Of a DNA stretch of 64,000 nucleotides, positions 1 through 64,000 are shown in pieces. The notes under the pieces are model-generated. The model saw only the letters and a program-made list of their open reading frames with translations. It had not been told where the DNA came from and did no database searches. This stretch comes from Campylorhamphus procurvoides (lineage: Eukaryota; Chordata; Aves; Passeriformes; Dendrocolaptidae): assembly GCA_013396655.1 (NCBI GenBank), contig WBMV01004992.1, positions 248,001 through 312,000 on the forward strand. The letters run 5' to 3'. The stretch's first letter is position 1; every line of letters begins with the position of its first letter. Position numbers and translations under genes: made by a program.

Positions 1-654
1 GGGAAGCCTGTGCTGAAGCAGGCTTCTGGCAGGACTTGTGGACTTAGGAGAGGAGCCTGCATGGAGCAAGTTTGCTGGTAGGACTTGTGACCTGGTTGGG
101 GACCCACACTGGAGCAGCCTGGTCCTGAAGGATTGCACTTCATGGAAGGGACCCACTGAGCAGTTTGTGAAGGACTGAAGCCTGTGAGAAGGATTCACAT
201 TGGAGAAGTTTCTGGAGGACCATCTTCCATGGGACCATCTTCTACGCTGGAGCAAGCACCAAAGAGTTCTCTCCCTGAGGAGGAAGGAGCAACAGAGACA
301 ACCTGGATGAACTGAATGAAATCACCATTCCCTTTCCCCCTGCACTGTCAAGGGGGAGGATGAAGGGAAAATTGAGGGGGAAGTTGAGCCCAGGGAGGCG
401 TGGAGGGAAGATATTTATAAGATGTGGTTTTATTTCTCATTATCCTACTCTGATTTGGGCGGTAATAAATTCATCTAACTTCCCCAAGTCAATTCTGTTT
501 TGCCTGTGACAGCAATGGGCAAATGATCTCTCCCTGCCCTTACTGCAATCCACGAGCCTTTTGTTCTACTTTTTCTCCCCTGCCCAACTGAGGAGCAGAG
601 TGAGGGAGCAACTTTGGTGTGCAGCTGTCATTCAGCCAGAGGCAACCCACCACA
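1..654 (+). mobile_element. ERVL-type solo LTR, 5' part outside window
   Basis: This is the 3' two-thirds or so of a bird endogenous-retrovirus LTR. It opens with GGAGCA-rich degenerate internal repeats (about 1-290, recurring 'ctggagca' and 'aggacttgtg' units). A purine-rich G tract (350-415) and a polyadenylation signal (464-469) follow, and the element ends in 'cccaccaca' at 646-654. The same family occurs on the - strand at 53332-54196. No tRNA-primer-binding site follows position 654, so it is a solo LTR or the 3' LTR of a provirus lying to the left. The 5' end and left target duplication are outside the window. Family placement rests on remembered similarity to common bird ERVL LTRs, not on a search. 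Confidence 0.85.
464..469 (+). promoter_or_regulatory. LTR polyadenylation signal AATAAA
   Basis: A canonical AATAAA lies inside the LTR, about 185 bp before its 3' end and followed by T-rich sequence. This is the expected position for the R-region poly(A) signal of this LTR type. It is probably inert now but could end transcripts that read through. Confidence 0.6.
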
Positions 655-1010
655 ACAGCACAATGGTTGAAAGAGTCACTGGGGATGCAAAGCTCCCTTC
701 AGATCCCCATACTGCTTGTTTTGGAGCATTGACCCTATTTTTTTGAGTATTATATGAGGTGCTTGCACACTGGCTTAGGAAGACAGACATTTCCTTTTCC
801 TTATTTGCCTTTACAGTGCAGTGCAAAGCACAAGACCTCCACCAGAGACATTAGAGGAGACCTACTCCAGAGGAGAGCACACGCCAGCAGATGTGGGGCT
901 CCTTTGTGGATGTGTGAGAGAATTGTGCTTACATTCTTGCTCTACAGGGAGTGATGATGAGAAAAAAGAGGAGAACCCCATTCACCCATCAGTTTGGTAA
1001 AACCAAGCAT
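655..1010. other. Non-coding spacer between LTR and CR1 cluster
   Basis: No gene, primer-binding site or retroviral internal sequence is visible after the LTR. Only short chance frames are present. It is probably ordinary unique DNA flanking the LTR. Confidence 0.5.
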
Positions 1011-1060
1011 ATAGAATCACAGAATTATAGAATGGCTTGTGTTGGAAGGGACCTTAAGGG
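1011..1060 (-). mobile_element. CR1 LINE 3' tip (outer element, part 1)
   Basis: This is the extreme 3' end of a CR1 LINE read on the - strand: the terminal 8-bp repeat (seen here as 'agaatcacagaattatagaat') followed by the 'ttggaagggacctt' block. The element breaks off at about 1060 and resumes at 1343, where the next expected CR1 sequence ('ttccaacctgcccc') begins. The two pieces are one insertion split by a younger CR1. Confidence 0.85.
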
Positions 1061-1067
1061 TCATGTT

Positions 1068-1342
1068 CTCTGTGGTGCCCAGTGACAGGACCCAAGGGAA
1101 TGGCCTGAAATTGTGTCAGGAGAAGTTTAGGTTAGATATTAGAAAAAGATTCTTCCCCCAGAGGGAAGAGACTCACAGGGAAGTAGTCACAGTAGCAAGC
1201 CTGACAGAGCTCAAGAACTCTTGAACTCTCAGGCACGTGATGTGACTCTTGGGGATGGTCCTGTACAGGGCTAAGTGTTGGATTTGATAATCCTTATGAG
1301 TCCCTTCAAACTCGGCATATTCTTTTCCTCTGTGATTCTGTG
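1068..1342 (+). mobile_element. CR1 LINE 3' end nested inside another CR1
   Basis: A + strand CR1 3' end runs from the ORF2 C-terminus (from about 1068) through the short 3' UTR to the terminal octamer repeat 'gattctgtg' (1334-1342). It sits between the two halves of a - strand CR1. Flanking 8-mers 'gtcatgtt' (1060-1067) and 'gtcttgtt' (1343-1350) match at 7 of 8 positions and could be a target-site duplication. CR1 elements often lack clear duplications, so that part is tentative. Confidence 0.85.
1069..1224 (+). pseudogene. CR1 ORF2 C-terminal remnant (inner element)
   Basis: The open frame from the upstream ATG at 1039 becomes CR1-like from about 1069 to its stop at 1222-1224. Residues '[12 protein letters not shown]' and '[11 protein letters not shown]' match the conserved tail of the CR1 ORF2 protein, the endonuclease/reverse-transcriptase polyprotein that drives CR1 retrotransposition. 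The block that normally carries the HWNRLP-type motif is shortened, because REVV follows the QREETH stretch directly. Nothing upstream encodes the catalytic domains, so this is a 5'-truncated, inactive fossil. The identification comes from recognising the motif; the exact CR1 subfamily is unknown. Confidence 0.75.
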
Positions 1343-1640
1343 GTCTTGTTCCAACCTGCCCCACCCTGCTTCCCACCATGGACACAGACACCTTCCACTA
1401 GATCAGGTTGCTCAGGGCCCCATCCAACCTGGCCTTGAACACTTCCAGGGGTGGGGCATCCACAACTTCTCTGGGCAACCTGTTCCAGTGCCTCACCGCC
1501 CTCACAGTAAAGAATTTCTTTCTAATATCTAATCTAAATCTACCCTCTTTCAGTTTAAAACCATTACCCCTTGTTCTATCACTACATGCTCTTGTCCCTC
1601 TCCCTCCTTCTTGTAAGCCCCCTTTAGGTACTGTGGGCAC
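1343..1640 (-). mobile_element. CR1 LINE 3' end (outer element, part 2)
   Basis: This continues the - strand CR1 that begins at 1011. It includes the 'gaccaggttgctcaggg'-like and 'ccaacctggccttgaacac' blocks of the CR1 3' region and the coding tail of ORF2. Clear similarity fades just beyond 1630-1640, which marks the 5' truncation point. Without the inserted inner CR1, parts 1 and 2 form one 3' fragment of about 350 bp. Confidence 0.9.
1398..1640 (-). pseudogene. CR1 ORF2 C-terminal fragment (outer element)
   Basis: This is an uninterrupted 80-codon frame ending at the natural CR1 ORF2 stop (complement of 1398-1400). It encodes the conserved C-terminal tail of the CR1 polyprotein: '[20 protein letters not shown]', then '[10 protein letters not shown]', then '[16 protein letters not shown]' just before the stop. 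The frame is still open and the motif order is intact, so this copy is better preserved than the inner one. It lacks the endonuclease and reverse-transcriptase domains because the element is truncated at its 5' end. The ATG at 1640 is fortuitous, so the start has no biological meaning. The fragment is inactive. Confidence 0.85.
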
Positions 1641-3902
1641 TTGGGGATTAAGTTGCTTTTGAGGATCTCCATTTTTCCTGCTGTTGAAGTTAAGTATTTC
1701 AAGTGTCTGAGCCCAAGTCCTTTAGCAGATTAGCCCTAAATAGAGAAAGTGTAATTTGTTTAATATATAAATACATATATATAAAATATTCTATGCAAAG
1801 CTTTCTGGTGCCTTGGCCTAGAGACTGTATTAACTCCCAGTAAGGAAAGGTCACAGCCATAGGATGCATATGAGGACAAAAATTTACTTTTCAGTTTTGT
1901 ATTCATCATATGGTGTTGTTCATTAGTTCTGAATGTCACATGGCCAAAAGAGTCTTATTCTGTCTCAAAAAGCTAAGATCTCCCCAAGGTCATTTAAGAA
2001 ACTTTGAAGGTGTCATATGAAATCATGACAAAGAATTTTTCAGCAAAGTTTTTAAGAAAGCATATTTAATACTTTGTTTTCTTAAGTTTATATTCAAAAT
2101 ACTTCAGATTTTCTATACCTTTAATACTAATCTCATACTTAAAATAAATCACAATGTGTACTTCCTGTGATCTTTTCAGAATGCAATAAAACAGATTGTT
2201 TTTAATGGCTGTTCCAGCAATGAAAAATATCTGTGTTAGGTGGAAACAACAAATTGATGCTTTTTCAATTCCTTTTAATGGCATGAGGATCTTTGCAACA
2301 TGCTGTGAAAAATATTCTCTTAATGATAGGCCTGTGGCACAACTTAAGGAGTCATCAAGAAATAAATGCTCTGCTGTCTGGCTGGCAGCTTGGTGTCCCT
2401 TAATTGAAGTATTATAAGATTCTGTGCAGAGTAAAGCCTCCAGGGTTTTGTAGCTAAATGGCACGGACACCTCTGATGAGACATGCAGATGAAGATGTGT
2501 CAATACAATCTTCACCAATTTGCTGTAATAGCAGAGACTGATTAATTTTATAACCATGGGTGCTTCTATTAGCTAACCTAAGGAATGATTTAGACTTTAT
2601 TAAGCGACTTATTTCTATCTGTTTCGAGAGATTTCTGCAGCATAGTTTATCTCCTGCTAGACAGCAACACTTTCTCTAATAAGGATTCTAAATTTATTAT
2701 TTAAGGAGGGATCATGAGCATAACTCAGTTATGTGCAGCTTAGAGGGGACAAATCTTTGTGACTTGGCAAGTCAACTGTACTTAGGTTTGTTTCTCAAAA
2801 AATAAAGTGGTTTGATATCCTATGCAACTGAAATGGCAGTTCTTATATACATTTTTAATGTACAAAAAAAGGAAATTGAAGCAGCTGAATCAAAAGTATG
2901 TGGGTCTATATTTTTTATCTTTTGTTTTTGTAGACTATAAAACTATTTTAATATTGGACATCTAGCATGATTTGGTTACCCATAATCAACCAACACTTTA
3001 TATTTTAGGGCTTTCTTCAATAAAATATGAATTACCACATGGACAATGCATTTCATGATTGCTTTGCACGGTGCTGGCTCTGCAATCATGCTGCACTTTC
3101 TCCCAGGAATAAGGAAACCAAAATGACTCTTGCACATTCTGGACACAGCAGACAGTTAGGAAAATGATATTTCTTAACTGGATGGAAAAAAATGAACTGA
3201 TCACCATCATCAGTTTCCTTACCCACTCATCAGGAAAACTGATGGCCATGTTTTTTCCATTGCAGATACCATGGGAAAAACTTCCACTGAGGAAACTGTA
3301 TGGTCCTGAATTGTACCCTACTGCTGCCTCCTGACACAGGACTATGTCCTTATTGCCAAAGGAGAATGTTTTTCAGTGAGTGGGGACAAGCTTTTAAGAT
3401 TCCTTTTTAGGAGTGTGAAAGTCTTACTTCCCAATCTTACTGGAGACATAGTGACCTTTTCCTTTTTATTTTTCTGTTGCCTTTGAGTTGTTCTCCAACT
3501 AGCCAGCCTTGTACAAACTAATAAAGAATATACTGTTCACAGATGTCAGGTTCACACATCACAAACTATAGCCATCACCATGGATATGGAATAAATCACT
3601 TCCAGAACATAGATCAAAGTTCCACTCATACTCTAATGGCAGAGAAGGCAGTTACTCTTTGTTCATCCTGGTCCAAGGATCTGGACACAATTTAGTTCAA
3701 TCTCATGCTTGTTTATTTACAATCTACTTCTGGGATGGACACTTACTACATGAACTCATCTGTTACAAGGTAGGAGAGCTGCACATGCAGTCTGAGGTTT
3801 ATATTTTGCCCCCACCAGGAGAAATGTGAATGTGAGAGGGTGTTTCTTTGGAAAAGGACTTTTTTCTCCCTTCTCCTATCCTCTACTGCTCTTTGATCTT
3901 GA

Positions 3903-3915
3903 TTTTTTTTTTTTT
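3903..3915. repeat. Poly(T) tract, 13 bp
   Basis: A run of 13 T is followed by G-rich sequence. It could be the tail of an old retroinsertion on the - strand, but no element body is visible beside it. Confidence 0.8.
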
Positions 3916-4991
3916 GGGGTGGAGGTGTGAATGTGTGGGTCATCGTTTTTATATATTCCTTACTCAATTGTGGCTGAATTCATAGCCATATTTCAGCATT
4001 CATTTGTTTGAAATATGTTCTTATTACTTGTTTCATAGTTTCTTTTCTGTGACCAACTGTTGAAATTATGAAACAGTAATAAAAATTTCCTCAGTAGTGA
4101 ACAGTAAATTTTACTCATTCTTATGCATATGTGCAATTCACTTTAATAGCAAGATTCTCCATAATCACAGTACTTCAATACTTCATTCTTACAGACACCT
4201 GAAAGTTCAGTCTTTGAATTATGGGGGTCACTACTTTTTGACTTGCCAGAGATCTTCTGAAAGCCAAATTATTTCTAACTTTGCATCCTATAGGCTCCAT
4301 AAACATTTTTCTCATGTAGCCAGTGCAACTTGCATGCCAGTGGTTGCCTGATCTAGCTTGGCAGATCCAAGTGCTTGTCACTGCAGTCACGTTCAAAGAG
4401 ATCATTCTCCAAAGGTTTGTGGGAGCCAAAGGCAACTTGCTTGTGAAGAACAGAAACAGCATCCCCTTGGAATTCAAGCAAACCTTGGTGATCCCTTTTT
4501 ATCACACTTGCTTTGCTTTCTTTCTCTTTCCTCCATCAGTAGGCTTCATTTTTTCCCCTTTCCAAGGTAGGCTTACTATCACCCTGCAACCAGAGTTGCT
4601 GGTCAGAAACGGAGCAGCATGTGAAATCAGGCTGCTCTATGTCAAGCTGGTACGTGCCAGCTATATTTAGTCTGCTTCTCTCAGTGTTTCATGCTGGTTC
4701 CTTCTTCAAAGATGAATAATAGTGCTGCTGATTCAGGTTGCATTTTTGTTAAAGTGCGTAGGAACCTTCTCTAATGCTTGCATTTCTCACTGAATGCTGC
4801 TGTAGCAGCTCCATGATATCCAACCTACCAATTAGTTTTGCCCTTGAGGTCATCATGGATAGTGAGATTGAGGCTGCTGAGAAAAGGTATTATGTCATTT
4901 ACTGAACGCCCATTCCCTAGTGCTTGAATTGGCAGCAGGGAGACACCAGTCAAGAGAGACATGACTGACAAAGGTCTTTAAAAAGTATTTT

Positions 4992-5014
4992 TATATATGT
5001 GTGTGTCTGTGTTT
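4992..5014. repeat. (TG)n microsatellite, imperfect
   Basis: An alternating TA/TG tract with one C interruption; short and likely slippage-prone. Confidence 0.75.
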
Positions 5015-6130
5015 GCATTTACACATTAATTACCAGAAATATGTCTTTAAAGAAGAATTATGTGTGCTAGATCACTTTCCAAATTGAAGCACCAACCATT
5101 ACTTCTGCCTACACCTGTAATTCAAGCAGTGCCCCTAGCACCTTGTCCACTGCATCCCCCTGGAGAGACAGGAAGGAGAGCTAAGCTCAGATGGGTTCAC
5201 TGGCACCATATTACCCCATTCAATGAAGTTCCCTAACCCTTGAATTGGCGCTGCACCTAACACTGATTGAATCACTAAGGGCTATTGATTTCGGCTTTCT
5301 AGAGAAGCCATTCATGCAGCCTAGAGTGTATGAAAGAGCTTCTATTCTCCTTGAAAATGATTTAGTATAAATAACTAAAATAAATGTCAGTGGGAGATCT
5401 GTGAACTTATTAAGAAGAGGTAAACCACTTGATGTGTTGCACATAGACTGAATGTGTATACATATGGATTTAAATAAGTATACAAGTGTTTTCAGCCAAG
5501 TCTGTCGCAAGAGCAGAATGGATCTCAGAGTGAGAGCAAATACACCAGACAAACTACATAACATGCATCTGCACAGGGAAACCCAGAGCCTGGATGCACT
5601 GTGTCTGTTAATCCTACCCCAGAGGCTACTTAAGGTTGGAGAATGCATACTCGTAAATATGGGCTGTGTCCCCTGGTCACACAGACCGTCCTTGGAGACT
5701 CATTTGTACCCACTGTGGCAAGGTGTTTTTTGTGTCTTCGAGGGTAACCAGAGCTGGGGAAGAAATTCTGCTTTATAGTTAGAAAGCTCTTGGATTCATC
5801 CTGCATGGACATGCTGCTTTCTTTGGCCATTTAATTTGGTTGCAAGTTTCTAACAATCCAGGTGGGTTTCCAATGCACCCAGAAAGCTTGTTACCTCTGC
5901 TCCTGTCTCGCTGAAGCAGCCATGTGTTTGTGGATGCCAGAAAGTAGGGACCCTGTGCCTTCCCCAGCTTCCATCTCTGCCCACCATGGGGCATCTGGGC
6001 ATCTTATAGTCTTTAAGTAGTCCTGTTCAAGCTTTCTGGAAGTGAAGCACAGGCAATAAAATCTCTATATCACCTCTGATAGACTCTGAATCAGGCAGAT
6101 ACAAATGCACTAACAAAGTATAAAATTCTA

Positions 6131-6157
6131 CATGTGTGTACACATACACACACACAG
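6131..6157. repeat. (TG)n/(CA)n microsatellite with inverted arrangement
   Basis: A short TG run is followed directly by a CA run. The tract 'tgtgtgtacaca' is therefore self-complementary at the switch point. Confidence 0.75.
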
Positions 6158-7574
6158 AGTTCATAAAGTATATACATCTATGCACTGCTTTAAATTTTCA
6201 TACTAATATAGCATAATACTAATTTACAAAGTAGACCCATTGCTCTGCTAGCATTTGAAAAATAAAAATAAAATATATCTTCCCTAAAAATGGATGAGAT
6301 TTATATTACATGTTCTTAAGGCATGACAACCATTGAAAGAGCTATTTAGTATGTTACATGTTTTAATAAAAATAACTTGTCTGGCAATGTCTGAAAGCTT
6401 TTGCAGCTGCAGGGGTACTTCTTGGAAATAAATTTGTGTTTACACAGGTGCAGCCATATTTAACAGAATTTTTATATGCAATGCAAACAGCTGCCTGTCT
6501 GTTTTCTTTGGCAGAGCTCATTCTAACTGAAACAATTTGTATCAAACATATCTCTCTGTGATACCTATATAAACAATAGACAAAATTCCTGTGAAAGGAA
6601 AAGGTTTTCAGTAACGCATTTTTGAGATAAACTGGAAAGGAGGAGCACCCTGATTAGAAAAGCCTGGCCCTTCATGAAATATTTTGCAATTGAAAAGACT
6701 TCAGGAATCTATGAGGGAAGTATTATGCACTCTGTAGGATAACTCAGAGGGTTTTCAAGTTAAAGTAAAGCTGAAGGATTCTATGATCAGTAAAAGATAA
6801 AATGAAGTGTTTACAAAATAATTAGTCTTAACACAATTATAGTCTTTTGACTACACTATTAGTATTTTGTTAATTTCTTTTTCATTGTATGAAATTCTTG
6901 TTCAGCCAGAAAACTAGAATTTATAGGAGGCTCAGTGACCCTCAACTTTTCAAATTATTTGCAAATACTCATGCTTTTGAAAAGCTGCCCTATCACCAGC
7001 TTGCTTTCTTTCAATCAAAATTCAGTAGATAAAAAGTCTGTGGATTTTAAATTGCGGTCTAGAGTTAGGGTTTTGTAGACACCTTCCTCAGCCTTCCTTG
7101 TTCCCAACCAAAACAGTGAATAGGAAAGAAAGATTTCTTCACATAATTCATCTCGATGTTCACAATTTCTTCCACTATTTCTTTACATGAAAAGGTTTTC
7201 TGTTTAATTTGCAGCAAAAAATGTAAATGCTAATATTTGCTGCTATCGATTCAAATTGTATTGAAAGATTATTGAACGCATACCCAAAATACAGTTCTAA
7301 CATTTATCAGTTTAATTATTTTAGCACTGATGAGGAATAAGTTTCTGTCCACAGAGGAAGAGCAAACCTTCCAACGACATTATCTTCTCATGAAATAGGA
7401 TTTTTTCTGTTCTTTTGTAGCCATGCAGTATAGCAGGTGAACCCATGCATGTGATATACTTGATAGGTCCTTTTACTTTATCAGAGAGTGAAGCAGAGAA
7501 GCTAACAATGCTTCTGGCAGCCTCCCTACAACAGAAACCTTGTGTCTAGATAAAGATTTTAATAAATTATGTAT

Positions 7575-7613
7575 TTGTGTAACTCCACTGACTTCAACAG
7601 AAGATCCAGTGGG
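7575..7613 (+). repeat. Decayed old repeat carrying the GACTTCAA core
   Basis: The segment 'gtgtaactccactgacttca' (7577-7596) and the following 'agtggg' resemble one half of the palindromic repeat seen at 52004-52065, whose core is a variant of TAACTCCATTGACTTCAATGG. Only part is preserved. The family name is unknown to me. Confidence 0.4.
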
Positions 7614-10600
7614 CTTTGTGCTACGCTTGCATTTGTGTGGAGCTGACACAGCTCCTGAGTGCTCAGAATGACAAATCTTTGTTAGCATCGCTGCAGCTTC
7701 ACAGAAAACCCTTCCATGAAATGCAGTTTAGTCTACCAGCACCACGGGGGTTTGTAATACCCTCTCCTAGGCAGTGTGCTGGAAGCATATTTTTAGTGAG
7801 GTCGATTTTTGTTTCTTTCCCTGTGGATTTTGCCCTCAGTATAAATACAGTCCAACAAATGATCTTTTCTTTAGCCTTTTCTGCACACAACATATGCATG
7901 TCTCCACAAGATGTATTAACATATACATATTATATCCCTATATCCCTATACCCCTATGTAGAATGAGGCAGTATTTTACCACTGGTTGGAATTATGGCTA
8001 CAGAAGATTCTGTGATTGCAAATTGTCTACACTTTCTGAATTGTTCTGACCTTTTGTTTGAACTTCAGTCTGATGAGCTGACAAGCCAACAGACATGATA
8101 GAAAATTGTGCTCTGCATGTAAAGGCTGCTGTATTTTTATATGACTACTACATTAGCTGTGAGAACCAGCTAGAAAATGAAAATTCTTTGTGGATATTTA
8201 GCTTCTCTTTCCCATCTAAGTAGCGTTTAAATCATTAACTCTGGCATGATTATTTGTTTCTAAGTTTAAGAAATAAGCTTCTATCATGAGGCATGCCTGC
8301 ACATTCGGTAATTGTGTAAGCTTTGTGGTTTCTGGAGGAACAGATTTACTAAGTGAATGAGGACTCCACATACCCCTGAAGCTCTTAAATTTTCAGACTG
8401 AAAGATTTTGCTTCAGTGCTTTTAACTGAACTGGACTCTAGGCTCAATTAGGAACACTACTCACTGACAACAAAGGATGTAAGTTTCCAATAGCAATCTT
8501 TTTCCTAATAAATGAACAATTAGATACAAGAGGGTATTACATTCAAGTGAGATTAAAAACTTTAATAAAGAAGAGATGGTGAAAATTTCACCTCTGTGGA
8601 TAAGATTTATTTACACGTTAACTTGGGTGCACAGGAGCAGTGGTCTCACCAGAAAACCAGCCGAACCTGGGGCAGCTAACCAGAAGTGTTGGAAATGGCA
8701 GTCCTTTACTTCAGGAAGTATTAAGCAGTGATTCTTACTGGTGCTGAAGACTCTTCTATGCAAGTTGCCTAACTGACTGCTGGACCTAAAACCTTTATTA
8801 CGAATTCATTCCTGTATCACTGTCAAACCCTAGCTTACTTTCCACCAAAATTCCTTGTCAAAATACATGACCACCACCACTCTGTTCAACCTCAGCATAA
8901 AAAACTATATACAGGAATTTATAATGGTATTAAGTCTATGGAGACTTTAAGAACCTCCTAGACAAAACACTTCTTTACAGAAGCAATTATTATTATTTGT
9001 GTAAGTAATTTATTCATTTAAGTTACTTTAAATATACCTTATCTAAACCACTCTCATAGGACTTGTGTGCTTCCCTATATGGACTGTTATTTTTCTATGT
9101 TCTCTTTATGTGATATACCCCCGGTTTCTAAGGACCCTAAAAGATGAAGTGAAGTGTTACAGAAGTCAAATTCTTAGTCTTGGATCCTACTGTGAGCAAG
9201 CACAAAGAAGCTGAAGATGTACTTTGAAGAGATAGCCAAGCTCTTAAAGTCATACAAAGTCTCTGAGAAAATCCTGTATTTTACATATATATCTGATGAA
9301 AACTTGCTACTGCAATCCTCCCCTGGAAAGGAATTCTAGGGCAAGCACCCTGAAAATAAAGAATAAGACTTGTAGTCAGTAGTGCTAAATATAAGTTTAG
9401 CAAGACTGAGATAATGTGAAGGTACAGTAAATCAGGCACTAATATTAAAAAGATAATAGTAAAAGCTATCTGAAACCTATCAGGTAATTATGCTAAAGAT
9501 GAGTTTGAGCTCAATTATGAAGCTTAACTGCATTCTTTGTTATAACTTCTATCTTGAATTGTATCTCCAGAACAAAGGCCCGTACTGCCCTATAGCGGGC
9601 AATGGATGAGGGGGCTTTATTCCTTCCTTTATTTATATTAGCTTATAAATCACCCTCTTCCCTTTCATGCTTTCATCTTACTTCATCTCCTTGAATATCC
9701 ATCATTAATTTAGGTTGTGCTGCTGTGTGATTGCCCGGAGAAACTCCACCTATGTCTATGCATTAGTAGCTAGGCCAGACATTGTGGCAGAGCAGCGCAA
9801 ACAGTAATCCTGGGACATGCGCTTCCCTTGCAGATGGATGGTTCACTCTGCTTCGTTCTGATGCAGGCAGTAATATTGTTATTCCTTTACAAACACAAGC
9901 GTTTTTAACCTGGGTGCATAAACACGAAATTACATCACTGGGAAATAATCTTCCCAAGATAATGTGGCAAAGCAGTGGTGCAAATATACTATTGCACCAT
10001 TGCGATTAATCAAATACACAGTAAAATTCTGTTGCTTGTGATAATGCTAATGGAAAAAAATTATCATAAAGATTGCAGAAAATAAAAGTGGCCAAGGACT
10101 ATTTTCTAACTTTCTAGGCAAGTGGAAAATCTCATATTCATATAAATAAATTTAATTCATGTTGTCTTCTATTTCTCCAAAAACTAAATAAAAAGAAAGT
10201 TTTGTCCTACATAATCTGTCTGGGAGCAGTCCTAATTCCTTTTGGTCTCCCTCAGCACACCTGTCCATTAGCTGCTGACTGACATGTGCCAAAACTGGAT
10301 GGGGGAATGAACTAGCAATAAATAGTATGGACAGCTCTGTCATAGTTATGCCATGGCTATATTTTGCCATGATCACTATGCCTAGCTTCCTGGCATTGTG
10401 CTTCATCAGCTCAAATATATTTTGAAGACAGTAGAATATTTCAATTTTGCTTGAGCTAAGGACATATATAAATCCCAGATTTGTCCCTGCTTTAAATCAA
10501 AAGTGCTTAAGTCCCAGCAGTCTCCAAAGGACCTCAGTGATTTTCAGAAGAATGTTATATCATCTCACAAAGGCCATTAAGAATTACTAATAATTTTTTT

Positions 10601-13600
10601 TAATTGATTTGCTTTTTAAATTAGTACTGACCATGAACCAGGAAGAGACTGTGTTTTTATGTTTCATTCTTGGCTGCCTCTCAAAAAAGTGAGAAGCAAA
10701 AAAATCTAACACCTTTTCATTAATCATCACTTTTTTATGGTGAGAAGAAAGATTACTATTCAGTACATGGCAATCTCAATTTGGTGTCAGTGATTATAAA
10801 AACAACTATACCCTAGGACCTTGATCTGAAGTCCTGCAAAGCAAAAACCTTTCAATAGTAAGAATGAAGTCTATTTGCTAAACAATACAATCTCATTGGT
10901 CAAGTGCTTTCTGGTTGTACAAAGCTCTTGAGAAATCTGACATCTTTCATTCCTGGAAGTGTTCTCTGGAGCACAGAGTTTATTTGGCTTTGTAATCGGC
11001 AGGTGCTGTAGCAAAAGGCAACTTTTTAAGAATCATTTCACCGTATTTTGTCTTTACTCTTGATGGAGTCACATACTTCAAAAGCAGGCACAACCCTCTA
11101 AGCACTTCAGTCAATCGACTTTGGAGCACAAGCCAGTCACTGCAGTTACAAGCCTCTGTTTCCATTGTCTTTTTATTATGTAACCCAACTTCCAATATCA
11201 TTACGTCCCCAGTCTTCCTGGGATCACTATGCTGCTTCATTGTTCTGGCCTTTTCTGTTTGAAACAGATGTTTAAAAACATTTGAATAAGATATTTTAGT
11301 TTGTGGACTTCTTGTCATCATCCCGCAAATTTACAGCAGTCAGCAATGTAAACATGTACTTGACAAACTCCAGCAGCTTGTAGACTTCAGAGTTCATCCA
11401 CTCACTTCAGCGAGGCAGATGTTTCATTTTAATACTCTTCATACTATAGATTAGGATTATGTTTTTTCTTTCTTTTTCTTTCTTTATTTCTTTCGTTGAA
11501 AAGGGAATAAACCTGACATGCTACTAATGTCATTTCACACTGCGGGCCAGATGGCGAAAAATGCAAAGGCTGCAACTCTGTTTATGTATGGGGAAAAAAG
11601 GAATTTTGTTCCTGAAAGACTTTCAGCTCAATCATTTGTTACTTTAAACTAAACACTAGATGATGAATAAAGTAGGACTATCTGAACTTCAAAAAGGTCC
11701 TTGAGATTAAGTGCTTAACAATGTAATGCATCTGGAGGAAGAATATTACATTATTCCTGCTTGCTGCATTGGAAATATGCTGGGAACGTTTTCACTATAG
11801 CGCTGCCTAAGAGCAGGGTGCTTGAAGACAACATTTGGCAGTCTCTTGGAAATTTTTGGAGATATAAATCATCTTTCCATCACTTTTTTTATTATGGCTA
11901 GTGAAAGACAGTACTCAAGCAGAGGACTGACAGACTATCTGTGCTAAAATATCTTGTTTTCGCTGTCTTTTCAAAGCAACAAAATTGTAAATTTAACAAG
12001 AACTGTGTAAAATGTTTGCACAGCAATTCAGCATTATTACAGGTAACTTCACTTTAGACTCTGAAATGTAGGAAGGGGAATGTTTTTGCTTCTCCCACCC
12101 CAGCAGGTTTCTACTGATTTGCAGATTATCACAGAATTCATTTAAAATTTGTGATTCTGTGTGATTTTTAGAGGAGGACTGAGAAAACTAACTGTAATTT
12201 GATTTGTTTATTTTTAAAGCAAATGTTATAAAGGTCTCAATTAGGGGATCAAACTGTTTTGCTTTTTTTTCCCCCCTCCAGTTCTCTAGTACAATTGTAG
12301 CACATCTTGGATGCTGCAGTCCTGGTGCCTCGTTCTGGTGTTTGTGTGGACAGGGTGGTATTTTCCATGAAATACCATCACTCTTTTAAGAATAGAAGTC
12401 GTTCTCATGCATCACTGGATACTCCAGTTTGCAAAGAAAGCCAACCCTCAGACACTGCTAGGAACAGAAGGGAAGCAAATTCCAGGTGCAGAATCATATT
12501 TAACTTTAAATTCTTGCATTCAGGGCAAAGTATTACAGTTCTTGAGTTATTACTTTTTTTTTTTTAATTATTAAAATAGTGGGGAGTGTTTGTTGTTTGG
12601 GGTTTTGTATGGTCAATTTGTTTTCTTGGTTGGTTAATTCACTCAGTGTTTTGTTTGGGGTTTGTTGTTTGGGTTTTTTTCTAAAGGGAATTTTACTTCC
12701 TCAGCTAGCTTCAATAATTTTCAAAAAAACACGAGAGTGAATTTTGGGCTGAGGAAGAGGAGATATTTTATTCCTCTATTTCGTGAGATTTTTTCGTTAG
12801 TTTGTCTGTGATTGTGTCATCATAGCCTCTGTATGACACCAGCCTGTGTCTGGAAAAAGAAACTGCTTTGTAGCTTTCCTCAAATGAGTTATGTCAGATT
12901 TTTAGAGGAAGGAATTAACTATGTAAAGAAGGGGAACAACCTTTTGAAATTAAAATTGCCTGGATGAACCCAAGAAAAACTCAAATAGAAGAGCATTGAC
13001 CATCCTGTGACCTCACAAAATTGCTTCCTTCACTCTTGGCTGAACACAGTGATGATATATCACAGTATGCATGAGAATCTGCCTAGATGTGTTAGTATAT
13101 TAGGCCCTGTTAAGACTGAAAGGCAAAGATAGGATAGGCACAGGCTGCATCTTTCCCTGGAACATTTGCTGGTGCTCTAAGTGCTACCCACATGAGTATT
13201 CTCCAGCATCCAGGTGGTCAAGAATAAGATGAAAATACATAAGTACCCTTAAAATAAGTTCTCAGCAGTATTTTTGACAGTTCTACTGATTAAAATGGTA
13301 GCCTCAAAGGAAATTAGTATAAGTCTCTGGTTAAGTCAGGTAAAAAAATAATTAAAGATGTAACAGCATCAGGTGCATCTTGATAAGCTGAGATTTCAGT
13401 TTAGAATATTATCACATAATACAATCTATGCCTATAGTGGATATAGCCCTAAAGGTCATGGCAATAATAACAAAACAGTCCTATTACTTAAGAAATCTAT
13501 TCTGTCCAGATGTTAATATCTAAGGGACCATAAGTATAAACTTATTTTAATACCGTTTATATTTTTGCCATTCAAAATGCAGATTGTAATTTTTAAATAT

Positions 13601-13746
13601 GATGATGTAGATCAGGGGTAGACGAGGACTGAAAGCTCTGACTGAACCTCATCAAATGACTGCACTGTTTGAATGTATCTGAATCTAATCCATCCCCACA
13701 CTTTCTTGATTCATGGCCATATCTGCAGTAAAAAAAAAAGGGACTT
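7614..13746. other. Gene-free AT-rich stretch
   Basis: Only short, unrecognised frames are present (116 codons at most, at 7616-7966). The stretch includes a pyrimidine TTTC tract near 11462-11494 and a weak 8-bp inverted repeat (12130-12137 with 12154-12161). I see no exon, RNA gene or clear transposon. Confidence 0.6.
11462..11494. repeat. (TTTC)n pyrimidine tract
   Basis: An imperfect TTTC/TTTCT repeat with a strong strand bias; a simple repeat. Confidence 0.75.
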
Positions 13747-13758
13747 ACTTATCATTTT
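13747..13758 (+). repeat. Left 12-bp target-site duplication of LINE
   Basis: The 12-mer ACTTATCATTTT here is repeated exactly at 14554-14565, immediately after the (GAT)n tail of the retrotransposon. It marks the upstream insertion boundary. Confidence 0.85.
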
Positions 13759-13768
13759 CTTGGAATGA

Positions 13769-13911
13769 TTAGGATGTCCCCCCACTTTCCTCAAAATGGT
13801 CATCCTGCTACACGAGGATCAGCACAGCCAAGTCAGATATGGCAATGCACTCTCTGAGCCCTTTCCAATTACCAATGGTGTGAAACAAGGTTGCGTTCTT
13901 GCACCAACCCT
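13769..13911 (+). pseudogene. Reverse transcriptase fragment (LINE)
   Basis: This open frame runs into the N gap. Read in the frame of the ATG at 13796 and extended upstream to about 13769, it shows 'LGCPPTFLKMV', 'LLHEDQ' and then 'PFPITNGVKQGCVLAPT'. These are conserved blocks of non-LTR retrotransposon reverse transcriptases; the G-V-K-Q-G-C-V-L-(A/S)-P block sits before the catalytic YADD-type motif. The catalytic block itself would fall in the gap and cannot be seen. A stop codon lies just upstream (13766-13768) and the insertion boundary is at 13759. The fragment has no N-terminal endonuclease and cannot be functional. Confidence 0.85.
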
Positions 13912-14278
13912 NNNNNNNNNNNNNNNNNNNNNNNNNNNNNNNNNNNNNNNNNNNNNNNNNNNNNNNNNNNNNNNNNNNNNNNNNNNNNNNNNNNNNNNNN
14001 NNNNNNNNNNNNNNNNNNNNNNNNNNNNNNNNNNNNNNNNNNNNNNNNNNNNNNNNNNNNNNNNNNNNNNNNNNNNNNNNNNNNNNNNNNNNNNNNNNNN
14101 NNNNNNNNNNNNNNNNNNNNNNNNNNNNNNNNNNNNNNNNNNNNNNNNNNNNNNNNNNNNNNNNNNNNNNNNNNNNNNNNNNNNNNNNNNNNNNNNNNNN
14201 NNNNNNNNNNNNNNNNNNNNNNNNNNNNNNNNNNNNNNNNNNNNNNNNNNNNNNNNNNNNNNNNNNNNNNNNNNNNNN
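13912..14278. other. Assembly gap (367 N)
   Basis: A run of N interrupts the retrotransposon. In full-length relatives, the distance from the GVKQGC block to the C-terminal segment seen at 14279 should be well over 367 bp. Either the gap size is an estimate or the copy is internally deleted. Open frames drawn across it are meaningless. Confidence 0.95.
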
Positions 14279-14470
14279 TGGTCCACCCTGGCCTCCAATC
14301 GGGAGAAATGGAGACACACCATCCATAGCGCTGCTGCTTCCTTTGAGAACACACGCAGAATCAGTCTGGAGGAAAAAAGGCAGCGCAGGAAGAACCGTGC
14401 CTCGCCAGTAGTGCCAATGGAGACTTTCCGCTGTGCCTTTTGCAATCAGACATGCCTATCTCAACATTGA
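14279..14470 (+). pseudogene. LINE polyprotein C-terminus with partial zinc finger
   Basis: A 63-codon frame leaves the N gap and stops at 14468-14470. It begins 'WSTLASNREKWRHTIH', contains a basic stretch 'EEKRQRRKNRA' and ends with 'CAFCNQTC'. This layout (W..LA.DR..WR, basic linker, C-x2-C zinc knuckle or finger) matches the C-terminal tail of a non-LTR retrotransposon family I know from several animal groups. The histidine half of the finger is not in this frame. The +1 frame continues the similarity to the (GAT)n tract, where it reads as a run of Asp, so a single-base indel near 14455-14470 probably broke the frame. This is a dead copy. Confidence 0.75.
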
Positions 14471-14526
14471 CCTTTTTATCAAGCATGGGAAGAGCCCTTG
14501 CAACTCTTCATTTGCGAAGCCAAGCC

Positions 14527-14553
14527 ATGATGATGATGATGATGATGATGACG
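14527..14553 (+). repeat. (ATG/GAT)n 3' tail of the LINE
   Basis: An ATG trinucleotide tract, seven perfect GAT units then GAC, ends exactly where the right target duplication begins. It therefore acts as the 3' tail of the retrotransposon and is not an unrelated microsatellite. Such tails are known for RTE-type elements. Confidence 0.85.
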
Positions 14554-14565
14554 ACTTATCATTTT
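14554..14565 (+). repeat. Right 12-bp target-site duplication of LINE
   Basis: A perfect copy of 13747-13758; the bases on either side differ, so the duplication is exactly 12 bp. Confidence 0.85.
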
Positions 14566-17500
14566 AGATATAACTGATCTTTTAAGATGAGTGACTGACC
14601 TCACAAATTTTCTAGCAGTCATAATGTTAGAAATTTCTGAAGAATAAGTTATCATACAAGTTTTCTCCTATTGCAAACTTCCAAATCCTATTATAGACTC
14701 TAACATTGTTATAGTCTTCAGTCTACACTTAAACTCCAGTCTACTTCCAAACAAGACTCAAGTATGTGCTGAACTGTGGCTAAAATTTTTGAGATATCTG
14801 AAATACATTCTGGAATAAATCTACTGTCAGTCTTCTTTTGGTCTTTTCATTAAGTCTATCAAAACCACTAACAATAACTATGGAGGTATTTTGATGCATA
14901 GACACTCCCTTACAGAAACAATACTCTGCAGTGTCACTAGGATAGTCTTACAAAATCTTCCTGTGTTAATTAAAAGATGATGGGCAGAAGGGGATAATAG
15001 GTTGTTTCTCAAATTCTAATGAATTTTATCATCATAATGATGATTACCAAATGTCTATATTTGCAAAAGAACAGCAGTTCATAAATATCAAATTTGTGCT
15101 ATTATTGCATTCAGAATATGCCAGTTTTTACCAATATGGGATTCTGGTAATTATCACTAAAGCCATTAATTAAAATTAAGAAGTAACTAAATAAGGAATA
15201 GGAATGCCACTTATTTCTTAACATCCAAAGAGCAGAAATATCTACCTATTATCCTTTTCAGGCATCTGACACTGTGACAATGGAATAGAAGGTTGTCACA
15301 GCATAATAGTCCCCAGCTGCTGGGTGGATGTGAGCTGAAACTGAGGCATTTATCAAAAGCAGACACCAGAGGAAGCTGGAAGACATTCATCCTGGGACAA
15401 GGCTCTGTTAAATCAATGGTATTTCTGTTCCAGCGAGTGACTGGTGAGTATGGTCAATATGATGGGCGTCAGTGTGGCACAACAGTGCTGCTCACTAGAC
15501 CTCAGGGGGCTGTGTGGTGATTCCCTGGGGAAAGCAGGTGCCCACCCCTGCTCAAACAGAGCAGAGTTTTTTTGAGGGCTTTGTGAGGTGTCACACACTG
15601 TCACCCTGCCAATACCCTCTGCGTCACGGGGCACTTGGAAGACTGTGCATAGCAGGGCCAACACCTCTGGGCATGAATGGCCTGAGGGGTGAGGCTGACC
15701 TGCCACCACACATGGCTAGCTTCTCCATTATGGCATTGGTAAAAACAGATGAGAGAGCGCAAAGCAACCAGGAGGAGGTCTGACACGGACGGGCATGAGG
15801 AAGGGAGACGATCAGAGAACAGTGGAGGCTTGGGGAGGAAAAAGGGACTGTGCTTTCAGTTGCCACAGTGAACCTCTGGTGGATCTGGAGCCAGGCAGAA
15901 GAGCCAGAGGCTTCGCAAGGAATCCATGCAGCCAGGCAGGTGGTTAGTGCACACCTCCACGAATACCTCCATCAAAACCCCATGGAGCACTCACTGTGAG
16001 TCAAATGATGTCTGAGGTATGGGAAGTGGTGTTGCTGGAAGGGACTACAGTCATACTCATCAAGACATTAGTACTTGCTTGCAAGCTCATCTGCACTGGA
16101 CACTAAAGATTTTGAAACAGACCTAATCTGCCAAGGCAGTGAAGGAGGAAGTGAAAAGGGTACATTTCTTTTTAGGCAAATACCAGTTACCTCTGTTTCA
16201 TAATGGGCTTTCTGCTCTCCTGGCATTCTATTATACATCTTCAGCCTCACTCACTGCCCCCTCCTGTGTAAAATTTACACAAGCATTGAAAGATTGTGGA
16301 ATACCCAAGGAAATCATTTTTCAGTCGATTGAGTTCTTAATGGAAAAACCTCCCTGAATGCTATCTTACAAATTAGAAGATCCCCTGCTTTCTAAATAGT
16401 TCAATTGAAATCAGCTTTTGTATTTATCCTTCAGGTCATTCAGGCTCAAATGTTGTTAGCTCTGAGTCAAAAAGTCAGATTTTTAAAGGGAAAATGTCAA
16501 GTCCTTTTAGGCTTCAACTGACCTTTTAAACCAGATTAGGGATTTGAAGCATTACACATGGATTTCTACATTTTATATCACAGTATTTAACAAATGATCA
16601 AATACAACTCCCAAGAATACTATTTTTACAAGCTTGACATTTCAGGCCTTAAAGGATGTTGCTGGTCTTTCTTTTACATAAAATTGCCCTGGAGAAAATC
16701 AGCCTGTTTTCAGTTCTTTCATTTCTCTTTCATAAGAAGGGAAGTTCTCTGCATTTTCTTTCATTCTGTTGTTCTCTCTCTGGCATTGCAAGGAGCAAAA
16801 TATCATGATGAAATCTTTGAGATATGCTTAAAGTGATTGCTACAATAAATTCACTCTGTGTGTGTCACATATGGTTAGAGCACAACTCAGGCAGTTATAG
16901 ATGCCAACAGGGCCCTAGGAGTAGATCTGACCTTACTTTCGTGCCTGGACTGTCAGATAATGCCACTAAAAGTACACTAAATCTTCCTAGGCGGAAATAA
17001 TAGAAATCCTCACTTGGTTCCAAGTTCTTCCCTCAGACAGGTAGGACAAGGGAAATGGATGGTAGAATGGAATCATGGATGTGTGAGAGAACATTCATGA
17101 GCTGAAGCAGCAAACTCGGTTCAGTGCCCAGAGCTTGCAGACGTGGTGAGAACAAGAGATGGAGTCCCATTCTCAGCCACTGTGGACTGTAATATGTCTC
17201 TGTCAGTCTTACATCCCATGAACTGTTCATTTGGTTTTGCTAGATGTTGATACCTACAGAGAAGATGGAGATTAGGTAAATTTCCTTCTTATGAACTGTC
17301 AAGGAAGGGACATTCTGTTTCAGGGATATCACACCAGAGGGATCAGCTCTGCCTTGCTGGCCATTCAAACCTTCTCTTGGCTTCTGAGGATGGCCTATTA
17401 AGTTAATTAATAATTATGACGCAGGAGTTTGTAGCTGGACCATTCTGATGATCATATTTGGAGAGAGATCAGAGGATGTTTTTAAATGGACCAACTAGGC

Positions 17501-20500
17501 ATGACGTAGCAACAGGGTTCAGATTTAAATGGCTCTGCATTAAATCACCAGACAGATCCACCAGCTCCTTCTATGTCTGCAGTGGCAACATGGTTTGTCA
17601 TTTGGGCATGTGGGATTATTTTTCTGTACAAAGATCTGCAGGTCCCCTGACAAGTTTTCCTGGTAGTTCCAAAGTCGTCTCTGAAGTCAGAATTATTATG
17701 GAATGTAGAGGACATCTCAAGGCTTTTCAGATAGTCCCATTTTTGTTGAAGGTCTCTCCCCAGTGACTTGATTCCAATGCAGACAAACACAATGCAACAT
17801 CCTGCTGCACACTGCAGTACAAAGAGGTTAAAGCACTAGAGTTTGTTACCAGTTGAACATTGCCTATAATGATAAGCAAAATGTGTTAAAAGGGTAAATG
17901 TGTAGAAAAAGAGCAAGACTGCCTTCAAGTTGCAGCCCGGTGTTGGTAGCATTTAACACAAATAGTATGGTATTTTATTTGCCTAGTAGGCAGTTAATGT
18001 GCACACCACAGTACTCTGTATGTGGTTAAATAGAGGCTTTCAATATCTACCCATTTTAAGTAAGCACAAAGCTTGCCTTCTGAAACAATTCTAAAGTTTC
18101 AATTGCACAAGTTATTGTTGCTGGAAGAGACTGAAGAGGCAAGTCTTGTTATAGCCAGTAATGGTGCTGACTTTGTGTCTCTTCTGGTATTTGCTAGCTA
18201 TAAACACCATACAAGTGTGTACCTCTATACGCTTTGATACTTTCTGTGTTATGACACTAGTATTGTCATTATAGGATCAGAATAACTCACTTTTCCCAGG
18301 TCTTACATGTGAAGGGAAAAATATAAAAGAAGCAATCAGCACCTTTGTCCCTGAGATACAAAATTGTTGCAGCCTGAAGCTAACATACCATAATTGGTTA
18401 GAGCAATTGTTTACAGTCTGTAATGTAAGTTTTCCTGGTGATTTCACTATTTTCAGCTCTTCTTCTGATTGGTTTAGAATTCTAAGCTATTCAAAATAAT
18501 ATTTATAACACAGAAAAAAGCGCATTTGTTGTTTATAGCCAGATGTAGAAAGTCATGACAACACCTAATGAGAAAATCACCAGACATCTGACAGATGCCA
18601 TCTTTGTGATGCTATTGTTTTTCCTAAAATAAAATAAGCAGCTATGCAGCTGTTTTAAAGTATTTGTCAGACCTTATCAAAATCATTTACCTATCACCAT
18701 ATATTTGTTTCTTGTAATGGAAAATACCTGTAGTATGACAAGAAGATGAGGTTAATCTGAAGCAAATCAACATGATAGTTTTCCATTATTGGAACTCAAA
18801 CAGGCTTGTCAACAAGGGATGGCACAGAATAACAATACTGCTGCTGCTGTAATACAGACATGCATTCACAGAACAAAGAGTATTCTGAGATATGTTTTTC
18901 TTCTAATTTGGCAGCATATCATGAAAACTAGGCTATTCTGTAAAAGCCCAGGAAGGCAAGCCCTTTTGAAATAGCATGTTCTCCTTGAAGCTTGTGCTTT
19001 GCTCAAGTTTGTCTCCTTTTCTACCACCAAAGGATTCTTCATTGCTGTAGTCACTACTTAGAAAGACAGAATTAAAAAAAGCTTGCCAGAAATATTTGGA
19101 TTCATCCTGTGTTCCAGTGTTAGTGGGGATTATTTGGTTTCTGATACAAAAGTTGTGTCTACTTAATTTGTAAATTTTATAGGACAGTTCTTCTGGTCCT
19201 CTGTTTTTACTTTGCAAGCACTTTTACATGGAGCCTGTTGGATGGACCCTCCATCTCACTACAGGCAGTTTTGTTTATGCCAGTAAGTTCTGTGCATCAA
19301 CAGATGTTTGTCTAAGTTGTAATGGAATTTTTGCAAGAAAAAGCTCCCAGAAAAATGGGATGTTGCCTACCTGGCTCCCAGTCAGAGTGTTCAGGACTTC
19401 CCTTCTCTATTAACTTGATGTGACACAGAAACAACTCCATAAAACTGAAATGGCTAGTTGCTACTGGTAATTTAAGGGTTATAGCATCACACTTTTTCTC
19501 CAATTTGGGGAACATCCTGTCACAACAGAGCTCTATAGTAGGTGACATAAATCTATGAATTTTGCAAAACCTTAGTGGTATCATATTTCTAGAGTGAGCA
19601 AGTAGGAACAGTCAATTCAAAACTCGAAGTCTGGGGTGGAGAAGAAATTTTGATAATGTTAAAACCCCTACATCAAAAGCATACTGAGTGCCATGTTCTG
19701 CATTCATCCTGCCCTTTGTTTGGGAACAGACCACGGGAATAACAACTGGGTCTTAGTGGGCCTAGTAAATGGTTAGGACTTTGAGATCACTAAGAGAGAA
19801 AGAGGTAGGGTACCTATAAAATTAGAATGATTTCATTTTCTAATGCAGAGGATCTTCCTAGGGTCTTATATCACCAGAAAGGCAGATGCCATCTTTTCAG
19901 AAGCACATGGTTGCCTCACTCCCATTTATCCTCTGCCTTTCAGACTAAATTAGCCAGAATAGGAAGATCTGGCAACTGTTCTCTGGGGTTCAGGTTGGCT
20001 TACCTCCATACAGACTCAGTTTTCACATCTCTCTGCATGTGCTCTCTCCCTTCAAATTCACTCTGTTTTTCTGATCTCCCACTTTTTCTCTGCCTCATGC
20101 TAAAACAGCCTATGTCCTTCTCTCAAACTCCTGCTCCAGCCACAGTAAGCACTCAGGCCACTCTAGTTAGCAACTCAGTGCTTTGCTTCTGTGTCTGAGA
20201 TGTGTGCTGAGCTTCCCCCACCATCCATGGGTTTGGACATAAAACCTTTTTTGCCTGAGAATACTTTCCCTTACCCTTTGCTTCCAGGCAAAATAACTTT
20301 TTTGCTATTACTTTACATTTATATTGGGTCTATCTCCTCAGAGCTCCCCAAAGCACTTGACATACTCTATGCAGGAATCAGTGGAGGGTGACTGCGTTGG
20401 GGCTCTCTTGTTATTTCTGTATTCTTAGTTACAGCCCTGTGTGTCATGGAAACTGACTTGGTGACTGACAAGGTTAATTCTGCTTTGCCTAATTCATTCC

Positions 20501-23500
20501 AGTAGAAAAGCCATGAAAAAGTACAGTTTAAGTGCATAGCATTTTAGAGGGAATTTCAAGCACCCTTTCTACACTGTTTTAATCTTGTTCTAAGGGAATA
20601 TATGAGAAGCATAGTTGCTATGAAAGGGTATTTACATAATTTACATTACTCCAGAGCACTTCATTATAATACCTAGAAAGAGTGTATAGAACAAGTGTTT
20701 TGGAGCTGACTAGGCATCAGAACCATCCTTATCCCACAATGCAAATCAGTCCTTTCAACAGTCAAGAAGACTAGGGTTTGAGTGTTGTTCATCAGAAAGT
20801 GAGAAAGGATATATGATTTTACCTTTCCAAGTACATGACTCTTTCTATTATATTTCAGCCTTTCATTAAAAAAAAAAAACAAACCAAAACAACCTACCAA
20901 CAAGGTATGCAAAATAAGATTCTGTTAGCATTGCTTAATCGAAAAAACACATATCGGTATAACTGTTATCTTACAAGAACAAAATATAGTCACATGTTTG
21001 AAGGTTTTACAACCTTACAACAACAGTGGTTCCCATGCTTATATTAGAACAAAGGAGAAAGTATGATCATATCTAATCTTCAGAGATCAATACTTCACAG
21101 CAGTCAAGGAACAGAGAAATATGACCATCAGTTCCACGAGCCAAATCCTTAATGCAATGTGGCACAGTAACTTTTATTTTGAAGGTAACTTTTGGAAGGG
21201 TAGAACACAACTGATAGTAGTGAGATTCCACGTGGAAAGTAATGACAGAGCAGTCACAGGCTATGAAGGGTGAATGTTTGCACTGACTCTGTGCTTCCAG
21301 TGGACTGACCCACTGACTTCCAAATTACTTAATTAAAGGACTTGAGTTTTATCAATGCACTACCTTTTCCTTACTGATCCCTATAATACAGCACATTAGG
21401 ACACCCACCCTAATTTGAGGACTTGCAAATGTACAGCAGACACTAGTGGGTACCTGTTTAGCAGAGTCCCTGCTGCTGTCCTCAAGCTCCCCACTACCAG
21501 GTTAGCATGTGAGACATCTTCTTCACGGGGGATGACAGAACAGGTTTAGATGGAAAATACAAGCCCTGCAACTGACAGCAGAAGCAACACTGCTTACAGT
21601 CTGGGAATTAAAGCAATTTTTCTTTCATCTGTTCAAAATGCAGTGAATAGGAACTGAGATATTCTCCAGAGGTATGGGGTTTAGGAAAGCCCCACTCCCA
21701 GCATGAGCATTTTAGTCAAAGGTTCTCGTCTTCCAAAATACCTCTATTTGGTGTCTTGCTGAATCCATGAACACATCCAAATTCTTCTTAGCTGGAGCTG
21801 CTGGAAAACAAGTTCTACATTTACACTGAGTGTCATGGGCTTATTGACTGCTGTGGTCTCAGCAATGCAGAAGATAGTTTGACAAATCTTGTGCACAGGT
21901 CTCTGGACTTATGGATGTTAGTATCTCCTGATAATGGTTCTATTACCCGCACTGCAGAGCACCCATACGACAGAAATTAGGCTGGGCAAGAAATCATGCA
22001 GTTCAATGCATCATACTCTACTATAAAAGGCCATTCCATGAGATGCATTGCATGGTAGTGATATTTTGTGGAAGGTAACCAAAAATGGCCTAACAGTTTC
22101 TACCTACAGTTATGCTCTGTTGAACTAATTGCTGCTGCTGAAGACTGCAAGTTCACTAAGCTCTGCACCTCAGATGCCTGAGAAATCCAAGAGGTAATCA
22201 AGAATGACTTTGACAGGAAAAATTATGAAGTATTCTTCACTGTGGCTAAAAATCTTTTCATCAGCATGCACCTGAAATCCCTTTTTAAAAGTCTTATTCC
22301 CTGTACAACCAGGAATGAAGGCTGTTGTGCTACCTAAAGCAGACCCCTGCCCATCTGTCATGGCCTTCTGACAGTGTCCCTCTTGTACTTGTCTAGAGGA
22401 AAAAAATAATTCTTACTCTATCCCAAAACATATCATCATAAAAAAGGGTATTACTGTTTCTAGCTAGCAAAATCACTAGAAAGAAATTAATGAAAGATCT
22501 GTTATGTAATCTCATGATTGGGTCTGTATTTGTAAAGGGATTATTAGACAACTGTTCCACATTTGATATGGACTAGAATACAGTTTATCCAATGGTGTTG
22601 CATGCTCCAGTATTCTGTCAATAATCTGTCAGGGACAGATAAATTTTGATGAGTTTATTTTTCTGAATCTGAGTTTCTTTCTGACTAACATATCCCTTGT
22701 TGATAAAGCACTTTAAAAACAAAAACATTAAAAAATCCAAATGTTTGTTAAGAGTACAGTGAATCTCTTCTTCTATGTCATCCTATCCAGTGTTTGCAGG
22801 ATGGAGACAAAAAAGGTTTGTGCCATCATGGCATGGGCAGATCTCTAAGTATTTACAAGTATGTTGATTTTGATTTCACTAAGGTTCCTCAAGCAATGTA
22901 GCAAAGATTTTTCAAAAGCCGTACTTCACTATTCTTAAAACAACAAAATTGAGTGGATAAATGAATTCATGCCTGCCTTTAACCAGTTTAAAGAGCTTTC
23001 ATTCTCTTTCTGTGTCTAGATTGAACAAAAGACTTCTTGTAAAGATGAATACATAGAATTAGAGAACTGGACCTGACCTTTTGCAACACAAGAATCCCAA
23101 AATGAACACTGTTTGTTCACATTCAATTCCCACACAGAAAAGTGAAGTATGAAAATAGCAAGGAACTTCAGGCACCAAGGAGGCCTTCAGGCAATGACAT
23201 AGTCATTTGGAAGGTGAACAATGTCTGATTCAGGTTTTCATAAGGCTTAAGAACCTCAAAAACCTCCAAAAAGCCTTGATCTAATATCAAATTCAAGGAT
23301 CCTTTCTCTTCTCTAGGTTCAGTCTCACAGTAATTGTAACCCTGATTCAAGAACTCTAGTTCCAGTGCTCTATTCTGTGGGTACCAATATTTTCACCAAG
23401 AAAACCCCTTTCAACAGCTTGTAATTATCTTACCATCCTCTCATTTTGCCACTGTCTCCATGTTCTGTAAAGTACTGTCCAGTATTAAGGCTAGATCATG

Positions 23501-24507
23501 CCAGAATCTTTCCCATTGAAACAAAATATGTCAAGCAGAAATATAGTCTTCATTCAATGTTTCAGATCAAGAAGCTAATTACATTCTTCAAAACCTAGCT
23601 TTACAGTTGAAACAACTAACTCCACTGGGCTACTAAGACCACTCCACAACCCTCCCAGAAGCAATCACCTTGGACAGTTTGAACATGTGAGCACCTGTCA
23701 CATTTTAAAACTTCACAGACCATGGGGCAGTGTTGTCGCTGATTACAGATCTCGTGTGGCATCTCATTTCTGTCATGTGGAGATGGAAGTGGGGCAGCTC
23801 AGCACTCTATTCCTGCCTGGGACCCTGTTACAGCACACATGTGTTAAATGAGCTCGGAGAGGCTGAGGGACCCCATAGGACACAAAGCAACTAAGAATGG
23901 GTTGCCACCACTGGAGTAATTTCTCCAGCCAGCAAGTTACTCTGTCCTGTGTTGAGGAGCCCCAGGGAAAGTACAAAATCAAAGCAAAAGATCCTGTGTC
24001 CTCTGCATGTGTAGGACCTTCCCAGAGGATGTGCCATCACACATTGCCCCTCAGTGGCAACTGGAGGAAGTTGTGTGGCCCACCCAGTGGGAAAGGTTGG
24101 GCACCCCTAATCAGGATCAGACATTTTAAACTGCAATTAGAGAAACGTTTGGCTTTCAAGTGCTCAGACCACTTGCCCTTGCAACACAGCTTGAGGCCCT
24201 TTCCCCTCACCTGCAATGAATTTCATGTAGCTTTATGCCCAGTTGCGTCCTTGCATCAGCAGAGCAGCTCCTCCACCTTTACCTTCTTCCCACAGAGGCT
24301 GCCATGTGGAGCCACAGTTCCATCCCAGCTTGGACCTCTCCTAGCCTGGTCCTGTTTCCTGGAGACAGAGGGCTGCCCACCCTGCATCAGAGGGAGGAAG
24401 CTTTGTTATATGGCTGTCTCTGGCTAATTGGCTCTCTGAGAGCTGATATTCTCCAGGACTTTTTGCACAAACAGCCAGGGAGACTTAGGGGGACAGAAGG
24501 GGCCTCG
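14566..24507. other. Gene-free stretch with two GC-richer islands
   Basis: No recognised exon or RNA gene is present. The DNA becomes visibly GC-richer at about 15270-16000 and 23770-24500. The second island holds the longest open frame of the window (176 codons, 23897-24427, +) and overlapping shorter frames, but none shows a known domain. Open frames of this size are easier to get by chance in GC-richer DNA. I could not assign either island to a transposon family. Confidence 0.55.
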
Positions 24508-24580
24508 GGGTGAAATACTTACTCTATTGAAGTAAGATGCAAAACTCCGTTTGACTTCAGCAGGGTCAGAGATTTACCCT
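24508..24580. repeat. Old palindromic repeat with GAAGT/ACTTC core
   Basis: An imperfect palindrome of about 73 bp. The left arm starts GGGTGAAAT and runs to TTGAAGTAAG; the right arm runs from TTGACTTCAG to GATTTACCC, close to its reverse complement. I recognise it as a decayed copy of a hairpin repeat common in bird, crocodile and turtle DNA, whose arms read like GGGTGAAATCCTGG and whose core is TGAAGTCAATGG. It has no coding capacity. The family name and mobility mechanism are uncertain; a very old non-autonomous DNA transposon is one option. Confidence 0.6.
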
Positions 24581-25847
24581 GTAGCTTTAATTAGCTTGCA
24601 TTGTTGTAATTGTCCTGTGTAGATTCATGAGGAATGTAAAGTATGGTATGTTCAATAGTGATGTATCGTAAATAGTTTAAGAAGATATAAAAGAGGAGTA
24701 GTGCATTTAAAAGGCATGAAGTTACAGGAAAAGGCTTGTTTAAATACTACCTATTCTATGCTGCATAATAACACTGAAATCCATGTGAAAGGCCTGTAAT
24801 TTAACAAAACAAACTGGCTCCCCCCAAAATAAGTATCTGTGAACCACTGGGAAAAGTATCAAAGAAAAATTATCTGACAAAAAAACCCTATAAAGGGAGT
24901 CCACATTCAAATTGTTCAGTGTCCCTTCTAATAAAGGCCTGAAGTTTTCATACAGATTTATGCAATTTAAGTAGGATGAGATGACTACTTTGCCAGTTAG
25001 ATGAAGGAAGAAAAATCTTAACTGTCCTGCAAAGGGGAAGAGGATGCATGGCATAGGATGTTTAGCATGCTGGGATGTAGTGGACATAGGCAACTCATAT
25101 CAAGGTGCCACAAGGAGTATATGGTGGCCAGAAAGATGATGTTGCAGAGCAACAGGTATTTTGACAAAAGCCACAGTGTGAAAAGTGTTCTATGCTAATG
25201 ATGTGCCTGTGATAATGAATAGTGTAATTTTTTCCTCTTTGGAGAGTTTCAATGGAAACAACACAGAAAAGCCTCCACAGAGGAATTTTTAAAAATGTTC
25301 TATTCGTTATATACTCTGTCTTTTGTGCAGATTTCAACATTTCATTGTCTCTGGTATCTCAGAGAAGAACAAACAGCTGGTTCCTCACTAGATGCTTCCA
25401 TTTTATTCCCTCCAGGAAACTATCTGTCTATTTGTACAGGAAATAACTTGTCAATGCTCCCGTATTTCTGATTTCTTATCCATGTTGATTGAAGAGGGAT
25501 TGAAGAGAGTCCAGCCTGCGAGGGTAGGACAGGAAGAGCCACTTCATTTTCTGGTGTATCTGATTCCCTCCTCACTCACAGGCCTTCCAAGTGCTGGAAC
25601 AAGGAACATTGAGGCCAGGCACTACCACTGCCCTGGAAAGGCTGCCCATGATGTGCACAGGTTTCAGTTTAATAGAAAGACCACAGTCCAGGATTCAGCT
25701 CATTCATATCATTGCTGTGTGTTCAGACAGGGCTTCTGCATCACAACTACATTCAAGACAATTAAAGTGAAGCATCTTATATGCTTTTCTTTAGCCTTCC
25801 TCAAATTTTCAGTCTTTGGAAATTTTCCTTTGGATATTCTTTTGAGG
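24581..25847. other. Gene-free stretch
   Basis: Unrecognised chance frames only (152 codons at 25392-25850, 117 codons at 24740-25093). No repeat is recognised up to the CR1 boundary. Confidence 0.6.
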
Positions 25848-26125
25848 TAGAATTGTAGAATCATTTAGGTTGGAAAAGACCCTTAGGATCATCAGGTCCA
25901 AGCATTAATGTAACACTGCCAACTCTACCACTAAACCACGTCCCTAAGCGTGACATTTACCTGTTTTAAGTATCTCCGGGGATGATGACTTTACCACTTC
26001 CCTGGGTAGCTGGTTCCAGTGCTTGATTAAACTTCTGGTGAAGAAATTTTTCCTAATATTCAATCTAAACCATCCTTTGTGACCTTGAGGTTATTTTCTT
26101 CCATCATATCACTTGTTACTTGGGT
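25848..26125 (-). mobile_element. CR1 LINE 3' end
   Basis: This is the 3' region of a CR1 LINE on the - strand. The terminal octamer-like repeat 'tagaattgtagaatca' is at 25848-25863. It is followed by the 'aggttggaaaagaccctt' block and then the more internal 'accacttccctgggtagc' and 'aagaaatttttcctaatatt' blocks. Similarity fades after the 'cacttgttacttgggt' block (to 26125). The sequence differs from the CR1 at 1011-1640, especially in the 'ggaaaagaccctt' block, so it belongs to a different CR1 subfamily. The ORF2 tail is present in degraded form with stops. The element is 5'-truncated and inactive. Confidence 0.9.
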
Positions 26126-29100
26126 GGGTAGAATGATTTCAGGTATTTGCTTCTAGAAATAAAAAGGTCATCCTGCTCTGTGTTTCAGTTGCACAAGTTT
26201 GCTCCAGTTCTTATTCATGCTAAGAGATTTCAAGATCCTAATGTGCTGTGTATCATAAATTTAATACTTGCAATTCTTTGCATTGTATTTTTCTTGGATT
26301 GTATTTATGCATGATAGCCCCGAGAATACAAAATAGATCTCAGTGTGTTCTGAATTCTCTTAAGGGAAGAAAAAGTTTCTTTCCATCTCCTTTTTTTATT
26401 GCTACAATAATATTCTTTGCTCATGCTATTTACAACTGAAATTTAATGTTTTATTCCATAATTTTCTCTAGTTTTTTCATTGCATCCCTTCTTTCTTTTG
26501 GGAAACTCCACAGAGATAGAATGTCTCTATCATGAGAATCCCATGCATAAGGGAATTAAAAAAACAACTTGTAATGAAATATGCTACCAATTGTATAAAA
26601 ATACATTGTGTGGGACTTTTGCCTGTGGCAGTATGTATGCACATGAATGACAGTATTGTGTGAGACGGAGCATTGTGTTGTTCAGTGCCAGTGTATAAAG
26701 CTACACTCATTTTGCATAAATATTTGACTGCTTTCTGGGATGTCTGGGATTTTTTTTAAAAGTAATGCTCCATTCCTCTTTCTCTGCAACCACTCCTTGA
26801 ATTTGTATGTTTCAACCATGGCTGTCACAATGGGAAATATTCATGTTTCACCTCAGTAAATTTGATAAAATCAGGGAGGGAGGTAAGGGGGGATTAAAAA
26901 TATAGCTTGAAAATCAGCAAAATCTTATATATTTTTCATTCATGAACTGTGAATTAAATACAAGAGCTTATGGTTTTAGTCAGAGTCCTTTAAATTTCTA
27001 ATTGTTTGGGCTTTGCAATATTCCAAGTACTTATGGATCACCTCCACACTTCCTTGAAAATCCAAACATAAGATGGCAGAGAAGAATCTACAAATAGCTG
27101 AAAGTATTTGTGTTTCAGTGTTTTGATCCCAAGTGCGTTTATGCCATGAAGATTTTTTTCCCTTCTCTAAAGCACCAAAGAAGGGAGTTTTTACATAGTT
27201 CATTTGATGATGAGGATAAGCCACTCAAAATGATCTGGACTACTTAACTATTTAGATCCACTGTTTTATAGCTTCTTTACATTTAAGAAGCAGGGAAGAT
27301 ACATCTGCAGGATGAGAAAGGACACTGTGGAAGATAGGGACTCAGAAGAGGATTCAAGAGTAGAAAATTCAGAGAAATTAATCAAGAGCTTACAATGCAA
27401 TGCCAGAAGGAAGCAAATTTTAGCTTTGTAACTACATGGGCCAAAGAGGAGATATGTCCCAGCACACTGAAAAGATTAATGATGGGGCAATATGTTCAGG
27501 TCCTGTGCACAGTTTTCAACTGGAAATTTAGAGTCAGATAGAAGTCATAAACTTCATGTGAAGGCTAGAGAAGATGCACTAGAAAACAGTGTGATTCATT
27601 CAGATTCTTTAGCAAGACATAGATTGACAAATAGCATGGAGACTGGAGTGATTAGTGAATGATGAATCTCAAAGAACACATTAAAGAGACAATAATGTCT
27701 GAAGTCACACATATTGCTAATATAAGTAAAGAAACACTAAACACTGCGGATGATCAAGCTACCAAGGTAGAGCCTCTGCCTCTTGGAAACTTAGCCAACA
27801 CTGAATGCCTGGAAGGTGCTTGATTTGCCATCCTTTCATAAATGAGTCAACCCCTCAGAATAAGGGTTGCTAGATAATGGAATATAACTAAGTTAATAGA
27901 TCATTGTTAACTGGGAGACCCCATGAGACAGTCTAATGTCTCTTCAGGATGCACACCTTCCTTAAAGGAAGCTCCTAGAAGGCTGGTTCAGGACACAGAG
28001 TTCTCTCATTGCTCCCGTTTTGCTGCTGCTCTGTCCTGGTTTGTTCACTCAGCACTTCCAGATGTCAGCTGTGACACTTCCCATAGACTTCAGAGTAACC
28101 AAAACTGAAGGGAAGGCCAGAATCAAGAGCAGCTTGAAGCTTTGCCCAGTAACAAGTTGGTGAACTGGGTTATCATGTATATTCTGCTATAACTCCAGGG
28201 CAACTGCACAATTGCAAATGGATTTTCTGCCTTCGGTGTCCCATGAAGAGCATTCTCAAGAGATACATTGACTCAATACCTAAGTCTTGCTCTAACACAT
28301 TTCATTTGGTCCAGCTAATTTTTATATATGCTAGCAGACATATGGAAACACTGCAAAAGAACGTGCCTCACTGTGCAGGTGATCAGTAAATTTTCTGTCA
28401 CCTTGTGCCTGGAGCCTGGGTTATGGGCCCAAAAGAATGCAACCCAAGTTTTCTGGCTGCACAGATCTTGTGCACATGAACTCAGAGTATTTACATTGCA
28501 TTGAAATTATTCATTTTTTGATAAGCAAGGTTTTGATTTCTCATATATTTAGGCTTGAGAAAGCCATAATTGAAAGGCAAAGACAAATCCATTTCCCAGA
28601 ATGTTCAATTAAAAAAAAAATGTTTGCCCAAAAAAATCCATTGCATTATAATGTGACGTGCTGTGGAAAGGGTTTGAAGGAACCCATCTCAGATGGAGGA
28701 AAGGCTGAGATCATAAACAAGACACAGAGCATGGAGTAATTTTTTCTGTATGCTGTGTCAGGAAGCAGGACTGACAGAAGGCTCAAGGAGTCAGTCTTTA
28801 ATTTGAGTCTGTGAGTGTAAGACTGGCAAAACTTGAGCCACGCTCTGAAGGTCTGTGGCCACAGCAGGAGGAGTTCATGCCCTCCGCATATGCTGCACTG
28901 CAGTTCTCCAGTCTGTAAAACATTGGTCTCATCAGAGCAGGAACCACTCAAAATGGCCACCGCTCAATCAAATCTGGCATCTCCATGTTCTTCTGGTCTC
29001 CTCTGAGAGGCATCATGCTCTAGCAGTCACCAGGCCTCCACCAAAACTGCTGCTATCAATCAGTTTATCTTAAATGAAGAATGATTCACATAGGCAAGAT

Positions 29101-32100
29101 GTAGTAAAAGGGAGAGGCAGTGATTGGCTCTTTGATCAGGCAGAGCTGGTCAAGATGAGCTCCAGTGACACTGCTCTGTTCTTCCAGGGCACTGAAGTAA
29201 CCTCTTTGACAACAGATACAGATGGAGCGGAAGAAAGGCACTTCCCAGCCAGTGCTGGTCTCAGCTGGGAGGTGGCAATGAACAGCCCTACACCTTACCA
29301 AAGATGGAAAGAAGCCTGCAGCTTGTGTGCTCTGCCTTGCCTTGACTCCTGAGAGGTAGGAGGCACCCGTTTGCTCCCCCTAGACTGCCCTGTAGAAACA
29401 GGAAAAGTACCCAACAGAGCATGGCAATAAATCTCATAAGCATCCACTCAGCTATGACTCACTATTCCATTCAAACGAATCAGAGCACAGTGGTGAACTA
29501 AATCTCCTCTGACTCTCCTTCTGCAAAGAGCTGCCAGCTTTGAACTTCAGGACGTCAGTTATGTGCACAGTAGGTGAATTAGGAGGCAAAGTTAGACTCA
29601 AACTAGGGCAAAATCCATAGCAGATACCATACCAACAAGGTATAATGTCTGTAAACTTTTGTGTGATTCCCACAGGGTTGTTTCTCCTCTGCACAATTTC
29701 CCATTCAAGAAGACTAATGTTTTAATAATGGCAATTGCCACTTTTAAGGTTCTAAAATTTTGGTATCTCTGTGGAACAACTGATTTCACCAGTTAGCTCT
29801 GAGAAAGAGCAGAACTTGACTGTGTAAAAGATGCTACACAAACACATATGTGCGTAATTTTAGCAAACCAAGCAGAAAATGATTGGCAGAGGAAATCAAA
29901 GTGGAGAAAGGGCAAGGCACATAGTTCAATATTGTTCATCAGGTCAATGGTAAATTCTAGGCAGACAGTTATCTTACACAGTCTCTATATACAGATAAAG
30001 TGGTACTGTGAAAGTGTCTGTATTTGTTAACAGCAGATAGAATCATTACACTGCCATTGAATTTTCCTTGGCAGCAGTTCTTCATGTTACTAAATTCTGG
30101 CCACATTCTTTGAAAGAGTGATTTAGTTGCTGTAGGTTAATAAATGAGGATTTTACTGTCACAGGGAAAAGCCACTATTTTCAGTCCTTTAAAAAGCATG
30201 TTCTGGAGAAGGAGGTGAAACAGCTGAAAAAACTTACTGCATATGGCCAAAGGAAAAATCAACAGATGACAAAAGTTAAAACATGTTGCAATAAATGAAA
30301 TCAACTACACTTTATCCTAGAGATTCATTCATACGGTGTTAACTCTATGTGAAGGGGAATCTGATATGTTTTCCCTATTGCGAAATACTCAACAGCAGAC
30401 TTTGTGAGCTATGCCATGGTAGTTCCTCATTTACCCATTACTACACTGAACAGTGCTGAGCATTTTTTTACGATTAGACTGTTTGCTGTTTAAAAGAAAC
30501 GTTAATATTAAAGGTTGGGAAAAAAATCATATTCTGTAAAAAAGAAAATTAGATTGTTTTGAATTCAATATAAACAAAATAAATGCCCTTGAAAGCAAAT
30601 TGTTCTATTCCTGAAAAATACTCTAAAGCTTTCTGTCCATTCATATGAAATCCTCAGATACATATTCTCTTCTTACTTTAATGTGAGCACCCAGAGCAGT
30701 TCAAGAGTTTTTCCAATAAAATCTTTTGTGACAGAAAAGCAGTTTCTGTAAAATCAAATTTCCACAGGGAAAATTTATTGAATTTCTTTTCTTTTTCCTT
30801 AGGGAAAAGGGAATTTAAATATTTAGTTCTGAAACGTGCTTTGCAGGGTAAGAATTACCTCCAAGCTTAAAATTCTGTTTTCCAGCATCTATAAATAATG
30901 TGTGTCTCTCAGTCATACACATTGGCAATGTTAGCAATCAGTTTGGGTCCCAGGCAATTACTCCTGAAGGACACAGGAAAGCATCCAATCTCACTTAACC
31001 TGTGTTTCAAACTTTACCAAATACAATTATCAGTCTTTTGAGAGACTCTGCAGAGGAAAAAGCATTGTATATTTTGTACTTTCAGATAGAACTGGTAATA
31101 GCTGGGAGTATGAAGCACTTTGGTAGTATTTAATCCCATGGCACTCCCCTGTTGATGTGATTTCTTGTTACGTGGCTCCACTGCTTTGTCCCAGAAAGTT
31201 CAATACCACACGACACTACCTGTGGTTCATAGCAATGGACACAAACCAAGTTGCAGCCCAACACAATTCTCAATGTTTGGTTGTGATCATTGGCAAATAA
31301 AATTGCTGAACTATCAAAGAGAAACTCAAAGTTCTTGGACCTGAAATGGGAGTTTTCCCCACATAAACCCCAGGCTAATCATTTGTTGTTACTTTTATTG
31401 GTTGTTATCAGATATTATTTATTTACTGCATGCAATGGTCATAAGTTGTATTCATTGCTTTATCTGCTACTGGTGGCTGTTTTATAATCTGAATAGTCTG
31501 AATCATGGCAAGGAAGATGTCAAAAGCATAGGCAATAATAGAAAAAAAGGGGCCTATTAGGTTAAAATGATAAATTACTATAACTAAATCATTTGAACAT
31601 TAATTAATACAAGAACTGGATAGTAGTTAAGTGGAAATAACACTACTAGTAAAGACTTGCAAATCAAAGGTTAAGCTAGGATTCCTCGTGATCACCTGGT
31701 ATGCTTGCTATTTATTTCTTCTGTCCTGAAAAGCCATGAGCTCCTATCACCAAAGACAAAAAACCCAGTACACATACATTTCTGGAGATGAGATTTCAAT
31801 GAGTGTCAAGAAGTACAGAATCAAGTGTACGATTGTGTTGTTCAGTGTCCCACACATGGCAGTGAAGGTGAAACAATATCTGCAAAGGGTGAATACAAAA
31901 CTCTATTCTGCAGAACTCTTATTCAACACCATAAAACCAATGCCTCAGATCATATATTGTTTCAGAAGTACAATAACAGAACGAGAAAGCTGTTAACACT
32001 GGAGATTGAGCTAGCCATGCTAGCTGTGTTGTCTGTGTTTTCTATATCTGTGCTAGGTCTGTTGCACTCTCTATAAGAAAAGGAAGCTCACATATAGGGA

Positions 32101-33821
32101 AGAAGCCTTCTGAAGGAAACACTGACTTGTATTGCAGGATATTATCCATATAATTCTCCATCCTGTTTTGATAATTGCACATGAAATTGAAGTCTTCATT
32201 GCGTTTTACCTGATCTTCCCTATCACAAAGTGCAGTTAGCCTACAAATATTTTAACCAGAAGAAAAACAAAGCCAAGTATATAGTAGCATGATTTTTTTT
32301 TCTTTCTAGAAGAGAACTGGAAATATTTATGAATAATGAGAATATTTGACATCTTATCAGCAAGGTTAAAACTGGTTTGATTTCCAAGGAACATGTTGCA
32401 AAAACCAGCTGTAAGGCATAACAAGGGGAGGCAGAGTTGGGTAGGGCACAGCTACCATGCAGCACAGGGCAGGGTCTGATAGCCCTGGGCTGAGCTGAAA
32501 TGGGGTCCTGGGCCACAGTCAGCTGGGGGGAAAGACCCCAGGAGAGGCAGGGCTGGAAAGGGCCATGGGTGCCCCTAGGGCCCAGGTACCTTGACTAGCA
32601 CAGTCACCCTTGTTCTCTTAAAAGTCTATGAATGATACTGGCAGTGAAGAAGAGGCTCACAGAATGAGGGAACAGCAAGGCTTTCACAAAACTTGTAATC
32701 CTCAGCTAGATGCAATTATTGGAAAAGAAACTGTCTTTTCATGGTGTTCTTCATACTTGTAAAACCCACCTCCTGCCAAAGGTAGCAGGAACTTTAATGA
32801 TAGACCCTCTGTAAGAGCTATATGAAGGGAATATTTTAAAATAAGAAAATATATTGCCCCACTGCAACTGAAAAAAAGATATATAGGCAACTCCAGATGT
32901 GTTAGTTTTACAGGAAATCCTGTCTCGGTTGGGTGGATATAGAGAGCCTGAAAAACAGCAGAACCATTAGGTAGCAGAGGTGAGAGAAAGGGAGTTACAG
33001 AAATACTTTACAAAGGGACACTATTCACCCTGTGTGTATATATGGACTGCACATACAGAAGGTTACACTCTTTAGCAGAGATGTATAAAATCTCTGTACA
33101 AGGTACTCTTTCTACAGCTGCCCTTGAGACATGTCACAGAGAATCCCTGTTGCTAGACAGATGTTAATCCCACATTAGGCAGTGTAACCAAACCTGCTTC
33201 ATCAATGCAAGAAAGCCTTTGTCCATCACAAAAATCTCCACTGAAAAAAAAAGGAAAAATAACACCCAAAGGAAAGAAAATGAGCCCTAAAACTTGTCTT
33301 CAGAAACAACAGACCTGGGCTTTGTAAAGCAGAGGTAAGAAATTCGCTCTAGATAACAAAACTATTTTTCTTGAAGTTGTCCTGTACTGAGACACAGGTG
33401 CAAATTTCCAGAGGGCCTGGCAAGGAGGGTGCACTTTGACATCATCCTCACTTACAGATCATACCAGATGGTTAGCTGGCAGTTGCTCAGTTGCAAGTCC
33501 ATCCCGTGTGCATTCACCCCCAGCCAGATGTACACATCAAGTCTTGTCTTTTTAGATACTATATCTGCCAAGTTGAAATGCAACGAGCTGATTAATATAT
33601 ACAGGAATCAAAGTGGGGTGGGCCTTATAGGTCAAAATTAACCCAGAATTAGTTATGTGCCAAAGAGCAAAACTTTGGAGGAGTATGTATTATATCCTGT
33701 GCTAGAAGCTCTGTAGACACTGGTTCATACCCAGCAATTGCCACAGTTAAGGACAAAGAACTTCATCTGTTTAACTTCACTTCAACTGTAAAACAAATCC
33801 TGGGCTTGAACAGAGTCAAGT

Positions 33822-33848
33822 CAGTGTCAGACAGAAAATCTGACACTG
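33822..33848. repeat. Perfect 10-bp stem, 7-nt loop hairpin
   Basis: CAGTGTCAGA (33822-33831) and TCTGACACTG (33839-33848) are exact reverse complements around the loop 'cagaaaa'. No flanking T-run suggests a terminator function. It could be chance, a small decayed inverted repeat or an RNA stem. Confidence 0.7.
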
Positions 33849-36800
33849 TGTTTCGCTCTGTGTGCAACACCTATGGTTTAAAATGCAGGGAGGTTCTTGG
33901 GTTTCATACTCCCCTTTGCTTGCTATTTTGAATTAAAACCTGCATGATGTAAGGCAGCACTTTATTATGAAATGTTCACTGACTTTGTTGTGGGCAGCCA
34001 GATGAGATTTTGGGGCCAGCTTTTGTCTGTCATCAATCAGTATGCAATGCTTAGTGGTGGAGAGTAATAAAGCAGTTCATCAGAGTATGATTTGCAATAG
34101 GATGAGAGTATTTAGATTCTCTGTTTGAGCATGTGTGATATTTTTGCCTACTGTCCATAAGGAAACACAAATGCAATGGTAAAGCATCTGTTTCTGCCCT
34201 AAATATCCAAGACAGTAGGGCTATGTCTTCTTTCATCCTCAACAATTACTGCATGTATCCTTCCAATAACAGTTTTTTACTCCTTTACACAAAACTATTT
34301 TTTTCTTTTTCATTTCATAACCAAAACCCTAAAAGAATTTTCCACAGCTAAAAAACTATTTGTGCCTGGCTTTCTGCTGCATGGATAAGCTTTACGCTTG
34401 CTGTAGAGATTGTCATTATTCTAGAAAAGCAAGGCGCTGGACCATATCCAAGCACTCAGAAATCTCAGTGATAGCAGAGAATTTGTATGTAGGGAAGGTG
34501 AAGTACAGTGCTGTCTGTATATCACTGGGTTTTAAATCCAGTTCGCTTAGTAGCTGGATGCATGTAGACATTGAAAGGGACTAGAGAAAGAATGAGTCTT
34601 TGTCTAGTTGAAGACTTACTTGGGATTCATGCCACCTGTCAGACTTGACATAAGGTCAACAGTGCCAAATACTGCAAAGATATTAAGGAGAATAAGAATG
34701 GATTTTTCCCTTGTATCCATTGACAGCAACAGACCTTCTGTGCCAGTCATCCATCAGTGCCAATGAGACAGATTCAGCATCCTGCCCTGGCCTGTGTCTG
34801 TACTGCCTGTGACCCTGGATTAACATGAATAAACTTGTAAGTGGGTTCTATATGAGCTTGCCTTACAATACCAGGTTTGATGGTAGGTGGCAGATGAACT
34901 GAAATGATGTATTCAGAAGAGACTATTGAGAAGATAAAACTTGAAGTTGGGTACTGGTAGAAATACTGATATTCACTCCCTGAATTAAGCATTGTATATT
35001 TCTGCCTTAATGATAAAACAGAGATATAATGCTCACATGAATCCCCAGGTCTTTGACTCTGTCCTGTGGGTGTAATGTTAGTATAAATTAGCAAGCTGTC
35101 TAATTTGCCAGAGCCTGGGATTCCCCACTGGGACCACCAAGCGTGGGAGTAGCCAGGGAAATCTCCACAGAGGGCTACTGCACAGGCACATGGGCATAAG
35201 AGATTCCTGTAATATGTTAGCAAAATTTTAAAAAATCAATGCAAACTAGTTCCATGTTGTAATTCAGACTGAGCCCCAAAGAAGTATACAGGTTACTTGC
35301 AGGTCACCACTTGTAATGATTGCCACTGTGGTTCCTTTGCATCATAGCATTTTCTTGAGTCTCCTTTTGTCACCATGTAACAAACAATAACAAAGAAACA
35401 TTCTACCATAGTCTATAAAGCTTCAGTGGAGTTGGAGCCCACTATTACCAATCTAAGATCTTTCCCTGAACAAGTTGATGTTAGGCTATTGTGGATGGGC
35501 CATTCTTCAGGCAAACTGTTAAGAAATGGCTAGCAAAATTGTATTATCATCCACAATTCAATGAGCTAATAACAAAAATAAACCAGACGAGCCTCAGTGC
35601 AACTGTGGAGAGGTGCAAAATGTTAAACCTTTCCTTTTTCCCTTGTGTAGTTATGATTGATATGAGAACCTTAAATTCAGTATCGGTGACCTCTTACAAA
35701 GTAGAAGGTTCCCCATGGTTTCAAGTGCAATTTTTCTTGTGCTTGGTTTGATATGTCACGGAATCAAACATTAGTGAAGTGTCTATGTCTCTTGCAATGA
35801 CAATGAGAGTTACAGAAATAGGAATATGTTAAAATGACCAGATTTTAATATAATGTTTTGGAGACTGAGTCGACTTACAACAAGAATGCCAGCTTTTTAT
35901 CTGAATTTTGTTTAACTGAAAGACCCATCACTATCATAAAATTAAATATTCACATCCATTATTATTCTCGGACTAGGGACAATAATTTAAATTAATATCA
36001 AGATGCATTTTTAAAAATCATCAATCTGCCATCTTAACTACATTATTTTCTACCTTCAGGCACATGTTGTAGTTTTTATGAACATGATTCAAATAAATTG
36101 GCTCTTTTTCCTCGGTGGCTTCTTTAATTACTTTGTTATTATCCAAGGAACTGGTTTAATTTAAATGAACACTGTGTTCTTGCTACTACTACCCAGAGAA
36201 AACACAGACTCAGAACATGCTGTTTTGTAGTTACAATGTGTGCCTCTGTATGTGGATGCCAAAACTGGTCCAGTCTATTTACCTACCTTTGTGTGACACA
36301 AAAGACTCCTAACCAGCCCAACAAAGTCACTTGTCCTGAATACCTTCTTGTGAGTCTCGCCAGATAAAGAGCAAAAGTAATTAGGCAATTAGATTAAAGG
36401 ACACTGTTACAGAATATTTATTACAAATCTAGACAATACAATTACTTAACTCTATTCAGGACAATGTTTTGTTACCAAGTATTTGTGTATTTTTCAACAT
36501 AGAAATGTATGTAACAAATAAACACAATAAATTAACATTATTTGCCCTGTTAGGTCCTTATATTCCTGTTATAGTAGTACAGGTTGGTAACTGAGTTCTG
36601 TATGTAGGTGTAAGATTCTTCCTCCCCCTCCTTTTGGTGTCTTTCCAACTAAAGTACATAATAAAATACATGAGAGGGTGTTTTTTTAAAAAAAAAATAC
36701 AAGCAAACATTGGTACTTCATAAAATATTTAAAGACCTTACAAAAACGCAAAACTGTATTTCATTTCCTGAAATAGTTATAGTTTCAAACTCCATCTATT

Positions 36801-39446
36801 TATTTTAAACCAAACCCATGTGTGTTCGAGGCAGTTTTTATCTGTGGAAATACTTTATTTTTGGCTGGCCTGCAGGAGTGAACCTTAAGTATAAAGCAAC
36901 AAGAATGGCAAGTCAGGATATTGAGAAGAAATTGTTCTATCTGCAAGAACAAATTGTTAAAATCTGAGCAATTTTAGCTTGTGTTTTTCTGTGATTAAAT
37001 ATGAGTTAGATGACCATATTTTATGGTGATAGTCTAGGTAGATAGCAAATTTTTATTTTCCTGTGTGTTTTAATGGGAAGAAGTGTTCCTTCCTGCTATA
37101 AATCTGACAGGTTTAGTCCCTTCTCTCTACAGAGAACACTTGCACTCTCCTTTTTTAGAACGGTTTTCTCATATATGGTTGTATGGGGGCCGAATCATCA
37201 TAGAGATTACTTGCTTTTGTTCTTCCTTTATAATACCAAAAGGAGCTCTCAGAGGCATGCTGCTTGGGACTCAAGTGCTGGTTCCCATAGGGAGGAGCAG
37301 CTCCCAGTCATCGGTCTCACAGCATGAACACCTTGGGAAGTCATTCGCAGAACAAGTGAAATTCAGCCTCTTGATTTAATGACGTTTCACACCATTCTTG
37401 TACAGGCAGAAACAACTTCTCAAAATATGAACCAGAGGAGACTCAGACTGGATGTCTCCTCGTACTTAATCTGTGCATGCTGTAGATGACAACCCTGGTT
37501 GGCGCTGACATATTTCCAACATTTGAACCAATTTCTTTTGCCATTAATTTATTAATATTGTCATCACAAAATCAGAGGAAGAGTCAAGCACAAGAAAGGT
37601 CTGTGATTATTTTCTTTTTTTAATGTGATCTCTGCTAAACATAAGGTTTATATTTGCTTAATTAGGACTTTACTATAAACATTAATGACCCTAAGGCCAA
37701 CTTGATTTGTTTGAGAAAGGTAATAAATTATCTGCTGGACCAGTTTGATCTCTGTAAAGAAGTCTTAGTCCAGCTGGGGCCTGACTACATCCCCAAGCAT
37801 CCCATCTCACACATCTTTTACTGTGTCACAATTCCTCTTGCAGCAGCCTCAGACATGTCAGTAAAAATAATATAAAAAGCCTTGTCTTTCCCTTTCAGAC
37901 GGATGTTCTGCTGCCCACCGCAGCGCTACATCCTGAACAATCATTGCTTCTTGTGACTACCAGGATGATGTCAGGATCTTAAAAGAAATAATTAGATGCC
38001 AACTTTGGATAATAGAGTATTTAAAAATCAATTAGCCTTAATGGGAATACTTCGCAAGTTTTCTCATGATTCTGCCGTTTGACACGATGTGTTGAAGTGT
38101 GTCTCACAGACAAGTAATAGCCCAGTATCTCACGGGAAAGTGAAGCCTCCACTGTGATGTACTAATAGTGCATTTCACTGCTTCTGGAGTCCATTCATTT
38201 CTTGCCATACCAGCGTCAATGAACTTCCTCGCTGCTGTCAGTGTGTTTAGTGCACATGTCAAGCCAGCACTGTGCTGGTCCTGACATCAAAGAAACTGGC
38301 GGCAATCAAGATATTACCTCGAGCTGGCAAGAAAGAAAGAAAAATAACAGGAACATATAAGGAGCAATAACTGAAATACTTTCTTTATCTACCACCCCAA
38401 ATTTCCTGTATGTTGTGGCTATAGAATAATAAATCTGCACAGACCATGACATGAAGAGTATTGAAAGGGAGCACATTTTATCTTTTGCTTCACACTCTGT
38501 GGAAATATCATTTTAAAGGTGAGGTTTTGGGAGCACGTTCTGCTTTTTTGTTTTCTGGAGTCTGCTTGGAAGCCAGTTTAGTACAACTTTCTCCCTTCCT
38601 GTTAGTGCATCCTTAAATATCTCTTCCCCATAGAAGAAAGATTACAGACAAAGCAGTGCTGTTTGCTTGGCAATTTGAACACTTTTTGAGTTTGTTTTTT
38701 CCTTCGCTGTTTTCTCACTGGTGACCTGATATTATATGATGGGGCAGATTACTGACTGATCGTTGATTTGCATGTCCTTCTGAATGCAGCTCTCACCAAA
38801 TCACTTCACATTGACTTGAATGTAAGATTTACTTCTAAATCCGTAGAAAAAATGCACATTTTGCTTCGCTACCTCTAAGGAAAGGAAACCAAGGAACTGC
38901 AGAAATGTCACATCTTCCCCTGTTCTCCCTTTGGTACATCCCTGAGATTCAAGCACATGAGAGATGGCAGATTCAGGATCAGTCCCCCTTTTTTTCTAGG
39001 ACGTACCTGAGCATATTTTCTCCAGGGAACAACCTGTACCAAGTCTACTGAGCTCTCCTAGGCAGAATTTTGCTTAGCCCTTCCTGTTGATGATATATGA
39101 AGCTGCTATACCAAATATTCCCCAGTCCCAATCCCCACCCACCTCACAGATAAGGTGCTTGAGAAACAGCAGGCAGATGAGATATCTGAGTTTCAGAGCC
39201 CAGTCTAGGGAATATTTTGTCCCTTATCACCAATAGCAAAGCCAGCAGGGCAGATGAAGCAATCCCCACATCATGCAGCAGCCCTTTGCTGGGAGGAAAA
39301 TCCAGGGTCCAGTGCCTCATACAGCAATTGCCCTCCAAAGTCTCACGTAGGTGCTGTAAACCCTGGCTCATGGATAGAAGGGCATAAAAAACCTCAGCCC
39401 TGCTTTTGCCCCATTATTTCTTGACTGAAACACACCATCCTACTTC

Positions 39447-39471
39447 AACACACCCACCCACACACACACAA
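39447..39471. repeat. (CA)n microsatellite, imperfect
   Basis: A CA run with CCCA interruptions followed by A-rich sequence. Confidence 0.75.
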
Positions 39472-40172
39472 AATAAGCAAGTCCAAAGCAAACAGCTATT
39501 ATTAAATTATCAGCCAAACCAACTTGATGTTTTGCTGATGTTGTTTCTTAAATTGTTTTTGGTGTTGAACAACTTTGATATATTTTAAACATTTGAGAAT
39601 TTGAACAGAATGGCTGCTTATATAGTTGATAAATATTTTCCTGTTATACATACTAAAAGCACAAAGGTACTGCATGGGTAAGACAATTTCAAAGATATTA
39701 AAAAAAATGCTTCATAAGCTAAGTAAACAAAAACACACATATAAATAAAAAATAGCATAAATCAAATTTTGTCTGTGGGGTGCCCTTTCAAGCATCAGAG
39801 CGTGGGAAGAGACTGCTGTGAAACATTAAAAAAAATAGCTCTATTTGCATCATTTCAGTGGCTCCAAACAAAACAGACATCATTGCATGAGATGAATAAG
39901 GGATGCACTTTCCCCTGTCATTTTGCCTTGGCACTTTCTGACATCAGCTCAAACTTTAAGCAGCAGTCAGTCAATTCTGCAGCATTTTTATATCACTTTG
40001 ACCATAAAATAAATAAATAACGAAACCCACCCAGATGCAGCAGCATATCTGCATAAATGGATTGTTCAGATATCTCTCCTTGAAGTTAGTTTCTCAGGCT
40101 TTTTAAATGGGTAGCCTTAGGCTCATATATCTCTTTAAGTACCAACACTATGAATCACCTTGAAGAACTCCA

Positions 40173-40198
40173 TTAAAAAAAAAAAAGAAAAAGAAAAG
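40173..40198. repeat. A-rich tract (An G An)
   Basis: An A12-type run followed by AAAAAG-like units; a simple repeat with no visible retroposon body. Confidence 0.7.
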
Positions 40199-42520
40199 AT
40201 CCTCAACTGTTGTACTAAAAATGAAAAATGGAGTTCCTTCTGCCTTCCACTGCCTAAGAACTGTGTCATTGCTTTCTTTTTCTGCTTCTTCTACTTTAAA
40301 GACTTAAGGAATAAACATTTCCCAGTGTTTGGCTGACAAATATTTGTATACGAAAACACCTGCATGATTAAATAGAACAACATGCTTATAACTTGTCCTT
40401 TACTCTGCTTAGCAATCAATTCTTTTGCAGATTTGCATGGTTTGATGACACAGTAGCAAGGAGCTCTAAGCACTTGTTTTATCTGCCTCCTTTTTTCAAG
40501 TGCTTATCTTTCAAGTATATTTAAAAATATTGCTTTGAGCTGTGCCATCTGCTAGCTAGGACCCTTAGGAAAGGTACAGGGACCGCTCTTCCTGGAATCA
40601 GATGGGGACGTGGGGTATGGCAATACCATGACCGCTTTTCCCAAAGCAGCAAGTAGAAGCAGGTAACTCAGCTGGAGTAGACGGACAAGATTCCTTCCTA
40701 GCTGCCCCCATCATATTGTGGGCTATTTGGTGGGTTTATATAAAGATGGTTTTGCCAATAAAGGCAGCCTGCAGCAGAAAAGAGTCTTCAGTGTGCCTGT
40801 CGCTCTCCCTTGAACATGAAGCCAGCCCATGTTCTTTTTTGGTTTTTATCTCTTTTTCACTGGAGATGTAGCAATGGAGAAGGTTTAATTTTGAGTCATA
40901 AACCATGTATTATATTTAAAAAGTGATGTGTGGAATAGGGGTTGGTTGGTAATTTTTTGGAAGTGACTATCTTAAAACAAAGATTTAAATAAAAAAACAA
41001 ACCCCATCTGATTTATGGAATGCTTTGCAAAAAATTCATTGCAAGGAAAAAATAAAAAGAGCATTAAAAAAAACTTAGCATCAGAATATGTTCAAGTATG
41101 AAGGTATTTTCCATTCATTATTCAACAAAGAGTTAATTTTGAGATTTTATTTCCTCTTCTCCCTTGCAATCACAGCAAGAATAGGGGAACTACTGAGGAG
41201 ACAAAGGATGGGAGTACTGGGAGGGAAGGCATCCCATTGGTGGTTTTGTTTGTTACTGTCTGACTTCCTCTTCTAATTTGTTTTCATAGAGGTTTTCCCT
41301 TCATCAGCCTGCTGCCTGCTTTGCTTCTGCTTTTGAGCCCTTCCAGGTCTGAGAGCAGCTCAGATGAACATCACTGCATAACTGGGCAGAGCCAGCGATG
41401 ACCCTGTGGTATACTGAGAGACTCAATATCCCCTGGGGTGCTTTGATTTAGATTAGGGTCTGGAGGTACTGAAGACGACTGCCTTTTCTCCTCTGATCTT
41501 GCCATGAGGAAGCTCAGAGGAGGAGGGGGACCATTTCACCTGCAGTGTGGGATCTGGCATTGAATCACCTTCTGGGTATGGGATGCAGAACATGAACAGA
41601 ATAAATTCATCTGAAAGGAGCTCTTGTGCCCAGAGAACAGTCCTGTAGGCAGGAGAGTGAAGCTGTGCATTTATATGCAGTGTGGAGGGTTGGCGAGGCT
41701 GCTCTCTGAGCCTCAAGCTCTCTCTTGGTTAGACTTCAATATGACAGACAGCCATCAGGTGCAGACACAGATGGGAGATGTAGGAATTCTTCCTAGAGAG
41801 GACTGAAATAGCTCCTGACATTCAGAGAGCTGCACTGGAGATGGACACTTCACAGAGATGTGGGTAAAAACGAACATGGCTCAATGTGAGGGGGTGGGTA
41901 ATGTGGAAGAAACTCTGTTTCCTTCAGAAAAGATCTTAGCAAATCCTCAAAAGAGGTGTCTTCTACAGGCTGAACGCCCCTGAAACTGCTCAGCCAACTC
42001 CTTTGCTGTCATAGAGTAGCTAAAGCAGTTGGAAATTTGATACCCTTTTCCCATATCCAGATCTGGGTGGGCTTCACTGCTGCTTCATGGAATACCAGGT
42101 ACAGCTGTGGAGGAACCACTTTGCTACTACTTGAAATGCAGGAGCACATCACATGTCTTCCCTGAATTATGCACAAGTCAAAATTGATGTTCAGGGTTGA
42201 CTTAATAACAGTATTGCAGGACTGAGCGCCAGCATGGTACTCTGTACAAACAGATTAGAAATCTTTTTCCTGCTAGATCATCCCATTCTGTTTGCAGTCT
42301 GAGTCTTTCTTTTCTTGCACGCAAAGCTTTGCAGCTCCAGGTTTCGGACTGCCACTGCTTTTGTGCTCCTGGTTTGGTTTTTTTGTGTGCCCATAGGAGC
42401 AAAGAGGAAGCAAAGAGTATTCTTAGGTGGAGTAGAGATGCTTCAGAGAGGGGCTCATTAAAAGCAATCACTGCTCTATGCAGGCTGGTGATAAAAATGG
42501 CCTTCAGTGAGGTACATTAC

Positions 42521-42536
42521 AAAAAAAAAAAAAAAA
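42521..42536. repeat. Poly(A) tract, 16 bp
   Basis: An uninterrupted A16 followed by 'gaga'. No retroposon body or target duplication was recognised on either side. Confidence 0.8.
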
Positions 42537-45500
42537 GAGATTCAGCACCTAGGTATTAAAGACAGGTAGAATGCCACATTGTCTTGCTTGAACAAGTCTG
42601 GTATTGCTGAATCAGTGCTTCAGCAGCTAAGCTGTGAACGGATGACACAGGCTTCAAACCTGTGGTGACTCACAAGCAGCACAGCACATACCAGCAGGAG
42701 CAACCATGGGATTTCACATGAACAATGCTCTTTCATTCAGACAGGTTTCAGCAAACCCTAACTCAGTTTCTCAAAAATTCTCTATCTGGGAAATTCTTTG
42801 TCCTGCTTCAGATATAGCCAGTCCTGGGCTGGAATGAAGAAAATATTTAGGAGTGTTCATTCAGATGCACTACAAATAAGGAATGTAATGAAAGCACAGT
42901 AGAATTTTCCCATGAACAGGGTGAAAAACCTTAGAATGAACAGCATTACACCAAGGTGCAAACCAGTAGCACCTGCATTATTCTTATGTGCACACAGATA
43001 CACAGACCACAAATCCTTGCTTGCATTTATAAGGAAGATTATTATGAACTTTGGATGTTATATTCTGAAATGGTATAACACAGTGCCTCAACCTGCCCAC
43101 ATACTGCAATCTTTTTTTCCAATGCCAGCCCCAAGCCCAATGGACTTGTCAGCAGTTTCTATCATTAGCAACATAATCCCTCCTCTCTCCCGCTCTCTCT
43201 TTTTTATGTTTTCCCAGGGCTGCACCAATAATGAATAATTTACCAGCGCAGAGAAAGAAAAGTGTCACTACTGGAGTCTCAAGGCTCATCACTCACAAAC
43301 CTGTCACATGGTCAAGAGTCATCAGTGCCATTATTTGTGTGAAGAGAAATTAGCACTAATCTACTGCTGAATCTCTTGCTCCAGCCACTGTAAATGGTGC
43401 CAGATTCTTAACAGAGCAGATTGTCTGTGCCACTGCAAAATGCTTATCTCACTAAAGTTTAAAAAAAAAAAAAGCCGCTTTCTCACTTCCTAGAGGACAA
43501 CCCTCATGTTTAGAGTGAGAGAAGAGGCACTATAATGCAAAGGGATGTTACCTCTCCCACACTGGAGTGCTAAAGATTTGCCTCTCTGCTACTAATAAAG
43601 AACTATTGAATCCGTAGAAGGGATTTCAAGCTGGACTTTCAAAGATGCACATTTTTTTTTTTTGAAAAGGAAATATGGCTTTTCATGTCACAGAATAAGC
43701 ATGTGAATGCTAAGATTTGAATTTTAAGAAGGAAAGGAAATGCCCTGTAGTTTCATAGTGAACTATGAAATATAAACAAAGTACAAAATAGAACAAAATT
43801 GTGCCTTGAGTAAATAATCAGAGCAACAATGGAACTATTGTACTGTGAGGGCCTTCCTCCTATGAAAGAAAAGAAGAGATGGGTAATGCTTGGTTTGCTC
43901 CAACAGTCATTTTTATCCATCAGTCTAGCAATTTTAAACCTGCCACCATCAGCAGGTTTTTGGAACATCCCCTACACAAAATACACAGCAAAAGCAAAGC
44001 TACCATTGGCCCAGCTCATCCCAGTGGCAGAAGAAGTGACAGCTGGGGCTCAGAGGCAGAAAATCCCTCAGTCCCTCCTCAAGGCCTCAGATGATCCCAT
44101 CAAAGGACGAGGTTTGTTCTCCACTGGGGACCAGCCCCCACATCTGGTGCAGTCCAAGCAGAGCTCCTTGCAGAAAAAAAAATTGTTTCCATGTCTATAG
44201 CTTTGAAATGGTTTCATTTTCTCTCTGTTTCCCTTTGTTCAAAATAATTTTCCAGTTTTAATTGCTAGCAAAATAAACCTGTCTGAATAGGGCAGACAAA
44301 AGTGAAAAATGTCATCCTTTGCATCATGAGGGATGCTGGCCTAAAATCAGAAATGTGGCATTGTAGAACAAAATTTGGAAGCAGGAACTTTTTTATTTTG
44401 ATCAGAAAAGTACTTAATTTGTTGAAAGGTCTTTCCTTTTCCCACTCTAGTCAGATCTGCTGGGAGCCGGGTCTCTAGCCTGGCTCTGTGCCTGGCAGCC
44501 AGCCTTTAGGACTATCCTCACACTTCTTGGCAGCACAGCCTTCCCAAAAGACACTCTGGGGGCAGCCCCCAGCTACAGCAGCCAGTGTAATCCCCAAAGG
44601 GGGAGGCTACATGAGAAACATAACACAGCCTTGGGCTGTATTATGGTTTGCACCTAAGATCCTCCAAGGACACTATGCATCCTAACCACCACAGATACAC
44701 CTCCTCTCACTCCTTGGAGGTCAGTCCTTCTCCACTTGAACGTGCAAGGAGGCTGAGTTTGCTGTGGAGTGGAGAAGGTCCCACTGTCACAGTGAGAGGA
44801 GGACCAGCATGTGGGAGGTCTCCTTAGTGCTGAGATCAGGAGGGACCCCAGAAGTACCTAGCTCTTATGGAAATATGAGCATCCAAACACTGATGCAAAA
44901 CCTCTAAGAGCTTCTCAGATAGCAAAATAAGCCTGAGTTTTAAAGTCCAAAAAATCTTTGTTTTTTTTTTTTTCAGGATTTTTCTTTTTTTTTTTTAAAT
45001 CAAAAAAGGCAGAATTTAACACGAGTTTTCTGTGAATTGTGCAAACTTATAATATTGTCCTAAAACTGAATTCCCAACTGAATTTCCTGAGTCCCTTTTC
45101 AAGACTTATTCTCTTCACTATCCCTTGTCTTGAATTTGATTGCATTGCCACTCAGGAGTGGGATGTGGCCATTATTAAAAAACTTATCAGGTGAGCAGCG
45201 GAAAAAAATATTCTAATTCACCTTCCTTCTCAAACTCTTTCTACTGTTCAAAGTAATCTATTCCACTACAGCTTCAAAGAAGTTGTGTGTCCCAAATCAA
45301 CACCCATTGCTGTCAGAGAATCTCTACCTCACTGCACTTGCTGCATCCCCAATGCCCAAGGCTGACTTCCTTCCCTATGGCCAAGGATTCTATTGCTCAT
45401 CACATCCTTGCCAAGAGAAATGACCTACTTTACTAAAAACTAAGGCATTGCAAATGTATTCTGGGACTGTGGGACCAGGAATCAGGGGAGGGGATTGACC

Positions 45501-47850
45501 TCCAGTGAAGTCCAGTTATAGAAGAGAAAGATGAGATCTGTGAAAGACCAGCTTGACCAAAGAGGCACCTGCTGGTGGTGCTGAGGATCAGGTCACCATA
45601 TCCTGCCTCTGCACAGCAAATCACTATTGCTGTTCCAGCTTACTAGAGCAAAGAAGTAGAATTTTTCAATTAACGTGTCTGAAGGGACCCTTCAGAAAGA
45701 AAGTGACTGTGGCTGAGGGCTTGAGATAGGCGCTGTTCAGACTTGGATTTTACTGTGATGTTGCTCAGGAAACACCTGATGCTTTCTAGATCCCTGAGCA
45801 CATCTGTTGCTGGAAACATAACAGTGTTTACCTTGTTGCAGCTTGTGTCAAAAAGCAGCAAGAAGGAATAGAGTGGCTGTGGAGGCTCCAGGGACAGATT
45901 TCCACTGCTCCCTGCAGCTTGCAAGATGAGGCGGAGGACACCCTTGGCCTCTTGCCTGGACTCTCTGCAGAGGTAATGTCCTGGCAAATCATGGCCCCTG
46001 GATTAACCACAGAAGGATTGGCCTCCAACTTCCACAGGGAGGGCGAAAAATTAAACTGTGAAATTGCCTTACATCACTCCATTGGCAAACAAGGGCTTTC
46101 TTCACCTGGCAAGGCATATTTTGAAGCCATGAAATCTGCTAGGCAGATCTTGGCTCCCCATGCAATTTTCCAGTGTCTCCACCCCCACCATGGTATCATT
46201 TGGCTAGGTGGTGACACCTATGATGCTACCTGGCTAGATGAGAACCTCAAAGGTGACGGAGTAACAGGGCACCCACAAAAGGCGCTTTGATTGCCTGCAG
46301 CTCCATCTATCCTGTCCAGTATTTAAGTCTTTTCAGTGGCATTCATTTTCCCTTCAAGAAAGACGTTTACTATGACCTTTGCTCAGAGCAACTGGAACCA
46401 GCCAGAAACAAAATCTGTAACATATCTGATGATGTCAGCTCACACTTCTCTGCAAGCCTCCCCCTGACTGAGTCACAGCAGGAGGGTTCAAAGTGAATAG
46501 TCCATAGCACTAGCTTAAAGACATACTGACTGACAGTGGGTTAATTTGTCAGTAATTCAGAATGGAGTGAATTTTTCTGAATTCTTGGAGTTCCCTTTTC
46601 TGTGTCCCAGTGAAAATGAATTCCTATATCTCCAACTCGTAACAAGCTTGAGATGATTCAATGATTTTCGTTTTCAATCACAGCTACAGGACTTGATTTA
46701 GTTATTGCTTAGCACAGACTTCACACTCTTGCACAGTGTCAGGTATCAAACCTTTAAATTTAGAATTTAAAAATATAAAGGAAGACTATGACCATGTGCA
46801 ACATGTTCATGGAAAATTGTCCTGTGTCAGATGTACATCCCAAAGCCTTGCTCAGCAGTTGTAGATTATTCAAAGTGACCCTAAAACAAATCAGAACAGT
46901 AAAGTTCAGGTCACTCACTACATGTATGACCTCCTGAAAAAGCTCTTTGCCTAGTAAACATAAAGTTCATTAGGACCTGCTAAACAGATGTCACACACAC
47001 ATTGAACCTTCTGAATGCTTTGCTCTTTTGCACTACCATATAAGGCATTAATGGCTGAATATCATATATATTAATCAGCCATCATTTTAATGCACCCTCC
47101 ACTTCTTAGACTGGATGCTTATGCACTCAGCAAGCACTCCCTACTCATATGATGGTTATTTTTGTCTTTGCAGAACTGTTGACTCTCAATGCCTTATGAC
47201 ACATTTGTTGCACCACCCTGCCTCTGAGCAGGGTGGCATCAGTAGCAACTGCAAACAGCTCCGGCTGTAGCACCACTCATGAGTGACCTGTATCTCCCAG
47301 TTACTTAATGAGCCCTTTGAAAAAAATTCTTTTGTTTCCAAAGAACTCTCTGATTGATGTTGTCTGCAGCATTTGTTTTTTGTCAACTTATGCTTGCTTC
47401 ATGATGCTGCGAAAAATCACAAATGCTATGGTGCACTAGTTGGTTTCACTGCACATCAAACCCTTTTCAAACATAGATGTAAACAGTTGCTTTGAAACTT
47501 AACCTTTTTTTTTTGTCAGCTTTCTTTACAGAGGCATGTTTTATAACAACAGACGTCTGCTTTCTCTCACACTTTATTATTATCAATTAGCAGGGTCAAA
47601 GAGCTCCCCTCAGGAAGGTTTAAAACAACACTTTCCCCCTTTAGTTTTAATGCCCTATACCAGTTTCTGTGCCATCTACTGTGTAGCAGTATACCTCCCA
47701 CTTGCCTTTGTTATCCTAAATATCTATGCCTTGATTCATTGCTGGGGCATGCAGTGGGAGCCAGATCACAGCACTTCCATGCAGGCCTTTTTATAAGAAC
47801 GCAACGGTATCCATTAAAAGAAAGGAAATCTCTTGCTTGAGAAGAAACAA

Positions 47851-47863
47851 AAACACACACACA
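47851..47863. repeat. (AC)n microsatellite, short
   Basis: A run of AC dinucleotides in A-rich context. Confidence 0.65.
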
Positions 47864-49383
47864 TGCACAAAAAACCCCACAGCAGCCTTATATTATAGTC
47901 TTCAGCTAAATTTGGAGTTGTATGAATCTCAAGCCAAAACATAACCACAGTTTAGGGAAAATGGCATAACGTATTGTAATTACAAGGTTCCATTAAAATA
48001 ACAGACCCATAGTGTCAGCCAAAAGGTGAGTTTATTTAGCTTTGTTGGCAGTGAGAATTTGAGTAGGCTTCTTGGGCTGAAATTTCTTATTTCCTTTAAA
48101 AGGGAGAAACAGAACATTTCCCTTTCCCCATCACTCTCCACCTAAATGGCAGCTCTTACATGCTCTGTCAGCCTAGGTTAGCTCCATAACACAGATCTCT
48201 TTTCAGTGAGCTATTATTTTACTAGTAGCTGTAATGGGCTATTATCTGTGTGACACAGCCTCTAGAGTGGCAGAAGACACCTCTTTCTCCTCCACTGACA
48301 GATTGAAGAGCTAAATTATAATCTAAGGAACCAGGTGCCCAATTCTGTCAAAACATCTCATGTGATTGTTTCTTATTCAAGAGAAAACTATACATAATCA
48401 AGTAAAAGCGTATGAGGGTTCCAGGTCTAAAAAGAGATATCAGAGACAATATTAAGTAAGTGATGTTAATGCAAGGATGACCTTCTAGCTATTGTGTGTT
48501 TAGGGTTTAACAGCTTAAGAAAAGCTCAGTAAAGAAAACTGATATTGCTAGCTTTGCTAAAATGGAAACGTGAAAATAATTCCAAATCAAAGTGAAATTG
48601 ACTGAATTTCACAGAAAAAACAAGAGAATACAAAAATTCATTCATTCCATAAGTGAGAGTAAATATCTGACAGTTTTAAATTCTTTCATTTTGAAGACTT
48701 TATGGTTTATGCTTCTGAGCTAGCACGAGACAGTATTATGCTAGAAATTTAGTGAGTGTTCTTTGACTTAAATGAACAGAATATGAATTTTAAAACATTA
48801 TATTTCTTGAAGAATTATATGTAACATTGCCAGTGCAAGTTTAAACAAATGTCAAGGTGCTCTGCTCTTGGCATCCCATAGTTTTTGATTTGTAAAGCAG
48901 CTTTTTGATAATGTAATAGCCAGCAATGGTTTAAAGTAAAGAATCTGTTGGTGTATATAGCAATTTGTATTTTCTGTCTCAGACCTCATAACTTGTTCCC
49001 ATTCCTGCGTGACAAACATTGATGGGAATGCTTGTGACGAGTTTTTACACTATGCTGAAACAAAACTTTTGATGGTAGTTTCCTCCCAACCATAATTTAC
49101 TTTCCCTTTGTGCTAGTTTTGGCTGAGGTAGAGTTAATTTTCTTCATAGCATCGAGCATAGAGCTCTGTTTTGGATTTGTGCTGGAAACAGTATTGGTAG
49201 CACAGTGACATTTTACCTGTGGCTGAGCAGGACTTACACAAAGTCTAGTCATTTTCTGCTGCTCACATCAACCCAGCAGTGAGGATGCTGGGCTTGCACC
49301 AGGAACTGGGAGGGGACACAGCTGGAACAGTTTGCCCCCGACTGACTGAAAGGATAATCCATAATATGTGGTGTCATGCTCAG

Positions 49384-49390
49384 TATATAA
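49384..49390 (+). promoter_or_regulatory. LTR TATA box
   Basis: TATATAA lies in the context 'ctcagtatataaaggtggg', the conserved promoter position of this LTR type. It could initiate rightward transcription in principle; activity is unknown. Confidence 0.65.
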
Positions 49391-49579
49391 AGGTGGGAGA
49401 AGAGGGAAGAAGAAGAAGAAAGAGGAGGATATTTGAAATGACTGTGTCTTCCCAGGTAGCCATTAGGCATGATGGAGCCCTACTTTCCTGGAGATGGCTG
49501 AACACCTGCCTGCTCACACATAGGAAGTGGTGAATTAATTCCTGCTTTTTCTTTGGGGTATGGAGCTTTTATTTGACGT

Positions 49580-49585
49580 ATTAAA
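49580..49585 (+). promoter_or_regulatory. LTR polyadenylation signal ATTAAA
   Basis: ATTAAA lies about 190 bp downstream of the TATA box and before pyrimidine-rich sequence, the expected poly(A) signal for this LTR. Confidence 0.55.
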
Positions 49586-49727
49586 CTATCTTTATCTCCC
49601 TTTTTTCTATATCTCCATGAATTTTCTCTCTTTTACTCTTCCAATTCTGTCCCACATCCCACTGGGGAGACTGAGTGAGCAAGTGGCTGTGTAGTGCTTG
49701 GTTGACAGCAGGGGTTATACCACAGCA

Positions 49728-52003
49728 CCTAATGAAATATATTTTGATATTCTAGCAACAAAACTATGATGAGACTATGCTAGTGATTTTAGTGACAAAA
49801 CTACTTCTAACTCAGATATTTGCCATTGGAAACACCTGTTTAAGGTGAGTGGTAAACTTTACAGAATCCAGATCACCAGAGTTCTAATACAGCACTCTTG
49901 CTTCAGTTCAAGCAGGGACATCTTTGATGTCTCTTCTGAACTCAGCTTTGAGATGGGTTCAGAGACGCACAGCATATAGGAGCACAAGGTGAGCTTTACC
50001 ACTGGGATTTCTTTGACAGTAGCAACCACACATCAAAAGAAGTGAGACAAACTAATTTAAACTTAAAATGAAGGAAATATGACAGAGTGTTTGCTGAATA
50101 CCAGCTGTACTCCTCTTTGGATTTTGTGGTGCCCCCACCCCAATACATTTGGGCAGGTCCTGTGGGAGTGTGTTACAGACCTTGCTCTGAATGAAATTCA
50201 TGCTCACTGTCTGAAATCTGATTTTAGTACTAGTCCTCTATGAGTCTCGTCTTACGTCCTCTTTGCCTGTGTGAAAGACTCCTTGCTCTTACAGGCAGCA
50301 TGATTTTCCACAGCCAGGATCTATTCAAGTGTAACTCTCTTCTCACAGCTGGGGAGTATCAAAGCAGAAAGTAGTTCCTTTTCCCCAGCATGGATTTAGG
50401 GCTAAGTAGCCATGCCATCCCATTTTATCCACACATTCACCAGCTCATCCTTGGTTTTTATTGCCTTTCTGTCACTCAGCTGAGCTCTCATCCTGTGACC
50501 AGTGCCTTTCTTCTCCTCACTTCTTTCCATTGAGGGCCACCTCCGCCAGGACAGGATTCCCAAGGGACCCACAGTCCCACCAGCCACTGCAGCCCCACGT
50601 GGCTCCCATCCTGGCTCCCACCCTGACTGTGCAGCAGAACCAAAGCCAGAGTGTCCCAAGCCATGCAGAGGTCTGTGCCAGTAGCTGGGCTTTGACCACA
50701 GCAAGGAGGAGTTGCCTTCATTCAGGATGTGCAGGTACCACAACTGCAGAAGATCTGTGGTGCACTTAGCACCACTGAATGGGCTTTAATTACCCCATTC
50801 AGGCCCTTGAGATGCACAGATATCAACTAGACCCAGACATCTGAAAAATAGCAATTCCCCTTTTGGTGAAGTTTTATTTATATCAGTATTTCTAATATCT
50901 CCAACAATTAATTCTCTAACTGTACACAGACTTTTTCAGGAACAGCAGAGTAGAGTGAGGCTGATTTTGTAATGTAGATTTTAAAAAGTACGCATTTTAA
51001 ACCCTTCTTGTTTTTTGAAAGGTCATAAAAAAAAAAGGGCAACAAGGCTATTTCTTCACCTTTTGCAGATCTCTTTTAAGAAAACATGGCTTTGTCAGGT
51101 AACTGAACACACAGACTATTAATATTATTTCTCTTAGACCATGTCCTCTATAGCAAGTGAGTGGGAGGGCTTCAGCTCATCCTATATAGCTGGCAAAAAT
51201 GAAATAAAAATGCATCCAGTAAAATGATCCTTCGGTATTATCCCACCTACTTCCCTAACTGTGAGGCAGCACTGCTGCCTTCTGTAGCCACTCCTGGGGG
51301 TACACCGGGCACCTAACTGCTATTTATCGCTTATTATTTGGCTATGAGGAGAATGGGTGCCTTTTCCTTGAGAAAAAAAATTATTTAGTGTATATATAGT
51401 AGAAATGCATCCAAATGAGATAGAAATAAAATCAAACATAACCACAGTCTTCAGAAAGCCAAGAGATTTGGTAGGGTTTTTTCAACAAGAAAAAAAAAGG
51501 ACAATTTTTTTTGGACCAGATATTTATCTGAAAACGGCTTTTTAACCTATTTCATTTCTGGAATTAGGAGAACATTTCAAAGTCTGCTCACTTAAGTAGC
51601 TTATCTGAGAGAAGTATGCACAGTTATAAAAATGCCCCCAATGATGCCCATGCTATTCTCTCCCTTCTTTGATGAATTTTATTTAATTTCCTGCATCTCT
51701 ACTTTGATGTTCTCTCTCTCTTTCCTCTGAAACACCAGTGCTTATGGGCTAAGAATAGGGTCCATATTCAGCATTGTCACAAAAGCAAAGAAGGATCTCT
51801 GGGCTTCTCTGCCCCCACTACCTTCTGGAAGACATTGTTCCACACATGCCCATTTCACACTTTTGTCTTCACAACCTGCTGGTGTTTTGGGGGCTTTTCA
51901 CTGTCTTGCTCAGGGATAACGGGAACAGCAACTTTGTCTGTAGGCACTGGAGGGGCAATTTTTAGTGGCTGATAACTACACCAGCTTTGCCGAGAAGAGT
52001 GGT
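49728..52003. other. Gene-free stretch with a GC-richer patch
   Basis: A GC-richer patch at about 50480-50770 gives overlapping open frames on both strands (113 codons at 50402-50743 (-), 102 at 50461-50769 (+)). Frames open in several registers at once are typical of low stop-codon density, not of coding. No known motif is present and no element is recognised. Confidence 0.55.
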
Positions 52004-52065
52004 TGATTCATCCCTAGTATAACTCTGCTGACTCTAATGGCTTTTTACCAGGGATGAATTTGGCC
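52004..52065. repeat. Old palindromic repeat with perfect 10-bp arms
   Basis: ATTCATCCCT (52006-52015) and AGGGATGAAT (52050-52059) are perfect reverse complements. The wider arms also pair partly, up to 'tttggccc' on the right. The right half matches a widespread sauropsid repeat whose end reads ACCAGGGATGAATTTGGCCC. The centre 'ctgctgactctaatgg' is a decayed form of CCATTGACTTCAATGG. It has no coding capacity. Confidence 0.65.
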
Positions 52066-52318
52066 CCATGTTGTTAGATGTCTGCATATTAGAAACAGAG
52101 TCATTTGCTACAAGGGAAACAGTCAACATCTTATTTGCATCCATGCATATCAACAATGCAATTAGGGCAAACTTCTTTGAGAATTGGATTCAGATGGTAA
52201 TTAAAGTATTGTGTTATGAATTTTAATTTGGCATTAGTGAAGTAAATTATTCTGTATTGCTCTGTTCTCACAGTTTGGGCAGAATACATTATGCTTAGCT
52301 TACTGAGACCTTTTGAAT

Positions 52319-52348
52319 TAAAAAAAAAAAGAAAAAAAAGAAAGAAAA
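52319..52348. repeat. A-rich tract
   Basis: Runs of A interrupted by single G; a simple repeat. Confidence 0.75.
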
Positions 52349-52728
52349 GGAGCCTAGTCCCTGTGTCCTTAGAATCTAATTGTGTGGAAGAAAATGAGTT
52401 ACATAAAACATTTGCCAGTGATTCAAAGTCAAACAGCAGTGAACATCATTCCTTTGATACCCTCCTACAATTTGGGGACTCAGTTGGAAGGGTTGTGGAG
52501 GAAACTGTTCTAAGCAGCAATAATTTGTAAGATGCAATAAAAATAAGAAAGCACATAAAACCAGCTACTTTAAAGACACAGATGAGACATAAACACTTAA
52601 AAAAATAATCAATGTCTACATCTGTATCGCTGGTAATGATATATGGCCAGCACATATGACCTTAGAAATTCTGGGTGAACTTACAAAATCCTTTTGGACT
52701 CCTGAGGAACATATAAGAGTCATATGAA

Positions 52729-52780
52729 CATATATGTGTGTGTGTATGTGTACTTATATGTTTGTATGTGTGCATTTGTG
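52729..52780. repeat. (TG)n/TATG-rich microsatellite
   Basis: An imperfect TG, TATG and TTTG repeat. Confidence 0.75.
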
Positions 52781-53431
52781 TTTATAGTTTTGATGGACTG
52801 AACCTGCTAAGTAGCACAAACCCTGAGGGTTAGCTGCTAAATTTTTGCAGTGTTGCTGTGTTCAGAAACAGGGCTCAGTTCTTCATGTCCCAAATTCCAT
52901 GGAAGTAGTTGGCAGAGGGTTTTAAAGGAAGACTAGGAAGAACAATAACAATTCTGATGTAACTCTTTGTTAAGCATAAGAAGTCTAGGTACATGCACAT
53001 GGAAGGAAAGGAAGCAGTTTTTAGTACTTTTCTAGGAAGCTTTTAATGGCAAGATTGTGCAAGATGCTCCACATGTTTCCAATAAAAGATAATCATTGCT
53101 TGCAGAATTTGCCCTCCACATTGATAAGACACAGGGCACACAATGGGAGAGGTAGGATGTTATTCCACTCGTATTATATTGCATATGAATTTCTTTTCTT
53201 CAGTATTGCTTCCCTTTGATCCAGGGTTCCAGGGCTCATGCATCAGCACCTTCCAGGCATTCCCAGATGCTGGCCCAGCTAAAAGGCCTAGAAAAGGCAA
53301 AATGAAACAACTCTATTATGTTCAACTCTTCTCTGCTGGGCTGGCCCTAGCTGGATACCAGGTGGCCACCAAAGCTGCTCTTTCATTGCCTCTCCTCAGC
53401 TGAACAGGTCCTGCCAGGATCCTGCTCCAGT

Positions 53432-53729
53432 ATGGGCTTTTCATGGGGTTAGTCTCCTTCAGGTACCCATCTGCTCCGACTTGGGTTCCTCCAGGGGCTA
53501 CAGGTGGATAGCTGCTCCACCACAGACCTCCATGGGCTTCAGGGGCATAGCTGCCACACCATGGTCTTCTCCACAGACTGCAGGAGAATCTCAGCTGCTC
53601 TCCCTCCTTCTGCACTGGCTTTGGTGTCTGCAGGGCTGTTGCTCTCACATATTCTTACTCCTCTCTTCTGGATGTTGCTGGTATTCTTCAGTCTTTTTTC
53701 CCCCCCCTTCTTAAATATGTTATCTCAGA
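53432..53729 (-). repeat. 298-bp direct repeat, copy 1
   Basis: Identical as far as I can compare to 53731-54028, including the eight-C homopolymer. Both copies are LTR U3 sequence. Copy 1 ends directly at a single N. Confidence 0.95.
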
Positions 53730-53730
53730 N
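53730..53730. other. Single N at duplication junction
   Basis: One ambiguous base lies precisely between two identical 298-bp copies. This is the signature of two contig ends placed side by side without merging their overlap. Confidence 0.9.
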
Positions 53731-54028
53731 ATGGGCTTTTCATGGGGTTAGTCTCCTTCAGGTACCCATCTGCTCCGACTTGGGTTCCTCCAGGGGCTAC
53801 AGGTGGATAGCTGCTCCACCACAGACCTCCATGGGCTTCAGGGGCATAGCTGCCACACCATGGTCTTCTCCACAGACTGCAGGAGAATCTCAGCTGCTCT
53901 CCCTCCTTCTGCACTGGCTTTGGTGTCTGCAGGGCTGTTGCTCTCACATATTCTTACTCCTCTCTTCTGGATGTTGCTGGTATTCTTCAGTCTTTTTTCC
54001 CCCCCCTTCTTAAATATGTTATCTCAGA
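53731..54028 (-). repeat. 298-bp direct repeat, copy 2
   Basis: The second copy continues into the true 5' part of the LTR (54029-54196). If one copy is removed, the LTR is about 566 bp. Confidence 0.95.
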
Positions 54029-54582
54029 GGTGCTATTGTTGTCACTGATGGATTCAGCCTTGGCCAGTGGCAGGTCTGTCTTAGAGCCAACTGGCATTGG
54101 CTCTGTCAGATATCGGAAAACCTTTCAGCAGCTTCTCACAGAAGCCACCCCTGTAGCCCCCTTGCTACCAAAACATTGCCACTCAAACCCAATACACCTT
54201 CCTTCCAAGGAGTAAGTGAACAGTCAAACTCCCATTAGGGAGTGGGAGACCTGGCTCCTGTTCCCAGCCACAGCACTGCTCCCAGCAGGATCCCCAAGAG
54301 GGTCTGCATTGTGGAGCTGGTGAGGGGGCCACCCCCTCCCTCTCCCGCATTACCATCCCTCAGCACTGCTTGTGTCCTTCATACCAGACATTTGCCTGAC
54401 CTACTCTCAAGGAATCCTGGTGATCGAGATGCCACATTTTCTCTAGGCAGGCCACTGAGTATTTCACACTCTTACTGTTAGACTTATTCAGTATGTGCTC
54501 ATATTTAACTGGCATAGTTGTTGTAGCAATTTAAGTCAATCAGGCCTTGTTCTTAGACTAGTGAGAAAAACCTTCAAGTCTA

Positions 54583-54619
54583 TTTCAAGTCAATGAAGCC
54601 ATGACAATTTCTACCACCT
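54583..54619 (+). repeat. Decayed old repeat with AAGTCAATG core
   Basis: The segment 'ttcaagtcaatgaagcc' followed by 'caatttctacca' resembles the sauropsid repeat half reading TGAAGTCAATGGAGCC, then CAATTTACACCAG. Degenerate. Confidence 0.4.
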
Positions 54620-54922
54620 AAAGGTACAAAACTAGGAAATGTTTGTATTTTTTATTACCTGGGGGAAGTGCAAGTCTTTTTGAGGTTTGGATTTCTTAAT
54701 AGAAAAAAACTGTGGCTAAAATTCCAGGGCATCAAACTGCCATACAAACAGCTGTGTTTTCAGCATTTCCCATTTAGACAGCTAGAGAATCTAATGTTTC
54801 ACAAAGACTAGGTACTCTCATGAAAACAAATTTCTCTATTCTTTTCATTGTAGATTAAAATTTTTAAGATTTAAATAATCTTTGGATGAGGTCCTGACAT
54901 CATGTTTATATAAATATGGACG

Positions 54923-54989
54923 CACTCAGCTGAAGTCTATGGAGCTATATAAAAATAACACCAGTGTAAGAAGAGAGGATCCAGCCCAG
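54923..54989 (+). repeat. Decayed old repeat with TGAAGTCTATGG core
   Basis: The segment has 'ctgaagtctatggagctat', then 'taacaccag', then 'ggatccagccca', in the same order as a common sauropsid repeat end (TGAAGTCAATGGAGCTA, ACACCAG, GATCTGGCCCA). It is preserved better than the neighbouring copy. Confidence 0.5.
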
Positions 54990-55589
54990 AATATGTCAGC
55001 ATATTCTCAGCCCCATGATATTGCCCAGCACCATACCGACTGGCCCCATATGCTTCCAAGTGTCCTGATAGAGGTGTTTGCAACTGCTGTTGGAGCGCTC
55101 AGATACATGCTACAATATGAAACAGATGGTAGCTCCATGTAAAATAACACATCCAAAGGTACCACTGTAATAACCCTCATGGTATTCATGTCTTTGAGGT
55201 AAGTTTGCTACAGATGTTAGCCAGAGGACATACTAAGCTTATTCACTGGATGTCTTCAGGGAAGATAGATGCTTCACTCCTTAGAAAATAAAAAATATAT
55301 TGCATTTTCCTTTTTACTTGCTGAGATTGGTGTTTATATTCAGATGTTACCTGTCAGTTCCTCATTCTCCGCAGGTGCACGTGTGGATGTTCCCTGTTTG
55401 CTGGTGAGGTGCATTGAGGGAAGGTATGGGGTGCAGCACCGTCTGCAGCAGGTATCACCGGGAAGGGCAGAGCCCATAAGGGATAACAGCTTTTGTCAGC
55501 AGCATAGTGGAACAAAAATGACAGCAGAGGCAGACAGTATCCAGAGTGCCCAGCTGCCCAGTCCTAAATGCTACAGTACATTAAAAAGT

Positions 55590-55613
55590 AACAACAACAA
55601 CACGAACAACAAC
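55590..55613. repeat. (AAC)n trinucleotide repeat
   Basis: An AAC tract with one CG-containing interruption. It reads as poly-Asn in a chance frame and is not evidence of coding. Confidence 0.75.
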
Positions 55614-58600
55614 CCTTTGCTGTCCCTCCTCATTAACTTTTTAAAGCTTCTGCTCACTTTGTGGAATCACCATTCTATCATGTGGTCAATAATGTATGAA
55701 ATGAAAAACTCCTGTCCACTCTGAGATGAAAAAAGCAGTGAGAGATTTACAGTAACTGTTTAGTGCTATTTTTGGTAGAGGCAAGAAATTAAAAGCAAAA
55801 AAACCCTGTTCAAACATTTTAAAAGCAGTTCTATTGGGGGACATATATTTTCTCTTTCTTAATTTCTTTTATTCTTTGTCACCTGCTCACAAGAGAGACA
55901 CAGGCTAGAGAAAAAGTAACACCATTTTTTCCTTAATTTCCTTTTTAAAATGACTTTATTGCTCATGGAAGACACTTGTCTCCGCTAGTCGCCAAGACCC
56001 AGAATCAAGAGTAAATGCACATCTTCAATCCATCCTCCCATCACTAGCAATCTCCTTGACCTATTAACCATTGCAATGTTAGGCTCAGCTGAAGCATCTG
56101 TCCAGAGGTATAACGTGGCGGGATTTTTCTGACTGTGTTCATCACTCCAAGACTGGAGAATTGCTTTGCCCTATGCAATTAGCACATTTGTGAAAAGAAT
56201 GGAGAGGAATAAAGAAATATATTCCTAACCCTTTCTTCTAAGGTTTATAAAGTACTTAGGCTTTGGCAGAACGGGCTAGCTGAAAGTGGGCAAGTGGCGT
56301 TTTCAGAAGTAGATTTACAAAGATAAGGTGTTTAACCATCATGGCATGCTGTCTGTTTCCAGCGTGACTCTTCCTGCTGCCGCTGCTGCTGAATTCTCTT
56401 GCAGAGGGAACCGTGTTGACAGGCCTACATATACAGCATCTGGAAAATGTAATTTGGAGATGACCTCTCAGGAAGTTTCCTGAGGTGGTGCTGAAACCCA
56501 TCCCTATTCCTGCTAACATAGCCTTCTTCACTGCTAGGGTTGCTGCCCCAGCCACTTCCAGCTTTAGCACGTGAGTCAGAAAATTCACAGTGGAATAGCA
56601 GCAGTGAATGGCTTCTTCATCTTGTAACAGCTCACAGCAAATTGGTGTAATCTGCATTTCCAGCTACAGGAGTTTTGGAGCAGAATTAATTGTAAATGAC
56701 TTCTAGCCTAGTTATAATCTAAAATACTGTTTCATTTTGGCAGTAGAAAGGAACTGCACTTTCTGCATAAAGCCAATGCCTATAAAACAGAAGAAAGCAA
56801 AGCATGATCAGTGTGGTGAGCGGGAGATAAAACAAGCTTCTTGGCACTGGGCAATGGCAGAGGAAGTCTGTTTCCTCCCTGATAGCTAGTCGAACATTGT
56901 TACCCTAAACTGGGCTGGTTCTCCTCCCACCAGGCTTTTCATATACCATCTGTCCGTGCTGAAAATTATCAGGAGCATTATGTTGCGTCTTCACTTATTA
57001 AAAGGCTGGATGCAAACTTTCCAGAGTATACAAAGTGTCACAGCTTATTGCACTGGAAACTTTATACCATTATGTCTAGCAAGGCCCCTGAGTCTCTATT
57101 TTAATGCCTTGGAAATGCAACAAAGTAGAGCCAAGAAAGCGCAAAGTAAAACCTAAAAATTGAAAATCAGGACCCCCAATCTTTTCCGATTTTCCTCCTT
57201 CATTCACATAAAACTAGATACAAACCAAATTTATACCTATATTGCATTTTTCAAACGATGTCATAGTAAAATCTCTTCCACAAGCATTTTGTCTTCTATA
57301 GCTTTGAGGGACAGAAGGCCTTTAGAAGAAAACCATAGTGCTGGCACTTTTTCCTCCAGTCCCCCACCAAAACTTGCTTTCACTAAAATGTGAACAGCAA
57401 ACTATCTTCAGATACCACATAGACAGAAGGTGAAATGCAATTAATAATGCTATTAATATCTAGGAATCACATATAGCCCCACATGTTTAAACACTCCATT
57501 ACCACCTCTAGTGTCCACTTCCTTTTAATGAGCCAGTTGATATTTCCTGCAGTAAAAAGATGACAATATGCTGACTTAACCTGGGTCTTAGATATTCCTT
57601 CAACAAAATTAGAATTTTCATTTCATTAGAATAATCCATATGTGAATTTAGATTCATATTTTCATGTACACCTCCAGGCTGGATGGTGCAATATAGAAAG
57701 AGAACAGAATTTGCTCACTTTTGCTCACAGAACAGATACACCGAAAATTCTGGGCATCTGGTATTCAGATCACTGCTTCAATGATTAACTCCTACTAGTA
57801 TTTTGAGAAACATATTTTATAATTCCAGAATTAAAATCTCTCACTGCTGACCAGTTTCGTGTAATTTAAAATGGAATATAAATTAATTAAACTGCCCTTA
57901 GTAACTCTTGAGCAACTTCAAAAGTAGAAATAGGTGAGTATCAATTTATTGAAATTTATCACTGATCACTGTATTTTTAAATACTATGGAAAATAACAAA
58001 TCTCTCTTCTATTAAGTAATCCTTTGAAATATTCTGCTCTTTGTGAAGATGGCATTTTATTTATTTTTACAGAAAACCAGATCCTGTTCTTTACCCATAT
58101 CTTACACAGGGAGAAAAATTTAAAGAAAGCTTATTTTAAAAGCCTTCTGTAGCATGGGAGAAATCTTGTTCGGTGTCTTTTGTTACAGACTTCACAGATA
58201 GCTGATTCTCTTTGGTAAAATTCCCCATAGCTCCTATTAAGGGTGAGAATTTAGAAGTCATCCAGGCAGTGTTAAGACAGTGCCTTTGAGGAACCTCACT
58301 TTACAGGCATTCGATGTGCAATAGCCTTGCTGGCCAAGCATGGCCCATGAAAGGCTCATCTTCCCTAAAGCCTTCGTTGCTCAGATTACCCTTCTCTGTT
58401 TATTCAGTTTTTGCTTCTCACCCAGATCTGTCACAAAGTACACAAACATATGTCTTTCTACGCCAATCTCTATTATTTTGTAAAATCCAGTGAAAAACAT
58501 ACAGGAATTGATTGTGGTAGCTGTCAAGCCTGCAAATGACTCAAGCATGTTTGCCCTTTCATTCGCTGCATTTTTTGGGTGTTAAATAAATAGAACAGGA

Positions 58601-61600
58601 AATGTAAAAAGCAGGTTAAGTCACTCAACACTTCTATTTTTTTCTGATTTGTGCCCTGTTCTGGCACCTTCTTTAAAACTACTTTTTGTTGGTCAGTAGC
58701 GTTGGAATATTTCTCGTTTTGAAAGCCAAAACAATAGGTTCTGCTGTGAGTGTTCTCAGCTTTGTCAAAATCAAGTACTGAATCACAACCAGGATCCATC
58801 CAGGTTCTTCAAAAACCATAGTAGACACATTCCTCATTAGGCATCTGTTTATTCCAAAACACAAACACACAGGGGATAGAATTAGATAACACTTTTCTGG
58901 CTTACTAAATGGGTTAGACTTAGTAAATATGGTACTCGATTTTCAACGGATTCTACCATCTGTCAGCAAACTTATTGCTTTTAGCAGGGGTTTTTCTTGT
59001 GGTAATTTCTGGAATTTTTTCCCCCTCAGTTCTTTTCATGAATATACATGCCTACAAAGTTTAAGGGAAAAGTATTACAGAAAAATGAATTAATCCACAA
59101 AATGTGAACAGTGCAGGCCAGATTATAATCACAAAGTACAAAGGGACTTGCAAATTGTTATTAACAAGCAGCACAGGGAAAAAAAATCTCATGTGTGGAA
59201 GAAACCTCCCATTGTTTCTCCAGTGTACCTAAATCCTGCAAAGAGCTACTGGGGCAGACGGTGCCTGTGCAAGGCACAGTGCAGCAGCAACTATGTGCTT
59301 GGCCAGAGACTAGTGTAAGAAGAATGAATAGCTGGGATGAGGCAAAGAAACAGAATTGTTCATCTGGGACCCAATGTCATAGAAGTCTAAGCATAACATT
59401 GCTGTTGTTTTTTCACACTGAAAAAAAAATTAAAATTAATCTGTCTCCAACCCATTCTGATGCTAAGCAGGAGCAAAACTAAGTCACAGAAATTCAGTCA
59501 CATGTGCTTGTGCCCCTGGTTCTATTGTAGTTCATTGTCTCCCAGACAGCAGTATCAGCAAAAGTAAGTCATAGAGAGATTTCTGGCTGACCCACCAGGT
59601 CCCCATCAGTCCTTGGAGGTGTGAACTTAATGCTGTTATCCCAATGAGAAGCAGTCCCACACACCTTGCTAGGCTGGGACCAGCAGTGCATGATGATTCA
59701 CATTCTCCTTAGAGCTGGGATGGGCAGTGGTTTGAAAGTCCTACAACAAGCTCCACTGCATGGTGCGCATGCATTCTTTCTACACTAGTGGCTGCTTTGT
59801 ATCCCACAGGCAGGGCTGTGTTGCTGTTAAAGAGATTGATGCGCGGTGCTACTTGGAAAGAAATCTTGGCCTCATTCAACATAATGGAAGTTTTTTTCAT
59901 GATTTCCAGCATATTTCTAGTCTCAGTTCCTGACAGACATTTTGTATATTTAAAGAAGGTATGAACTTTTAGAAAGAAGGTGTAAATGAGAATGAAGACC
60001 CAGAGATGCTGGTGGTAGTGATGGGTTTAGCACTGACTGTCTACAAGGTGTATTCGGCACATTCCTCTTTTCCTCAGGAGTCTCCAGTACAAGAACTGCA
60101 TTGCTGCCATCACCCTCATTTTCAAGAAGACATTGTTCCTGGGAGTAATAGGGGACAACACAGAGATCTTGTACTTCCCCTCCCAGTTTCAGCTGGTCCT
60201 GGAATACAGTTTGTCATATAATAATACTCTGCCTTTTTTTCACTCACAGTTTCAGGCCAGGTTTGTTCCCTTGACTTAAACAACCCTTTTAGCCTGGGAA
60301 TAAAACAGGAAGAGGGCAAGGCATGATTTTGCTGTAGACAGCTTGGGCAAAGGAGTCAGCCTGCTGAGATTTGGGAAATTATTAATGGCAGGGAAATGGA
60401 TTTGGGAAGAAAAATGGCAAACAGTCAGAGATTCCTTGTAGAAAAATGCATCAGTATATCCACAGCATTAAGCACCATTGGAGCAGGCAATCCCAGAGCT
60501 TGTAACAAATCATACAGTGTACAATGAACATAAGTACAAAAAGTAATCAAGAGTGAGAAAAAGGTTAGCATTAAGTATAAAATATCAAAACAGAGGAGGA
60601 GTAGGAAGATTATAGAAATGTTTGTGAGACTGTAGAAAAAGTATAAGTAAAGGCAAGGTGAAGAATGGAAAGAGGTGTGAATGAGATGTAAGATAAATGG
60701 GAAGACACACTCCGTATACATAAAGGAACAAGAGATAGCACAAGAGGTGGAATAAGAGATAGAAGGGCTGACACAGTAAAAAAAATAAAATTATTTATTT
60801 ATTCCTATGTTCACAGTCTGTTATGGAGAAATAATCAGATACTTCTTTTCCATGAAAAGAAAACATACAATGATAAATCAAAACTACACCCAAGATGAAG
60901 TCAATGAAAGAAGGACACCAGAAAGCTTAAATTAATTGCCCATATCAAAGACTCATACCCTATTCAGAAAAAACAGCTTCACGATACATGCAGATATATT
61001 AGCAAGCGTACTCCCTTAAAAAGCTCTTTAAAATATGAAGGGAAAAAAAATCAATAAAATAGATGACATCACATTCAATGCCTGTACTTTTAAAAAGGGA
61101 TTTGATCTGACAGCAAGAAACCATTCCTTTTATTCAAAACAACACTAGGAAAAGTAATCAGGTGAAGATAACATTGGATGAAAGTGCTGTCGGAGAAAAT
61201 ATTGGGGAAAACTTGCAAGAGAAAGCTATAGTGACAGTTCTTGTTTCAGTTACAGCAAGCATCACAGACTCAGTAAAGCAGTAGACTACAAACATCCCAG
61301 CAGGATGTCATGGTCAAAAAATCTAAAAAGAACCATTCATGGGTGAACAGGGAAATAGAAACTTGGGTTATGGATATTAATTTGCCTATGTAGTTAGTAA
61401 GGACATGAGTATTATTGGAATATACTGCTTCTACTTACTTCACCTACACTTATAGAGACACTAGAAAGTTGGATAGGGCTTACATTGCCAGTATAAGGAT
61501 GCAGTGAAAAGTGGAGGACATTCATTGGAGTGAGGGAGAGAGTGAGCAGCCTATTTGGAAGCTGAAATGAACTTTCCATACTCTGCAAGGAAAAATTTCC

Positions 61601-64000
61601 AGGGATATTACATTGTTTAATCTTGCACACAGAAACAGGATGCAGTTGCTGGAGGGGATTCAAACAGTAAACTCAAAAGTGTCTGTTTTTCACAGCAACA
61701 TTCATTAACCACCAAAAGTAAATGACCAGTGGCTTTGGGTAACTCTTACTACTTGAATTCAAGACTGTAAATCTTCCCAAGAAACACTCTACACCACAAG
61801 AAAAAGTATTCTACCCTGACCTAAAAATGGCTGGATAAAATTCTGTAGTTCAGGTCATACTGAGCATCAAGAGAGATGTCTCTTTTGGTGTGAAAATGCA
61901 TAAATACATGAAATGCCCATCAAAATTCTGAAAGACTTAACAAGCTTACCACATAGCATCTGCTGACAGGAGATCATGATGGGAAAGGAACAGTATCTGT
62001 AACACAGTTCCCTGAAAAATGCTTGGTGTAATAGATTATACTGGCAGTGAATATAGGAAGAATATTGAACTTCAGAGTGATTTAATGGGAAAGGGGATTA
62101 TCGGAGAGTTGGAAGCTTTATTATTAGGGCCAGGATTTGTTGTGTTTATTTATTAAAAGGTTGTTTAGTCAGGCAGTGGTATTTGATGATGATACCAGGC
62201 TTGGAGAGAGGCAGTCAATAACGAGGCAGAGTGGATTACAGTTGAAGCTGGTGCTGATATACTACAGACAGTGAGTGAGATAGACAGATCAGTGTCTTGT
62301 AATTGATCGTAAAGAAATTTAAAGAGATGAAGGACTAAAAGGAAACAAACATCCTCAGCAGGAAGAGGAGGGGTGGAAAAAGCTAAAAGAGAGCCATAAG
62401 TTAAATGGTAAGCCCTTTGACAGTGTTTGTTGCAGCTATTTAAAAAAAAATAAAACCAGAAAAATGTAAACAACTTAAAGAGAGATCCTCAGGAGGCATT
62501 TCAATGAGATCATACCATAAGACCTGAACATAGGTACTAATCCTGTATTTTCATTATCAATGAAAATGATACAGCATCACTTTATGTAAGTAGAAGCTGA
62601 AGAAATTTAATCCAGCCTACCTCAACAAATGCAAAAAAAGAGCATAGATGTACTTGTGAGAGCCAGAGTTTCTATCAATTAAATGTTGATGTACAGTAGA
62701 CACACTACAATTATATGAAAGGTTAATGCAGAGTGTTTTGTGATGGCTTCTCTCACCAAATGGCTGATAATACATTCTTGTGAACACTTGTTTTCTTAAA
62801 TGGCAAAGTCTGTCCTGAAGAATAACAACCAGTTGAAAATGCGTTAAGTGATATTTATCACAAATTTTATTGCTTGAAGGGTCTGTGGAGATCATGCTCT
62901 GACTGCTTGTCACAGATTTCCTGTCAGTCTCACCTTTTATCCAGTGGTTCCCTGCCAGCAACATGCAACAGTCAAAAGCTGGCTCAAGAATGAGGGTAGC
63001 CTGATGGTGGGTTTCAGCTACGATCCTTCCTGAGATCCTGTATGCAATGCTTCAAAAAATTAATATATTGTCAAAAGTAAGGGCTAAGAATATATGAGAA
63101 AATATTTCCTTCATATAAGAAAACCCCTTACTATGCCAGAGGCTGGAGGTTAAATCAGAAAGTAATTTAGGCTCCTGCTATTTGATGAGCCCCCCTTGCA
63201 TGAGCAAGCCTAGTGAAACCAGCCTGAAGTGCCATTTGCAAACAGAAAGGATAAAGCTGTTGTCTGCACTGCAGGTGTACCTGCAGGAGGGAAGTGTCTC
63301 TTCTCTAGGCATTTATGTGAAGTGTTCCTTCCCCAGGCATTAGTTTGTGGTCCCACAGGAGCTGTGGGCAAACACTACCTCTGCCCCGGGTTTCCCAGTG
63401 GTGCAGAAGGAGCTCAGTCCTTTCTGCCTTCACTGCTGTTCTCCCTGCCTGGGGCTCTGCACAGGATTTAATTTAACCCCTTGTTGTGATCCATCTTATG
63501 GACCTTGCCTGTGTCTTTCCTTCCTAACACAGGTTTTATTCTTGTTCAAATTATTTATCCCAGTGGACCTAAACTTTTGCTCAGTTCCCTGCTGAGTTCC
63601 TGAAAGATAATGAACTAACTGATTTCTGGGTAATTTATGCATAAATTTATATACTGAACTGTAGTTTAATCAAACTCCTTTGCCTTGTGTAGTATAATAG
63701 CAATATCTAATGAAAACATATGAAGTATGTGTTCCATAATTACCTCAGACAGCTCATTTCGATTCGCTTCCTATTTAAATCCCCAAATTCCTATCTTCTT
63801 GCATTGTAAACACTTTCCTTCCTATCTCATCAATCTGAGTTATGTAAATTATGTGGGGGTGGGGGTACAATTAAATTTTTCCCTCAGTGTTACCAAAGGC
63901 CCTGTTCTCCCACAAACATCTGACTTGGGTGCACACAAAATATGCTTTTTTATTTGACTGTAAAACGAAGTTAACAATAAATCACAAATAACGTCAACAC

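What the first reader, a model, noticed from the sequence alone, without database searches (positions are those of the whole stretch)
13747..14565. RTE-like LINE insertion in a bird-type genome, with perfect 12-bp target duplication
The insertion has reverse-transcriptase motifs, a C-terminal zinc-knuckle remnant and a (GAT)n tail, and is bounded by ACTTATCATTTT on both sides. Bird genomes are dominated by CR1, and non-CR1 LINEs are rare. AviRTE, described from several tropical bird lineages and filarial nematodes and attributed to horizontal transfer, is one candidate. I cannot confirm family identity. The element could instead be another unreported RTE-related family. The clean duplication shows real integration in this genome, not contamination of the assembly.
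Basis: partly seen in the sequence, partly recalled or inferred. Interest (0 to 1): 0.78.

Follow-up and report, generated by a model that had tools for sequence, protein, structure and literature searches.

The report
Truncated AviRTE retrotransposon copy in bird

Summary
A LINE fragment at 13759-14553 lies between exact 12-bp copies of ACTTATCATTTT (13747-13758, 14554-14565). Only 428 nt are readable; 367 are N (13912-14278). The two readable pieces share one frame and match the reverse transcriptase and C-terminus of RTE-type LINEs. The 3' end matches the published AviRTE 3' primer (AviRTEfull-4R; Suh et al. 2016) base for base, and an ATG-repeat tail follows. In an IQ-TREE tree the window and all 20 bird-named relatives in the lists seen (antbird, manakins, tyrant flycatchers) form one group, 100/100, apart from 58 other RTE proteins. 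In a cruder tree of all 240 rows, 18 of the 20 stay with the window (support 1.0). Best reading: a 5'-truncated, dead AviRTE copy inserted by target-primed reverse transcription. CR1 or an unreported RTE family fits poorly. The N gap is about 513 nt too short for an intact element. Host species, copy number and empty orthologous sites stayed untested: the own-genome search did not complete in 14 tries, and no AviRTE DNA consensus was available. A host outside the seven published bird lineages stays open but unlikely. Interest is low.

The parts
13747..13758 (+). Target-site duplication, left copy (ACTTATCATTTT)
13759..14553 (+). 5'-truncated AviRTE LINE copy, split by an assembly gap
13759..13911 (+). 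Reverse-transcriptase piece; in-frame TGA at 13766, then open
13912..14278 (.). Run of 367 N; intact relatives would need about 880 nt here
14279..14467 (+). C-terminal piece of the RTE protein: basic stretch and start of the C2HC finger, then an early stop
14468..14526 (+). Decayed end of the finger and short 3' UTR; 14516-14534 (running into the tail) equals the reverse complement of primer AviRTEfull-4R
14527..14553 (+). ATG-repeat tail (8.3 perfect units to 14551, then CG)
14554..14565 (+). Target-site duplication, right copy (ACTTATCATTTT)

Best explanation
It is a dead, 5'-truncated genomic copy of the LINE family AviRTE (RTE superfamily) in a bird genome. An AviRTE endonuclease nicked the target, the element RNA ending in ATG repeats was reverse-transcribed from the nick, synthesis stopped early inside the reverse-transcriptase coding region, and repair of the staggered break duplicated 12 bp. 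The copy then decayed: an in-frame stop near the left end, a shifted frame and early stop in the C-terminal finger, and possibly an internal deletion hidden in the N gap. Shown here: ends, duplication, tail, homology, decay. Inferred from knowledge of LINEs: the order of the insertion steps.
For: Exact 19/19 match to the reverse complement of AviRTEfull-4R at 14516-14534; 0.03 matches expected by chance at up to 3 mismatches. C-terminal piece: the six highest-scoring of 124 matching relatives are all bird-named (68-78% identity); the next, not bird-named, has 59%. RT piece: best of 143 is Lepidothrix, 43/48, then Pitangus, 41/48. IQ-TREE, 79 rows: window + 20 bird-named rows on one side of a branch, 100/100. 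FastTree, 125 rows: window + 14 bird-named rows, 0.92. FastTree, all 240 rows: window + 18 of 20 bird-named rows and nothing else, 1.0. At 31 columns where bird and other majorities differ the window follows birds at 20, others at 4, neither at 7. The 3' UTR read as protein (KPSHDD) occurs in 3 of 152 relatives, all Willisornis. The left edge of homology coincides with the end of the left duplication.
Against: No AviRTE DNA consensus was compared; the family call rests on one primer site and on proteins that their sources do not call AviRTE. All bird-named rows are from suboscine families; the other six published bird lineages and the nematodes do not appear by name in the listed hits (the last two lists show 120 of 354 and 120 of 882). 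In the 240-row tree 2 of 20 bird-named rows fall outside the group. Bird-named P0019 is only 61% identical at the C-terminus while unnamed P0038 has 62%. How widely other RTEs share the 3' primer site could not be controlled (searches found no DNA). The gap is about 513 nt shorter than expected.
Confidence: 0.92

Rival explanations
1. It is a copy of a different, unreported RTE family of this bird, close to AviRTE but acquired separately.
For: The window's place inside the bird group is unresolved, and 16 of 110 residues differ from the bird majority. No DNA consensus was compared. Suh et al. say related RTEs are known from crocodilians and turtles, and these are hardly sampled here: one turtle protein, P0213, was tested and lies outside the group.
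Against: Exact published 3' primer site; 100/100 group with proteins from AviRTE host families; the window's end branch (0.083) is shorter than those of several Willisornis copies in the same tree.
Confidence: 0.05
2. It is CR1 or BovB, LINEs long known in amniotes.
For: A CR1-type end lies 12.7 kb away, and the RT motif is shared among LINEs: a recalled CR1 RT motif scores 47 at the window's RT piece, null maximum 44.
Against: ATG-repeat tail unlike the CR1 tail (recalled). RTE relatives score up to 231 at the same piece. BovB was not compared by sequence; Suh et al. describe AviRTE as distant from it.
Confidence: 0.01
3. The two pieces are separate insertions brought together across the gap by assembly.
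For: The gap (367 N) is too short for one intact element.
Against: Same strand, order and frame, one duplication around both, and both pieces closest to the same bird proteins.
Confidence: 0.02

Closest known systems
AviRTE (RTE superfamily LINE; Suh et al. 2016, PMC4844689)
   Same: 3' end (exact primer site), short 3' UTR, RT and C-terminal protein sequence as in host birds, target duplication of like length (12 bp here, 13 bp in their ODC example), decayed copy (they report no intact master genes in their assemblies)
   Different: This copy lacks everything upstream of the middle of the RT; its interior is hidden by Ns and seems too short. DNA identity to a consensus not measured
RTEs of aquatic animals (hits named Branchiostoma, Penaeus, Amphiura, Plakobranchus and others)
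   Same: Same protein layout; among the 25 best RT rows the ones not bird-named are 75-83% identical
   Different: Among the 30 best C-terminal rows the ones not bird-named are 51-62% identical; outside the bird group in the trees
BovB
   Same: RTE superfamily, also spread by horizontal transfer
   Different: Described as distant from AviRTE; not compared by sequence here

Membership tests
AviRTE | 3' end carries the published AviRTE 3' primer site | tested here: met
   0 mismatches at 14516-14534 (primer)
AviRTE | Groups with RTE proteins of published host birds and apart from other RTEs | tested here: met
   100/100 with all 20 bird-named rows against 58 of the 121 well-filled other rows; with all 240 rows, 18 of 20 bird-named rows at 1.0
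AviRTE | 3' UTR of about 40 bp | tested here: inconclusive
   The original stop codon is lost in this copy
AviRTE | DNA identity to an AviRTE consensus in the published range (83-99% between subfamilies) | not testable with these tools
   Look-ups in supplementary files are capped at 0 and no bird DNA collection is on hand
AviRTE | 5' UTR with the AviRTEint primer sites | not testable with these tools
   The copy is 5'-truncated; the other nine primers have no site with fewer than 5 mismatches in the window
AviRTE | Many copies in the host genome | not testable with these tools
   The genome search unanswered in 14 tries (last); no second copy in the 64 kb by primer site or by tblastn of 152 relatives
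LINE insertion by target-primed reverse transcription | Target duplication, 3' tail, 5' truncation | tested here: met
   truncation by comparison with relatives
CR1 | CR1 3' tail and CR1-type RT | tested here: not met
   ATG tail; recalled CR1 RT motif scores 47 against a null maximum of 44
BovB | Sequence closest to BovB | not tested
   No BovB sequence was compared

The most novel reading that the evidence does not exclude
The window's host is a bird outside the seven published AviRTE lineages, so that this copy marks a further, unreported horizontal transfer. The host could not be named, and the copy's place within the bird group is unresolved, so this is not excluded.
Probability: 0.08. 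Interest if true: 0.5.

Novelty: already known. Interest (0 to 1): 0.15.

Why it matters
AviRTE is a published case of LINE transfer between birds and filarial nematodes, and single copies can serve as presence/absence markers within a host lineage. One decayed copy adds nothing new to that story unless its host lies outside the known lineages.

Tried and rejected
Scans for the AviRTE 3' end in viral contigs (25-base pattern) and genome contigs (23-base pattern) gave 0 matches, and a scan for the full-length relative P0039 in viral contigs confirmed none, so there is no DNA control for how widely other RTEs share this 3' end. A blastn of the 3' piece against phages found nothing. Pfam gave only matches below the curated cut-offs: RVT_1 12.6 bits (29.6) and Zn_ribbon_Elf1 13.3 bits (29.8). 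Rfam and tRNA scans of the window found nothing. Dating was not attempted for lack of a DNA consensus. AviRTE papers were sought. Of the 10 that hold the name, PMC4844689 was read in named parts; passages were seen from PMC12651973, PMC6542046, PMC13155389 and PMC13295347; PMC8665684 gave no hit in its main text; the other four (PMC5791352, PMC5556988, PMC7846101, PMC8872380) were seen in listings only. The passages seen name no bird host outside the seven lineages; that is not a full survey.

Full report
What is there. The region was read directly. A 12-bp exact direct repeat bounds it, with no extension on either side. Between the copies lie 153 readable bases, 367 Ns and 275 readable bases. 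One frame is open from 13769 to 14467 across the Ns: LGCPPTFLKMVILLHEDQHSQVRYGNALSEPFPITNGVKQGCVLAPT on the left and WSTLASNREKWRHTIHSAAASFENTRRISLEEKRQRRKNRASPVVPMETFRCAFCNQTCLSQH on the right. A TGA at 13766 precedes it in frame. A perfect ATG repeat of 8.3 units closes the element.

Chance. Any of seven registers of the 12-mer occurred in 2 of 5000 dinucleotide shuffles of the 1 kb ending at 13758; at the element's edge, within 10 bp, in 0 of 5000. Loose matches are common in the window (17 at up to 2 mismatches, 14.9 expected); the exact pair at the two ends is what counts.

Family. Of Suh et al. 2016 (PMC4844689) I saw the abstract and outline, part 1 of 6 of the text, the figure legends and table, part 1 of 2 of the methods and the paleobiogeography section. 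The methods print AviRTE primers. The 3' primer AviRTEfull-4R matches 14516-14534 without mismatch; 0.03 matches are expected at up to 3 mismatches. The other nine primers have no site with fewer than 5 mismatches in the window, as expected for a copy without its 5' part and with its middle hidden. The paper reports a 3' UTR of about 40 bp, a 13-bp duplication at one insertion, seven bird lineages and two nematode clades.

Relatives. A protein search with the window's own frame found 37 proteins. A second, with both pieces behind a run of X, found 354, of which 120 were listed. A third, with the Pseudopipra relative P0007, found 882, of which 120 were listed. Of the 152 proteins held after the second search, 143 matched the RT piece (score over 90) and 124 the C-terminal piece (score over 60). 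Best at the RT piece is Lepidothrix coronata, 43/48. The six best at the C-terminal piece are all bird-named. Bird names seen in the lists: Willisornis, Manacus, Pseudopipra, Pitangus, Lepidothrix, Myiozetetes, Corapipo. Three were looked up (Thamnophilidae, Pipridae, Tyrannidae); the families of the other four, and that these families are suboscine, is recalled, though the paper's legend names manakins, tyrant flycatchers and antbirds as suboscine. The turtle Pelodiscus appears once (P0213). No filarial nematode is named in the lists.

Trees. Rows were projected on a 404-residue template from P0039. In the main tree all 20 bird-named rows were kept; of the others only those at least 93% filled were eligible (121), and 58 of these were used. 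The window and the 20 bird-named rows form one side of a branch, 100/100; inside it the window's place is unresolved, nearest by path to Willisornis copies. An earlier FastTree of 125 rows gave window + 14 bird-named rows at 0.92. As a control, a FastTree of all 240 rows, partial ones included, gave window + 18 bird-named rows and no other at 1.0, with 2 bird-named rows elsewhere; the turtle row lies outside at distance 0.65, and here the nearest row is Lepidothrix, so the window's place inside the group changes between trees. P0020, whose source name is cut off, was not in the main tree; it lies outside the group, on 56 filled columns only. Some unnamed rows could be birds. The window equals the bird majority at 94 of 110 residues and the other majority at 78.

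The gap. Of 115 relatives with both pieces, 59 have 293 residues between them, 35 have 291 and 9 have 287. The Ns hold 122 codons. An intact interior would need about 880 nt, so about 513 nt are missing from the assembler's estimate or from the element.

How it works. A 3' tail, loss of the 5' part and a target duplication fit target-primed reverse transcription with early stop. Full-length relatives carry endonuclease and reverse-transcriptase domains (Pfam labels). The insertion steps are inferred from knowledge of LINEs; their footprints are shown. With its 5' part gone and its frame broken at both ends, this copy cannot encode a complete RTE protein.

Host. A CR1-type 3' end at 1011-1049, minus strand, supports a bird-type genome (CR1 letters recalled). 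The species remains unknown: the own-genome search was unanswered in 14 tries and no bird DNA collection is on hand.

Verdict. It is very probably a copy of a known family and an ordinary dead one.

Noticed in passing
53432-54028: Two identical 298-bp blocks (53432-53729 and 53731-54028) flank a single N at 53730: very likely an unmerged overlap of two contig ends, i.e. a false duplication by assembly, not a real tandem repeat.
   Followed up: yes
1011-1049, minus strand: CR1-type LINE 3' end (ATTCTGTG-like tail behind CCTTCCAACACAAGCCATTCT); supports a bird-type host (consensus recalled).
   Followed up: partly
13912-14278: The N gap inside the element is about 513 nt shorter than intact relatives would need, yet the two pieces are in one frame across it.
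   Followed up: partly
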